Origin: Ustilaginoidea virens
Lineage: Eukaryota; Ascomycota; Sordariomycetes; Hypocreales; Clavicipitaceae
Direction of reading: 5' to 3'
DNA length: 64,000 bases
NCBI RefSeq assembly: GCF_000687475.1
Contig: NC_057319.1
Coordinates: forward strand, 868,001-932,000
Position numbers and translations under genes: made by a program. Shown piece by piece: positions 1 to 64,000 of this stretch (positions within the stretch are counted from its first letter, which is position 1; the number at the start of each line of letters is the position of its first letter). The notes beneath the pieces were generated by a model. That model was not told the DNA's origin. It did not search any database and was given only the letters and a program-made list of their open reading frames with translations.

Positions 1-921
1 CTCCGCCCAGACCAGTCATGTACAGTTTCAAGTACCGACTACCTCTCTGCACAATTGTCATGCAAAGTTGGTGATGCACTCATGACGCATTCTTTCAACA
101 GCACGATGGGCAAATTCCAGCACGTTCCAGACCCTTGACACGCAGAAATATGCCGAGTATAAAAAGCCTCTTTTGCTCATGACTAGCCGCTGCTGCGCGC
201 TCGCCTACTTCCCAACCAAACGAGCAACACCTGGTTGGAGCAAAGCAAGCTTCAGCACAAGGGCCCCCTGCATCCCGAGAGGCTTTGCTTGAATCATGAA
301 CCCGGGTGCTATGGGCAACCGCGAGCCTCCCGGCTCCCTTGCCCTGGCCCCCGACGCATAACGCCTCTGCCTAGGCTGCGTCGTCTACATATTATATCAC
401 AACTGCCTGCCCTGGGGGGCGGCCCCCTTTTACCCGAGGGGGGCCGGCGAGGCCGTGTTATCCTTAGCCGCTGGGAGCCAAAGGGACCGACCGCTGGGCT
501 TGGCTGGCGGAAAACGCTGGACGGCGTCGCACGACGACTTCCTCATCTACTTGACTTTGGGGTATGGACAAGCGCTTGCTGCTTAGCCGGTAGCTGGGGC
601 CTGGCAATCTAATACGCTTCCATTCTCCGGCGAGACGGGGGAACAAGGAGGGAAAAAAAAAGAGTTGACGGGGTCATAAAAAAAAATCCAAGAAAAGAAA
701 AGAAAAGAAAAGAAAAGAAAAGACGCAGCCGAAGGCGGGAAAAGCCCAGCGCTGCCTCGTTATTTAACAGCCCAGCTGTCGCTGCCTACCGTGACCAACC
801 CGCGGCTTCCTCCTCGTCCTCTTGCTGCCCCCGCACCTGCCCGCGCTCGCCCGCACAGCACAACACCCACCACCACTCCTTGCCCGTCCCAGCCAGCTGC
901 CAGCCAGCCCGCCCGCCCGTC
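1..921. other. Intergenic and upstream region of the secreted-protein gene
   Basis: I see no convincing gene here. A TATA-like element (TATAAAAAG, 158-166) stands before an ATG at 179 that opens only a 38-codon frame with no recognisable product. A run of AAAAG repeats lies at about 690-723. A second TATA-like element (TATTTAA, 761-767) is placed about 155 bases before the ATG at 922 and may serve that gene. Confidence 0.5.
690..723. repeat. (AAAAG)n pentanucleotide repeat
   Basis: Perfect run of about seven AAAAG units, purine on the + strand, directly upstream of the TATA-like element of the secreted-protein gene. Confidence 0.9.
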
Positions 922-1641
922 ATGCGCCTCCACACCGCCCTCGCCGCCGCCCTCCTCCCCGCCGCGCACTCGGCCGCCGTCCCCGCCGCCGTCCCCGCCG
1001 CCGCCCCCGCCGCCGCCCCCGCCGCCCCCGGCTCCGGCGACCACCAGGTCCTCCACCCCCAGAGCGACTGGTCCAGCCGGAACTGCAAGGAGGGCACCTT
1101 CCTCCCCGGCGGCGCCGAGTGGCTCCTCGCCAGCGCCTCCTGCAGCGGCCGCGACTTCCCCAACTTCGCGGCCGTCTGCTCCAGCAGCCACGACTTCGGC
1201 AACCCCAGCGCCCGCACCATCATCTCCGGCAAGTGCCCCAAGGGCCAGGTCTGCCTGCAGTACCACTCGTACAGCCTGTACAGCCAGCCCATGTACGACG
1301 TCGCCTGCGGGCCCGCCGACCACATGATCCACTTCCCCGTCGACACGTACGCCCACGGCCCGCACTCCATGTGCGGGCCGGCCTGGACAAACGACAAGGA
1401 CCAGCACATGCATGCCAACTTTGTCATCAACATCTACAACGAGCACCAGACCGACATCGAGCCCGCCCCCTCCATCATTTACCTGGTCGGCGGGCGCGTC
1501 AAGGGCAGCTACCGCAACGAGGCCGTCATGCAGCAGCAGATTGATGTTCCGCCCCACGGCGCCGTCAAGGTGTGCGTCGGCGGCAAGCCGGGCCAGCTGC
1601 TGCACGTCAGGGCCGGCATGTATAATGTTTTCTGGAGCTAG
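922..1641 (+). CDS. Small secreted cysteine-rich protein (effector-like)
   Basis: Single-exon frame of 239 codons. The ATG at 922 is chosen over an in-frame ATG at 880 because it directly precedes a signal peptide (MRLHTALAAALLPAAHSA). A low-complexity Ala/Pro/Val spacer follows to about residue 37, then a compact domain with eight cysteines (in contexts NCKEG, SCSGR, VCSSS, KCPKGQVC, ACGPAD, MCGPAW, VCVGG), enough for four disulfides. The chain ends in MYNVFWS with no GPI signal or membrane span. I do not recognise the family; size, secretion and even cysteine count resemble fungal secreted effectors or surface proteins, which is inference only. High GC and strong third-position G/C bias support coding. 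A short tandem repeat follows the stop codon. Confidence 0.75.
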   Translation: MRLHTALAAALLPAAHSAAVPAAVPAAAPAAAPAAPGSGDHQVLHPQSDWSSRNCKEGTFLPGGAEWLLASASCSGRDFPNFAAVCSSSHDFGNPSARTIISGKCPKGQVCLQYHSYSLYSQPMYDVACGPADHMIHFPVDTYAHGPHSMCGPAWTNDKDQHMHANFVINIYNEHQTDIEPAPSIIYLVGGRVKGSYRNEAVMQQQIDVPPHGAVKVCVGGKPGQLLHVRAGMYNVFWS

Positions 1642-1667
1642 GTCGTCGGGACCGGGGGAAAGGTCAC

Positions 1668-1716
1668 GAGGAACGGCCACGAGGAACGGCCACGAAGGAA
1701 CGGCCACGAGGAAAAG
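1668..1716. repeat. Tandem repeat of about 13 bp, GAGGAACGGCCAC
   Basis: Three to four slightly variable copies of GAGGAACGGCCAC just downstream of the secreted-protein stop codon, in its probable 3' untranslated region. Confidence 0.8.
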
Positions 1717-2007
1717 GCCAAGACAGGGGGGTTGCCGCGTCCTGGACGTGGACGGTTTGTCATCATCCTGGCGGGTGCTGTCTTGGTTCAGCAGTCTAAG
1801 AGTTTTGGTATTCTGCCGTTGAACATTTTTTTCTTCTTTTTTTTTTCTTTCCCGGCAATCTAGAGTTTGGTAGTTCAGGCTGTACACATAGAGTATTCAA
1901 CCCAGTATGCAAACATGGGTGACCGACCAGACTTTTTGACTGTTACACAACGCCATGCTAGCCAACACAGTTCTCCCGGGCGCCTAAAAGGAAGCCAAAC
2001 CAAATCA

Positions 2008-2039
<32 letters not shown>

Positions 2040-2117
2040 GCCGCCGCGAAACGCTGTGCCGCGTCCAAAACAACCCCCTTCCGCTAGGCACATACTCCTT
2101 TCCCGTCGGTGGCCCCG

Positions 2118-4867
2118 TCACGCCGACGCTGCACCTCTTCTTCGACTGGCCCCGGCCCCGGCCCCCGTCCGTGGCGCTCTCAGAGTATACTTGGCAAAGG
2201 CGCGCGACAGCGCCTTCTTGCAGCTGAGTTTCTGGCTGCCCACAAAGCTGTCCACCGTGACTGCGATGGCACGGTCAATGTCCTGGGCCGAGCAGTACTC
2301 TGACAAGCGCATCCGGCAAAAGGCCTCGCTGATGCGGATGATTGCTTCCAGGTGACGGACCTGCGCCGCGTGTTAGTCTTTGGTGATTTACTCCCCAGGG
2401 CGCATCCGTCGATATCCTGGCAACTCACCGTGATGGGATAGGCCCCGGCGGCCAGGGATTCTCTCCTCATGTCGGCAAAGAGACGAGCCACCTTGTCCTC
2501 GTCCATCTGGAAGAGCTTGGGGTGGCACCGCTCGCGGGCGTACAGGATGTACTTGCGCAAAAGTTGCTGCGGGATCTCGCCCTCCTTGGTCGCGCCCGCA
2601 GCCGCAGCCGCAGCAGTGTCTGGCCATGTCTCGGCCCGGGCAGAAGAATCGCCCCCAGAAGCCGTGTCTTGCGTCTCGGACAGGGCGGCGGCATCGCGCT
2701 CAACCTGCATCGAGCCCTGTGCCGCCGTCCCACGCACGGGGTGGCTGCGACTGTGCGACGACACTATAAACCGGGCCAGTCGCCCATCCTCCTCCGGCTC
2801 CACCGTGTCTCGCACCACGCAGAGAATGTCGAACCGAGACAGGATCGGCTCCGTGAGGTTGACGTTGGCGGAAAAGGGCAGCGCAGAGTTGTATCGCCCC
2901 CCCTGGGGGTTGGCTGCGGCAATGATGCCGCATCGCGCCTGCAGCGTCGTCACGATCCCGCCCTTGGAGATGGAAATGGTCTGCTGCTCCATGGCTTCGT
3001 GTATCGAAGTTCGGTCCTGGTCGTTCATCTTGTCAAACTCGTCAATCAGGCAGGTGCCGCGGTCCGCCAGCACCAGCGCGCCCCCCTCGAGGGTCCATTC
3101 GCTCGTCAGCGGATCCCGGCGCACGCTGGCCGTCAACCCGACCGCGCTGGCTCCCTGGCCGGTGGCGAACACGGCTCTGTGGGCAGTCTTCTCCACGTAC
3201 TTGAGCACCTGAGACTTTGCCGTGCCGGGATCCCCCAGCAGCAGCACGTTGATGTCGCCGCGGACGTGATGCTGGCCCCGGGTGATCTTGGAGACGCCGC
3301 CAAAGAGCGACAGGGCCACCGCGGTCTTGATGTCGGTGTGGCCGTAAATGCTCGGCGCGATGGAATTGACAATCTTGTCCACAACATCGGCGTCCCGGGC
3401 AAGCTTTCGAATCTCCTGCTCGTCTTCCTCGGTCATGCGGAACCCGGCCAGCTGGTCGTGGGCCTTGATGACGTTGTTCGCTTCCAGGATGGTGGCAAAG
3501 ACCGGGAAGCCGTTTCGATTGTTCAGTTGCGCGTTGTAGCTGTTGCGGTAGATGCCCGTCACCTCAATCTCCTCGCCCGGCTTGGCCTTGTCGATGAGGT
3601 CCCACAGCAGGATGACCTCGCGAGTGCGCGGCAAGCGGCCGGCGGGGACGGTGCCCGGAGACTCCTGGAGCGTCAGCTTCTGGTAGTTGCGGTAGACCGT
3701 CTTTTCCGAGTTGAGCGTGAAGGGGCCGCGAGACTGGCAGCTCTGGCAGTACGTGATCTTGACCTCCACGTTGGACTCTTGCTGGAAAGGGCCAAGAGTC
3801 ACCCCGCACTTGGAGCAGTCGAACTTGACGTACTTGAGCTGCGGAAAGACGCCGCTCCGGCGCGTGACGACTCCGCTGACGCGCACGAGGCAATTCAGGT
3901 GGGACTGACGCAACTGGCGAAGGGTGTAGTGCACGGGCAGGTCAAATATGCGCACGTGAATCTCGGAGTGGATTTGGTCGTAGTCGGGATAGTGCAGCAG
4001 GACAACGTCCATGGCGACTTGGTCGAAGAGCTTCAGCATCTCGGCGGGGGCATTGGCCACAAAGTAAGCCAGGATGGCTTTACTTTCGGACAGGTGCTCG
4101 TACGAAACCTCGAGGGACTCGGCATTCATCTCGCCAAGAGCACGAATGCGGTTGCCGTACACCGAGGACCCGGAGGCGTCGGTGTACGAGGTCAAGAAGG
4201 CTCTAAACTCTCGCTTCACCGTTCTCTGGACCAGTGGTTCCGAGACCCACTCGGTGAGGTTCTCGGCCTTGACGTCGCCGAGAGCCTCTAACGACAGGTC
4301 TTCGTCCATGATGTCGGCGTCCATGGCATCGTCTGCGTCTTCGTCGTAGTGGCGGCGGCGGCGGCGCGGCTGCGCAGTCAAATCCAGGTCGGCGTCGTCT
4401 TCATCGCCGGGCAAGAAGGCCGCCGGGATTCTCTGCCGACGAGCAACTTCTCTGTCACGTCGAGCCAACTGGGCTTCGAGTCTTCGTCTGTGTCCCAGAT
4501 CCATGTCGTCAAAGTCGCCTTCGTCGTCAATGCCGACGCCTTCGTAGGCGTCATCCTCCCGAGACCTGTAATCAGCTTCGAACCCTTCTCGGAACAAGTC
4601 GACATCATCTTCGGCCATTTCGTCCACGTCGTCAAGGTCGTCCTGAATCTCTGGTTCATCCTCCACGTCGTCATCGTCTTCGATGCCATGCATATGGTCG
4701 AAGGGCGCTGGGGGCGAAGAAGGCATTGGGCTGGATGCAAGCCCAGCAGGGGATGCAACATCATCGCCTGCATTTCTTGGGCGCTTTCGGCCCGATCGTG
4801 GACCAGCTCCTCGGTTGCCCGAGGTCGGGTTATCGCCAAGGGGGGAACTTGAGGCATCGGTTAGCAC
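2118..4867 (-). CDS. mcm2: DNA replication licensing factor MCM2 (5' end unresolved)
   Basis: Subunit of the hexameric MCM2-7 replicative helicase. Order seen: acidic serine-rich N-terminus with an RKR patch and a long Asp/Glu stretch, typical of MCM2; zinc finger C-x2-C-x19-C-x2-C (CSKC...CQSC); MCM AAA+ core with Walker A GDPGTAKSQ, Walker B DEFDKMNDQDRTS and arginine finger SRFD. The phrases VVTRRSGVFPQLKYVKF and LTASVRRDPLTSEWTLEGG point to MCM2 rather than MCM4. One intron near the 3' end, 2361-2428 (GTGAGT...GCAG), joins ...YPIT to VRHLEAIIRI; the stop codon is at 2118. The 5' end is unclear: MCM2-like sequence starts at about 4867, just after a possible acceptor (TTGCAG), while the first in-frame ATG is at 4726. 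A short upstream exon is likely; the frame remains open to 5212 but begins with GTG there. Confidence 0.93.
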
Positions 4868-5846
4868 CTGCAAGACGGGGGTTGTTGGGGGGAAGAGCGG
4901 AAGAACACATGCCTCATCGCCTCGTTTGCTCCTCCCGCAGGTGACAATTCGTTTCTTCCAACTTAAAGAGGTCGGGTCATTTATGTCATTGGGCGTCAAT
5001 TTCGGCAAAGGCCTAGGGACAAATCGGCGGGGTGATTTTGAGCAGGTGAGCCAAGTGAGGGGGGACGAAGTTTCTAACAAAGAACGAGAGGGGAGCTGCA
5101 GCTGCCACTTGGCGCCAGCGTGCGCACGGCAAAACGCAAAACGCGGAAAAGTCGCGTAAAGTGGGTGACTGCCGGATTGGCACCGGTTGACGCGTAAAGT
5201 GTCTGGTGCCACAAATAGCTGCGTCTACCGTCTAGGACGTCTCCCCCCCACTCACTCGCACCTTCCCCAATAAACACAATGCCATGCTGCCCCAGCCGAT
5301 TTTCCCCATACAGTACATGTACCGAGTACCAATCCGTCTTTTGCATAAACCCGTGCCTCCTTTACCCTCCCTACATGTCGTGATTCGCAACCTGGGTCGT
5401 GATACCATCCTCGCTGCCGAAACGGACAACACTCAGCTGCGAACGCCTTGGCTGGGGATACGATCATGGCCGTGCATGCGAAACACACCAATGGCTGGAG
5501 TCAATGCCTTGGCGAGGCTTGATGTGTGTGCATCCGTGACAGCCGTTGCCATTCGCTGCCCTGAATGATCGAATCTCGACCTCATCTAGCAAAGCCAGCC
5601 AGCGCGTACTCCGTGCCATGCATGTCATGATTGATTGGATCGCAATGCATACTCATTGTTGTGGCAAGCCCGAGTTCAGGCCGCAATGTTGTTGGGGTAT
5701 CTACTACAAACAGGAAATGAAGCCCCTGAAAAGGTGAAATTTTGGACATGTTCCCATCGATACGCCTTCCAAGCCCAAACGCCCCTTTTCGTCGCCCCTT
5801 GGTTCCCGTAAATATCAATGTCTGCCAAAGTCGAGGCATGCAGTCA
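4868..5846. other. Intergenic region between MCM2 and the Zn2Cys6 gene
   Basis: Holds the presumed MCM2 promoter and possibly its first exon. From 5200 to 5846 I see no convincing gene; the terminal part should carry the 3' untranslated region of the transcription-factor gene that ends at 5847. Confidence 0.4.
5141..5195. promoter_or_regulatory. MluI cell-cycle box and near-copies upstream of MCM2
   Basis: ACGCGT, the core of the MBF-bound MCB element that drives G1/S genes in yeasts, occurs at 5190-5195. Related CGCG cores lie at 5141 (ACGCGG) and 5152 (TCGCGT). In yeasts MCM and other replication genes use such boxes, so these probably belong to the minus-strand MCM2 promoter. The function is inferred from motif and position. 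Confidence 0.5.
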
Positions 5847-8840
5847 TCAAGAAGCCCAAGCGGATTGTTCATCGTCGTCGTCGTCGTCTTCTTCTTCATG
5901 TGGCTGGCTTTCATATCGATGGTCCGGCAAGTCCATCGTATTCTCCTTGAATGCGAAACCAAACGTCTCAATGCCCTTCTCCCCTCCAAAGGCACCACTC
6001 AAGGCGCCTTGGGGTTTGCTCTCCTTACCAGCTCGAAGCCAAGCCTGGATTTTCAACGCCACTGTTGCAATTTCCGAGGCAACATGCCAATTCTCCGTGC
6101 CCATGTAGGTGAACGTCGTAACCGTCAGCGTCTTGACCATTCTGGCGTGGATGGTTGTGTGACAAAGAGGCCCAATCGCAATCGTCATCCAGGCGTATAT
6201 GCCGCTGAGGGAGGACCATTTGTCCAAACCTGCAGCCCACGCCATGCTCCAGATCCTGATAAACTCTGCCTCGGTACATACGTCCTTTGTGGGGAGTCTT
6301 TCAAGAATAGCCCTTGCCCAGACGACGGCCGTCAAGCGCACCGTCACATACACCATGTCGGGCGGATCTTCAGTTGAGGACCTCGTGGTAACCAAACTTG
6401 CTCCGTGAGATTTTTTAGATGACACAATCGTGTCTTCACCTCCTACCCGCTTTCTCTTCTGTCCCGTGAAAACTGGGGCATTATCGCGGTCGCCATTCGA
6501 CTCCAGGAGCACTTGGTCAGGCAGTTGGTTAAGGAATGAAAGCAGCGAGGCTGCCAGGCTGCTTACTTCGTGGACTTTTGCGATTCCTGCGTCCTCTGGT
6601 AAATCATAGACAGCTTGCATCAGAACGCGCGTACCATCCAGTATCTCGGCAGTGCGCTTGTGTAGCCGCAAGGACGACGAGGGAATCAGAAAGGGTGGAC
6701 AATTGAAGAGCAAAGGAGAGTTGAAATTGACCTGCAGGGGGGCGTGGAAAGGGTCGTCATATTCGAATCCCGGTTGACCGAATATTACTGGATCTGTGTT
6801 GTGACACAAGGCAATGACAGCATCGTTACTTTCAAGAGTGTCAGTTCACCGGCTTCGAGAAAACCATCAAGCAAAGAAAACAAGCACGCACAGAGCGGGC
6901 TTAAATGATGAAAGCAGAGACGCGACAACCTGAATTGGGTGGGAACAAAGAAGGGAAAGAGAGTGGAAAGGGTGTCAACATACAGCAGGGCGATTTTGCT
7001 CGTACAGCCCTCCATACCTAGATCCCGACAACCCCCCCTAAGCTGAATCATTTTCCGGAACCCACTCATATGAGCGTGTAGTTCCTCTGTGCTACTCCAG
7101 TACCACGAGGTCAGTATCAGTTGGGTGACGGCCAGGATGGCCGAATCGCCGGTACATAACGTAGGCGAGCTGATGTACTCGTTGAGCATTTTCGTCACTG
7201 TAGCCCGGTGGATGTGGAGAAGCGTCTTTGGAAGTAGCCCAGTTTCGTTGAGAAAACTGGCCGTGGTGCATAGTATGACATGTAGGACAAGCCGGTCTTG
7301 TATTGAAAATGGTATCCAATGTTTCATGAATCTGTTGTTGGGTTGTGGTCGGCCATCAAGCGAGACTTTGAACCGGCTGAGTAGTTGCAAGTCTACGCGC
7401 TGGGTTATTTTCTGGATGGGTCGAGTGCAAAGCGGCCGTCAAGACTTACGAGTGCGGACTAGTTCTTTATTCATTCTGGTTGGCGCCATGGGAAGCCGTT
7501 GAATCTGGTCGTCGAAACTGGATATGTCATGGCTTGGTTGATTTCGTGCGTGGAGGGCTCGAATTAATTGCATGCCATCAATTTCCCACTCGTCTTGTAC
7601 GATACGGTTGGCCACTCTTAACCGTGTTTGCAAGATGAACTGAACCAGTTCGATGAGAGTCTGTTGCTTCAACAATCCTGTTTTGTCGCGAAACCTCATC
7701 ACGAACGGTTTGTCCCCTGCCCACGGTTCATCCTCCATTGAATACACTGGCCGTTTGCGATGAGTAAGTCGAAATGTTTTTGGCAGGACATGCGTGTGTA
7801 TACCGGACACGTCGTCAACGGCAACCCCCAAGTCCACCTTGCCCTCAACTTCGATGATTGCGTCATGGATAGAGTCCATGTCAAGGTGAGAATAGAGCCC
7901 ACCGCCGCCTGCTTGTGTGGAATGTTCTCTCCTTGGTGGAGATGCCCATCTCGGTCTGAAAAAGGTCATCTGTTAGCACCGAGTACCCCGGATTTGTCTG
8001 TTATACAGCCGATTCAGTGCGCTGAGCTGAGTCTTTTTTAAATTGCCCAGCAGGGACCTCGGACCTTGGCATGGGTAGGGACCAGGCGAAAGATTTGGTT
8101 GTGTTTGGTTTCGGGCTGAAATGGGAGGAAAAGAAATACCTTTTTATTTTGCTCGCACCGTACTCGCAAACAGGCTGTGGGAAGCGTCGAGCGCAGTTTG
8201 AACAAGGATGTGTCAGTGAACACTACGAGATTGTTCCAAGAAAAATGTTAGCACAGGGGAGTTCTCAGTGTATTCGACTGCACTCTCATGTCGAATGCAG
8301 TCGAGTAATCTGCAGCAAGATGTGGGGGAATAAATCAAAGCAGCTGACGGCTTCTTTTGCTTTTTTCTGCATGTCAAGGAACATTGTCAAAAGCATCATC
8401 GAAAAGCTCTTCATGGTGTTTTCGAGGCATTCGGCACTGCAAGTCCACCCAGCCCCCATTGCGGCTGGGTCCCCTGGAGACCATGATGACAAGGGAATGA
8501 AATGCACGATGGTGCTCGAAAGCTGAGAGCATGCCCAGAGCCTTGGAAGTGGTTGGGTCAGATGATCTGCCAGGTCCAGTCCTTATCCCCACGCTCTAGG
8601 CAAACCGACGAAGCGCTGGACTGGACCTTGAGTCAAGAGCAGACGTATTCCGTCTCCAAGGAAACGAAATTTGGTAGGATGTGATTGGAGCGAACTGACC
8701 TTTTGTTTTCGCCTCCGACATTCTCTGCACGCTGAAGGGGATCTAGTTTTGAAGGCTATGCCGCGATCCGAGGCCGAAGGGGTTGTCTGTTGCTTTGTGT
8801 GCGGCTGGAACTCGTGCATCTGCAAGCTGTCGGAGCTCAT
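5847..8840 (-). CDS. Zn2Cys6 transcription factor with fungal-specific C-terminal domain
   Basis: Predicted nuclear regulator of 739 aa in five exons: 8840-8700, 8222-8140, 7955-7450, 7392-6850, 6793-5847. All introns are GT-AG and the exons total exactly 740 codons with the stop. The zinc cluster is split by intron 1 and reads C38-x2-C41-x6-C48-x5-C54-x2-C57-x8-C66, a canonical Zn2Cys6 pattern followed by the frequent RRFPQPVCEY stretch. The middle and C-terminal parts (for example LVLHVILCTTASFLNETG and TQLILTSWYWSSTEELH) look like the Fungal_trans_2 (PF11951) family. The protein ends in an acidic tail EEEDDDDDDE. The ATG at 8840 (MSSDSLQ) is the only suitable start before the cluster. Target genes are unknown. 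It lies in tandem with MCM2, but I see no functional link. Confidence 0.88.
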
Positions 8841-11144
8841 TCTGACCAAGAGCAGCTGAGCAGCTACTGGCAATCTCCTCAGCCAGACTTGGTTCAGCAG
8901 TCAGCAGAAGGGAGTGGAGGGTTTGAGAGACCGAGAAATGGGAAACCCCCGATCTGAATCACTTCCGAAGCCCTTGCCAGATGAGCGAATTTGCAGCGTC
9001 CGCAAGCAGCCGGACCCAACACCACAGCCCAGTTTCAGTTTCAATAAAGCCTACTCGGTGCTGAGGCTGTAGAGGTGGACCCCCGAGTATTACAGATTTG
9101 CCAACCGATGACAGATCAAACCAAGGGGAACGATGGATAAAGATGCAGACGCATGCGCAGCCTAGTTCGAGCGCGCTAGGCAGCTTCTCTCTCTAGGTGA
9201 AAATAAAACAGAATATGGGGGACAAAACCCATTGGTTATGTGTGTCGAGCGAGAGGTGGTGAGGTTCGGCAAAGGGGGGGGGGGGGGGTGTTCGGACTGA
9301 AAAAGGACGTCAGCCAGATTAGTTGAGCAGCGTCCCGGCCGGGCCAAAGCCCTGCGAATTTTCTTTGCCCGATGCTGAGGCTTATTATTGTTAGGCCAGT
9401 TTTGCTTACTTCATAGGTAGTTTGCTTCGCTGTCACAACTGAGGGATGGCGGACGGGCGGCGGGCGGGCGGATGCCCTGGCTTGTGACTGGCCCGCCGGA
9501 TCCCTGCATCATTTCAAGCGAAGCTTGAGTTGAGTTAGGTCGCGGGGGTACGGAATGGGACGTCGTCCAATGAAGATGGAAATGGGGAGGGCCACTGTCT
9601 GGTAGAAGTGGGTGTTGGAGGCGATTGAGAAAGCCAAATAAGCTTCAAGCTGTACGTACGGGACTAGTCGGTACTGCCGTCCAGTACGGAGTACGTACCA
9701 GACACAGACAGTACGTTGGTTGTTTCAAAATCCCGGCATCCTGTGCGAGTCAAACAGGAAGGAGCGAGAAGGCCTGTGCGCCTCTTCAGTTTTCAAATGC
9801 TTCTTTAATGGGCCGGCCCATCCATCTCCTCGGTATGGAATGTGAGCCCGGGCTCATGGGGCAGTACGGAGTAACATCCTGTGATTCCTGTTCCGAAAAG
9901 TCCCGGTGCGCTAACAAAGTTTGTGACGGAAAGACTCGCGGGCCCTTTCCAAATATCCGCTCATTTACTCCGTAGCATTGTTTCCGGTCCCGCGGAATCG
10001 ACTTTTAAGCGAGCCATCAGGTCGATGCCACGCGTCGTCGAGCGAGCCATGACATGAGCGCCCCTTGGCCAGTTCCATTTTTTTTTCCCTTTTTGTCCTT
10101 TTTTTCCCTTTTTACCCCTGTTTCCCCCCTTTTTTTTTTTCAGCATTGCTAACGGAAGTATCCGGATAGAAGTACCAGCCGGGAAGAAAAATAGCCCTCG
10201 CGGGTGCCGACTTGAATCCACTTGTTTTATTGCCGCTAGTGCTCGGGTTGGGGGGACGAGGCCTGCAGACCTGTTTCAAAATAACGTCTAGCCCGGCGGG
10301 TTCCATTTCGGAGATAACGCACTTTATTGGGAGGGTTGCAAAAGTGGCTTGCGCAAGTGGCTGCACCCCATCTCAAAAGTCTCATTTCTCAGAAATTGCG
10401 TCCGGGACAAACCCACGATGGCTGTGGCAATGGCACATGGATAGCCAGCCAGTCAACTGATCAGCTCCCTTTGTACACGCACGCATGCGAGCATCGATGA
10501 AAACCCAAACACGCAAAAGACGCATTGTGGCATGTAGAAAAGCAACGCCCGACGCGACGAAGCGCAGGTGTAGCAATAAATACCCCTTGCTCTTGTTGGT
10601 GTTGCGATGCGATGTTCGTGAGCACCTCAGGCCGAGGTCAATAGGCGCAAGACCGACAATACATGCTGCTGTCCGTAATCAGACGAAACTCAACCCAACC
10701 TTCAAGAGGGCCCGTGACACGTCACTTAGGCCCGATGACCGAATCCGCTCGAAATAGCGAAAGAGTAGGAAAGAAGCAGCGCCTCGAAGGTAGCTAGCTA
10801 TCCATGGGCCGGCCATCCACCGTAGCTATGTATAAAACACATCACCGTGCCCGAATTGTGTCCCCTGTCCCCTAGCGTACGGTACTGTAGCCAACTCTAC
10901 ATGCATTCAATATCTCAACTACAGCTCCTTCTCCGCGAGTCAGCCAAACCCTTGGTATCGACAACTTGGCCCAAAACTTGCACTCTCGGCGTAGATGCCT
11001 GGAGCCCCAATAGCAACGCCCACGCCCGATGCTCCAGTCAAAACAGCGAAATCAAGTACCACTTTGTCAACAAACCCTTGGTTTCATAGACGTGAAAAGA
11101 AAAAATAGGGACAAGGAAAGATTGCTCGAATACAAGAGAGGGTT
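8841..11144. other. Intergenic region, 2.3 kb
   Basis: No supported gene. It contains a run of 15 G (9274-9288), three exact copies of the dispersed 9-mer TACGGAGTA/TACTCCGTA (9685, 9865, 9966) and T-rich tracts around 10080-10140. The 5' part should hold the Zn2Cys6 gene promoter; the last few hundred bases are probably the 3' region of the patatin gene. Confidence 0.5.
9274..9288. repeat. poly(G) tract, 15 bp
   Basis: Uninterrupted G run in intergenic DNA, one of eight G/C runs of at least 15 in the window. Confidence 0.95.
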
Positions 11145-13189
11145 TTAGTGTGCGCGATAGTCGGGTTTGCGAGCCATGTTGACCGGTGGAGGGGGCTCAT
11201 CGTCGTCAACCGGGTAGGGAGGAATGGATGACTGGGATATGCGCGAAGAAGTCGGTGCGTGCGCCTGACGGAGGCGATTACCATCTGGCAAGGGAGTTTT
11301 GGGAGGCAAAGGAGGAGGTTCGATTCGCGTCGGCGGCGGCGCTACCTGCTGTGAGGGAGGCGGCCTCGGAAGCTCATCGAGGCTCATGACGGCAATCTTG
11401 TCCGTGTCGGACGAGATGTAGTACTGGTTAGGCGATGGCGCCGATACGAGCAAACGATCGGGATCGTCTCCCAGGGGGGTCATGGCCCCCGGATTCCTGG
11501 AATTGCCCGTGTTGGGTCGTATACGGTCGTGCGAGCTGCGAGGAGAAGCCAGCTGATTGGAAGCAACCTGCAAACTGTCGGATCCGGAATCGAATGACGA
11601 GCGGCTTGGTGGACTACGTGGAGGCGGCGACGAAAGCGATGTCGGCATATCGCCAGGTAACTCGACGGCGAGCGGCATGTCAAAGTTTGTCGCCGACGTG
11701 GATTTGACCAGTTCCGGGATACCCAGCTGAGCGCGGTCCCATCTGAGCTTGGCTTTGAAAATCTTGGCCAGCTTGGTAGAGATGCCCTGAATCATTTTCT
11801 GCTCCGTTTCCCGAGCCATGTACCTTCTGGTGCCTGTGCTTATGTCTCCCAGCCGATGCCATTCGTTCATGCCGAACTCGCCGACGCCGACTTCCACGTT
11901 TAGCCGGTAGTAGGTCTCGACGTTGACGCCGCGTTTGATGAGATGCTCTCTCAGCATGTACTCGTGGATCTTCTCGCAGCCTTCAATCTTGGCAATGAGT
12001 CGCCTTCGCGCTTCGGCAAAATCCCCCAAGAAACCCTCATACCACGCGTTTTGGTTTGAATCGCTAGACTTGGGCCGCTTGCCGGTTCCGACACTAACAA
12101 AAACCCCGATTTCGCGACCGGGCCATTCGTTCACCACAGCCTCGTCCAATGCTTCGGGCGCAGGGTTGAAGGTGCCTGAGCCGTCGTCGTGGAAGATGGA
12201 CTGGCCGATGCGGATGGGTTTGAATGCTAGACCTATCGCGCTGGTCGCACGTCCGGCTTGCCAGATCTTGCAGTCGAATTCCGGAGGGGGCTCACGCCTT
12301 GAATCGTACGATCGCAGCATGGCTGGTGGTGATCCTCTGGGGGATCCTTGATATACGGCAGTGACTGCTCTATTCAAACGTTCAGCATGTGATGGATCTC
12401 CCACAAAAAATATAAAATAAAATAAAATAAAATAAAAAAAGGGGGCGCTCGTTTGTCTTTTTGACCCGGATGAGAAGATGCAAACATACGTCTTGGTTCT
12501 TGTTTCCCGCGCATCGTACAATCTGGCGTGCGGGTTGCCGTGCCTTGGATTAAATGCCGGTCGCGCCAGCTGAGCTGATGGACTTCGAGCACTGAAACTC
12601 ACGGTGCTCGCGTTGCTCGCGTTTCGTCTGGGTCCGGCCGCGCTGGAGTATTGCGCGGGGTTTAAAGGGCTCATCAGGTCGACTTCTTGGCGACCATCGT
12701 TTCCTTCCCCTTCATGAATGGTGTGCTCCTGCACGGCCTGCTGGATCGCCTCCTCGAGCTTGCTGGCTTTGAAGAGCGTGGATCGGTAGGGGATTCCGGC
12801 AAATGTTTTGTCCGTCTCAAACACCATTCGCGTCATGCGCACATAGAGTTCCTTGCATGTCTCCAGGTCAAGGCGCATCCGGCCCAGCATAAGCGCGATC
12901 AGACCGCCAGTTCCGGTTCCTACGATGAGGTCGAAGTGGTCGCACGGCTTCGGGATCTCATGACGTCGCGGAGCTCGACCTTGGACCTCTACGAAGGTTC
13001 GGTGCATCAACTCCTGTACGATTATGAGCATAGAATAACCCCGGACGCCTCCTCCATCTTTGAACTTGTCAGCAGCCGAACGCGCAAGAGTACTTGCAGT
13101 GTTGGGGAGGACAGCTATTCACCTAGCGACAGGACTCGCAATGGTGGACCCTTGGTGGTGTCCTTCCTTCGGACACCATAGGCGTCCAT
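11145..13189 (-). CDS. Patatin-like phospholipase family protein lacking the nucleophile serine
   Basis: Patatins hydrolyse acyl esters with a Ser-Asp dyad. The oxyanion loop DGGGVRGYSM is seen after joining exons 13189-13123 and 13057-12490 (intron 13122-13058, acceptor AAG). The nucleophile elbow, normally G-x-S-x-G, reads GTGTGG because the middle codon is GGA (Gly), and the usual DGG/DGA site reads DGSGTFNP. A second intron, 12489-12370, joins ...RTKT to AVTAVYQG; it is rich in ATTTT and a multiple of three, so the frame stays open through it. The last 170 or so residues are Pro/Ser-rich and disordered. The frame is coding-like upstream to about 13260 (PSQLLHELRGRNLVNLAMDAYGV) but has no ATG before 13189, so a short 5' exon is probably missing. 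As far as I recall, fungal relatives also carry GTGTGG; catalytic activity is doubtful. Confidence 0.85.
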
Positions 13190-15393
13190 GGCTAGATTGA
13201 CGAGATTCCGTCCCCGCAACTCGTGCAATAGCTGGGACGGGGGATAGTGCAAAGGTTGTGAGGTTGTCGCAGAGTTGTTTCGTGGGGCTGAGACTGTTAT
13301 GGCGGCAGCCTTTGATGACACTTGCTGCGGTGCGATGTACGGATGAACAGACGAAGGCGGGCAAGCAGTGGTGGGAAAAAGTAAGCCAGCTTGTTGAAGT
13401 TGTCGGGGCGCAGAAGTCCAGCCACTCTGGGCACCTGTGCGGAGTACTCCGTACTGTTACTGTGATGCAACCCAACGCGAGTTGTCGCCCTCTAGGTAGT
13501 TTTGCTGACCATGTGTTCATGTGTTCTAACTTTTTGATGGTTGGAGGCGAAGGCGTCAACTTACCAGGCGGGGCGGGGCGCAGGTCGGGCGGATCGTGGT
13601 TTGGTTTGTAGTTTCATCTCGATGGCTCCTGGTGACTTATCCGTAGCTGAGTTGACCAGCGGGTTAACAGGTATTGACATGTATTCGCTCGCTGAGCCTC
13701 CCTTGGCGGGGCAATGACTGAGCAGCGCCACTTCGGCCGATTCGGCCATGCCCGTTCATCAGGTTGCGACTCAGACTGGAGGCTTTTTTTTTTAAATTAA
13801 CTTGAGCACCAGTTAGTAGGCTACATGTACTTACTAATGGAGCCTTGATGGTTCAACTGTGATTTGTTGGCGCCAAGGGGCGAACGAAGCTGTGGCTGGG
13901 CCTGCCACTGGTTTTGGAGGCCTGAGGATTGATGACGATACCAGGCTGAGAGGCACGTCGTTTGGCAGCTGCGTCCGTCTGGTCTGGCAGCCGCGTCCAG
14001 CAGGCATCAAGAGGTATTGATATGTCAATATATCCAGACCCTTGAGACCCAAATCACGGCACAACCCACCAGAGGGTCCCAAGCTCTGCCGACTGATAAA
14101 TCAGATCCTGTCCAGCTCAAACGACACCGAGCACGGGGCACGGAGTACACCCGTACCCATCTATCACGCCGCGCGCAAGGCTGTGCAGCCTGCTGCTGCA
14201 GAAAAGGCAGAAACGCGGATGGTCCGGAGCCCGGGACGTGGCAGCAGCAGGTACGCGCTTACGGCGTCATCGTCGGTTTTGCGCAAATGGCACAGAGGGC
14301 GTCTGGTACCATCTGTGTGTGTTCCGCCCCTTGCTACGGGGTACAGTATAGATAGACATGAAATCGACGTTTCCGTTCCTGCTTTACTCCGCTGGATAAG
14401 CAGTTGGTTGACCAGGGGCATTGATTGTGCCATGCCGCTCCACACAGCCAGGGCCAAAAGCAAACAAGAAGCACGCTTGATTGCCACAAAAGCCGCGATG
14501 GCTTCGCGATGCGTATCACGGTGGAATGCGGAGTACGGCTTGCCGCAATGCCAAGGCCTGTCCTCGTCCCCGTCATATGTACCTGTCAGCGTCCCACTTG
14601 TGGAAACCGAAGTTGCCAGGCGCCCAAGGTAATATGTAATCCCTTTGACAAGAAGTCGCAGCTTGCCTCACAAATCAACCCTCTCAGACAGCAGCACTGT
14701 AGCCTGTATGGGCTTTACTATTTTAGCCATCGGAACTTATTGCATGGCCAGCGATCCGAGTCAATCCTAGCTCTAAAGAAACGAACTTGTCCGCTTGCGT
14801 ATGCCCAAGTCTTAGCTCAGCGTGGCTGCGTGCTTCACCAGTTAGTAGTAGTGGTAGTAGTGGGCGACGCCGCTTGCTCGTTCCTTTTACCACGAGCAAC
14901 TCGCATAATGCAACAACTCATTCAACCCCAGTGTCAGCAGATGTTCGTGGCAGAACTCCGTTCCAACACCTGCTCAAAGATGCGAGTGCTTCGGGGCCAA
15001 ACCGCCTACATCGAGATGACATGTTTCAGGATACTGGTCGGTTTGCCATCATAGGAATGAGCATGATGGAGCACGTTGGGGATAGTCACCACCATGATGT
15101 CGACTTGCTGGAAAAAGGACGACGACGGTAGTCAACCTGGCTGTTTACAATTTGCCCCCTCTCGTTTTGGACGGGGTAGCACGAGTTTATTCTTGTCACA
15201 CAGTCTTTTCCGAGCCGCGATTGCTCACCGCCTCTGTGTAAAGTAACTTTGCTGGAACAAAGTTCGAGTACTACGGAGTAGATGTTCATCCATTGGGCAT
15301 CAAGTTTCGTCAAAACAGCATCAACATGGCCAAGCCTGCCGGTGGAGTCCAGCAAGGCTGTCGAATTCAAGTCAATTCCTGCTAGCCACACCG

Positions 15394-15396
<3 letters not shown>

Positions 15397-15435
<39 letters not shown>

Positions 15436-15453
15436 TTTTTTTTTTTTTTTTTT
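15397..15453. repeat. (TC)n followed by poly(T)
   Basis: About 15 TC units run into about 27 consecutive T, then further T-rich sequence to 15472. Intergenic. Confidence 0.95.
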
Positions 15454-16500
15454 GTCTTTCTCTTTTTTTTTTACCTGCCATGGTGTTCCCTTCAAGGCCA
15501 TCCTAAATGGCCTACCTATCCTTGGTGCCTCATCTCCCGATTGCTGTCTCGGTTGGCCGCTTCGGGTCCAAAGACAAGCAGGACTCAACACCACCCAAGG
15601 TACTCCGTACCTGGTAGCGCAATGGCAGCTGTCTCCCAGGATGGCAGCCTGGTCGCAATCCTTTGAGCCAGTATCGAGGTAATTGCCGGCTTGTGGGAAG
15701 TGTTGCCAAAAACGTTGGACACGGACAAAAATGGGCTTAACCTTGCAGCTTTAACCCATAATGCCGAGGATCCCTTCCGCGCCTCAACCTGGGCTGATGG
15801 GCATCAAGAGAGACCCCCTGATTTGGCGACTTGGGGCCACCGTTCTGCTTACTACCTCGATATCCAGATAGGAAGAGTGGAGGATGGGGAGTATCGCGAA
15901 CTGTGCTGGATGTATCCGGTGGGTAGGCCTGCTGGCATAGACGTAGACAGTTCCTTGCAGAGATGATTGTTCAGCCGTCCCTCGCTAGATAATGATTACT
16001 CATGGCACGCCCAGCTTCATGCTGCACTCGAGGCGCTCATGAGCCAAATGACCGACCAATTGCGCATGCATTTGGAGAGGCAATGTTTGGCCCGGAGGCG
16101 CGACCGTGGCTCCTGCCCAGGAGGAGCAGCCCGCAGCATTGTACTGTATTACTCCGTACAATCCCGCAAGCCGTACAGAGTACCCCGTACCGCCCAGCCA
16201 ACGCAATGCCCGATATGTGCAATGTCGGTTCGGGTTGGCGTTGCGGGTATCGACAATCGACAATCGACAATCGAGGGAGGACGAGGACGAGGACGATGAC
16301 GAGCCCTCTTCACACCCCCCTTTTCTCTGACACTCGTATCAATGCCATTTCCCATCCTCCCCCGCCCGCATCGTCACTCTGCCATCATCTCTGATGTCGC
16401 AAGGTGCTTGTGTGGAATACTGGTCCCCTCGATTCGTTCGTATTGATACTCCGCAGTAGAGACGGTACCTTGGGCATAAGCAGGTAGCGCTGGCGATTAA

Positions 16501-16566
16501 CAGGCAAGGCAGGGCAAGGCACAGGGCAAGGCACAGGGCAAGGCAGGGCAAGGCAGGCAAGGCAGG
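16501..16566. repeat. Short tandem repeat of GGCAAGGCA(CA)G units
   Basis: Imperfect array of units such as GGCAAGGCAGGGCAAGGCAC, unit length 10-12 bases, intergenic. Confidence 0.8.
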
Positions 16567-17432
16567 ACGGAGTAGTTCCTGCCGCACAACACGTAACAGA
16601 CGCTCAAGGTGGCTCGGCTAGGAGCCAATGGCAACGGGGCACGCCCCCACTGGTGCGCTCTCCTGGAGCACCTACAGGCTTCGCGAAGCCTAAACTCCTA
16701 AGCCGGGCTGCCCCAGTGCCTGGTTTGAACCAGAATCCTTGCCAACTAACTACGTACATTACATGCATGTATCAATTCAATGCCTTCCGACACAATAACC
16801 CCATAACCCAGAGTCCCAGACGACTTTAGCTTCCCCCGGCTGTCCTGTCGAGCACGGCACATCCAACCCACGTCCGCAAAGCAGCAATTGCAAGGGATTT
16901 GTTCTTGCCGCCTAGCTCCAACACGACTTGCCGACGGCCCTCCTTGGCCCTAGCCGTGGCAGCCTCGCCGACGCCAACTACTAGTCTTCTTCACACTTTG
17001 CTAAAGTTCTCGACTAATTGCAGCCTCCGAGTCCACCTTCCACCTTCCACCAGACCCTTCCCTCTCCCCTCCCCTGCTCTTCTTGGTGGTCCAATTCTGC
17101 CAGCCAAGCGTTGAGACCAATCAATGGCACCTCAAGCAGCCTCTTGTGCACCGCGCTTCGCTGACTTGTCTGGTATCTTGTTCACATCGTGTGGCTGAGA
17201 AAGCAGGCACGCCCATCCGTCTGCCTCGTCCTGACTGACGGCCCCGGCTAACAATACCGCCTTTCCAGCTGTGGAGATCCAAAGCGGTCCACGTAGCTCT
17301 CCAGAGCTCCGTAGGATTTCCTCTCTCTTTCTTCTTTTCCTTCTCTGCCATCCGCCAATTGCCCTGTCCGATTTCTTCCTCTGCCGCTGCCGCTGCCGCT
17401 GCCGCTGCCGCTTTGTGGTCTTTCACCTGTCG

Positions 17433-20092
17433 ATGGAGCCATCCTCCAAGAAAAGGAAGTTGGCTCCGAAAGTCAACGCTTCACCGGCCCCCAATTCTCA
17501 GCCCTCTGTTCCTCAGTACACCCGCGAGCCGTCGGTGAGTCACTGCAACCGACAAACCTCTCGATACAAACCTGTCCATAGGGCATGCCACATGCGTAGC
17601 AAACTGACACGACTTGTCAGCTATCACAAGGCCAGCATTATGCAGTTCAAGAAGCCCCGCTCATTGAACGGCAGGACTTTGAATCCTTCGCTCGCCATCT
17701 CCAAGACGCTGCCATGCTTATTCAGCGCCAGACTGAACGACCGCCTCACAATGATGTCTCGGTACTACTGCTGAGCTGGGAGGAAGACCGATCTGTAGAT
17801 TACGATGTTTTAGCCTTTCAGCAAGTACTGGAAACCAAGTACAACTTTTCCACCTACCGATGGCAAATTCCCACTGTGCCAAACCCCAGCATCAAGCTCG
17901 GCGTGCAGATGGCTTCTTTTCTGGAGAATGCCAGACCCAACCACTTGCGAATCGTTTACTATGCTGGTCATGGATATGTCGGCGGCGATGGCCATTTGTA
18001 CTGGGCATGGTGAGTCTACCAAGAGGGGGACGGACAGAGGCATTCTTCAGCCCTGTTAACATGCTGGGGACGCTCTAGCAACGCTCGCGATGACTCGGCC
18101 AAACTCAAATGGGACGGTGTGAGATGCTTGTTTGAGGATGCACAATCTGATATCCTTCTCCTGCTTGACACCTGTGCTATACCTGATCCTCCCACCTCAG
18201 GGAGCCACGGCATAAAGCAAGGGATAGCGGCAACGATGCCCGAACACAATGCTCTCGAATATAGCGCCCGCTCTTTCACCGCCAGCATGATTGAAGCCTT
18301 TGTAGCTCTGCAAAAGCTCTACAAAGGACGACCGTTCGGCGTCAACCGGCTGTTTGAGGAAATCGTTGCGCAAAAGTACATGCGCGCCGACGCCGCATCT
18401 GTCCAGCCGCAACTTCCACTGCTTTTCACTCTCACACCTGGTCAAAGTCGTAATTTGATGTTGGCCCCTTTGCCTCCAAGACCAGATCCTTTTATGCAAA
18501 ATGGCGGTGACGTGTCAGATGACCAGGGCAAACGCGATGGAGGAGATGACCTGATCGATCCAGAGTCGGTTTCTAACCTTCGATTTGACGAGAATCGGAT
18601 ACTCGTTTGCACCACCTTTGTCGGTGATGCTAGTCCTGACATGTCCTTTTTCCAGCAATGGCTTCAGAACACGCCACCGCTTGGGTCGAGAATTGCCGTG
18701 GAAGGAATGTTTCTAGGCCCGCCGACTATGCTTCTGATTTCCATGCCTCGCTCAGTATGGAGCATTGTGCAGCACGACAAAGTTTGCTGTTTCTTGGGAT
18801 ACATCAGCTCCCACAATATGATTCACCTGTATGAAAAAATGTTGGGACCTGGCGGCGTTCGGCCCTTTGATAAGAAAATAGAGGATGGAAAGATTCTTGT
18901 GCAAGCAAGCGAAGTTGGAGCTGTCACGCCCGCGAGGATTCATGGAGATCAGGATACCCACGAGCGCGTCTACCACGCTCCCGGTCCTCGAGAGGAAAAT
19001 TTCAAGGCCGAGGGAACAACCCTACTCCCTCAAACCAGCCCACCTCTGCTGCCCTTTGGAGTGGAAGCCCCTGAAGACGAGGGTGAGGTGGAAGATACCG
19101 CCGAAATGCAAGAGGCAGCAGAGCAGCTCAAGGCCCTTAGTCACGTGCAGCACAGAGGCAACGAAGCTGCGCCCGGAGAACGAATGCGCACTATTTTACC
19201 CGATTCCGTCTCGGAAGCAGCTCGCGAGAATGCTCGGCTGTCCCAGGGACCAGGCGACAACATTGGACGTGATTCAGCCACATTGATGGACATGCAAGTG
19301 GCTCCCGGCTCAAGAGGCAAAGGACGCCGGCGTTCTCTCACGAAGCAGGAAACACGATGCAGCCACTGCAGCCATGCACCGTTCAGGGATTCATCATCGT
19401 TGCGGAAGCACATTGCTGCCGCGCATACAAGACCCTTTCCGTGCGCTTTCTCCTTTGCCGGCTGCACAAGCACATTCGGATCCAAAAACGAGTGGAAAAG
19501 GCATATTGCCTCTCAGCATCTCTGCCTACAGTTTTACCGGTGCTCAGCCTGCCCCCAGGCCACGATTGAGAGCAAAGGCAATGAGTTCAATCGCAAGGAC
19601 CTGTTCACGCAGCATTTACGCCGGATGCACGCGCCTTTCCAAATCAAGAGGGCCATTTCGCAAGGTGATGAGCAACTGCAGTCAGAATGGGAAACGCACG
19701 TCAAAGGGATGCAACAGACATGTCTGGTCACAAGACGTCAGCCTCCTCAGAAAGCTGCATGTCCGAAACTTGATTGTCGGAAAGAGTTTGATGGCCAAAC
19801 CGCGTGGGACGAGTGGACAGAGCACGTCGGGCGACACATGGAGAAGGGTGAGGGCCCAGTTCTAGAAGTTGATGGCTTGCTAGTGCAGTGGGCATTGGAC
19901 GAGGGAATCATTGAACCGAAAGGGGACGGGGAGTACCGCCTATGCTCCTCATACTATCCACTTTCTTACCAGAGCAGCTCTGGACCGATGCTGGGCCGGA
20001 ACGACTCCATCTTTACTTCTTTGGCAGACTCTTGTCAAGTGGATGAGGTTCTGGCAGTAGGAGAGGCGAAGCTGGAGGTTGACGAAGGCTGA
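17433..20092 (+). CDS. Caspase-like domain fused to C2H2 zinc fingers
   Basis: Exons 17433-17534, 17621-18009 and 18079-20092 (GT-AG introns, 835 codons with stop) give 834 aa. The N-terminus has a basic cluster, SSKKRKLAPK, like a nuclear localisation signal. Residues ~85-290 resemble a caspase/peptidase C14 fold: a beta strand VSVLLLSWEED, then RIVYYAGHGY with candidate catalytic His151, then DILLLLDTCA with candidate Cys196, as in caspase H-G and D-x-C motifs. An acidic and Ser/Pro linker follows. Residues ~590-750 hold several C2H2-like fingers: CSHC...H-x3-H, CAFSFAGC...H-x4-H, CSACPQ...H, and CPKLDC...H-x3-H. A protease or pseudo-protease tied to nucleic acid or protein binding is a reasonable inference; substrate and pathway are unknown. 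The neighbours give no functional hint. Confidence 0.82.
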
Positions 20093-21185
20093 TACCAGGC
20101 CTACGATGACCGCGCAAGGAGCCCTGCGGCTCCTCACTGTTGAGTAATCCCCTTCTCACGGCGGAGTACATGCAAGACCGAACAATTTCGGAACCCTGTA
20201 CTCGATGCATACATGCAAGCTTTGCAGGCCTTGATAAGATGACGAATTAACGACGCAACGATTTACTCATTACACCGGCATAAAGGCCACATACTTACGG
20301 GGCCCGGGACACGGATTTACAGGAACACATGGCAAGCCTGCTGCCGCCCTTTGTTCCTTCAAACTGTGTTTAATGACTTTTATGTCGGGGAGGCGGGAGG
20401 ACAGGGAGGGGTGGGTCAAGGAAGAAGTTTATGACTGGCGAATTTGGCATTTTGCATTTGCATTTTATGGGATTTGGTTGCCAACCATCCCGAGAAGTAT
20501 GAGCCAACCTATCGCGGAGTTGGGGGAGGCAACAGCCGGACTCTTTGATTCAGTCGCTTATGAAATGTGAAACGGGATAAATCGTTGCGCGACTGTTTTT
20601 GACTTTGGATTTGCGTTGAGAATCGAGACGAGACGAGGCGACTGTGTATGGATTCCGAGCTTTGGATGAAGAATGGAGACGACGCAGTTTCCATGGTCTA
20701 TATTACGTGCTGCTTTGATTTGTGTTCCAACTCAATCTTATTACATCCTGGTGCACTTGTCAAACCTTGTACGTGTTGGTACATGTCGGTAAGTCTTGTG
20801 CATCTTGTGCATCTTGTGTATCTTGTTACATGTTGCTACATTTATTTTGCTACATCCTGCTACATCTTGTTGCATCTTGTACATTTTTATAATCATGTCA
20901 CATTTTTCATCATATCTTGTACATCTTCATCTCAATGCACGATACTTTGACTTATTCGTCTTGCTCCTCCTTCTTGATCGCGATGCTTTCCAGTTCCTTT
21001 CCGTCATGCGTATTGCGAGTCATTTCATTCATCATCGGCCTCAGGCAGTGGGCCTTGCTCAAAGACGGCGATTTGTCTTTGGAAACTTCCCGTTCCTGGG
21101 GAAGGAAAGAAAGGAACAGTAGTGATCGCGAGTGTCCTTGGCCAGAATGCCGCGTTTTACGCGCTATCCGCATCAACTTCCCCAG
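20093..21185. other. Intergenic region, 1.1 kb, between convergent genes
   Basis: This lies between the caspase-like gene (+) and the GH31 gene (-), so it should contain both 3' regions. No gene is seen. The span 20780-20940 is an imperfect array of ATCTTGT/ACATCTTGT units. Confidence 0.5.
20780..20940. repeat. Imperfect repeat of CATCTTGT units
   Basis: Many degenerate 8-10 bp copies (CTTGTGCAT, CTTGTTACAT, GCTACATCTTGT) between two convergent genes. Confidence 0.65.
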
Positions 21186-24100
21186 TCATGACTCAAGGGC
21201 GTTGAAGGTGGCGGCCTTGTCTAGGGGGAGATTCACGTCGTACGTCGACGAGGCTGGCTCGTCGCCGCCGAGGGAGCGCCCTCCCTTCCCCTTGCTGGGC
21301 TTGCGCTGCAGCCCCAAGAAGGTAATCTTGGAGATTCGCGCAGGCCCCTTGTAGTTGAAGACGCCGTCGATGGACAGGCAGCCGTTCTTGTAGGCAAAAT
21401 TGATGAGGGAGTGCCGGCCCTTTTGGTCGATGGAGACGCCGTCGTCGAGGTACAGCTGGCCCTTGGCCTCGCCCCTGGGCCCGTCCACGGGGACGATGAG
21501 CTCAAAGTCTTGCTTGCGGAGCTCGGCGGTGGTGTAGGTGGCGTTGAGGCGGGCCGGGAGGATGACGCCCGCGCGGATGAAGAGCGGGATGGTGGTGGTG
21601 TTGACGTCCCTGAGGGTGTGGACCTTGGCGCCGCCGCGGACCGGCTGGTGCGTGTACCAGTCGAAGAAGAGGTCGTTGGGCAGGTAGACGTCGACGCTGG
21701 TCGAGCCCTGCTGCGTGACGGGGGCGACGAGGAGGCCCGGCCCGAAGAAGTACTGGAGCTCGAGGGCCCACGTGGCCTTGTCCCTGGGGTAGTGGTAGAA
21801 GACGGGCTGGACGGCGGGGGTCCCGTCGGTAGAGGCGCGGTACATGGCGGTGTAGATGTAGTCGAGGAGTCGGTAGCGGACGGCAATGGCCCTGCGGGCG
21901 CTCTCGGCGACCGAGTCCCAGAGGTAGAACTCCTGGGGGATGGACGTGTCGCCGTTGTGGTTGCGGTAAAAGGTGGAGAAGGCGCCCAGGGAGGCCCACC
22001 GGGCGCAGAGCTCCTCGGTGGTGTTGCCGCCGAAGCCGCAGACGTCGGAGCCGACCATGCTGAAGCCGTAGATGGAGGTGAAGGCGAGCATCTCGCGGAT
22101 CGAGTTGCGGTACATGTCCCACGAGGAGAGGTTGTCGCCCAGCCAGTGGCCGACTTTCGATCCCGCGCCGGAAAATGTCGAGCGCGTGATGATCATGGGT
22201 CGGAGACCAGGGCGGCGGGCGAGCATGGCTTCTCGGGAGGCGATGGACATCATGGAGCCGTACATGTTGTGCGTGTCGTACATGGCCAGGCCGTTTTCGT
22301 GCATGATGTCCGTGTTGACGGTGTGGTTCGAGAGGCCGCCCTTGTCCGCGTTCCACGAGTCCTGGTAGGCGGCCTTGTTGTGAATGGCGTATTTGGGATA
22401 GAGAAGGTCGCGTCCAGGGAGACCCTTTCGATTGCCGTTTCGTGTGGCTCGAGCCTCGGGCTGCCGCCCGTCGTTGTTTCCAGCGGAGCGCGCCAGAACG
22501 TCAATGTCGCGGGGTGATTCGGCGACGGGAGAGCGGGCCAGGTGAGGCAGGGCGCCCCTGGAGCGCTTGCAGCCTGTGCTTGGGGGCTGGAAATCGCAAG
22601 GCCAGCCGGGTAGCTCTCTCGGGTTCTCGCGGACAGGTGGCGCTGGCGGAGGATACCCCTTGGCGGTAGCATATGGGTCGTCGCAGGGGAAGTTGCAGGG
22701 GAAGCTACTCGGCTCATTCATGTCGATCCAGAGAGCGTCAATGTCCACGCCGGTCTTCTTGTCGAAGAAGCTGGCAAACATTCCGGTCCAGTACTTTGCA
22801 ATGTTCTTGGAAAACCAGTCGGGAAAGACGGTCACGCCGGGCCAGACAACGCCAATCCAGACGGAGCCGTTGTTTCGCTTGAGAAAGATGTCGTCTTGGA
22901 TGCCGACATGCAGAGGGGCGTAGTCCTGATAGGCGACTGCGGGATCTACCATGAGGATATAGTGCTGGTCATGCTCGTGGAGGTGGGACACGAGCTGGCG
23001 CATCTTGTGCAATGGATAACGCTCGGGGTCTAGCGAAAAGACGCGACGACGGTCCATGTAGTCAATGTCTGTCCACATTGTTTCGAGCGGAATGCCGGCC
23101 TTGCTGTAGTTGTACACTACCTCGGCGACTTCATAAACGTCGCGGTAGCCGTACCTAGTGTGTGCGTTAAAACTTGCCCCCCCCCATCTTAATTTGAGAC
23201 AGGGTAGGTGGAGAGCGCATCGACATGGCGTTGTCTACGGGGGCCACACGTACCGACACTGATGGAATCCCAAACCCCAGTAGGGCTGCATTACCGGGTT
23301 CCCAGCAATCTCGGCATATTGCTGGGCGACCTTTGTCGGCGTGTTGCCGGAAAAGAACCACAAGTCAAAAACGCCTCCGAGAGTGTTGTACTCGAGGTAC
23401 TGACTGCCGTCGCTGGTCTTGTCAATCATGACATCCATGCCGTTGGAGTTTAGCAAGAAGACACCGTGGGACCCGGACTCTCGGTGCTCGAGATAAAAGG
23501 GCTGAGTACCGTACAGGTTTGCACCTTCGGGGAGAGCAAAACTGTCTTGGTTCCACATGGTCCGGATGTACTTGGTGGTGTTGAGTCTCAGGGGATCAGA
23601 GTGCTCGCCAAGGCCGTACAGGTAGGGGTCCTTGGGCAGCTTGGTACGCAGACGGAGATACTGTGATTCGAACACCAGAGAGGCGGCGGATGTGTCGAAG
23701 AGAACCTCGTGAGAATGCCGCCTGCTCACCTTGAATGAAAATGGGCTGGCTGTGTAGTGGAACTGGAGTTTGCTGCTAGAGGGAGAAGATTTTCCGGTAG
23801 GACGAGGGAAAACTGCTTCCGGGACTTGGTAGACCTGGTTTTCCTCGTCTTGAATCTTGACATGAAGGCGATTGTCTGTCGAAAGATGAAGAGTAAGTTT
23901 CTCGATTTCAAAAGCATTGGCGCCGTGACGCAGGGCAAAGCTCGGAAGAAGAAGTTCAGGAACCCACCAGACTCATAGGTCACTTCTAGAATAAGATTCT
24001 TCAAATCCTCGCCGTAGACGTTGCACGCTTCGCCGGCAAGGGAAAGGCGGGCCGTCAATCCATGGGCAGAGGTCTTGACATTTGACGCCTTGTATCCAGG

Positions 24101-24193
24101 ACATTTGGCGAGGGCATTATCGCCATCGCTGCGATTGATGACGGCGCCCCCCGATGCGAGACCCGAGAGTAGCAGGCTCTTCCAGTGCTTCAT
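21186..24193 (-). CDS. Secreted GH31 alpha-glucosidase, agdC-like
   Basis: Glycoside hydrolase family 31 enzymes release glucose from non-reducing ends with retention of configuration. Exons 24193-23968, 23875-23254 and 23154-21186 give 938 aa, a usual length for the family. The start at 24193 gives MKHWKSLLLSGLASGG, a signal peptide, followed by CPGYKASNVKTSAHGL, close to the mature start of Aspergillus agdC (alpha/beta-glucosidase C). The trefoil/N-terminal domain contains YLYGLGEHSDPLRL. In the barrel, the nucleophile is Asp ~427 in WIDMNEPSSF and the acid/base Asp ~653 in GSDVCGFGG, followed by RWASLGAFSTFYRNHN. A 50-residue Arg/Ala-rich insertion (about residues 478-530) separates NFPCDDPYATAKGYPP from the second catalytic half and may be proteolytically exposed. 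Intron donors are GTGGGT and GTACGT. It probably acts outside the cell on malto- or cello-oligosaccharides. Confidence 0.93.
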
Positions 24194-26544
24194 GGCTGCC
24201 ACCCCCAACGACGGATGCAGGTCAGGTAGAGCGGTGTTGGTCGTGGGAACAAAATGACAGGAATAGTAGGGGCGAACGGGAACCCCTCAGTACGACGCTG
24301 GAGAGGAGCATTTTGCGTTCTGGGGATCAGCGAGCTTACTTATAAGCGTGGGAGCTTTGAGTTGTTGCGCAAAGGATTGCCAGGCCAAATCCCCAGTACT
24401 ACCAGGCAGGACATGATGCCGTGCAGGCGGCTTCCTCGAACAAAGGTCCCCCGACCCATGGGCCTCCGTCTCCGTCATTGCCGCCATCGGCTATTCCACG
24501 ACGATCCATGGATAGGAAAATTTTTGACTGGCCGGGGTAAAGAAAGGGGGGGGGGGGTGCGTGGGTGGGAGACTAAGAATCGATGGGCCCATCCATGACA
24601 GCTAAGAGGTTTGCTTCATGACAATGAATCAAGGTAGGGTAGTAGGCATGGGATGTTGCAGATGCGGACATGGAGACTTCATGTTGTCTCTGGAGGGCTG
24701 GTCGACTGACCTGACCTGTCGTAACCAGCCGGCTGTTGACCGAGTGCCAGGGCCCTGGTGGAGCTCCGGGGGACGATGGACCGCTGAAGAAGGCAAGAGA
24801 CAACACCAGGACCAGCTGAAGCCAGCCAGATTAGGACTGCTTGACTGCTTGGCGTCCACAACTTGACTCGACGCAGGCTTGGCGCAAAGCTGCATCTGCC
24901 CGCCCATTGGGCCGACGTGCAAGAGGGCCATGGCAAAAGTCCATCCTAAGAGCCATCACGTGTGCACTGGCTCTGGACTTGGACTTGGACTCGGACTTGG
25001 ACTTGGAATCCGTGCTGCAAGCCACGGATGAAAGTCGAAGCGGGATATTGATGGCTTCCAAGTTGAATACAGTATGACGTCCGTTTCTAATTCCTTGCGT
25101 CATAACCCTGATTCAGTTGCAAGCCTTTGCCGAATCCGTCCATCGTATCCCTCGCTCCACTGATGGGATGGGGCCTCTTGGCAAGGGGCGTGTCTGGGCG
25201 TTGTTGCCTTCTATCATGTATACTGCGAGACTGCTTGCACCAGCAGTTGCAGATGCAGTGGCACCAGACTCCAACTGGACTTATTGGCGTATTGCGACCT
25301 GGGACAAGTTTCCCGAATGGCCCGGGTTTCACTTGCTGCACAGTCCACTGCTACATCCTTATTTATTCGCTTGCTTATCGCGCATCTTTGCGGGTTGAAT
25401 TTGGATTATTGGTGGCCCATGTATGTTGGAAAGATCGCAGAGGCTAGCATTATTGCGTCAGGGTTCAGGGCTCAGGGTTCAGGGTTCGGTTCAGATCTTG
25501 AGATGGGGTGGCGCTATAACCCGTAAGGCGGAGGAAAAGAATTGAATGAACCGCTCGACGCCGGAAGCAACATCGATCTCCTCGTCTGGCTTCGGAGACA
25601 AGCACCGGTCGGTCGGTGACTAATGTCAGGCAATCGCCGCCGGCCGATGCGAAGCTCTGGAAGATTCTCGCCGAAAAGTAAAGATTGGCTGACAACAGCA
25701 ATAAGCAGACAGCAGACAGCAGACAGCAGACAGCATCAGCACAATCGCCATGCCACCCACAGGCCCACTTCTTTCCAGTTGCATGACTTGGAAGTTGGAA
25801 CCTCGCACGCCCTTCCGCTCCTGCCTGAGTTTGCAAGTAGAGTGGACTTGTTCTAGGCAGGCACGAGCGAGACGCTCCAGTCGTCTAGACGCATGCACTT
25901 TCCGACTGGAGTCAACATGAAGTCACCCAGACGTTTAATGGTGACGCTGGATAGATGAATGGCTAGTCGTATGCTGGGGCACCTTCCTCTGCACCTCCTA
26001 ATCTCATCTCTCATGTTTCCCGTTTCCCGTTTCCCATGTCAGAGACGGAGCGGAGGCAGCCTCTCAATCCCATTTACCGTCCGAGAGACGCAACGCAGCT
26101 AGCCTCACTGCGAATTGTACGTGAATGATGCTCAGTTGGGACGAACGGCAGCTACATGTCATTTGACTTGATGGACCGACCTTAGCTCTGTCCGTTCAGT
26201 GGCGACGTCGACGTCAGCACGGGCAAGCTTCCATTCCCCGATCCCACCCCTTTTTTCAATCCATGAATTGGAGAATGTGTTTTCGAATACACAGACGAGA
26301 CACAGACAGACAAGACAGGCCATGCTCGGCAACTTGTCTGCACAGACCTTCGCTTGAAAGCCGCCAACCCCCCCAGACGAAGCTCAGCAACCACTCAACG
26401 CGCTCCACCCTCCACCGTGAACACGGTACCGTACATAGGACCGGGGTAGCGCCAAATCCACCAGGCTGAACGCCAAACATCGCTCTGAGCAAAAGGAAAC
26501 AAGTCCACCCAAACCACCCCAACCGGATCCGATCTCACTCCACC
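24194..26544. other. Intergenic region, 2.4 kb, between divergent genes
   Basis: It should hold the promoters of the GH31 gene (-) and the polyQ coiled-coil gene (+). I see no other gene. Short repeats: a G-run at 24546-24557, TTGGAC units at about 24970-25008, CAGGGTT units at 25459-25493 and AGCAGAC units at about 25706-25736. Confidence 0.5.
25706..25736. repeat. Tandem AGCAGAC repeat
   Basis: Four copies of a 7-base unit in intergenic DNA. Confidence 0.85.
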
Positions 26545-26742
26545 ATGACCTTTGCCTTGCCGTCGAATCCCGGCACGGGCACGACCAACAACACTGTCCA
26601 GCATCCCCAAGTGTCGCAGGTGCAGTCGCAAGCACAGCCGTCATCGCAGCAGCATCACCGTCAGCAACCACCGCAGCCTCAGCATCACCAGTACCCCCTC
26701 TCTCAAGCTCAACAGGTTCGGCACCAACAACAGCTTCAACAT

Positions 26743-26776
<34 letters not shown>

Positions 26777-27830
26777 TGGCCATGAACGGAACCAACGGCG
26801 CCAACATGGGTGGCGGAGGACCTCCCATGCACTCTGGTCCCATGCCGGCCGGCCATCAAGCAGAGCTGAATTACATATACGGCATGGTGGAAGAGCTAAG
26901 CAGGCAATTAGCCGACAACAGGCGGGTGACGGAGGACATTGTCAGCGGACTGGGCAGAGTGCGCAACAGAGCCAAAACCCAGGGGCTGTCGAATGATGAT
27001 TTGATCAAGTCAGCTGCTGCTGACCTTCAAGGTATGGCCAAACACGGTGAATATACCAGACACGAGGGGAAAAAAAAAAAAAGAACGGAGGGAAGGAGCC
27101 AAAAAAAAAAAAAAAAACCTACTTCGCCGGCCAACTGATTCGCGCCTCATTAGCCGACGAGCAAAATCTCGATACTCTCATCTCGATACTCTCCGAATCC
27201 CTCGAAAAAGCAAACTTTGCTCGCGACGCCAACGCCGCCCTGCTATCGCAATACGCCAACGCGCTCGCCCTCATGCTCAAGCAATTCCACGAATACAAGA
27301 CCAAGCACATCTCCGATGTGGCGACATGGCATCGCTCCTACAGAGGCCAGCTAGACGAAGCGCGGCAGGAAAATAGCCGTCTGCGCGAACAAATCTGGGA
27401 GATGCAGACGCACGCCCGCCGAGCAAACGAGAACCTGCGCCAGTTCCGACGGAAATACGACGAAAACGAGAATCGATGGGAGCAAAGGGTGGAAAACACG
27501 GCCCTGAGACAGGAGCTGAGGTTCTGGAAGAGGATGGCCATGCCGGAATTGCAAGACGACGACCCGTTCTGGAGCGATGATGACGACGTCATTGACCCTG
27601 CCGAGAAGGAGAGATTAAAGGAGCTAGAGCGGAGAGCTGCACAGGAGCAGATTATGGGGGGGCAGATGGAAGAGGATGCCGAGGGAGCTCAGGCTCACCA
27701 GATGCCTGTGCCTCTGAGCCTGATGGGCGGGATTGCTATGCAGAGAGACGAGCCGGGTGCAAGGGCCATGCCTATCCTGCCGCCGAGACCGTCGAGTGCG
27801 GCGTCAAGTACGGGCTCAACAGGGCAGTAG
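26545..27830 (+). CDS. PolyQ coiled-coil protein of unknown function
   Basis: Exons 26545-27031 and 27154-27830 (donor GTATGG, acceptor ATTAG) give 387 aa. The ATG at 26545 has a strong context (CACCATGA). Residues 1-80 are Gln/His/Pro-rich with an uninterrupted CAG-coded Gln tract (about 26743-26776). From about residue 108 the chain is helical: AELNYIYGMVEELSRQLADN continues across the intron into SILSESLEKANFARDANAAL, then a charged coiled coil (ARQENSRLREQIWEMQ, ENRWEQRVENTALRQELRFW) followed by the acidic segment DDDPFWSDDDDVID. The tail is Pro/Ser-rich. I do not recognise a named family. The layout suggests a conserved fungal scaffold or complex subunit. The intron contains two long A-rich runs. 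Confidence 0.85.
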
Positions 27831-28220
27831 AGACAGCAAGAACGAGCGGTGGTTCACTTTTTTTGGCATAAACGAAATGAAAAGAAATACCCCCTTTTTT
27901 CTATGTAGTGTGTTATTTCAAGTGGTAGCGGGGCGCGTCTGCGGCAGCCAGGATCTGAAAAACAAAGCAAAACAAAACAGAATAAACATTGCAATCCTTT
28001 TGATTCTGGTTTTCCTTCATTTGGCGCTTTGATATGCGGTTGGGTTCTGTCTTTGATGATGTAATAGAATCCCTGGTGAGCCCATTGTGCTATCCTCGCC
28101 TACGTGTAGTCTTCATGCAAGCCAATACTTCTACAACTTGTATACCACGGAAGCGCCAAAGCTGGCAAAGGGTCATCTGTAACGGCGCCCCCCTATCCAT
28201 CATTCGAGACAACGCAAAAG
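27831..28220. other. Intergenic 3' region between convergent genes
   Basis: 390 bases between the stop codons of the coiled-coil gene (+) and the UBR-box gene (-). A/T-rich compared with its surroundings, as expected for two 3' untranslated regions; nothing else is seen. Confidence 0.6.
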
Positions 28221-29070
28221 TTAATAGCCACTTTGCTCCCGTCTTCCGTCGCCATGGCTGTCATCTTTGGAACCAGCAGCAGCCTGTCCGGCCTGCTCAA
28301 TACCATGCTCGTCGCCGCGCAGCTTGGCAAAGTAAGACTTGATGTCCTCTGCGCTGACAACCTTGCCGCTCTCGGCAAACTGCTGGAAGAACGGCTTCAG
28401 CTGCTCCTTGAGGTGGTTGTACGCCATGGCGCCCTCGATGGCCCTGACGCGGTCCACGTTCCGGAGAGCGCTCTCGCCGCGCTCGAGGAGGCTGCCGCTG
28501 CCGTGGGTAGAGCCGCCGTGCTGGGAGGCGCCGTCTTCAGACAGGGGCGGCTCGTAGACGTCTTCCTCTTCCAGGAGCTGCGGGTGGGTGTGGAGAAGCC
28601 GGTAGCAGTCTGGGCAGCGGCAGAGCTGGTCGCGGAAAGCTTGCCCGAAGAAGAGGCTGAATCTAGCAGCGGGCGGTGCGGGCAGCTGGGGCAGCTTGCA
28701 GCCGAGAGGGGGGGCGGCCTCTGGGCGGCTGGGTGCTCGCTGGTCGGTGATGGGGGCGGTGGCTGCGAGGCCGGCCGGTTCGGATTCGTCCTTGACGCGC
28801 TTGACGCTGGTGGGGGGTTGGGCATCTTCCTCGGCCTTGCGTTTGCTGCAGCCGTCTGGGGGGGTGGAGGGTGTCTCGGGCTTTGCTGCGCGCGCGGCCT
28901 CGTTGCCGGACGGGTCGAGGAACACGGCCGGCAGGAAACCAGGAGTACCGACGTAGCGTTTGATCCAAGGATGGGCGTCGACGCATTTGTAGCAGAGGAA
29001 GCCGAGGAAATCATCCTCGTCAGGAAACCCGAAGGGCATGGGTGGGTCGTCGTTGGCGTCGTCGTCTTCA

Positions 29071-29137
<67 letters not shown>

Positions 29138-30022
29138 CTCCTGCCACGGCGTCCAGTTGGTCTTCGTTGCCCTCCGAGATGGTGGCCAACCCGTCACCGT
29201 TCGCCCCGCCTGCTCCCTTGGTAGATGGCTTCTTTGCATTGCCCATTTTTTCATACCATTTCGGACCCAAGCCGACGAGGCAGCCGGGATGGTACCAGTC
29301 CTCGCCGCAGCCCCCTTGTTCAACGGTGCCCAGCCCTAGGCATTGGTACATGGTGCCTATCTGACTGTGTGGATCGTAATCGCAGTCGCAACCGCAAAAG
29401 ACGTTGCGGAAGTTCTTGTTGTACCTGTTGTTGATGTCGGGCTCTTCCGAATGCACGTTGCCTCTGGTGTTGTTTTCGCCGTTGGTGCGCAGAGTGCAAG
29501 GAGACTCCCTCGGGATCCTCGTGGTTCCGCAGTCGCAGGTAAAGTTGCGCTTCTGAAAGATCTCGACAAGGCGGTGCTGGCCGTGGCACTGGACCGAGCA
29601 AGCATAGCACAGGCCTGCCGGCTTCCAGTCCGGGGCGTCGTCTGTCGGAGGCGGATTGCACGTCAGGCAAGAATAGACTTGCTGCCGCAGCGGTCCGAGG
29701 ATCTTGGTGCATGATTCGATGCTCTGCGCGAAGAGGTCATTAGGGATGGATGCCTGCGTGCACGCAAGGGCGGGCGCCCGTAAGAAGGGGGGGGGGGGGG
29801 GGGTGATGCGATTCCAGTCGGCCAACGTACGTAGGGCAAGGCTTCGCGCGCGTCGGCCTCGAGCAGCTCTTGATGGCGTAAAAAGCTGCGGCTCGTTTTA
29901 GGACTCGGTCGCGCGTGGAGGAGGATGGGAGTGGTTCAGACGTACTCTGCTGCCGTTTGGGAATCCTCCGCGGCGTGGTTGCTGGCAGAGGCCGCCTTGC
30001 CTGCTGGCGGAGCCGTCGCCAT
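28221..30022 (-). CDS. UBR7/Mlo2-type UBR-box and PHD-like protein
   Basis: Exons 30022-29946, 29885-29831 and 29723-28221 give 544 aa (545 codons with stop). The start MATAPPAGK leads across intron 1 into DFLRHQELLEADAREALPY, a typical N-terminus of this family, and SIESCTKILGPLRQQVYSC follows intron 2. A second acceptor 33 bases earlier (at 29757) is also possible. The zf-UBR box spans about residues 60-125 with cysteine/histidine pairs (CLTC, CYAC, CHGQH, CDCG). A PHD-like segment follows (MYQCLGLG...GCGEDWYHPGCL). The linker has 22 consecutive alanines (29070-29135, all GCT/AGC phase). Next is a second Cys-rich patch (FLCYKC, CRCPDCY) and an acidic/basic tail. By analogy to UBR7 and S. 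pombe Mlo2 it may be a nuclear E3 or histone-linked factor. Intron 2 holds a run of 17 G on the + strand. Confidence 0.88.
29070..29135. repeat. (GCT)22 coding microsatellite, polyalanine tract
   Basis: Perfect trinucleotide run inside the UBR-box gene; on the minus strand it encodes 22 alanines between the PHD-like segment and an acidic stretch. Confidence 0.95.
29787..29803. repeat. poly(G) tract, 17 bp, within an intron
   Basis: Run of G on the + strand (C on the transcript) inside intron 2 of the UBR-box gene. Confidence 0.95.
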
Positions 30023-31113
30023 GGCGCCGGGCTGCTGCGTTGCGCGGCGCGTCGCGCGATGCTGCGGCGGAGCTTGGGAGCCGGGACCGACCGAAATTGC
30101 GCGCGGTTGTCAGCCGGTTGCGGTGGGCGAAGTTGTGGGAAAATGCGTGGCACTGGGTCAGCGCCAGCCTTTACTGCCGCCTGCCTGTAGATGGATGATG
30201 TTGGTGGACGACGGTCGCGAGCATCATGTTGCGTCTGGCAAAGAAGACCAGTTCCGGAGAGTCGATGCGGAAGTCGTGCCGTTACAGTGTCAGGCGTACA
30301 GTGCAGCTGTATGGCAGTTGTATGGGCTGGCTGCCGATACCCAGGCGCGCCAAAGGAAAGAAGTATCTCCACTCTGCAGCTTCTATGCAAAGGTACCTCC
30401 TGCCTTTCGTTGACTCCTTACCCCCGCGTGAGACGTTGGATGTCACTTGCGAAGAAATTTATATAGTGGTATCGCTTTACACAGAAGATGATGGAAAGAG
30501 AAACATCTCGTTTATACGCGATATTGTAGAAAGTACCGCCAAGTCTCTTTACACGCAAGTTCATATGAAAAAAGTACGTCCATTTCTATTCATGACGCAC
30601 CTCTCTACAGGTGCAGGTACCTGCATGTTTTCGCATGGGAAGCGACTTGTCGGATTATGTGCATGTAAAAGTACCTCTCCACGAAGCTGTACCCATAAAG
30701 TGACCTCTAAGCAAGGCGTACTGTACTGTTGACGGTTACTATTCTTCCATTCGAAACGCCGGCCAAGTCACTGTGCTAATTAGCGCCGCTGCAAAATGGG
30801 GACGCGCTCCTGCTAATGCGGTGTGCGGTGTGCGGTGCGCAATCGGCTATTCACTCGGTCGGTCGCATCGATCGGTCAATTGCTATAAAGTCAGCTGCAT
30901 CATCGTTGTTAAAAGATTCGCGCGCGTTTTGCGATGCCTGTGCTGCGATGGGCCTGACTCGGAGTTACCAGACCGTAGCATGTTACTTTAGGTACCTACC
31001 TTACCTACCTCTCCATACTAGTACGAAGTCACCTGCTGACGGTGGATCCGCCATGAGACGGCACTCGGTCGGACGTTGGCAGGACTCAGGAGCCACCCAC
31101 TCGCACACCGCCT

Positions 31114-31130
31114 CCCCCCCCCCCCCCCCC
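31114..31130. repeat. poly(C) tract, 17 bp
   Basis: Uninterrupted C run in intergenic DNA. Confidence 0.95.
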
Positions 31131-31649
31131 TCGGACATTTGACGATAGCAGCTTTACGAGACGGCGCGCCATGCCTCATCTGAACAAGCCTCAACGCTTG
31201 TCCATGTGTGCCCGTCATGGTCGAGATGGGGGTCTCTAGTCGTTGGATGCTCGGCCGAGCTGACACCATGCATGCGGCAGCTCGTGGGGAACGAGGGAGA
31301 CAAAATCCTGTCACTCCAAGATCCATCCAGCGAGTCGACGCTTCGGTTTTCCCTGCAGCATCTTGCAGCCCGGGTGCCAGCCACGCGATGCGGAAGCGAG
31401 AGTATTCACACACGGCAAAGGAGACGTGCGGAGCGAGCGCCTGCTCGGTGATGAGGTTTGGTTCCGGCTCCAGGCGCCTGGAGACGGATCGACTGAAGTT
31501 TGGACGCTAGCATGTCCTTTCCGCCACACCAAGTCTGGGTCGAAGGATGCTTGCCAGCGCAATGCAAGTAAGACGACATGGGAACCGAGGCACCATGACT
31601 CAATTCATCGGACACTATCGATTTGCATCGGACTCTCTGCACTGGTCAA

Positions 31650-31656
31650 TATAAAC
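31650..31656 (+). promoter_or_regulatory. TATA-like element (TATAAAC)
   Basis: It stands 44 bases before the ATG of a weak candidate small gene at 31700. Spacing is compatible with a short leader. Low confidence. Confidence 0.25.
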
Positions 31657-31699
31657 GAGGCAGAGATTGGATCATCACCAAGACTCGACACTTTCCATC

Positions 31700-31954
31700 A
31701 TGAGTTACGGCCCTGGCTGCGGTACGCGTCTCTGTCGGGCTCATGTGAGTCTCTTCCATTTCTTTCCCTGGCACAACAAATTTCTCCTGGTAAAAATGCG
31801 AGACTAACCCGGCGGTTTCCAAGACATGGACCCTCTCCAAGGCATGCTGCAGCAAATGGCTGCCTCCCTGTCCGGCCAATCGGCAAAGCGCGTGCTGGTT
31901 CATCCTTGTCCCCTCAACTCCTTTCCATCGAACACCACCCTGTCGAATGCTTGA
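31700..31954 (+). CDS. Candidate two-exon microprotein, 50 aa
   Basis: Tentative model: exon 31700-31721 (ATG, MSYGPGC) spliced with donor GTACGC to exon 31824-31954 (acceptor TCCAAG, branch-like GACTAAC), giving MSYGPGCDMDPLQGMLQQMA and a further 30 residues. In its favour: a TATA-like box 44 bases upstream, a branch-point match and a coding-like MDPLQGMLQQMAASLSG segment. Against: no recognised family, an AAG acceptor and small size. It could be chance. Confidence 0.2.
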
Positions 31955-32523
31955 CCCTTTTTAACGCTCGAGAGCTACAAGCCGACAGACACTATTATAC
32001 TCCGTGCTTCAGAGTCCGTACGGAGTACGCTAAACACACCGCACAGAAATTGGGGCCAGAAAGTCTACCACAGACGCGAAACCACCCCCCTTCCCTTCCT
32101 CTCCTTCCCCCCTAGCAAAAGACTTGTTTCACATCCACTCTCTCTCCCTCACAAACAGTAATAATATCGCCAGACGGAACTCCTATCCCGGCTCCAATGT
32201 TTCAATCGGTCCTCTCCAGAAGTCCGAATACCCTTGGTCCCTTTAAGCAATGCGTTGCGCGGCTCATACGGATTCCACCCCTTGCTGGCTGACACGACAT
32301 GGTTTTTATGGTCGCAATTCGCAACCAGTCATGGTTGTTTTCTCTTTTGTCTTATTCCCACCGTCCCCTCCTTTTTCCCATCCTCGACATTGACATTTTC
32401 CCTCCAACGACGGCCCTTTCTCTCCCCTTCTGGGCTGCGGATTACCGCGCCGGCCATGCATTGGTCACGTGGCGTTGAGCAACAGGTTATCATCTTCACC
32501 CAGCCCGTACCGCGTTCACCGAC

Positions 32524-34094
32524 ATGGTGAAGGATGCCTCGATATGGACCATTGTCCACGCGGCCGTGACGGGCTTTGTCGTTGTGCCAATTTTCATGGT
32601 GGGAGTGTTGACGCTGGTCCTCGCACGCCAACGTGACGATGCAGCACGCAAGAGTTTTAGGTGGTTAAAGTGGTGCCATCCTCTGTTGCTTGTGTATGTC
32701 TGGGACTTGATTATTCATTCATTTCTTTTTCTTTTTTTTTTTCCTTTTTTTTTTCTTGTAAATTCGCTCATGTCGTCATTTCCAAGGGCGCGGTCGCAGA
32801 AGCAATCGCCGAGGCGTGTCACACCCATCCACGGAGGGAATTAGCTTTACTACGACTTGACTCGACTGGGGCAACTGACAAACTCATCCAGATCACTCAC
32901 CTGCATAATCGCAGCCGACGTTCTCAACGTTGTTCTCTTCTCCTGGCAAAACGACAGCGGCTACTACGACACAGCCCATCACACGCACGACGAAATCAGC
33001 AGCGTCATCCGATCAGAGCGATACTTGAGTTTCACCGGCAACCTGTTCGAGCACCTCGTCGACCTGATCTTTGTCACCGTCCTCGTCGAGCTGGGAAACG
33101 GGCTAATGTACTCCCTTGATCGCCAACCATCAGCCTATCAAGCCAGGTTACGATACGCATCCTACGCCGCAACCATGGTTCTTGCCACTTTTGCGCTCAC
33201 CTATTTTGGGCAGCCGACAGCCGCTTGGATGGCGTATTGGAATGGGTCGGAAACCAACTCCAGCTACGCGCAGTTGATTCAGTCTCTCAAGGTCGTGGGC
33301 AAAATTGGTGCCTCGTTCTACATCCCCTCGTGGATAGTTTCCATTTGGCAGGTGGCGTACGCCTCGTTTGTCCTGCACAAGCACAAGGCCGGTGTGCTTA
33401 CGCGACATGTATGTTTCCGGGGCTCACTCCAATGTGCTGCATCAGTGAAGGGGTATTGACCAAAAGAGCTCAAATATAGGTGGCCATTCTGTACGTCACG
33501 ACAGCAGTGTTGGACTTTATTCGATGGACCCTCTTTGTCATACTGTACGCGCAGTTTATTCTTCCTGCATCGGACAGCCCTTGGTGGTGGACTCTTGTCG
33601 ACGCTTTGGGAAACACGTGGCTTCGTTTTGTGCAGCTGGTCTTGCTGCTCATCATCGGCATGCGGAGGAAGAAGGGAATTTGGACGACGCATCAACGGTG
33701 GATGGCGACGAGCATGTCGAACGAAGCCTCGGACATGGCCTCGACGATGGCAGGACCGTCCCCGACGACGGCACCAGGGACAGCTTATCATCACGCTTAT
33801 TACCCGCAGAGCAAGCCTGTCTCACCGGCATCGACGGAACCAGCATGGTATGCGTCTCAGGAAATGCCAGCGTGGCAGAATAACGAGCAGGCTATGCCGC
33901 AGCCCGTCATCATCATGCCTCGGGAATTCGAATCAATGCAGTACCAATACGTACCTCACCCCCTTTTGGGGCCCGGATATTTGGTGTTGAAGTCGCAACC
34001 ACAAATCCAAGAGCTGCAGCAACAACAAGAGGCAGAACAGGAACAACAGCCGGTTACGCCGATAGATCAAGCCACGGGGCAAGAAACCGCATGA
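32524..34094 (+). CDS. Seven-span integral membrane protein of unknown function
   Basis: Exons 32524-32693, 32892-33408 and 33480-34094 give 433 aa (434 codons with stop). The introns start GTATGT in both cases and end CCAG and ATAG; intron 1 is T-rich and 198 bases long. About seven hydrophobic spans are visible: AAVTGFVVVPIFMVGVLTLV, HPLLLVSLTCIIAADVLNVV (crossing intron 1), DLIFVTVLVELGNGLMY, AATMVLATFALTYF, IGASFYIPSWIVSIWQVAY, VTTAVLDFIRWTLFVILYA and FVQLVLLLIIGM. A long Gln/Pro/Ser-rich tail of about 130 residues follows and is probably cytosolic. The layout, outside-in helices plus a disordered tail, resembles fungal orphan receptors, but I cannot assign a family. There is no cleavable signal peptide. 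Confidence 0.85.
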
Positions 34095-34579
34095 CCTGCC
34101 TGCCTGCCCATCAACAATCATTTCGTAGTCAGGGGGCATTACGTTACATTAGACCAAGCTAGGATCCTGGCGAGCACGTTTATCATCATCTTTGTTCCTT
34201 GCTTGTTGTTCTGTTTGTTGTTGTTTGTTTGGGTGGGGTTGGGGCGCGCGGCGTTATCGACTGCCAGCAGCCAGCGACATTTTATTTAGGGTAGGGTTTA
34301 GGGTATCGAACAAAAAAAAGAAAAAAAAAGACATTCTTTCTTGCCTTTCTTTTCTTTTCTCATCTCTCTCCTTCTTCCGCTGGTGGCCCGAGTACCTATC
34401 CAATTGTTGAACCATGCGTCACTGTTTCTCGAAATGTCGAGTCGATGAAGAATTTCCTTCCACCCCAGAGTTGATGGAAGCGAAGACTTGACTCGAGTTG
34501 CGACAGTCGAGATCTGGTCGCCCCCCACTCAACGTCCGCGTTCGCGTTTGCGTTTGCTCCGTGCCAAGGGTACGCTGCT
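34095..34579. other. Intergenic 3' region and boundary to the decayed oxidoreductase
   Basis: No gene is seen. Contains a short TTTAGGG/TAGGG stretch (34285-34304) and an A-rich run (34311-34329). Confidence 0.5.
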
Positions 34580-35608
34580 GACGGGCATGACCAGCCTGCC
34601 GTGCTGAGCAACGAGCTCTTGACGCTCAAAGCGCTCTACTCGCGCTCTCCCCGATCCGCCCAGGAAGCAGCCTCCCAAATCACCAGCGGGCCGCGGCCCC
34701 ATCTCTACTCTGACGACTCGCACAACAAGTACCAACGTGTCCTCGCTCGCCGAGACGTCCGGGCCGTCATCATCGCCCTGCCCATCGTGTCGCAGCCGCC
34801 CTCGCCGCGCGAAAGCATGTGCTGGCCGAGAAAGCCCATCGCCAAGGATGCTGCCACGGCGCAGAGGCCCGTATCCTCGTACAACCAGCTGGCGGCCCCG
34901 AGGCCCATCTTTTTGCCGTCGCCGAAAAGCTTCCGCTTCGTCCCGCGGCTCGCCTACGCCGCGGAGCAAGCCGCTTCCCTGGGCAGAATCACCCACTTGT
35001 CCATCAAGGCCATGCTCCTTCCTCATGTCGCGGGAGAACCAATACTACAAGACGGCGAGGCGCGAAACGCCCGGGCACTGACAAGCCAGGTGCAGCCGCA
35101 TCTGCCGCCTGCCGACACGGTCTCTGCGATTCTGAGGATGGCCTCGGACGTATTACCAGTCCGCGGGGACATTGATGAGCTCGTTTGAGTGGGATATCGC
35201 GTGCGAGAGGGGCACTGCGAAGAGCTGCGGCGATGTGGTGACCGTGGTGAGGGACGGGGACGGGGGGACGGGTGGAGGAGGAGAAGACGTTTGCGAGAAC
35301 GACATTAGTTCTTTTCTGTGGCAACCCGGGTCCGAGACAAACCCGCTCCCGCTGCTCGTTTCAGCATTTCCCAAACACACAAACTTAGCCTTACATCCCA
35401 AGAGACGACAATATTCATAAGGGCCAACGTGACGGAGCGGCGTGAGAGGGAGGTGTCTGCGTGGGCGGAGAGCATTCTCGCCGGGCGGGTCAGCAGGTTG
35501 CAGAGCGTGGAGGAGGCGCTGGGAGATTTGGAGTTTATGCAGAGGATGCTTCTCAGCGGGCAGAGGGGAGGAGAGGAGCAGCCATACGCACGCGAGTTGC
35601 AGGGGTGA
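34580..35608 (+). pseudogene. Decayed Gfo/Idh/MocA-family oxidoreductase
   Basis: Remnant of an NAD(P)-dependent oxidoreductase. Recognisable pieces occur in order but in different frames: LLTLKALYSRSPRSAQEAA and VRAVIIALPIVSQP, then in another frame AALAARKHVLAEK, back to KPIAKDAATAQ (the EKP motif straddles the break), FAVAEK, then SFRFVPRLAYAAEQAASLGR, ENQYYKTARRETPGH, SQVQPHLPPADTVSAI, MSSFEWDIACERG and finally EVSAWAESILAG...EEALGDLEFMQRML up to a stop at 35608. At least seven frame changes occur, several within 60 bases, too close for introns. The segment that normally carries the DGGVH region is missing between the PGH and SQVQ pieces. The N-terminal Rossmann GxGxxG segment is also not found. 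I infer an inactivated gene; one or two of the shifts could be true introns. Confidence 0.75.
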
Positions 35609-36091
35609 TGGCCGTCGTGACTTTGTGCCGACCTGACGGACAAAGAGCCACGGAGTCGGATTCACAACGCAGCAAAGCGAGCCTCGAACACACACGCACA
35701 CTCACGCACAAAGAGCCGTCTGCGTCCTGTCCTGAAACCACCAGCCCTTGATCCCTCGACAAACCGCACAGACAGCCCAGCCCGCACACTCGAACGCTCA
35801 CCAAGCCTTCCCTTCACCTTTGACCGACCCGACCACGCGGGGTCAAGCAGCCGCTACCAAACGTCGAGCAGCAAAGAAACACACCAGACATGTACGGAGT
35901 ACCTGACGATGCAAAGCCCCTCCCGCCCGCTGGCTTAAATACCCACCCGGGGGCCGCCCGACCAGCAGCACCCATCGCCCAAGACTCGAAGCACCACTCC
36001 CAGATTCCGGCGCAACAAAGCCCCCCCCCCCCCCCCCCCTAAAATCGACCAACGCAGTCACCAGCAAAGAAATAATAAATAAAAAAACGCC
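35609..36091. other. Intergenic region upstream of the small membrane protein gene
   Basis: Nothing coding is supported. It contains one exact dispersed 9-mer (35893), a TTAAATA element at 35935-35941 and a run of 19 C (36021-36039), followed by an A-rich leader directly before the ATG at 36092. Confidence 0.5.
36021..36039. repeat. poly(C) tract, 19 bp
   Basis: Uninterrupted C run about 50 bases before the start codon of the small membrane protein gene. Confidence 0.95.
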
Positions 36092-36275
36092 ATGGACGAA
36101 ATGGACAGGCGCTCCGTGATCTCCGATACGTCCGTGATCCGGGCCGCCGTGTTGAGCCTCGTGGGTACCGCCGTGGGGTTACTCGTCCTTTTGTCCCCGA
36201 TATATTGCTACGGGCGCTGGAGGGATCGGAAGCTGGATGAGGATTTGGCGAGGCGCGAGCGGCCAGCGCCAGCGC

Positions 36276-36325
<50 letters not shown>

Positions 36326-36337
36326 TACCGGCCGTAG
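36092..36337 (+). CDS. Small single-span membrane protein
   Basis: Single exon, 81 aa, with the ATG in a good context (GCCATGG) after an A-rich leader. Residues 17-41 (IRAAVLSLVGTAVGLLVLLS and a few more) form one transmembrane helix, followed by a basic YGRWRDRKLDEDLARRERP stretch, nine serines coded by a TCG repeat and eight prolines coded by a CCG repeat. The positive residues after the helix suggest the C-terminus is cytosolic. No family is recognised. The in-frame trinucleotide repeats at the end call for caution, yet the promoter layout and composition of the first 60 residues look genuine. Confidence 0.5.
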
Positions 36338-36719
36338 GCGGGGCAGGAGGACCGGCTGCAGATGGCGCCGTCGTGTGTTGCGCCTTGGTGGTCATGAGAG
36401 ACGTGGCGATGCATGCGTGACGTGACGTGACGCAGGGGGGGGACGACAGGCTGCAACTCGCAGTCTCTTGCGAGCCGAGGCCATGTCGACACATTCTACA
36501 TTTCCGGCGTTTTCTCTGTCTCTCTCTCTCTCTCTTTCCCTCTCTCTGTCTTTTTTTTACTGTCTCACACCTGTTGTTATAGAGGTTCGCCGGCTTCGAT
36601 TTTTCCCGTCTTTTTTTGTCCCTTTCCTCTTGCGACTGCGGTATATACTCCTCGTCCAACAAATCTCTCTCTCTCTCTCTACATGATGCAGACTTTCCCA
36701 GCTGGCCACGCAAACTTTC
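36338..36719. other. Intergenic 3' region between convergent genes
   Basis: It contains three tandem TGACG units (about 36418-36434), a TC microsatellite (36515-36547) and another at 36665-36681. No gene is seen. Confidence 0.5.
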
Positions 36720-37422
36720 TCACAGCCTGCTCCGGCCATCAGCCGCCTCCTCCCCCCGGCACAGCTTCTCCAAGCCCCTCCGCACATGCGGCGCCATGCC
36801 CGCCGCGGCCGGCCGCCCCGTCGCCCTGTCCACAAAGACGTGCACAAAATCGCACACGGCCTTGACGCCCCCGACGCCCTGCTCAAACAGCCCCAGCTCG
36901 AAGGCGACGCTCGAGCGGCCCAGCCTGGCCACGCGGACGCCGACCTCGGCCACGGCGGGGTACGCAATGGGCGCGCAGTAGTCCGTGCTGGTGCGCACCA
37001 CCACCGGGTGCTGCGGCGCGCTGCGCGGGTCGAGGCCGCAGTGCTCCAGGAGGTACGCGTTCACGGCGGAGTCGAACCTGTCGGATCGATGGGGACGGTG
37101 TGTGTCAACTGTCAGGCGGTCCCGGCGCTCACTCGAGGGTTGGGGAGGGGGGTGACGGGGGACCGGGGGGGTTGGTTTGCCTGAGGAGCGCGGGGCTGAC
37201 GTACAGGAAGTCGTAGACGGAGTTGTTCATGTGGTTGTACATGTCGTTGTCGTTCCTGCGGGGAGGGAAAGGGGAAAGGGGCGCGCGCGGCAGCCCGGGT
37301 TAGATGGAGGATGTTTCTTTTGCCCCCGGCCGGCTGGGGGCTTACCATCTAGTTCGGTAGTCCAGCAGGAAGGGGTAGTGCTCTCTTGTCCGGGATTTCC
37401 TGTCGGCTAGGGGGGGAGGCAT
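36720..37422 (-). CDS. Hotdog-fold acyl-CoA thioesterase (4HBT-like)
   Basis: Exons 37422-37346, 37255-37205 and 37077-36720 give 161 aa (162 codons with stop), a normal size for single-domain hotdog thioesterases. The first exon ends in YPFLLDYRTRW, joined to NDNDMYNHMNNSVYDFL and, using the donor GTACGT, to FDSAVNAYLLEHCGL. The W-x-D-x-D-x-Y-x-H-x-NN signature is that of the 4-hydroxybenzoyl-CoA thioesterase family, with the usual catalytic Asp in the NDND segment. The hotdog strands continue with VVVRTSTDYCAPIAYP, VRVARLGRSSVAFELGLF and VCDFVHVFVDRATGRP. The predicted activity is hydrolysis of short or aromatic acyl-CoAs; the natural substrate is unknown. No targeting peptide is visible. 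Confidence 0.88.
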
Positions 37423-38054
37423 GGCGGCGAGGTGGGAGCGGAGGTGTGGGAAACCGGAAATGGACGCCGTGGGCCGGGGCGAGGCTGGGCAGCCGCAAAA
37501 GTGTAAACGGGGGATGAAGAGCAGATGCGATCATGATCATGGCAAAGAGTTAATTGTACTCCGCAAGTCGAGGAGCCGACTCAGCCGAGGCTTGGGGTTG
37601 GGGTGGGGGGGAAGAGAATGGCTTAGGTAATATGTGCCCCACCCGCCAGCCGAGACGCAGCTGCCGCCAACCCCAGACCTCGTTCAACACAAGTCCTGGC
37701 GAGACACGGCAGATTCCTCCTCCCCGGCTTTTTCGAAATGCCGAAAAATTCAATTCTTCATTAAACAGCGCAAAGAGTGCTTTTTCTTTGTCTTTCTCTT
37801 CAAAGTGTCAATAATTCAAGGCATGGCAAAACACCTTGGTGCCCCCCGGCGCATCACCTCGGCAAACCGGATTCAAGCTCCCAGCAGCTGGCTCCCCTGC
37901 AAGCAAGCAACGAACAAGATCCGTCCATAGACTGGGTTGACTACGCACCGCTCCACGTCTCAAGCAACCCAAAAGAAAAAAAGGGACAAAAAAAGGGACA
38001 AAAAAGGGACAAAAAAAGAACAGCTTGCTGCTTCCATCCCGTCCGCAGCCATCG
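37423..38054. other. Intergenic region between thioesterase and GH3 genes
   Basis: 630 bases holding the thioesterase promoter and the GH3 3' region. A GGGACAAAAAA repeat lies at about 37982-38017. No gene is seen. Confidence 0.55.
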
Positions 38055-40696
38055 TCACACACCGCTCCACCAGTACGTCTCGCCAATGGCAAACGATGCC
38101 CTCACGACCGACGGCCCCTCGTCGCAAACGGCACTGCTGTCGCTGACAATCACGTCGTAGTCGCCCGCCTCGACGCACCACTGGTCGCGCTCCTCGTCCC
38201 AGTAGGCAGCAGCGTACTTTTCCAACTCCGTCATCGTCACCGTCTTGGTCTCGCCAGCTTCGAGCTCGACCTTTGCGAACCCGCGAAGTTCCTTGACCGG
38301 GCGGTTCACCTTGGCGGCCTGCCGCGGCTGAATGTACATCTGGGCCACTTGCGAGCCCCTGACGGAGCCCGTGTTCCGCACCTCGAGAGTGACGGTGAGC
38401 TTGCCCTCGGCCACGGCGACCGAGAGGTCGGAAAACGCAAAGGTCGTGTAGGACAGGCCGTGCCCAAAGGCAAAGTTGACTTGGCGGTCGGCGAGCTCGT
38501 AGTAGCGGTAGCCGACGTAGACGTCTTCGCCGTAGAGCGTGCGTCCTGCCTCGGCTCGGTAGTTGAGAAACGACGGCACGTCCTGCAGGCGCCTGGGGAA
38601 GCTGAGCGACAGCTTGCCCGAGGGGTTGGCGTCGCCAAAGAGCACGTCGGCGATGCAGTTGCCCGTCTCGTTGCCCCCGTACCACGCCTGGATCACGGCC
38701 GGGGTCTGGTCCAGCCACGGCATCTCCTCGGGGGTGCCCGTCTGCATCACCACCGCCGTGTTTGGGTTGGCCGCCGCGACTCGGGAAATCAGCTGATCCA
38801 GAAGGCCGGGGAGCTTCATGCTGCTTCTGTCCGCGCCTTCCGTCTCCCAGTCGGAGTTGAGGCCGGCGCAGATGACGACCTGGTCGTGATCCTCGGCGAG
38901 CCGCACGGCTTTCCGGATCTCCTCGTCGCCGTCAATCACCTTGCAGCCGCCGACGCGGAGGGATCCATGTCCAGGCACCTGGGCGTCGCCGGCCTTGAGG
39001 GAGTAGGTGGGCGCTGATGCAAACTCTATGCGCAAGCGGTACGTTGCTCCCTTGCTCATCTCGAAGCAGCCGCGTTCCTCGCGGGTGGCGGTTCCGAAAA
39101 AGGCGTCGCCGGCGACTTGCTTGGTGGCGTTGTCGACGACGAGCTCGTCGTCGACAAAGGCCTTGGCCGTTCCAGCCACCACCACCCCGAGCTCGTACAC
39201 GCAGTCCTCCTCGGCGACGAGGGAGCCTTCCATGTCGGCATACCAGACATCGGCCAGGTCGGGGTTGTGGTAGTCCACCAGGTGCATCTCCGTCTTGCTG
39301 AGGAAGAGCACATCTACGGGTGTCCGGTCAGGCGTGCCGGGAGGCTGGTTGTACACGGTCCAGCGCATGCCTTGCCTGCCCCCCTCCGGGTCGGTGCACT
39401 GAGGGCCGAGGAGAGGGAGGAATCGGTGGGTGTAGGCGCCCACGGTGTACTCGGGAGAAAGCCCAAGCTTCCCGCTGATGCCGTCGTAGGGGGTCACGGC
39501 ATAGTAGGCAGGCAGAGCGGCGGAACCGCCGCCGTGGTACGTTGCCACCTTGGCATTGGGGCCGACGACCAGCGTCTTGCCCTCCCTTTTCAACGGCAGG
39601 ACGTTGCGCTCATTCTTGAGAAGCACTATGCTTTCGTTGCCGATCCTGCGGAGCAGGGCAGCCGTTTCCGGCGTGTTGGCCTCCTCTTCAGGGCCAAACT
39701 CCTGGATACCCAGACCAGAGACCTTTTTGACAAGTTTCAAGACGGCTCGAACTCTCTCGTCGATGACGTGAGGGAACGGCTTGTCGGTCGAGGCATTAAA
39801 CTTGAGGGCTTCTCCGCGAAACCGCGGAGGGCCGGGCATCTCCACGTCGAGACCGGCGACAACGGCCGCGGTGGTGCTGTAGGTGCCGTACCAGTCGCTC
39901 ACGACGAGGCCATCCCAGCCCCACTCCTTCCGCAGCATGCCGTCGAGGTACTTCTTGTTTTCGCTGCACATGGTGCCGTTGACGCCGTTGTAGGCGGTCA
40001 TGAAGGCTCCAGGACGGGCGTCTCGAACGGCCAGCTGGAAGGGGAGCGCGTAAATCTCGCGCAACGCCCGCTCAGTGACGATGCTCTGGACACCCATGCG
40101 CTTGTCCTCCTGGTCGTTGCACAGGAAGTGCTTGATGGCCGCCTGCACACCGGTGCTCTGGATGCCCCTGACCAAGGCTGCCGCGCCAAGGCCGGCCAGG
40201 AACGGATCTTCCCCGAGCGACTCGAAGCCGCGACCACCGAGCGGAGACCTCTGCATGTTGACGGTTGGGCCGAGGATGACGTGGGCGCTCTTGGCCAGGG
40301 CTTCTTGGCCCATTTTCCTTCCGGCTTCTTCCAGGAGCGCCTGATTAAAGGTAGATCCTAGCGCCGTGCCGCAGGGGAAGCATGCCGACGGGACGCCATT
40401 GAAGAACCTGGTGCCTCTTACACCGTTTGGGCCATCCGACATGCGAAGGGATGGGATGCCATGTTTGGGGAGTGCCTTTGTATGCCAGAAGTCGATTCCT
40501 GGGGCATGTAGACACAGGAGTAAGCAAAGCGAAAGCGACAAAGATCCATCAAGATGCCGCCGCGGCTCTTTCTTTCCAGCCACTACCAAGGGGGGTTCGT
40601 GCTCCAGGTTACGGGCGGAAACTAACCTGCCAGCAGGTCGCACTTTTCGGACAAGGTGAGCTTTTGGAGCACTTGTTCAACATGGAGGTCAGCCAT
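38055..40696 (-). CDS. GH3 beta-glucosidase with PA14 domain, bglI/bglH-like
   Basis: Hydrolyses beta-glucosides, probably inside the cell because there is no signal peptide. Exons 40696-40627 and 40498-38055 (intron 40626-40499, donor GTTAGT, acceptor CCCAG) give 837 aa, matching the family of Aspergillus bglH/bglI. Order: N-terminal barrel (LTLSEKCDLLAGIDFWHTKA, SDGPNGVRGTRFFNGVP, SPLGGRGFESLGEDP, KHFLCNDQED), the nucleophile Asp ~225 in GLVVSDWYGTYS, a second alpha/beta domain (NESIVLLKNERNVLPL) containing a PA14 insertion at about residues 385-545, then WETEGADRSSMKLPGLLDQL, and a C-terminal fibronectin III-like domain ending near YWWSGV. Together with the GH31 enzyme 14 kb away it points to use of plant or fungal glucosides, but the two genes are not adjacent. 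Confidence 0.95.
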
Positions 40697-41232
40697 GGTG
40701 ATGGTTTGAGGTTTTGACTGGAACCAAATCCGACTAGAATTGGCGGCGTTTCGTCACTTATTTTCAGGCAAGATGGCACACCGAACCAAGTGCCCAAGCT
40801 GCGCCGGATACGAGAAAAGCAAAGAAGGTCGTAAGAGTTTTGAGATCCTAATGGGGGGGCGACGGGACGACATGCGGAAGCCCCATGTCAGTTTAATACG
40901 AGCGAGCTACACGTGAGCCTCTGCATTGAAGTCTGGTTGCATACCGCCTGTTGGTTTGGTCTTCCGGCAGAAGCTCGAGGGCGGGGGAACACGCGGGACT
41001 GACATCAATCGATGGCAAATGGGGGAAAGAGGGGCAGGGACAAGAGGGACAAGCGCATCCTTCTGGTGGAAGCCATGAGCAAGACAGCATTATGCATTAT
41101 CCATGGCGAATGGCAGCTGGGCGGATGTTATCTGATGGAGAACATGTAGGTTTGATTTGATCGCTTCAGAAAGCTATGCCTCCTCAACCCCAGTTTCCCC
41201 ACTTTCCGGACGCTGGGGGAGGTGGGGTCGTC

Positions 41233-41359
41233 GGCTGTTTGTCGGCTGTTATTGGCTGTTATTGGCTGTTATTGGCTGTTATTGGCTGTTATTGGCTGTT
41301 ATTGGCTGTTATTGGCTGTTATTGGCTGTTACTGGCTGTTACTGGCTGTTACTTGGCTG
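41233..41359. repeat. 10-bp minisatellite GGCTGTTATT
   Basis: About twelve near-perfect head-to-tail copies, the last ones varying to GGCTGTTACT and GGCTGTTACTT. Intergenic, upstream of the GH3 gene. Confidence 0.97.
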
Positions 41360-43737
41360 TGCTCGGTTGAATGTCGGACAGCGGTTAGGCTACGATTTCC
41401 TCCGATCTCCGATCCCGTGAGCGGCGTGTTTGCCTGACCTGGAAGAGTGGGTCCTAGTTTACCGACCAACATTTTCCAGGATTGACGCGAATAGTTCAAG
41501 ACAAACAAACGACAAGACGACATGGCTCTGCCCATTCTTCTGAAAGGGCCGTACATGGAACAGCTACCGTACCTGCGGCTTCGGCCTTGGCCCTTTGAGC
41601 AGGAAGGACAATGGCTCCCCCGTAGAGAAGGATGGTCAGGTTGGTCCAGGTCTTTGCTTTGCCACCATTGCCCAGCTTTGCAGCGTTTGGAAGAGATGAG
41701 CTCATGCGGCCTGATGCGGGAAAGAGGACAGATGTATTTGCCTTTGATGCCGAGCGTTACGCGAAAATCCGGGCGTTTGATGTGTTGGTCAAACAGCATA
41801 GCATGGGTGGGCTCGCTGGGCCCCCCGTTCCCAGAAGGCGGGATTCTGCAACGGCAGACGGCACCATGCCTACGCATCGGGCTTTATCGACAGATGTTCC
41901 GTCGCACTGACTCGACGGCTGATGCAGATGCGGAGTGTGCCATTCACGGGGACAACGCGGAGGGAGACTTGTCTGCGAACACGCACATTTATCCGACCGC
42001 GAGCTGACATTTGCTGGAGCTCCCCACACCGAACGAGTCAACGCGATGGCATCACGCGATGCTCGTTTTCAAGGGAGACGGACCGATTGGCTGGTGTCGG
42101 GACGAGAGGGGAAGAGATTCGAAAGCGCATCCGGACCTGTCACCCCGGTGCGGAGCCCCCAGGCACGCGGAAGCTCAGGATACATCAGTCAGTAATGGCC
42201 GCCGGTCTGACGAGCGATGCAACTCGATCGATCTATGTTACCTGAGGTGCCATTGGAAGCGGCATCCGGGCATCCGGGGTTGCTGCCAAGAAAGACGGAC
42301 CAATGGCCGCACGATGCTAAGCCAAGGGGTCTTTTTATTCCCGTCATGGGCCTTCTGCCGGGACAGTCCTTTTCTCGGAAGCCACGAAGGGGGCAGGACA
42401 ATAAAGGCAATGGCCACCTCGGCTATCTGATAAGTGGTTGGTTCGTCAGACGCGCGGCCTCGAGGCGGAAAGGTCTTGACGGGACGCTGCAAGCAGCAAG
42501 ATGCCGACACAAGGCGCGCGACACATGGCCCGACACATGGCCCGACGGAGCGAAAAGGCGTGGCCCTTTTTCTTGCTCTCCAGCAACCCCATCAGCCTCC
42601 TCTTCTGGCATGTTTTCACCGCACGCCCCCTTTTCCCTCCTCTTGACCTTAGCCACGTTGGACTTGAGTACCCCTCACCATGGTCAAGTGGCTTCCCTGG
42701 CTGGATGAAGGATCAGGATGCGGTTCCGTCATGGGTCTCCTTGGTCCTGATTCGGTATTTGGTGCCTGTTTTGAGAGGATGAAATTTTCAGAATCCCCAT
42801 CCTGGACTGCCTGGATTTCATGCCAATCCGCCATCTCAGACACCACGGCCAAGGGTCCAAAGTCTGGCCAAGCATGGGACCCATGGCCTGATGGAGCGCG
42901 CAAGGACAGGGCCAACAGCTTTCGCAATGCGCCGTCACCAGCATCCACTCACCCTTGCGACCACGCCCCCCCCCCTCCCTCTCCCTCCCCGCTTCTCCTC
43001 ACCCTGTCTCTCACCTTTGACTCTGGAGATCCACTGGTACCTGGGGCTTGCGCGCACCGTTTGACAGCGGTCAGATTGGCAGGACGGGGGGGGGCCGTTA
43101 CGAAAGCGAAGGATCAAGGCAGGGGGCAAAAGGGGACACTTGTGATCCGTGGAACCGGCGTAGCGTCGGCTTGGAGCGGGTCATGGTTTCATGGAAACGG
43201 CATCTTGCCAGATCACGGCTGCCGAGAGCCGTTTGCACCCCAAGCCTGTGATGTTGCGCTACAACCCAAGCTCTGGGAATCCTGGTTTTGCAAGCGATCC
43301 ACTGAAGCACACGAGACGCGCGCCATGGTGCGTTTGCATGGCTAGGCCCTGCTGCACCAATGAAGCATCACGGGATCCCCAAAGACACAAACGGGGCCCC
43401 GGGGGGGGAGTGGGATTGAGACAAATACCTCGAGCAAGGCATTGCGCAGATTGCGAGCAGTGGCGGTTGTGAAGTGGCGAGGGCTGGGTCAAGGGCCAAC
43501 GTTGTTGCAGGCTCGCGGACTGTATTTGTTTGGGCTGGGCAGGGTCTGGACAGCCATGTCACTTGCCGATCGAGTCTGCCAACCACGGCGCTGGGAGTCT
43601 GGGAGCTCAGGAACGCGTCAATCGTCTTGCTGCAGGCGAGGGGCGGACGTTGAGCCGGGGGGGGGGCGGGCGCGGAACAACGTCAAATAATGAGGATTAG
43701 TGCCATCTTGAATGTGTCGAAAAAGGCGTGCTTTATG

Positions 43738-43759
43738 CCCCCCCCCCCCCCCCCCCCCC
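43738..43759. repeat. poly(C) tract, 22 bp
   Basis: Uninterrupted C run in the gene-poor block. Confidence 0.95.
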
Positions 43760-44982
43760 ATGGCCGCTTTGGATGGTGTATCAGAGTTGCAAAGGACAAG
43801 GAAGCAGCAGCAGCTCGGTACCTCGTCGTACTTGGCCACTGGACCTCGCTCCCACTCCCCGGCAATTCAGCCGCTGCTCTGCGCCGACAGAGTTTAGACT
43901 CTTGACAGCGAAAAAGGCCGCAGCCAAGATGCCAGAGCCAGCAAGCACCTCACGGCTGCTCTGGCGCACAGCGCGCCGGGCGGGATCTTTCCACGACGCT
44001 TGAGGAGTCCAACGAGACGACGACATATCGCAAGCTCTGGCTGCCAAACGCCCCGCGCCGTTTTGACGTCGTCGTCGTCGAAGAACCGGCACGCTGATCC
44101 CACGTGCCCCGATCGCAGCACCCGCCCGAGGAAAAGTCAATCGAGCTGGGTTCAGCCACCGGGGGCTTTCAGCCGCAGGGCCGGGCAGGTAGCCCGGGCC
44201 AGCGCCGTGATTGGCCGTCCCGGCTGCCGGGGGCTTCTGAGCAGTCACCCCGTCGCCCAGCTCGCCTGGTCTGCCCTACAGGACGGACGGCGGTAGGGCT
44301 TGTCGGATGATTTTTGGAGGGGGGGGGGGGGATGAGGGCGGGAAAACGCAGCCGACTTGCCTTTTCCCTGCGCAGGTTATGGCGGGCGGGGGGTGCGCGT
44401 AGCGGCGCCGGGCGTCTGCTTGGGTCTCTTGACATCGAGTTTGGTCGGGGCATGTATTCTCGACAATGCAAGCGTTTTATGAGGGCCTTTAGGCAGCGCC
44501 GATGGTGGTTGTTGTTGTTGTTGTTGTTGGGGGGGGGGACGGGAAAAGGGCGCACCGCGTTGGCTGCAGACCAGATGGACGATGCGCACTCTACGCCTGG
44601 TGGACGTGGGGGTTGCGAGTCCTGAACGGGGGTCCGCAGGCGAGCAATCAATTAGTCTTTGGCTGGTGCTGGTGCTGGTGCTGATGAGGATGATGATGCA
44701 CAATCCTCTGAGGTGCTGCGAAAGTGCTGGCTTGGTATTGGGCCAGGGTGAAAGTCAATAGGAAGGATGGTGTGAAAGATACATCAACAGACTAGGACGA
44801 TGGTGCAAGCACAGCAATTTCCGGATTTACAAAGCGCTGCATGGCACTTATCGCACCCGTAGGGGGCACAGAGCGGTGTGAGGCGATTCCCGCTACTTTA
44901 CGGAGTACAGCCATGGGCTTGAAAATAGGCCTGGTCGTGCCTCGTTCATGAGCTCTTTACTCCGGCAGTATCTGCAGAAGAC

Positions 44983-44999
44983 GGGGGGGGGGGGGGGGG
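44983..44999. repeat. poly(G) tract, 17 bp
   Basis: Uninterrupted G run in the gene-poor block. Confidence 0.95.
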
Positions 45000-45269
45000 A
45001 AAGCCGCGTCATGCACGGCATTAACGCTCCAAGATGACATCATCTATCAGCTGTGTTGCGAATGCTGGAATCACGCGTGTGAGGATTCTTGGCGGTGAAA
45101 GCAAAGAGGTTTTTTGGGGGCCTGGGCCAGAGTTGCCCGCCCGAGGAAAAGGAAAAGGAAAAGGAAGGGTGGCCAGCTCGGTTTGTCAGAAAAAGGTGGG
45201 GAAGGGTCCGTTGTGGAGCCCGCAGCCGTCGCACAACGTTTCGCCAGGATTCGGCGTAGCGTGCAGTGG

Positions 45270-45290
45270 TGACGTGACGTGACGTGACGT
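45270..45290. repeat. Tandem TGACG array
   Basis: Four contiguous copies of GACGT/TGACG. TGACG is the half-site of CRE/ATF-type bZIP proteins, so the array could bind such factors; equally it may be a plain microsatellite. Confidence 0.6.
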
Positions 45291-46880
45291 TTGGCCTGCC
45301 CACCGTGCCAGATTGGGCACCGAGCCCCACCCACGGGCTGGCCGGGCTTCCACGCGTCCTTCTAGAAGGCAGTTTGGGCGGTGGGCCAGACATGTGGGCC
45401 GGGCGGGGGGAGTGGGGGGGGGGGAAGGGCAGCAGTAACCGCCTGGCCAGTACCCACCCGCCCCGCCAGCGCAGCAGGCAGGTTCTCCGTACATACGGTA
45501 CATACCACAGACGGACGCAACCAGGTCCCCCGTGCAGCCCATGCCGACTTTGGCCCCCCAGCGTCCGGCGAAAAGCCGGCCTGTGCGGCCGTCGACCGGC
45601 ACGCACGGCAGCCCTGCAGGGCATGCCACAAACGAAGAGCCGGGGGCGGGCGAAACAACGAAAAAAAAAAAGAAAAAACAGTCGGCCAAAAAAAGATTCG
45701 CGCAAACCAACCCCCCCCCCCCTCCTCATGCCCAATGCTGCCACCGACCGACCCCGCTGGGATGGGGGGCCCCCCCCCCCGCGCCAAAAGTCGATCCCAG
45801 GCTGCGTCAGTGCGTCCTGCCGGAAATCGCGCTTGAGCCGCGGCACGACGCCGGATTGGCTGGGCGGCGGACCGGGGCCCCTCCCCCCCCCCCGTGCGCA
45901 GCAGCGCGTCAACTGCGTTGCGTTGCGTTTGCGTTGCGTTTGCGTTGCGTTTGCGCAAGCCAAAGGGACCCTGTCGTGGAAAAACGCCGCAGCCAAGACT
46001 TGCCGTCTCAACGTTGGGTTGGGTGGGGGATGGTCGTTTGCTCTTTTGCCGGGAGGCGAATAATAAACACAATGGGAAAAAAAAATAAAAATAAAATAAT
46101 GCAATACTGCCTGTTGGCGCGGGGTCCCGAGACGCCGCACGTTGGAGCGGGACGCAGCAAGCAAGCAGCATCTTGTCGTTGTCGTGCCGGGGAAAAGTCG
46201 GAAAGGAGCCAGAGCTGACGCCTGCGCTGCGTCGGCGTTTCCGGTGCCGGGGCCGTCGTCACACCTGCCACGTGCAGCATCATGATGGAGGTGCCCATCT
46301 CTGCAGGCCCTTATTTACGCGATGGCCCACATGTACGGCGTGCTGTTGGCTGGGCCCAGGCGGCGTCTTTTTTTTCTTTTTTATTTCCTTCCCAAGCGTT
46401 ACCGAGCCTTTTGCCGGGTGCAGACTGCAGTCTGTGCGCTGGCCGGCCACGCTTCCTGAGCAAACCCCCTTGCCCTTGCGGACCAGGGGGGGGACAAGCC
46501 CACCGGGGGGACAAGCCCACCGGGGGGAGAAGGCGGCAGGCATCGGGCATCGTGGTCGAGAGGGCCGCAGCGCTGGACGGAGTTGTGCCGACGAGAACGA
46601 GCCATCGGCCGGGCCAAGACCTGCCCCCCCCCCGCACGGAACCCGGGGGACGCCGGCTCGAGGGCTGGGTGCCGAGCTGCGGCGCTGGGGCCCAGGCAGC
46701 TCCGGCGCAACCGTGGATCCGGCCCGTGAGCTCGCCGGACTCGCTGCGACCCGCCACGTAATCGCGCTGGCAGTCCTCCTTTCCGGCGATTGGTTTGGTT
46801 TGGTTTTTTTTTTATTCCTCTCTCCTCAGCTGCTTTTTTTTGGGGAATTTTTTTTTTCTTTCTCTTATTTTCGTATTCTT

Positions 46881-46883
<3 letters not shown>

Positions 46884-46916
<33 letters not shown>
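46884..46916. repeat. poly(T) tract, 33 bp
   Basis: Uninterrupted T run flanked by further T-rich sequence. Confidence 0.95.
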
Positions 46917-47174
46917 CAATTTCTTTAATTTCTATTCCAACTCGCCTTCCCCCATCCCGTATAAAACCCACTTCTCCCCGTGAGACACACGTGGCCCGAC
47001 CGTCTCAATTTTTCCTGCCAGTCCACCGCCAAGCTGCCCGAGGCCCTGCTGCGCGGCAACTGCCGGCCTGTGGTCCCCGGCGCTAGGTGTTTTTTTTTTT
47101 ATTTTTATTTTTATTTTTATTTTTATTTTTATTTTTATGCTTTTTATAGTTGCCCACTGCCCAGTGCCCCAGCC

Positions 47175-47240
47175 ACTACCCACTACCCACTGCTCACTGC
47201 CCACTGCCCACTGCCCACTGCCCACTGCCCACTGCCCACT
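47175..47240. repeat. 7-bp tandem repeat CCCACTG
   Basis: Roughly nine copies, degenerate at the left edge (CCACTAC) and perfect at the right. Confidence 0.95.
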
Positions 47241-47414
47241 CAGTTCAAGTCGAGGCGCCCGCGCCACAAATGCCGTCACCTTGTTTCAACCCGGCCGCCG
47301 CACCCAAAGCCCGATGTGGCTGCGCACCCGTGGCTTTGCGCCTGCAACCTGGCCGCCGTCCAAGCCACCGCCCGCGCTACGTCGCTACGTCCCGTCGGGT
47401 CACCGCGCTTCGCT

Positions 47415-47460
47415 GCCCTGCCCTGCCCTGCCCTGCCCTGCCCTGCCCTGCCCTGCCCTG
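47415..47460. repeat. 5-bp tandem repeat CCCTG
   Basis: Nine perfect copies. Confidence 0.97.
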
Positions 47461-47930
47461 CAACACCCCTCCGTTGCCACTACGCTTGCACTACGTATAG
47501 AACACATTTCCCAGGGCTGCACCATTGCCATGCCATGCCATGGATTGAGGCTTTCTACCCGAAACCCAACGACCCCGCCGCGCACATGCACAGCACATGC
47601 ACAGCACAGCACATGCATATGCCACCAGGCCTTTGCTGCCAGCACCCAGCACCCAGCACCCAACACCACAACCCCACGATAAGTCCATTCATCCACCCCG
47701 GCTGCCTATGCTGGGCTCCAGCTTTTGCGCCGGCAATCGTCTTTGTAAGCGGCGCGTGCCTCCAAGTCGCGCCCCGCCCAACCGTTCACGTTCAACCCCT
47801 GGTCCAATTACTGTCCGACTTGCCCGGGGGCCCCCTTTCCCTTTCCCTTTCTCTTACTATTACTAACCCGCCCGGCAAACTTGGCGGTGCCGTGTTTGCT
47901 TTGAGCTGCTGCCGTGCCACAGCAAAAAAG

Positions 47931-47966
<36 letters not shown>
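47931..47966. repeat. poly(A) tract, 36 bp
   Basis: Uninterrupted A run. A GC-rich hairpin (AGGGG...CCCCT) lies a few bases to its right. Confidence 0.95.
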
Positions 47967-47968
<2 letters not shown>

Positions 47969-48377
47969 TTGGCTACGCCGACGAGGGGCGCGAACCCCTG
48001 GAAGAAGCTAGAAAAGAACAGCAGAAAACGAAAACCGGGCCTGCGGGCTGCCGGGGTCCACTGGCGACGGCGGGCAGGGGGTTTTCTTCAAAAGAAGTAA
48101 AAGTAAAATTAAATTAAAAATAAAGCAATACACATGACGGGAAAAAAAAAAAAAAAAAAAAAAAGAAAAAAGAAAAGACAGAGAGAGACAGAGAAAGAGA
48201 GAGAGAGCACAGCCACTGCATTGTTCGGCCCTGTGGCTGGCCTTTGCTAGACATTGTCGCGTGGCCGTGAATGAAGGTGACCCCGGGAGGAGCGGCGGCA
48301 CGGCAGAGACGAGGAGGAGAAGGGGGGTATCAGAATGCTTGGCCTGCCTAACGCTGCGTATTGTACAAGTTGTGGTG

Positions 48378-48379
<2 letters not shown>

Positions 48380-48424
<45 letters not shown>
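48380..48424. repeat. poly(T) tract, 45 bp
   Basis: The longest homopolymer in the window. Confidence 0.95.
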
Positions 48425-48428
<4 letters not shown>

Positions 48429-49472
48429 CTTTCCAACAATATATAAACAGGTTTTTAGATGTTCTTCGCCATGATCCTGCCGGCCTGCAACCGTGAGAGG
48501 GCCGGTTCCCCCAAAGACGTCTCTGTAGACTTGCCCCAGTCTAGTTCCCGTGGTATATGAAACGAATGCGCAAGAAGCAGGAAACAAGGAAAAAAAAATA
48601 AAAAAAAAAATAAAAAAAAAAAAAGAAACAAGAAAAGAAACAAGCAAAAGAAAAAGATGCAAAAAGAGCCCAACGCACCGATTGTCCCCGCGTCTTGCGC
48701 ACCCATGCGCGCCCAAAAAAAAAAACCCGCGCCTCTAATACCAAGTATACAATAAGACCCGTCAGACCGTCAGGCCCGTCTCCTGAATAGACACACGGCC
48801 TCAGCCTGTTCCCTTTGTTCTCGCCTTGTCTCCACGTGTTCTATTGTAGTCCCCGTCGCGCCCACGGTTTCGCACCTCGGCCTGTGTGGCCCCGAGGTGC
48901 AAGCCTATCAATAGCAGCGGTAGTGCGGTTTGATCTTGGCCACCGGCGACGCCACCGCAATGGCATCATGGGCCATGGGCCCGGCCGCCGACTACGCCGC
49001 CACGCTGCCACGCTGCCACGCGCGCAGTTGCCGCAACCTGTTGAATCCCCCCGGGATTGCACGGCCTCGAGTGATTTCCGACTTCTGATGGATGGCGGCG
49101 TATTGACGGGGGAGAAGGGGGAGGGAAGCCAAGCCTCGAAAAGGGTTTGCCCCCCTCTGAAACCCTGCCCCAACCCAGCTCGAATCAGAGCTTCGCTCGG
49201 GGCTGTCGCGGCCGCTCTTTTTGCTGTCCATTTCTTGGATCCGGGCTGTCGATGATTCGCGGTCCCCAGAGAGGGGTTTGAGTTGAGTTCCCGTTCAATG
49301 GCAATGGCAATGGCAATGGCAATGGCAATGGCGCAACCCCCTCCCGGTAACGGGTTGTCTATTCGACGCTGGCATCCTCCTCGCTCCCGAAGCAACCCTC
49401 CCCCCCTCCTTTTCCCACTTTTGGTACATTTTTCGGTGTATTTTTTCTTTTATTTTTAGGTCTTTCGCATCC

Positions 49473-50495
49473 TCATCGTGAGATGCAGGCGGCATTTTGG
49501 CTCCCGCCGTCGTAGTACATGGCCGTGTACATGTTGTTCCAGTTCTGGAGTCGCTGCTGCTGGTGCTGCGCCTGCTGCTGCTGGTTCTGGTGCAGATACG
49601 TCTCATTCACGAGCTCAATGGCCGCAGCCCCCATCATGTTGCTGGGCACGCTGGTGGGGATGTAGCCCGAGGCCGGACCGTACTCCTCCGTGTGGACCGA
49701 CGACGCCGGGCTGGGCACGCTCGAGGGAAGCGTGGAAGCCCAGGCCTCGCAGTTGGGCATGGGCACGTACTGCTGCTGAGCGGCAGCCGCCGCCGCCGTT
49801 ACTGACGTTACCGACGTTACCGACGTCGGGCTGTAGTCGGGAATGTAGTCGGCTCCGCCAGCGGGAAGAGGCGACATTCTCGGACTGGCAAAGGTGCCGC
49901 AGCTGTCATCGTAGACTGACGAGCAACGTGTTAGCAGTCGTGTTGGTCGGGGGGCGGCGGCCGCCAGGGCGAGACCCGCGTCATCCGAGCGGCCCGCGGC
50001 GCCGACGGCAGAGGCAGAGGCAGAGACCGTACCGGTTGGGGCAGAGTAGGGAGACGACGTGATGGAGACGCCCATGGAGTCCTTGAGCTGGCGGAGCTCG
50101 TCCTCGAGCGCCCTGTTGCGGCGCATCAGGTCCTGGACCGTCTTGTCGCGATTCTGGACGCTTCGGAGCTCGTCGAGTTCTCGCTCCAGACGCTCAATGT
50201 GCTCCTTGGTTCTGGCGCGAATGGCTCGCTGGGCTTCTCTGTCGTTGGCCCGCTTGCGCGCGAGCTGTGAGGGGGTCAGGGTAGAGACGCTACGGGTGCC
50301 TACGCAAGGGGGAGGTGTGTGTTAGCAATCACCGCGTCTTGGTCCTCTGATCTTGCTTCTCCCTCCTCTCTTTCCTTTTTCTTTTTGCCGGGGGAGGCTT
50401 GGGCTGCTGGGCAGGTGCGTGGCAAATAAAAAAAACTCACCCTTGCGCTTGGAGGACGACGGCTTGGTCGGCTCCGCGGAAGATGATCGCGGCAT
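49473..50495 (-). CDS. bZIP transcription factor
   Basis: Exons 50495-50441 and 50299-49473 give 293 aa (294 codons with stop). The start MPRSSSAEPTKPSSSKRKG has strong basic character; the intron begins GTGAGT and ends CGTAG. The basic region is residues ~33-48 (RKRANDREAQRAIRAR), where the N-x2-A-Q-R core is a fungal variant of the bZIP DNA contact motif, followed by a leucine-zipper-like helix (EHIERLERELDELRSVQ, MRRNRALEDELRQLKDSM). The rest is Ser/Ala/Gln-rich and probably disordered, ending in a Gln-rich stretch (QNQQQQAQHQQQRLQN). An optional in-frame intron may lie at about 49913-49974, where CTAAC and a CAG acceptor precede VYDDSCG. Its targets are unknown. It is the only gene found between 40.7 and 56.8 kb. 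Confidence 0.9.
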
Positions 50496-51550
50496 GGCGA
50501 ATGTTTTGCGTGCAGGTGGCAGGCGGATGCTGGGGACAAGCGGGGAGCAACAACACGGGGTGTGTGTTGCGTGCGTGCGTGTGTGTGTGTCTGCAAGTGC
50601 AAGTGCAAGTGCAGTTATAAGTGTGAGCGAAGGAGTGAGGTGAGTGCGTGTGCGTGCGTGTGTGTGTACAAGTGTGCAAGTGTATACAAGTGTGGATGTA
50701 AATATGGCGTCTGGTCTTGTCTTGTTTGTCTCTTTGCTTCTTTTCTCCTAGACGACAAGACGACGAGACGAGACGACGAGAAAGAGTTGCCGAGGGAGGT
50801 TGGGATGTTGGGATGTTGATCCTTGCAGAAAAAAAGGAATGCAGACTGGTCAATGTGAGCTTGTCGTTGTATGGTTTTGGTTATGGTCTGGGAGAAAGAG
50901 AATGGCCAAGGCAAGGTTTTCCCCTCCCCCCTTCGGTGGAGAGAAGCGACAGGCCCAAGCTGATATATAGACAGACGTCTCGGGTTGCGATCCACGACGA
51001 CGATGGCCCATGGAGAAAAGGCCTTTGTGGTGGCGCGTCTGTCCCCCAAGGAAAGCTCCCATGGAAACTGACCCCTGTGCCGGAGGAGGGGGGGGGGGTG
51101 TGGGGTGCGCGCTCGCTCGACGCTAGGCCTGAAGCAGCGCCGCAGAGGGCTGGCCTTTGGTTGACGACGCCGCCTCGCATGCCAGGCTGCTGCTGCTGCT
51201 GGGGGGGGGGGGGGGGCTTCGCCTAGCCGCACGCCCCCTCCACCATGGGAGGCAGCAGCCCCACCCTGGGATGGGGACTGCTTGTTCTCGCACGCCCCCC
51301 TCGGGGGACTTGGTGGGTCCCGCTGGCGAGGTAGCCAGGACGAAGAGGGGGGCAGCAGCTTAGTACGACCGGAGCCAAGGCAAGGCAAGGCCGACAAAAG
51401 CCCCATCGGTTGACCGTTTGCTTCGAGACGCCAATCGTACGTAGTAAGTCGGGGAGGAAGACGCCGCAAAGAAGGAAAGAAGGCTTGCGAGACGAGGCGG
51501 GAAAAGCGGGAAGCGGGCTATGTACTTTGCTCTGTTTGCACTTGCGCGCT

Positions 51551-51603
51551 GCCAGACGGCCAGACGGCCAGACGGCCAGACATCCAGACGGCCAGACGGC
51601 CAG
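51551..51603. repeat. 8-bp tandem repeat GCCAGACG
   Basis: About six and a half copies with one variant unit. Confidence 0.9.
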
Positions 51604-52684
51604 CCGGCAGCCGGCAGCCAGTCAGCGCGTCGCTCGGTCGGTCCCCCTTTTGCCAGGCTGGACGACACTGGACTTGAACTTGTCTGTCCCGGCCGCTGCG
51701 CCGGTCGCTGCAGCCCGCGCCCTGCCCTATGTTCCGCCGACCGCCGACCGCCTCGGCCACGACGACGAACGACGACATCGCCACGCGACCCCGTCGCTGC
51801 TCGTTGTCGCGCATGCGCAAAAAGAAAAAAAAAAATCAAACAAAACAAAACAAAACAAAACAAAATAAAATAAAAAAACAAAGGAAAAAAAAAAAAGAAG
51901 CAGTCGGCGAAGCGGACGGCCAAAAGGGTTAACCCCACCAAAAACGGGCCCCTGGTTTTTTTTTTTTTTTTTTTTTTGCTCTTCTTGTAAAACCTCTTTT
52001 TGGACTCTTGGCACCGACGCTCGCTCTGATGCTGTCGTGGCCCGGGCAAATCTCGATCGGAGGATCGCGAGCCCCCCCAAAATGGTGGTCGAGCTTTTGC
52101 GTCGGTCGGCGGAGCCAGCCGGCCAGGCGAGCGAGGCGCGCCCGGCCAGCACCGCCCTTGCACCACCACCACCGTCTCGTCTCGTCTCCAAAAGTTGAGC
52201 GAGCATACGTGTGCCCCCGGGCCTGCGGGTGCTCCGTAACGCCCGGCTCGTAACCACTCGCGCTAAAGCTTTTCCATTTGCCGAGCGGAGCGCGGGTTCC
52301 GAGTACCGGTTGGGTGTCGCCTGCGCGGGGGGGGTACTTGGGGACTTGGGTACTTGGGGACTTGGTGACTTGGTGCCAGCACCGCCCCCCTTCCTTTCCG
52401 TCGTCCAGCGGCCAACGGGGGCCTGGGCAATTTTAGTACGCCGTTGTTTGGTGGTGGGAACATTACTACAGCGGTACGTAACGTACCCCGTCCTGGCTGG
52501 ACGGAAGGCATCCGACTGCGCCACATGGACGAACCTGAGACGACTTGGTTTCGGCTCGCAGTTGGCAGTTGGCCGTCGATCCTTGTGTGGCTGAACGGTC
52601 TTCACCCCAGCAACAAGCGGGCCCGTGGGCCAACTCAACACCCACAGCAGCACCCAGCTGGGAGCATGCATGCATGTGGCCTCC

Positions 52685-52815
52685 TTAGGTACCCAAGGTA
52701 TCTACCTAAGGTAGGTACCAGGTACGTAGGTTAGTAGGTCGGCGTGCACCTTGCTCGTCGGTCCTAGGCACCTCCCATCAGCAGCAAGGCAGGTAGGTAC
52801 CTAGGTACCTAGCCT
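52685..52815. repeat. Cluster of GGTACC / ACCTAGGT palindromes
   Basis: Interleaved units such as TAGGTACCTAGGTACCTAG and CTACCTAAGGTAGGTACC, on both sides of a 60-base spacer. Related clusters occur at about 30988-31012 and 55976-56002. Confidence 0.7.
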
Positions 52816-53156
52816 AACCTCTCGGCGGCAGACGGCCCAGCAGGCAGACGCATCATGATGCAGACAACCGGACAGCAATCGTCCGTGTCCCATGGTTGGA
52901 AACCAACCGTTTGCCCGGTCTGCTCCAGTCCGCCTGTCACAGACGAAAATGTACGCCGGCCCGCGCGGAACCCGGCCCACGCCCAAGCCCAATCACACGT
53001 CAGCCCACTCGAAGCGTTTTTGGCCCTGGCATCAGCACATGGCAGCCAGACCCAACCGGGCCAATGACAGAGCCGCCTTCCTCGCCGCCAGGAACAAAGT
53101 CAAAGTCCCATGGCCAAGTTGCCCGGTAGTTGGTCTGCGGGGTACTCGAGCACCAA

Positions 53157-53178
53157 GGGGGGGGGGGGGGGGGGGGGG
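53157..53178. repeat. poly(G) tract, 22 bp
   Basis: Uninterrupted G run in the second gene-poor block. Confidence 0.95.
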
Positions 53179-54602
53179 AGGGGTGGGGAAAAGCCAAAAA
53201 GAGGCACCAGTGCGTGCGACCCTTGACGATTCCAAAACAAACTTTTGGCAAGCCGGCTTTTGCAGCTCCATCTTCAGCGAGCTTCCCACAGATAAGAGAT
53301 GCCGGCCAATGAACGAATTCGGAACCACACATGTCTTGATGCCTCGACTCTTTTTTGTCTTCCCTCGCGTCAAGGGCATGACCGGCGCGATCGCCCATGC
53401 CGGATACGCCTGGCGGGGATGAAGAGAAAGAAAAAAAGATTGAAAGGAAGAGAGAAGAAGAAAAGAGTGCAAGAATGGGAAAAATGAAAAAAAAAAAAAA
53501 ATTGGAGAGGGGGGGTGGAAGTGACTGGGGGCAGATTATACAAAACAGCGTGTCTGTACTGCACCTCGATTGCTTTGCTTATTCCGGCTTGGCAAGTCAC
53601 CGCTCTCTCCATGGAAACCTTGAGGCTGTCTGTTGGTGGCCCATCCATGGCATCCATGGACGAGTCCAACTTGGATTTGTTCCGGCCAAGACGGAGGGAA
53701 AAGAAAAGGCCCATGGAAGGTGCTTCCTCCAGACACGCCTGCGCCTGGAGCACGCAGTTATTTCCCGCACGGCCCTGCCAGCTAGCTGCTAGCCTTGGCT
53801 GGCAGAGTCAATGGCTGCGGAGGGAGCCGGGGGAGGGGCGCGTGGCCATGTTGAAGCTTCTAGAACTGTTGGAGCACGGCAAGCATCAGACTCTTTCCGC
53901 AGGGTGTGTCACATGTGCGTGCATGCGTGTGTGTGTGTGTGTGTGTGTGTTGCTCCCCACGAGGCATTGCTGCATGTACTGACTGTACTGACTGCCTGCC
54001 CCCTTGCTCACCAATCTCGATCAAAGGGGCCATCAAGGGGGGCAGCTCCCTGGGCGGCGAACCAAAAACCTCGCAGAGCCGGTCCAGTTCCGGCTTGACC
54101 CGTAATGCAATATGTATGTATCAAATCACAAGCCCTGCCCAAGCGCCCGAGGCCCAAGGCCCAAGGCCCAAGGCACGCCGTGGAAGTTCCAGAAGCCGTG
54201 CAATCGCCATCGGCTGCCGGGGCCCACGCAAGATGAGCAGCAGCAGCTCCCCCTAGGCCTATCACAGCGCTCCGCATCCCACGTACACCCAGGAGAACCG
54301 GCGAAAAAATGAAAAAAAAAAATAATAATAACAAAAAACGAGGCCAGGGGTTTGTTTGACATGGGGAATGCGCTCTTTCAGGCAGAAACCGAGTCATTTC
54401 CCAGATCCTCGGCCGGCTCTCCGCTGCCCTGCGTGTTTTGGAAGGGGAGGGATAGGGATACCCGGGCCAGGATAACCTCTGGAGTGCTGGACGGTGCTGG
54501 GCTCGGGGAGACGGACGGAGTAATGTCGCTCCGGGCGTGCTCGTCCGGGCCTGTTGGTCCATGGCCAAGTCGTGGGTGGTGAAGGATGCACTGCTGCGTT
54601 GA

Positions 54603-54642
54603 TGCGCGATGCGTGATGCGTGATGCGCGATGCGCGATGCGT
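54603..54642. repeat. 8-9-bp repeat GCG(C/T)GAT
   Basis: Array of GCGCGATGCGTGATGC-type units, five to six copies. Confidence 0.85.
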
Positions 54643-54814
54643 TGATACGTTCGTCGATGCAGCTTTGACAAGCGCCCGCATGGATCCAGGATCCAGGCCC
54701 TGTTGGACTCGGTCGAGCCTTTGCCGCAGCGCCAACTCGTCTGCAGCAAACGTCGTGAACCAAGCTCACCACGCAGACAGACCACGCACGACCTGAAAAT
54801 GACGCCAAAGGGGG

Positions 54815-54845
<31 letters not shown>

Positions 54846-55425
54846 AAGGTAAAAATAAAATAAAAATGAATAAAATAAAAACCATCATCATCATAAAATA
54901 AAATAACCCGCTAGCGCGCATCAAGCTGGCGTGATGGCGCTCGCTCGCCGCCCCCCCCTTCCGATCAGGGCGTGCCATCTGTCCCCGCGGCAAATGGCAA
55001 GGCGTCGAACCGCAACGCTTCCAGACTTTGCCGAGTCAACAAGGCGGCGGCATCCATCCTCTGCTAAGGGGCGCCTCGTCCCTAGATTCTAAATTTTCCA
55101 CATGGCGATTTTCCCGTGCCACGTTTTTGCCCCGTCTTTTTGTGGTACGGGGCTGCATGCCGTTCCCCATAGTTGGCCGAAAAGGGGGGGAGGGGAATGC
55201 GTCTCAGACGGTCGGTCGGTTGTCGCCCCAGCACGCGACAAAAAGAAAGCGGCGTTCCTTGGCAAGCCTTGGCCCTCTGCCTCGGCCTGGCTGGCCTCGT
55301 GGTTTGCCGCGCCGCCCGCATCGTCGCAAGGGTCCGTGTTGTCTCTCTGTCTGTCTGCGAGCCGGCATTGTCGCGTCGTGCAATGCCACCTGGACAGGAT
55401 GCGAAGCAAAAGGGCCAAAAAAGGG

Positions 55426-55481
<56 letters not shown>

Positions 55482-55886
55482 GAGCCTCCGGGCCCTGCTT
55501 AGCTGACTGTACGGAAGTGTGACGTTGACAGTTGCGCGCACCTGCCGCCAGCTGCGGGGCGGCCAGCCAACCAGTCACTCCGGTTGCGCCTGCCTCGTCA
55601 TCGACGCGCGCCAGAAGCACATGGCCTCTCGGGCTCTCTCTCTCTCTGGCGAAAATCAAAAAAAATCCAGTCATGATGAAGAGTGCCAATTCGAACCGCG
55701 GGCCTTGCGCCGGCGAAGGCGCTTGCGTTTTGCTGCGACGGCTGGCCTTGTGTGCCCCGGGGCAGCGTGCGGTGCGGACCCGCCGTGCCGAGAAAAAAAA
55801 AAACAGACTTGTGGCTTTTTTCTCCGGCCACATGTCCGTTGCTGCAAGGTCCTCAGATCGCAGATAAGCGCATGGCGTGGGCGAGT

Positions 55887-55917
55887 GGCATGGCATGGCA
55901 TGGCATGGCATGGCATG
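55887..55917. repeat. 5-bp tandem repeat GGCAT
   Basis: Six perfect copies, shortly before a GGTACCTA-type palindromic cluster. Confidence 0.95.
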
Positions 55918-56487
55918 TAGGTAGGTTGCCAAGGCAGAGGTTTGCCGATTGATGGCGTGCGCTGGCTGGCCACCATGTAGGTACGTACCTACCTAGGTAC
56001 CTGCATGTGCCAAGCAGCAGATAATGTTGTCAGTTATTTCCGGGCCACTCAGGGGTCTTTGGGCGGGCCTTGCCCTGCGATACGGAGGACACTTCAGTGA
56101 GTGCAAGGCCGTGGCCGCCAGCTGGTATGTTTGGGCGCACGCCAGGCGCCACGAGGCCGCGTTGCATCGGCCGCGTTGCATCGGCCGCGCCGACCAGACG
56201 CCGCATCGCCGCATCGCCGCATCGCCGCATTCGCCGCTTCCGCCGCACCGCCGCCTCTTTGTCGCAACTGTTCGCCGGACGCATGCCGATGCGTCGTCCC
56301 GTCTTCAACAAAGGCCAAGGGAACCCGCGACAGCCGGCCCAGCGTTCGGCCTAGTTTAGCGTCCCTTGCCCGGGAACCCGTCGACTAGGCTTCGCAGCTA
56401 AGCAAAGGCAAAACACCGGACGGCAGCCATTTTAAAGTTGACCGTTGCGCCACCGTCCCGTCTCATCCACCCATGGGGCGGCGGACG

Positions 56488-56540
56488 GCCAGCCTTTGTT
56501 GCGGCCAGCCTTTGTTGCGGCCAGCCTTTGTTGCGGCCAG
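56488..56540. repeat. 16-bp tandem repeat GCCAGCCTTTGTTGCG
   Basis: Three near-perfect copies of GCCAGCCTTTGTTGCG, followed by a degenerate fourth (GCCAGCCTCTTGTTGCG). Confidence 0.85.
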
Positions 56541-56823
56541 CCTCTTGTTGCGGCGGCTGCCGGGCGAGGCCGAACACACAAGAACCAAAAAATGAAGCTG
56601 TCGCCTGATCCCCATCCTGACGGCGAGATGCATCTCCGATTGCGATTCGTGTTCTTTTTTCGTTTTCTTTTTTTCTCTTCTTTTCCCTTTTCCCATTTTT
56701 TTCCTTTTTCCTTTATTTTTTTTGATGGGGGGAACGGGGGACACCTTCTTCTTCTTCTTCTTCTTCTTCTTCTTCTTCTTCTTCTTTTTTTCCCCTTTGC
56801 TCCGCTTCTTTTTTATTTTAGAG

Positions 56824-58458
56824 TTATCCGACAGCTACCAGGTCCTCGTCCTTGACAGCATCCACCAGCTCTTCCATGCCTCCGACTGCCGTGGGCCCAG
56901 CCATGCCCTCGGGCGGGAGGGCCCATGTGGGCAGAGGGCTCTTGTACGACCACGCGCCGTCGGCGTCCTCGTACCGCAGGCTGTGAAGCCACAGCGAGAG
57001 CTCGTGCATCCCCGGGTCAGAGTACAGCGGCGTGGCGCACACTCGGCATGTCTCGCCCGTCATCTTCTCTGCCCGCTGCTTCTCGTACTTGTCCACCATC
57101 TCGTCGTAGTACACCACGGCTTGGGCCACTTCCTCCTTGCCCATGCGCGACAGCCTGCTGATGACGTCCTCGTCCGTCGTTTCCGTGCCGTCGGCGTCCT
57201 GCCGGCCCAGCTTGAAGCCCCATACTCGCTGGTTCGCGTAGATGGGGTCGTTCTGGATCGGATGCCCGAGGTACTGCAGGTGCACCCTGATCTGGTGCGT
57301 GCGCCCCGTCACCGGAAGGCACCGGACGATGGAGTACCCGGCCTTGTTCGTCCAGGGCCTCCCCTCGGATCCCTCGGAAGCCTCTGGCCGCCCGTCGCGG
57401 CGGGCTGGTTCTTCGCCGGCCGAACCCCCCTCGACGCCGGAGCCTCCTCGGTCGTCGTTCCTCGGCGGGCGAGGATGAGGAGGAGGAGGAGGGTAGTACG
57501 CAAGCCGTTTGAAGACGGTTCGCGCGGGCTTGCCGTTGGCGCGCACGCGGTTGAGACCCAGCTTGGGCGATATCGACAGGATGGGCTGGTCGCACACCAC
57601 CTCGCCCTCGGGGAACTCGCCCACCACCCGCGCCATGTACTCCTTCCTCACGGTGCGCGACTTGATCTGGCTGCCCAGCGCTTCCGCCGCCTTGACGCTC
57701 TTGGCGACAAACATGATGCCGCTGGTCAGCCGGTCCAGCCGGTTGCACGGGTACGGCATGAACTGCTCCCCGCGCTCCGCCTTCATAATCTCCAGCACCG
57801 AGTTGAACTTGTACCGCCCGGCCGGGTGCACCGGCACGCCCGACGGCTTGTTGATGACAATCATCTCCTCGTCCTCGTGGATCACGCCGACCGGTTCCGA
57901 CGTGACGGGCGGCTCGTGCCGGTGCATCGTGTGCGATATCAGGTCCCCGTTCCGCAGGACGTAGTCGGGCCCGACTCGCTTGCCGTTGACGAAGATGTCC
58001 CCGGTTTCCATCGTGTTCCGGTAGTACTCGGCCGGACGGTCTCGAAACTCCGACTCAAAGACCTCAATCAAGCTCCTGCCTCGCCACCTCTCCTTGCAGT
58101 ACGTGTTGTACGTCCAGAAATACGGCCGTACACGTCGCAGATCCCCCTCAAAGTAGTACGGCGGCGGCCAGACGGAAGTGACGGGGGTGATCAACGGGCC
58201 GCCTGCATCGCCGGCTTTCCCCTGTGCAAACCGCGCCCTTGCCTGCGCAGCCGCTTCTTGGGATTCCTCCTTTTGTCTTGCGATTGCGGCAGCCGAGCAT
58301 GCTGGCGCTGGCGCTGGCGCTGGCGCTGGTATCGATGCCGTCGTGGTTGTTTCCGTGGCTGCTGCTGCACCGCTTCCATTCATGCCAGTTTCCTCCATCG
58401 TTGCGGCGAGTCTCTTTAGCAAGGCTCCCAAGGCTCTCAAACCTGGTCTCGCGAGCAT
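56824..58458 (-). CDS. RluA-family RNA pseudouridine synthase (Rib2/Pus8-Pus9 type)
   Basis: Isomerises uridine to pseudouridine, by analogy position 32 of tRNAs. Intronless, 544 aa. The signature NRLDRLTSGIMF carries the catalytic Asp242. Before it is an S4-like segment (NTMETGDIFVNGKRVGPDY) and the conserved VINKPSGVPVHPAGRYKFN; after it come YMARVVGEFPEGEVVCDQPI and TGRTHQIRVHLQYLGHPIQN. An Arg/Gly/Pro-rich insertion lies between AYYPPPPPHPRPPRNDDRGG and KAGYSIVRCLPVTGRTHQ. A C-terminal CRVCATPLYSDPGMHELSLW segment is typical of the eukaryotic Rib2-type members. The DRAP deaminase part of yeast Rib2 is absent. Two possible starts: Met1 (58458), giving the Arg/Leu/Ala-rich MLARPGLRALGALLKRLAAT that looks mitochondrial, and Met21 (58398). 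It diverges from the Fta4 gene across 326 bases. Confidence 0.93.
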   Translation of the reverse strand: MLARPGLRALGALLKRLAATMEETGMNGSGAAAATETTTTASIPAPAPAPAPACSAAAIARQKEESQEAAAQARARFAQGKAGDAGGPLITPVTSVWPPPYYFEGDLRRVRPYFWTYNTYCKERWRGRSLIEVFESEFRDRPAEYYRNTMETGDIFVNGKRVGPDYVLRNGDLISHTMHRHEPPVTSEPVGVIHEDEEMIVINKPSGVPVHPAGRYKFNSVLEIMKAERGEQFMPYPCNRLDRLTSGIMFVAKSVKAAEALGSQIKSRTVRKEYMARVVGEFPEGEVVCDQPILSISPKLGLNRVRANGKPARTVFKRLAYYPPPPPHPRPPRNDDRGGSGVEGGSAGEEPARRDGRPEASEGSEGRPWTNKAGYSIVRCLPVTGRTHQIRVHLQYLGHPIQNDPIYANQRVWGFKLGRQDADGTETTDEDVISRLSRMGKEEVAQAVVYYDEMVDKYEKQRAEKMTGETCRVCATPLYSDPGMHELSLWLHSLRYEDADGAWSYKSPLPTWALPPEGMAGPTAVGGMEELVDAVKDEDLVAVG

Positions 58459-58784
58459 CTGCAGCTGAACACGATGCCGATGGACTCTGCCCCGAGGTTC
58501 CGCGCAGAAATGCCTATGGGAAAGAGATCATGCTGGGAAACAATCGCGCGATTTTGATGGCAGAAAATAACGGCAAGGCCGTCGCGGGGATCCAGTCCAA
58601 GGCGGATGGATGCCCGCTGAAATGGCGGCCAATGGCGGCAGAATGAGCCTGGCCCACCAGTCATCAGTCCGTCAGTCATGAGACCTTGAGCCGAGTGGAA
58701 TGAATGACGCCTCAATCTATCGCAACCGCTGCCCAGAAGCACCCGCAACTTTCTCGCATCCCCGTTCTGCGCAGACTCCTCGCC
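58459..58784. promoter_or_regulatory. Divergent promoter region, pseudouridine synthase / Fta4
   Basis: 326 bases between two divergent ATGs. Both genes must use promoter elements in this interval; I see no obvious TATA box or named site. An in-frame upstream ATG for Fta4 lies at 58704. Confidence 0.5.
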
Positions 58785-59661
58785 ATGGCTGCGCCTCCGC
58801 CAACCGTGCCCTCGCTCAAAGCATCATTCATCATCGCGCAAACCAACCTTCTCTCACAACCTCTCGCTCCGTCCCGCACCTGGGTGCGCACCAACGACGC
58901 GTCGGATCAACCCATCCCCGCGCGCCTGCTCGATGACGCCCTCTTCAGCCTCAATCAAACCATACAACAACACTGCCGTCGTGTCTATCCACCGCAGGCG
59001 AGCTACAATGTCGCTGAGCAAATCAGCAATTCTTACGCGAGGGACGCGGAAGAAAGGGTAAGTCGGTTGAAAGAGTCTGAGAGCACCCTTGGTAAAGAAC
59101 TGGATTTTGGTACGTCAGACCAGACTTGAATCACATCTCCCTCCTTCTGAGTGTGCGCGTGTGTGCGTGTTCTGTTGGTGTCTGTTGCACTCCTTGGACT
59201 GTACTAATCGAATTTCAATCAAAGCTGCCGACGACGCCATCGAATCGCTTCCCACATCATGGCCGGTCGAAGCCGATGTCAAAAGCCATCCGGCCGAAGC
59301 ACAGGATTACAAAGCCATTGTCAAAAGATTGACGCAGCTGAGTGAGCGGCGAAGGCAACTCAAACTGCGGGTGCAACAACTGCGTCGGATCGACACCGCC
59401 ATCAAGCCACTTTCTGCCACGGATCAGAATCCTATCCAGGATAATCTGGTAACACGCGGAGGACCGGTCGAGAAGGAATTGGAGAGGATGCGTGTGCTGT
59501 TGGCCCGGGTGACTGGCCGTGTGGCTGCTCTGAGTGACGAGTCACCAAACACCCGCTCAGCAGCGGGAAACACCTCCATTGTCGATCTGAACGACTTGAC
59601 CAAGGCAAGGAAGCGAAACGTCGACAAGTTTCTTTCCGACCCGCGGGTTTTCCCTCCCTGA
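58785..59661 (+). CDS. Fta4-like inner kinetochore protein (Sim4 / CCAN complex)
   Basis: Exons 58785-59109 and 59225-59661 give 253 aa (254 codons with stop). The join uses donor GTACGT at 59110 and acceptor CAAAG, with a TACTAAT branch site about 20 bases before it; a GTAAGT at 59058 looks like a better donor but breaks the frame. Start choice: the ATG at 58785 (MAAPPPTVPSLKASF) has a strong context and resembles relatives; an upstream in-frame ATG at 58704 would add 27 residues. Diagnostic stretches are QPLAPSRTW and RRVYPPQASYNVAEQIS, then EELDF-like GKELDF, AADDAIESLPTSWPVE and a coiled coil (AIVKRLTQLSERRRQLKLRV). This matches the Fta4 family (PF13093) of the fission yeast Sim4 complex, Nkp1-like in budding yeast, as I recall it. 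Confidence 0.82.
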
Positions 59662-60909
59662 GCATACCACGTCCAAACATATGTCAGCCGCTACGAGTTT
59701 CTCCAGCAATCACGGTACGAATGATGCTCGGTTGAAATCAGCCTGCATATCAGCCAGCTTAGGAATACTTGTTGGTGGATGTCCTACATGTCAGCGCCAT
59801 GTCAAATCTTGGTCTTCCTTGACCGCACTGCTGGAGGGCGTGATATGGACACCATGCTCTATCTCATTTTTTCACAGGCGGCCCACTCGGCAAGGCATGT
59901 ACTCTTCATCGTCTCACCAATATCTTCAAGCCGGGGTTGGTGCTGGGCACCTCGACAAGTCGGCGTCTTGATAAAGGTTTCATGTGCATGGCACCGGAGC
60001 TTGGAAAGCTGAGCTCATGGCATCCTAGAGTCTCTTGGAAGAGGACCTTGCGGTGCAGTGCAGCCAAGCCTTGTCGTTGCTTTGGGAAGTCTCAACGCCA
60101 GCACGGCGAGAAAACTTTCAAAGCTTCTAAACTTGTCGACGATGAGGTACTCTCAAGTATCGCCTACAAAATCACCAGTGCCTTTCTTCCAGGCGCAGCG
60201 TCTGGGTGAGGAAGCAAGCACGTGAAGGCATGAGGCGTATCAGTGCTGCGGCTGCGTTGTATTGCCCGCCCATTAAGATATGGATTGCGCAGATGGCCAG
60301 AAAGCGTCAAGCAACACGTTTCAGAGACTTCTGGCACCAAAGTCATGCATGTGGGTTTTTGTGCGTCGGCAGCCAAAGAAAGAATGGGACCTGATGCTCA
60401 TGCTCCTGGTTCTCCAGGGTATCAATGGCACATGTTTGCTGCAGGCTTCTCTCTCTACCTTGTGCTGCACCGCAATTCACTGCTGGAAGCTCGGATGTCT
60501 GAGGAAACGGCGTCGGCCAGTCTTGTTTCGTGAATAATCCCCGGGCGTAGTACTGTTATCCGCTCCGACGCAGGTGACGAAGCAAAGGCCATATGACGGC
60601 TTCAGCGTTCCGGAACTTTGCAAAGGAGGAGCGGGACCGTCCGTTGAGCTACATTACTACGTACGGGTTTGTGGGTTCAGGGGGCTTTAGTCCAACTGAG
60701 ATTGCGTCGAGTCGTTACATTTCCGGACAAACGATCCAAGGCCATTGCTGGCGACATTGCACCAACAACAAAAGTCGCAGGCCAAGGTCGCAAACGGGCA
60801 AGACGAGTGGCGAGGCAGGGCGGCGTTGTCGGTGCCGCGCAAACGAGCGAGGCGACGAGACCGAACGCCTCGATAGTACCAGCTACCCTGCCCGCAACGC
60901 AACCGTCCT

Positions 60910-60955
60910 AGGGAGTAGGGAGTAGGGAGTAGGGAGTAGGGAGTAGGGAGAAGGG
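60910..60955. repeat. 7-bp tandem repeat GGGAGTA
   Basis: Six to seven copies, last unit degenerate (GGGAGAA). Confidence 0.95.
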
Positions 60956-61538
60956 AGGCCCATGCTCGCAGGACGTGAGAGATTGCTTTTTCGAGGCTGA
61001 ATGACGTCTGGCCAATCAATCATGCAGCGAAGCGAAGCTTTACTTAGCCCTGGCTTCTTTTCTTGTTGGTCTTTTCTTTCGGCCTTTGGCTGCTCAGCGG
61101 ACGGGTGGGGCGGTCCATTGGCCGCACGCGAGCTGCTCCTGCTCCGTAGCACAGTGGAGCTGCAGATTGGTGGGGGCCTGGCACAGCATGCGCATTGCGG
61201 ATCACGGATCACGCGGATCAAGGACAGAAACGAGGAAACAAAACATCAATGTTGCATGTGGCATGGCCGAGAGACTTTGACAGAGACTGGGGGATCTTAT
61301 TAGGGAGGGACTACAGAGTAGGGGCTGGGACTAGCTGCGGAGAAAATCCCCTGGAAATTCCCCGTAGAGATGTAGACGCTCGGTTAGCGGGAATCAACCG
61401 CCACAGTCAAGGAAACAGAAACAGTCTAGCGTCAACTAGTCCCACCAGACACATGACGGATGACGGATGAGGGATTGGCAGTTCAATGGCACATCCCGCG
61501 AGGCAGGAGCCACCCACGGGTCAAGCAAGTGCTGGGGG

Positions 61539-61540
<2 letters not shown>

Positions 61541-61569
<29 letters not shown>
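61541..61569. repeat. (TTTA)n tetranucleotide repeat
   Basis: About seven perfect copies in intergenic DNA. Confidence 0.95.
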
Positions 61570-61606
61570 TCTTTCCCTGGCCGGCCACCTGAAGAACAAA
61601 GAGGCC

Positions 61607-61710
61607 ACACACAACACACACGACACACACGACACACACAAAACTCACAACACAAGACAGCACAGAACAGCACAGCACAGCACACACAGCACAGCACAGC
61701 ACAGCACAAC
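61607..61710. repeat. CA-rich repeat (CACGACACA / CAGCACA)
   Basis: Degenerate array of CA-rich units about 100 bases long. Confidence 0.85.
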
Positions 61711-62666
61711 CCTGCATGACCTGCAGAACCCAGACAGCAGCTCGGCTTGGTTTCCTCTCAACGGGAAAGTTCCGCCAAGCATGCTTCGATGGCCTCGTCA
61801 ATCTCGAGTGCGTGTGCGTGTGCGGGTCGGCCCAGAATCTTGGGCGGCATGAATCCGCGACCAAGGATGCAACCGTACCAACTACAACTAGCCTGGCGGC
61901 CCCTTTGACGAACCCCAACATGCCCAACATGACCAGCACATGACCCCCACATCCAACAAGTCTCTGGACCGCAGCGTCCCATTCGACGACCCCCGGACCA
62001 GCCTCAGGAAATCCATCTGTAGGTACCGGCATGCGCCCCGAGCAGCAGCGGAATCTCACGCGCAACGCGGGCTCGTCGTCCGATGCAGCCTCCTCGGACT
62101 CGCTTGCTGGACACACCATGTGGACCGTGGACCGTGGACCGTGGACCATGGGCCATGGGCCATGGACGCAAATGCAGCAGCTGCAAGCCCATATTTGTCA
62201 ACAAGGCGGCATTTCCCTTGGGGGCTGAATGCGCGATTCGTATAACCCCCAGAAGCCCCAGCTCCGCTTGTTTCGTACGCCTCGTCGCTTGCAACATCAA
62301 CAAGTCTGCAGCCGCGCCTCCATCTACAGTCGGCGGCCCTGTTGCCAGTGCCATTCTTGTCATTTGCTCACCTGGCAAACCCTCGGTTGCCAAGCAGTCA
62401 TGACAGATTGATGATTCAGCCTGGCTCTCAAGACGCCCTCTGACGGCTGTTTCACTCCGTATTGCTTTGCTTCCTGCCATGCATAGTCGATCAAGCCTTG
62501 CAAAGAGTACAACAGTCGTGAATCACCGTCGATTTTGGTCGGGATCCGTCCCAAACCTTCCCAAACGAGACAACGCCAGGCATCAACTTGCGGTGCCAGA
62601 CAAAAAGCAAGCTGTCACGTCGTATCTTCCATCAGACTCTATCTTGTCTTGCAGCAATCGTAGAAC

Positions 62667-64000
62667 ATGGCTACCAAGACGTCTAGCGTCATTCGTTGCG
62701 CCGCCCATGATGAGCAGTCAGACGCGCAACAAGTTTTCGACGACTACATGAGCGCCCAATGGAAAAAATGGCCAAACGAAGGAGCTGTACGCATGACCAA
62801 ACCCCCAGCCTCGGTTCCCGCGCGGGATTTGATGCATCTTTTTGCTGACGAAACACCAGTTTGACGCCCTGGAGGAGCAGCGTGGTCCTGTCGAGTTGAA
62901 AGTCAAGGGATGCATTCCCTCATGGGCTGCCGGCTCACTGTACCGAACGGGGCCCGGTCAGTCCGCCGTGGAGAATACCTCCAGGGGAACTCATCGAGTA
63001 TCGCACTGGTTTGATGGCTTCGCTCGTACGCACAAGTTCGACATCATTCCACCAACCCCTGACAGCAAGCAATGCTCCGTGGTGTACTCTTCTCGCTGCC
63101 AATCCGAGGAGTTTATCCAAACCATCAAGAAGAAGGGATGGCGGGTCGACGTCTCTTTTGGGCAGAAACGGGATCCCTGCATCGGCATCTTTGCCAAGTT
63201 GATGAGTCTTTTTGTCCCCCGTCAAATCAACAACAACGTGGCCATAATACCGGACCTACCCGGACTAGGAAACGGCCAAGCCGCCGCCAAAAACAGCGGC
63301 GGCCATCGCAGCGCGCCAAGCAACGTGTACGCCAGCACAGACAACTCGATCCTGCAGAAGCTTGACCCAAACACGTTGGAGCCGTTGGGGAGGGCTACGC
63401 AGGCGGACCTCCACCCGGATCTCAAGGGCCTGCTGTCCTGCGCGCACGCGCAGAGAGACCCGGAGACGGGAGACGTGTTCAACTTTAACCTGGACCTGGG
63501 AAGAAGGGCCACCTACCGCATATTCCGCGTCAACGCGGACTCGGGAACGACTGATATCCTGGCCACTATTTCCGACCCCGACTTGCCCGCCGCCTACATC
63601 CACAGCTTGTTCTTGACGCAAAACTACGTCATTCTCTGCGTGCCAGCATCGCACTTCGCCTGGCGCGGCATCAAGATACTGTGGGAGCGCAACATCATCG
63701 ACGCCATCAAGCCGTTTGACAAGAGCCAGAGATGCAAGTGGCTGGTGGTTGACCGCCGTCGCGGCAGGGGGATCGTCGCCAGATTCTCCAGCCCCGCTTC
63801 CTTCTTCTTCCACTCGGTCAACGCCTTTGAGGAGACGGCAAAGGACGACGCGGGGAACGAGGCAACAAGCATCCACCTCGACTCCGTCACGTACCCAAAC
63901 ACGGACATTATGCACATGTTTTACTACGACGTGCTCATGAACCGCGACGAGGCCGCCACCAAGGCGCTGGTGGACAAGGGGATCTTTAGGCTGGCCAATG
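62667..64000 (+). CDS. Carotenoid cleavage oxygenase (CAO-2/CarT-like), truncated by window end
   Basis: Iron-dependent dioxygenases of this family cleave double bonds of carotenoids. Exon 1 is 62667-62786; exon 2 starts at 62860 and stays open to the window edge. The intron (donor GTACGC, acceptor CACCAG) joins KWPNEGA to FDALEEQRGPVELKVKG. 420 residues are visible, about three quarters of a usual family member. Recognisable parts: GCIPSWAAGSLYRTGPG, THRVSHWFDGFARTHKF, and three of the four iron-binding histidines in context: His236 in SCAHAQRDPETGDVFNF, His288 in YIHSLFLTQNYVI and His358 in FFFHSVNAFEE. The fourth should lie beyond the edge. Spacing and the WPNEG...GPVELKVKG start recall the Neurospora CAO-2 / Fusarium CarT torulene-cleaving branch rather than the stilbene-cleaving CAO-1 branch; this is from memory. 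Confidence 0.9.

Follow-up and report, generated by a model that had tools for sequence, protein, structure and literature searches.

A caspase-fold and zinc-finger protein of Ustilaginoidea virens from a family in which the catalytic histidine is repeatedly replaced

The window, that is, the whole 64-kb stretch of DNA analysed here, carries at 17433-20092 on the + strand a gene of 3 exons that encodes 834 aa and a stop. Its product has exactly the same sequence as UV8b_04774, a protein of the rice false smut fungus Ustilaginoidea virens and the first homologue in the protein search. The first-pass annotation had described an 834-aa protein with two introns, and the exon coordinates and GT-AG borders recovered here agree with that description. 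Residues 165-834 come from a single uninterrupted exon, so that no splice separates the dyad Cys, middle domain and four fingers from one another. The features of the gene are as follows:

17433..17534, + strand: exon 1, residues 1-34; product identical to UV8b_04774
17448..17471, + strand: basic nuclear-localisation-like stretch KKRKLAPK, residues 6-13
17535..17620, + strand: intron 1, GT-AG, 86 bases
17621..18009, + strand: exon 2, residue 35 to the first two bases of codon 164
17741..18478, + strand: caspase-fold domain, residues 75-297; predicted fold and match to caspases, intron 2 inside
17969..17971, + strand: codon CAT of His151, the catalytic-His position
18010..18078, + strand: intron 2, GT-AG, 69 bases; interrupts the caspase-fold domain
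18079..20092, + strand: exon 3, third base of codon 164 to the stop
18173..18175, + strand: codon TGT of Cys196, the catalytic-Cys position
18590..18847, + strand: middle domain, residues about 335-420; predicted beta-alpha-beta-beta-alpha-beta-alpha, conserved
19088..19150, + strand: short conserved linker helix AEMQEAAEQLKALSH, residues 501-521
19358..19426, + strand: zinc finger 1, C591-x2-C594-x13-H608-x4-H613, ligands conserved
19442..19519, + strand: zinc finger 2, C619-x6-C626-x12-H639-x4-H644, ligands conserved
19541..19630, + strand: zinc finger 3, C652-x2-C655-x20-H676-x4-H681, ligands conserved
19760..19837, + strand: zinc finger 4, C725-x4-C730-x15-H746-x3-H750, ligands conserved

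Around the gene, 16 frames of at least 330 aa were counted in the window, ten of which were scanned with Pfam, a kind of scan that intron-split genes can escape. The following frames were identified by Pfam:

2180-5212, - strand: MCM2-type helicase
11145-13031, - strand: patatin-like phospholipase
21186-23117, - strand: GH31
28221-29825, - strand: UBR-box protein
38055-40643, - strand: GH3 with PA14
56824-58458, - strand: pseudouridine synthase

Rfam gave no match anywhere in the 64-kb window. At 41244-41360 lies a near-perfect tandem array in which the 10-mer GGCTGTTATT is repeated 11.6 times.

The relatives of UV8b_04774 were gathered by three protein searches. In the first, 7,994 candidates were scored and 997 of them matched at E <= 0.001, and the best 120 of 997 were used; the second, with the caspase and middle parts as query, gave 32 matches; the third, with four divergent rows as query, gave 1,131, of which the best 120 were used, and 193 proteins were gathered in all. 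The named organisms among the matches listed in the first and third searches are ones that we take to be Sordariomycetes, which was again the case for the third search although it was aimed at other fungal classes. The second search added three shorter relatives, P0148 (Kalmusia), P0151 (Xylographa) and P0152 (Gyalolechia), presumably from fungal classes other than Sordariomycetes; their records are without zinc fingers, and the spread beyond Sordariomycetes rests on these three. Among them, P0148 has 27% identity over 97% of the caspase and middle query, keeps YYAGHG and DCC, and passes Pfam Peptidase_C14 (25.0 bits, cut-off 21.4 bits); P0152 is under the cut-off with 13.8 bits and P0151 gives no row. 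The DCC-type fungal proteins that had been mentioned in the first-pass annotation fit these distant relatives (DCC in P0148 and P0152, DCN in P0151). The word orthologues is shorthand for the remaining rows, matched by search rather than by individual tree.

Most counts below refer to 127 rows, that is, the 193 proteins minus P0148, P0151 and P0152, which were set aside as distant relatives, and minus 63 of the other 190 rows, a row being kept if residues 140-200 were at least 90% filled; UV8b_04774 (P0001) is included. The caspase and finger regions are both filled in 123 rows, and the caspase core, fingers and N-terminus are all filled in 110. In Stachybotrys chartarum IBT 40288 the full-length P0044 is accompanied by a second copy, P0123 (594 aa), which is more divergent and has a shortened middle domain and finger block.

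The caspase-like domain that had been proposed appears in the predicted structure of UV8b_04774 as a caspase fold (clan CD, family C14-like), with the dyad positions as claimed: YYAGHG occupies residues 147-152 (His151) and LLLLDTC residues 190-196 (Cys196), and the translation confirms both positions and their spacing of 45 residues. In a 10-row profile His151 and Cys196 align with the metacaspase His and Cys, and an 84-row profile covered the His only. In fold and in dyad positions UV8b_04774 is like caspases, the paracaspase MALT1 and metacaspases (C14). However, it differs from C14 caspases in that the His is not conserved in its family, that it misses the Pfam C14 model (no Peptidase_C14 row at E up to 1), and that the fold is fused to a putative ferredoxin-like domain and to C2H2 fingers. 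A type I metacaspase has a Q/P-rich N-terminus and a p20/p10 metacaspase domain; UV8b_04774, with a basic N-terminus and without reaching the C14 model, is not of this type, and the metacaspases of U. virens itself are encoded elsewhere in the genome. The only NCBIfam row for both UV8b_04774 and P0042 of F. graminearum is NF047832 (EACC1-associated bacterial caspases), with 30.1 bits and E 3e-7 over residues 92-196 in the former and 44.2 bits and E 1.5e-11 in the latter, which is a weak likeness far under the cut-off of 140 bits. According to PMC7159879, this caspase type is known from proposed bacterial conflict systems.

The two dyad residues have fared differently in the family. Column 151 of the 127 rows holds His in 87, Tyr in 34, Phe in 2, and Gln, Asn, Cys and Val in 1 each, so that 40 rows carry a residue other than His, in most cases Tyr; column 196 holds Cys in 121, Gly in 5 and Tyr in 1, and Ser is absent. 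Both residues are kept in 83/127 rows, U. virens among them, and Cys196 is retained in 38 of the 40 rows without His. Among the 120 first-search proteins, column 151 has His in 76 (one such row being a fragment with the motif unaligned), Tyr in 36, Phe in 2, Gln, Asn, Cys and Val in 1 each and 2 gaps, and column 196 has Cys in 115, Gly in 4 and 1 gap. P0145 and P0163, which lie outside the 127 rows, have Arg at or near the His position.

These states were placed on a quick tree without bootstrap, for which 84 of the 120 rows were picked by hand and both trait columns were masked; by subtraction, the other 36 rows comprise 24 His, 10 Tyr and 2 gaps. The tree requires at least 17 changes between His and non-His, 14 of which are forced by branches with SH-aLRT >= 95, and one change for the loss of Cys (three Xylaria rows and one Rosellinia). 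As a pair, the dyad is not conserved across the family, Cys196 being largely kept and His151 not. The Verticillium sisters are split, with His in P0067 of V. dahliae and Tyr in P0060 of V. albo-atrum, and the Colletotrichum proteins P0043 and P0054, also close relatives, differ in His state. Another record under the name V. albo-atrum, P0069, has His, and its discrepancy with P0060 suggests polymorphism or a problem of species label. The His codon of the window, CAT, is one transition away from TAT.

As for the site rates in the caspase region, Cys196 is slow (rank 25 of 221) and His151 is among the faster columns (rank 166 of 221). Residues 147, 148, 149 and 150 are slow (rank 45, 16, 34 and 20), residue 152 has rank 89, and residues 153, 154 and 155 have rank 162, 119 and 156, so His151 sits where the slow strand meets a variable loop, at the edge of the loop. 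The rate of the caspase region relative to the rest is 2.84 in non-His rows against 2.23 in His rows (summed ratio; p 0.029 without correction, the rows being non-independent). Six sister pairs were compared as well: the caspase branch is the longer one on the non-His side in 5/6, and so is the branch for the rest of the protein in 4/6. The faster caspase region could mean relaxed constraint after loss of activity, and it fits a proteolytic and a non-proteolytic reading of the family alike. Among the 12 lowest-p columns, no compensating His general enough was found inside the caspase fold of the non-His rows. Inside the fold, His is enriched in these rows only at columns 257 (9/32 vs 2/52) and 95 (6/32 vs 0), and outside it at 357 (18/32 vs 4/52), 453 (18 vs 5), 324 (17 vs 7), 531 and 566, all of which are counts that follow phylogeny, with uncorrected p values.

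The replacement of the His has a parallel in pseudo-orthocaspases, which PMC6426788 describes from bacteria, mainly alphaproteobacteria and cyanobacteria, the commonest variant being His to Tyr with Cys to Ser (YS). Tyr is likewise the favoured substitute for the catalytic His in the present family, but the Cys stays in nearly all its non-His rows; in addition, the family is eukaryotic (fungal) rather than prokaryotic and is fused to zinc fingers, and so falls outside that class as it is described there.

Behind the caspase fold, residues 322-450 were predicted alone with 76 rows and gave the order beta-alpha-beta-beta-alpha-beta-alpha, with block pLDDT 76-91 over the core. From this element order and from rows for RRM, EF-G and aspartate kinase, the middle domain is in our reading a probable ferredoxin-like arrangement; no specific relative of it was found. 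Column entropy averages 1.19 bits over the caspase region, 0.55 over the middle domain and 0.47 over the fingers, which, together with the invariant zinc ligands described next, means that selection is far tighter on the DNA-binding-type half and the middle domain than on the catalytic position. The linker that follows is disordered except for the helix AEMQEAAEQLKALSH, whose core string MQEAAEQLKALS is exact in 111/123 rows and which has no second match in the fungus's own genome; perhaps it is a partner-binding motif.

At least four C2H2-like fingers had been claimed for the C-terminus, and four ligand sets were found there, all of them conserved. Over 123 rows, no variation is seen in 15 of the 16 ligand columns, and the remaining one, the last, differs by a single gap; Cys646 and Cys712 do not vary either, and in these same rows column 151 is His in 84. 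The Pfam C2H2 models do not reach the cut-off on UV8b_04774 (best 14.1 vs 27 bits), a probable reason being that fingers 2, 3 and 4 depart from the usual C2H2 spacing. The finger block also has caspase-less relatives, such as L006 (38% over residues 617-752), and the genome search gave no other full-length match to UV8b_04774. The nuclear-type basic N-terminus that had been noticed is present as KKRKLAPK, with a basic run in 110/110 filled rows. A nuclear location of UV8b_04774 and DNA binding by its fingers would fit these sequence features. Among C2H2 regulators considered as possible identities, UvCGBP1 of U. virens is a different gene (two fingers, and no word of caspase in the passages that describe it); the 535-aa two-finger protein FsCGBP and the 310-aa three-finger protein CHE1 of Fusarium were rejected as well.

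The pair of caspase-like and ferredoxin-like domains also occurs in the same genome on a protein of another kind:

C5, about 2572631-2574880, - strand: L007 1-2250, homeodomain and rhodanese, with the caspase-like/ferredoxin-like pair on the N-terminal side

L007 matches residues 172-412 of UV8b_04774 with 28% identity and E 1.7e-15 in the genome search, and a direct comparison gave 4e-23 over 173-411; it is nearer to P0148 (34%) than to UV8b_04774 (28%). The Cys half of the caspase domain, the middle domain, the homeodomain (32.0 bits, cut-off 22.9) and the rhodanese domain (33.7 bits, cut-off 22.2) lie in one frame, that is, homeodomain and rhodanese stand in place of the C2H2 fingers. The Cys motif is LILLDCC, and a frame upstream has YYGGHA as His motif, which, in a reading by eye, is spliced to the Cys-half frame. 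The homeodomain has WFHHRR, the usual homeodomain motif being WFxNRR. A homeodomain together with rhodanese is given as characteristic of the MoHOX4, pah7 and NCU00100 class in PMC5666362, and from this domain signature L007 would be the orthologue of MoHOX4/pah7. In the deletion papers, loss of MoHOX4 leads to smaller conidia (PMC2779367) and loss of pah7 to an altered perithecium distribution (PMC3360767); the word caspase is absent from the main text of both.

Taken together, it is probable that UV8b_04774 is a nuclear zinc-finger regulator, in which the caspase-fold and ferredoxin-like domains would form a regulatory module that does not need protease activity. This reading is based on a predicted fold that matches caspases, on where the dyad residues sit, on the fact that His has been lost again and again while the domain architecture stayed as it was, on the constancy of the zinc ligands, and on the presence of the caspase/ferredoxin-like pair in a homeodomain protein that the same genome encodes as well. 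The module may work by binding, dimerising or sensing, and may control the fingers, for example through homotypic or heterotypic caspase-fold contacts, by analogy with cFLIP, a pseudo-p20 protein whose contacts with caspase-8 are described in PMC6426788. The family could then do without the dyad His but not without its Cys, strand core or middle domain. Three points weigh against this reading: the Cys is kept more often than free drift of a dead site would give (121/127 rows, and 38/40 of the non-His rows); the residues after the His are not slow, so that the fast His column adjoins a variable loop; and the dyad is kept in U. virens and in 83/127 rows, with a faster caspase region in the non-His rows.

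Some of these points are shared with a less likely explanation, namely that the protein is an active caspase-like protease wherever His151 and Cys196 are kept, U. virens included, and that the other lineages lost the activity secondarily; self-cutting could, for example, release or destroy the zinc-finger part. The intact dyad, the slow Cys196, the relatively faster caspase region where the His is gone, and the distant P0148 with its motifs and its passing Pfam C14 score all agree with it. Yet on supported branches alone the His state has changed 14 times or more without loss of any other domain, and it differs within the close pairs P0060/P0067 and P0043/P0054, which is not how an essential activity behaves. 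The repeated loss, mostly to Tyr, makes proteolysis unlikely as the shared function of the family and weakens the protease and cell-death reading; since U. virens retains both dyad residues, its own copy could still be active. The "protease or pseudo-protease" of the first-pass annotation thus leans to pseudo-protease at the family level.

Fungal caspase-like proteins are mostly treated as death or stress proteases, and the first-pass annotation had thought of regulated cell death or self/non-self response. An executioner or sensor of that kind, which the caspase fold, the weak EACC1-associated match and the patatin-like frame about 4 kb upstream would suit, is nevertheless improbable: the genome has a single full-length match, the protein is conserved in all listed relatives with the middle and finger domains slow beside the caspase region, and no STAND, HET or gasdermin family was found at E 0.001 in the ten Pfam-scanned frames of the window, so the suggestion found no support. 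An annotation error that fused two separate genes can be dismissed, since one exon runs from before the dyad Cys to past the last finger, both regions stand in the same order in 123 rows, and no supporting point was found.

If the regulatory reading is extended to L007, a wider proposal can be made, which is possible though held more tentatively: filamentous ascomycetes may have a class of nuclear regulators in which a caspase-fold and ferredoxin-like module is set either on C2H2 fingers or on homeodomain and rhodanese (MoHOX4/pah7-type); in it the caspase fold would serve gene regulation as a switch or assembly part without proteolysis, the His being free to vary and the Cys retained for some other role. 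A widely conserved family in which fold, Cys and fingers persist although the His is dropped repeatedly offers a natural experiment on a non-cutting caspase fold, one that points to gene regulation as its role; sister species with His and with Tyr can be compared directly, and since a homeodomain class with deletion phenotypes shares the module, the idea can be tested in laboratory fungi.

Among the database entries of this family are ones named C2H2-type domain-containing protein. One of them, P0047, which groups with Colletotrichum in the tree, is named "Putative peptidase C14, caspase domain, Zinc finger C2H2-type, transcription factor Grauzone"; the pairing of caspase and zinc fingers has therefore already been seen by automatic annotation and is not new to databases. 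Among the listed titles of the open-access papers searched, none deals with the family. What this analysis adds is the pattern of His loss and the middle domain, neither of which is in the names of the same-family entries, and the module common to the homeodomain-rhodanese protein. Other member names include Protein STB3, ARCA-like protein, zinc finger Y-chromosomal protein and ZBTB11, in which the caspase fold is not reflected.
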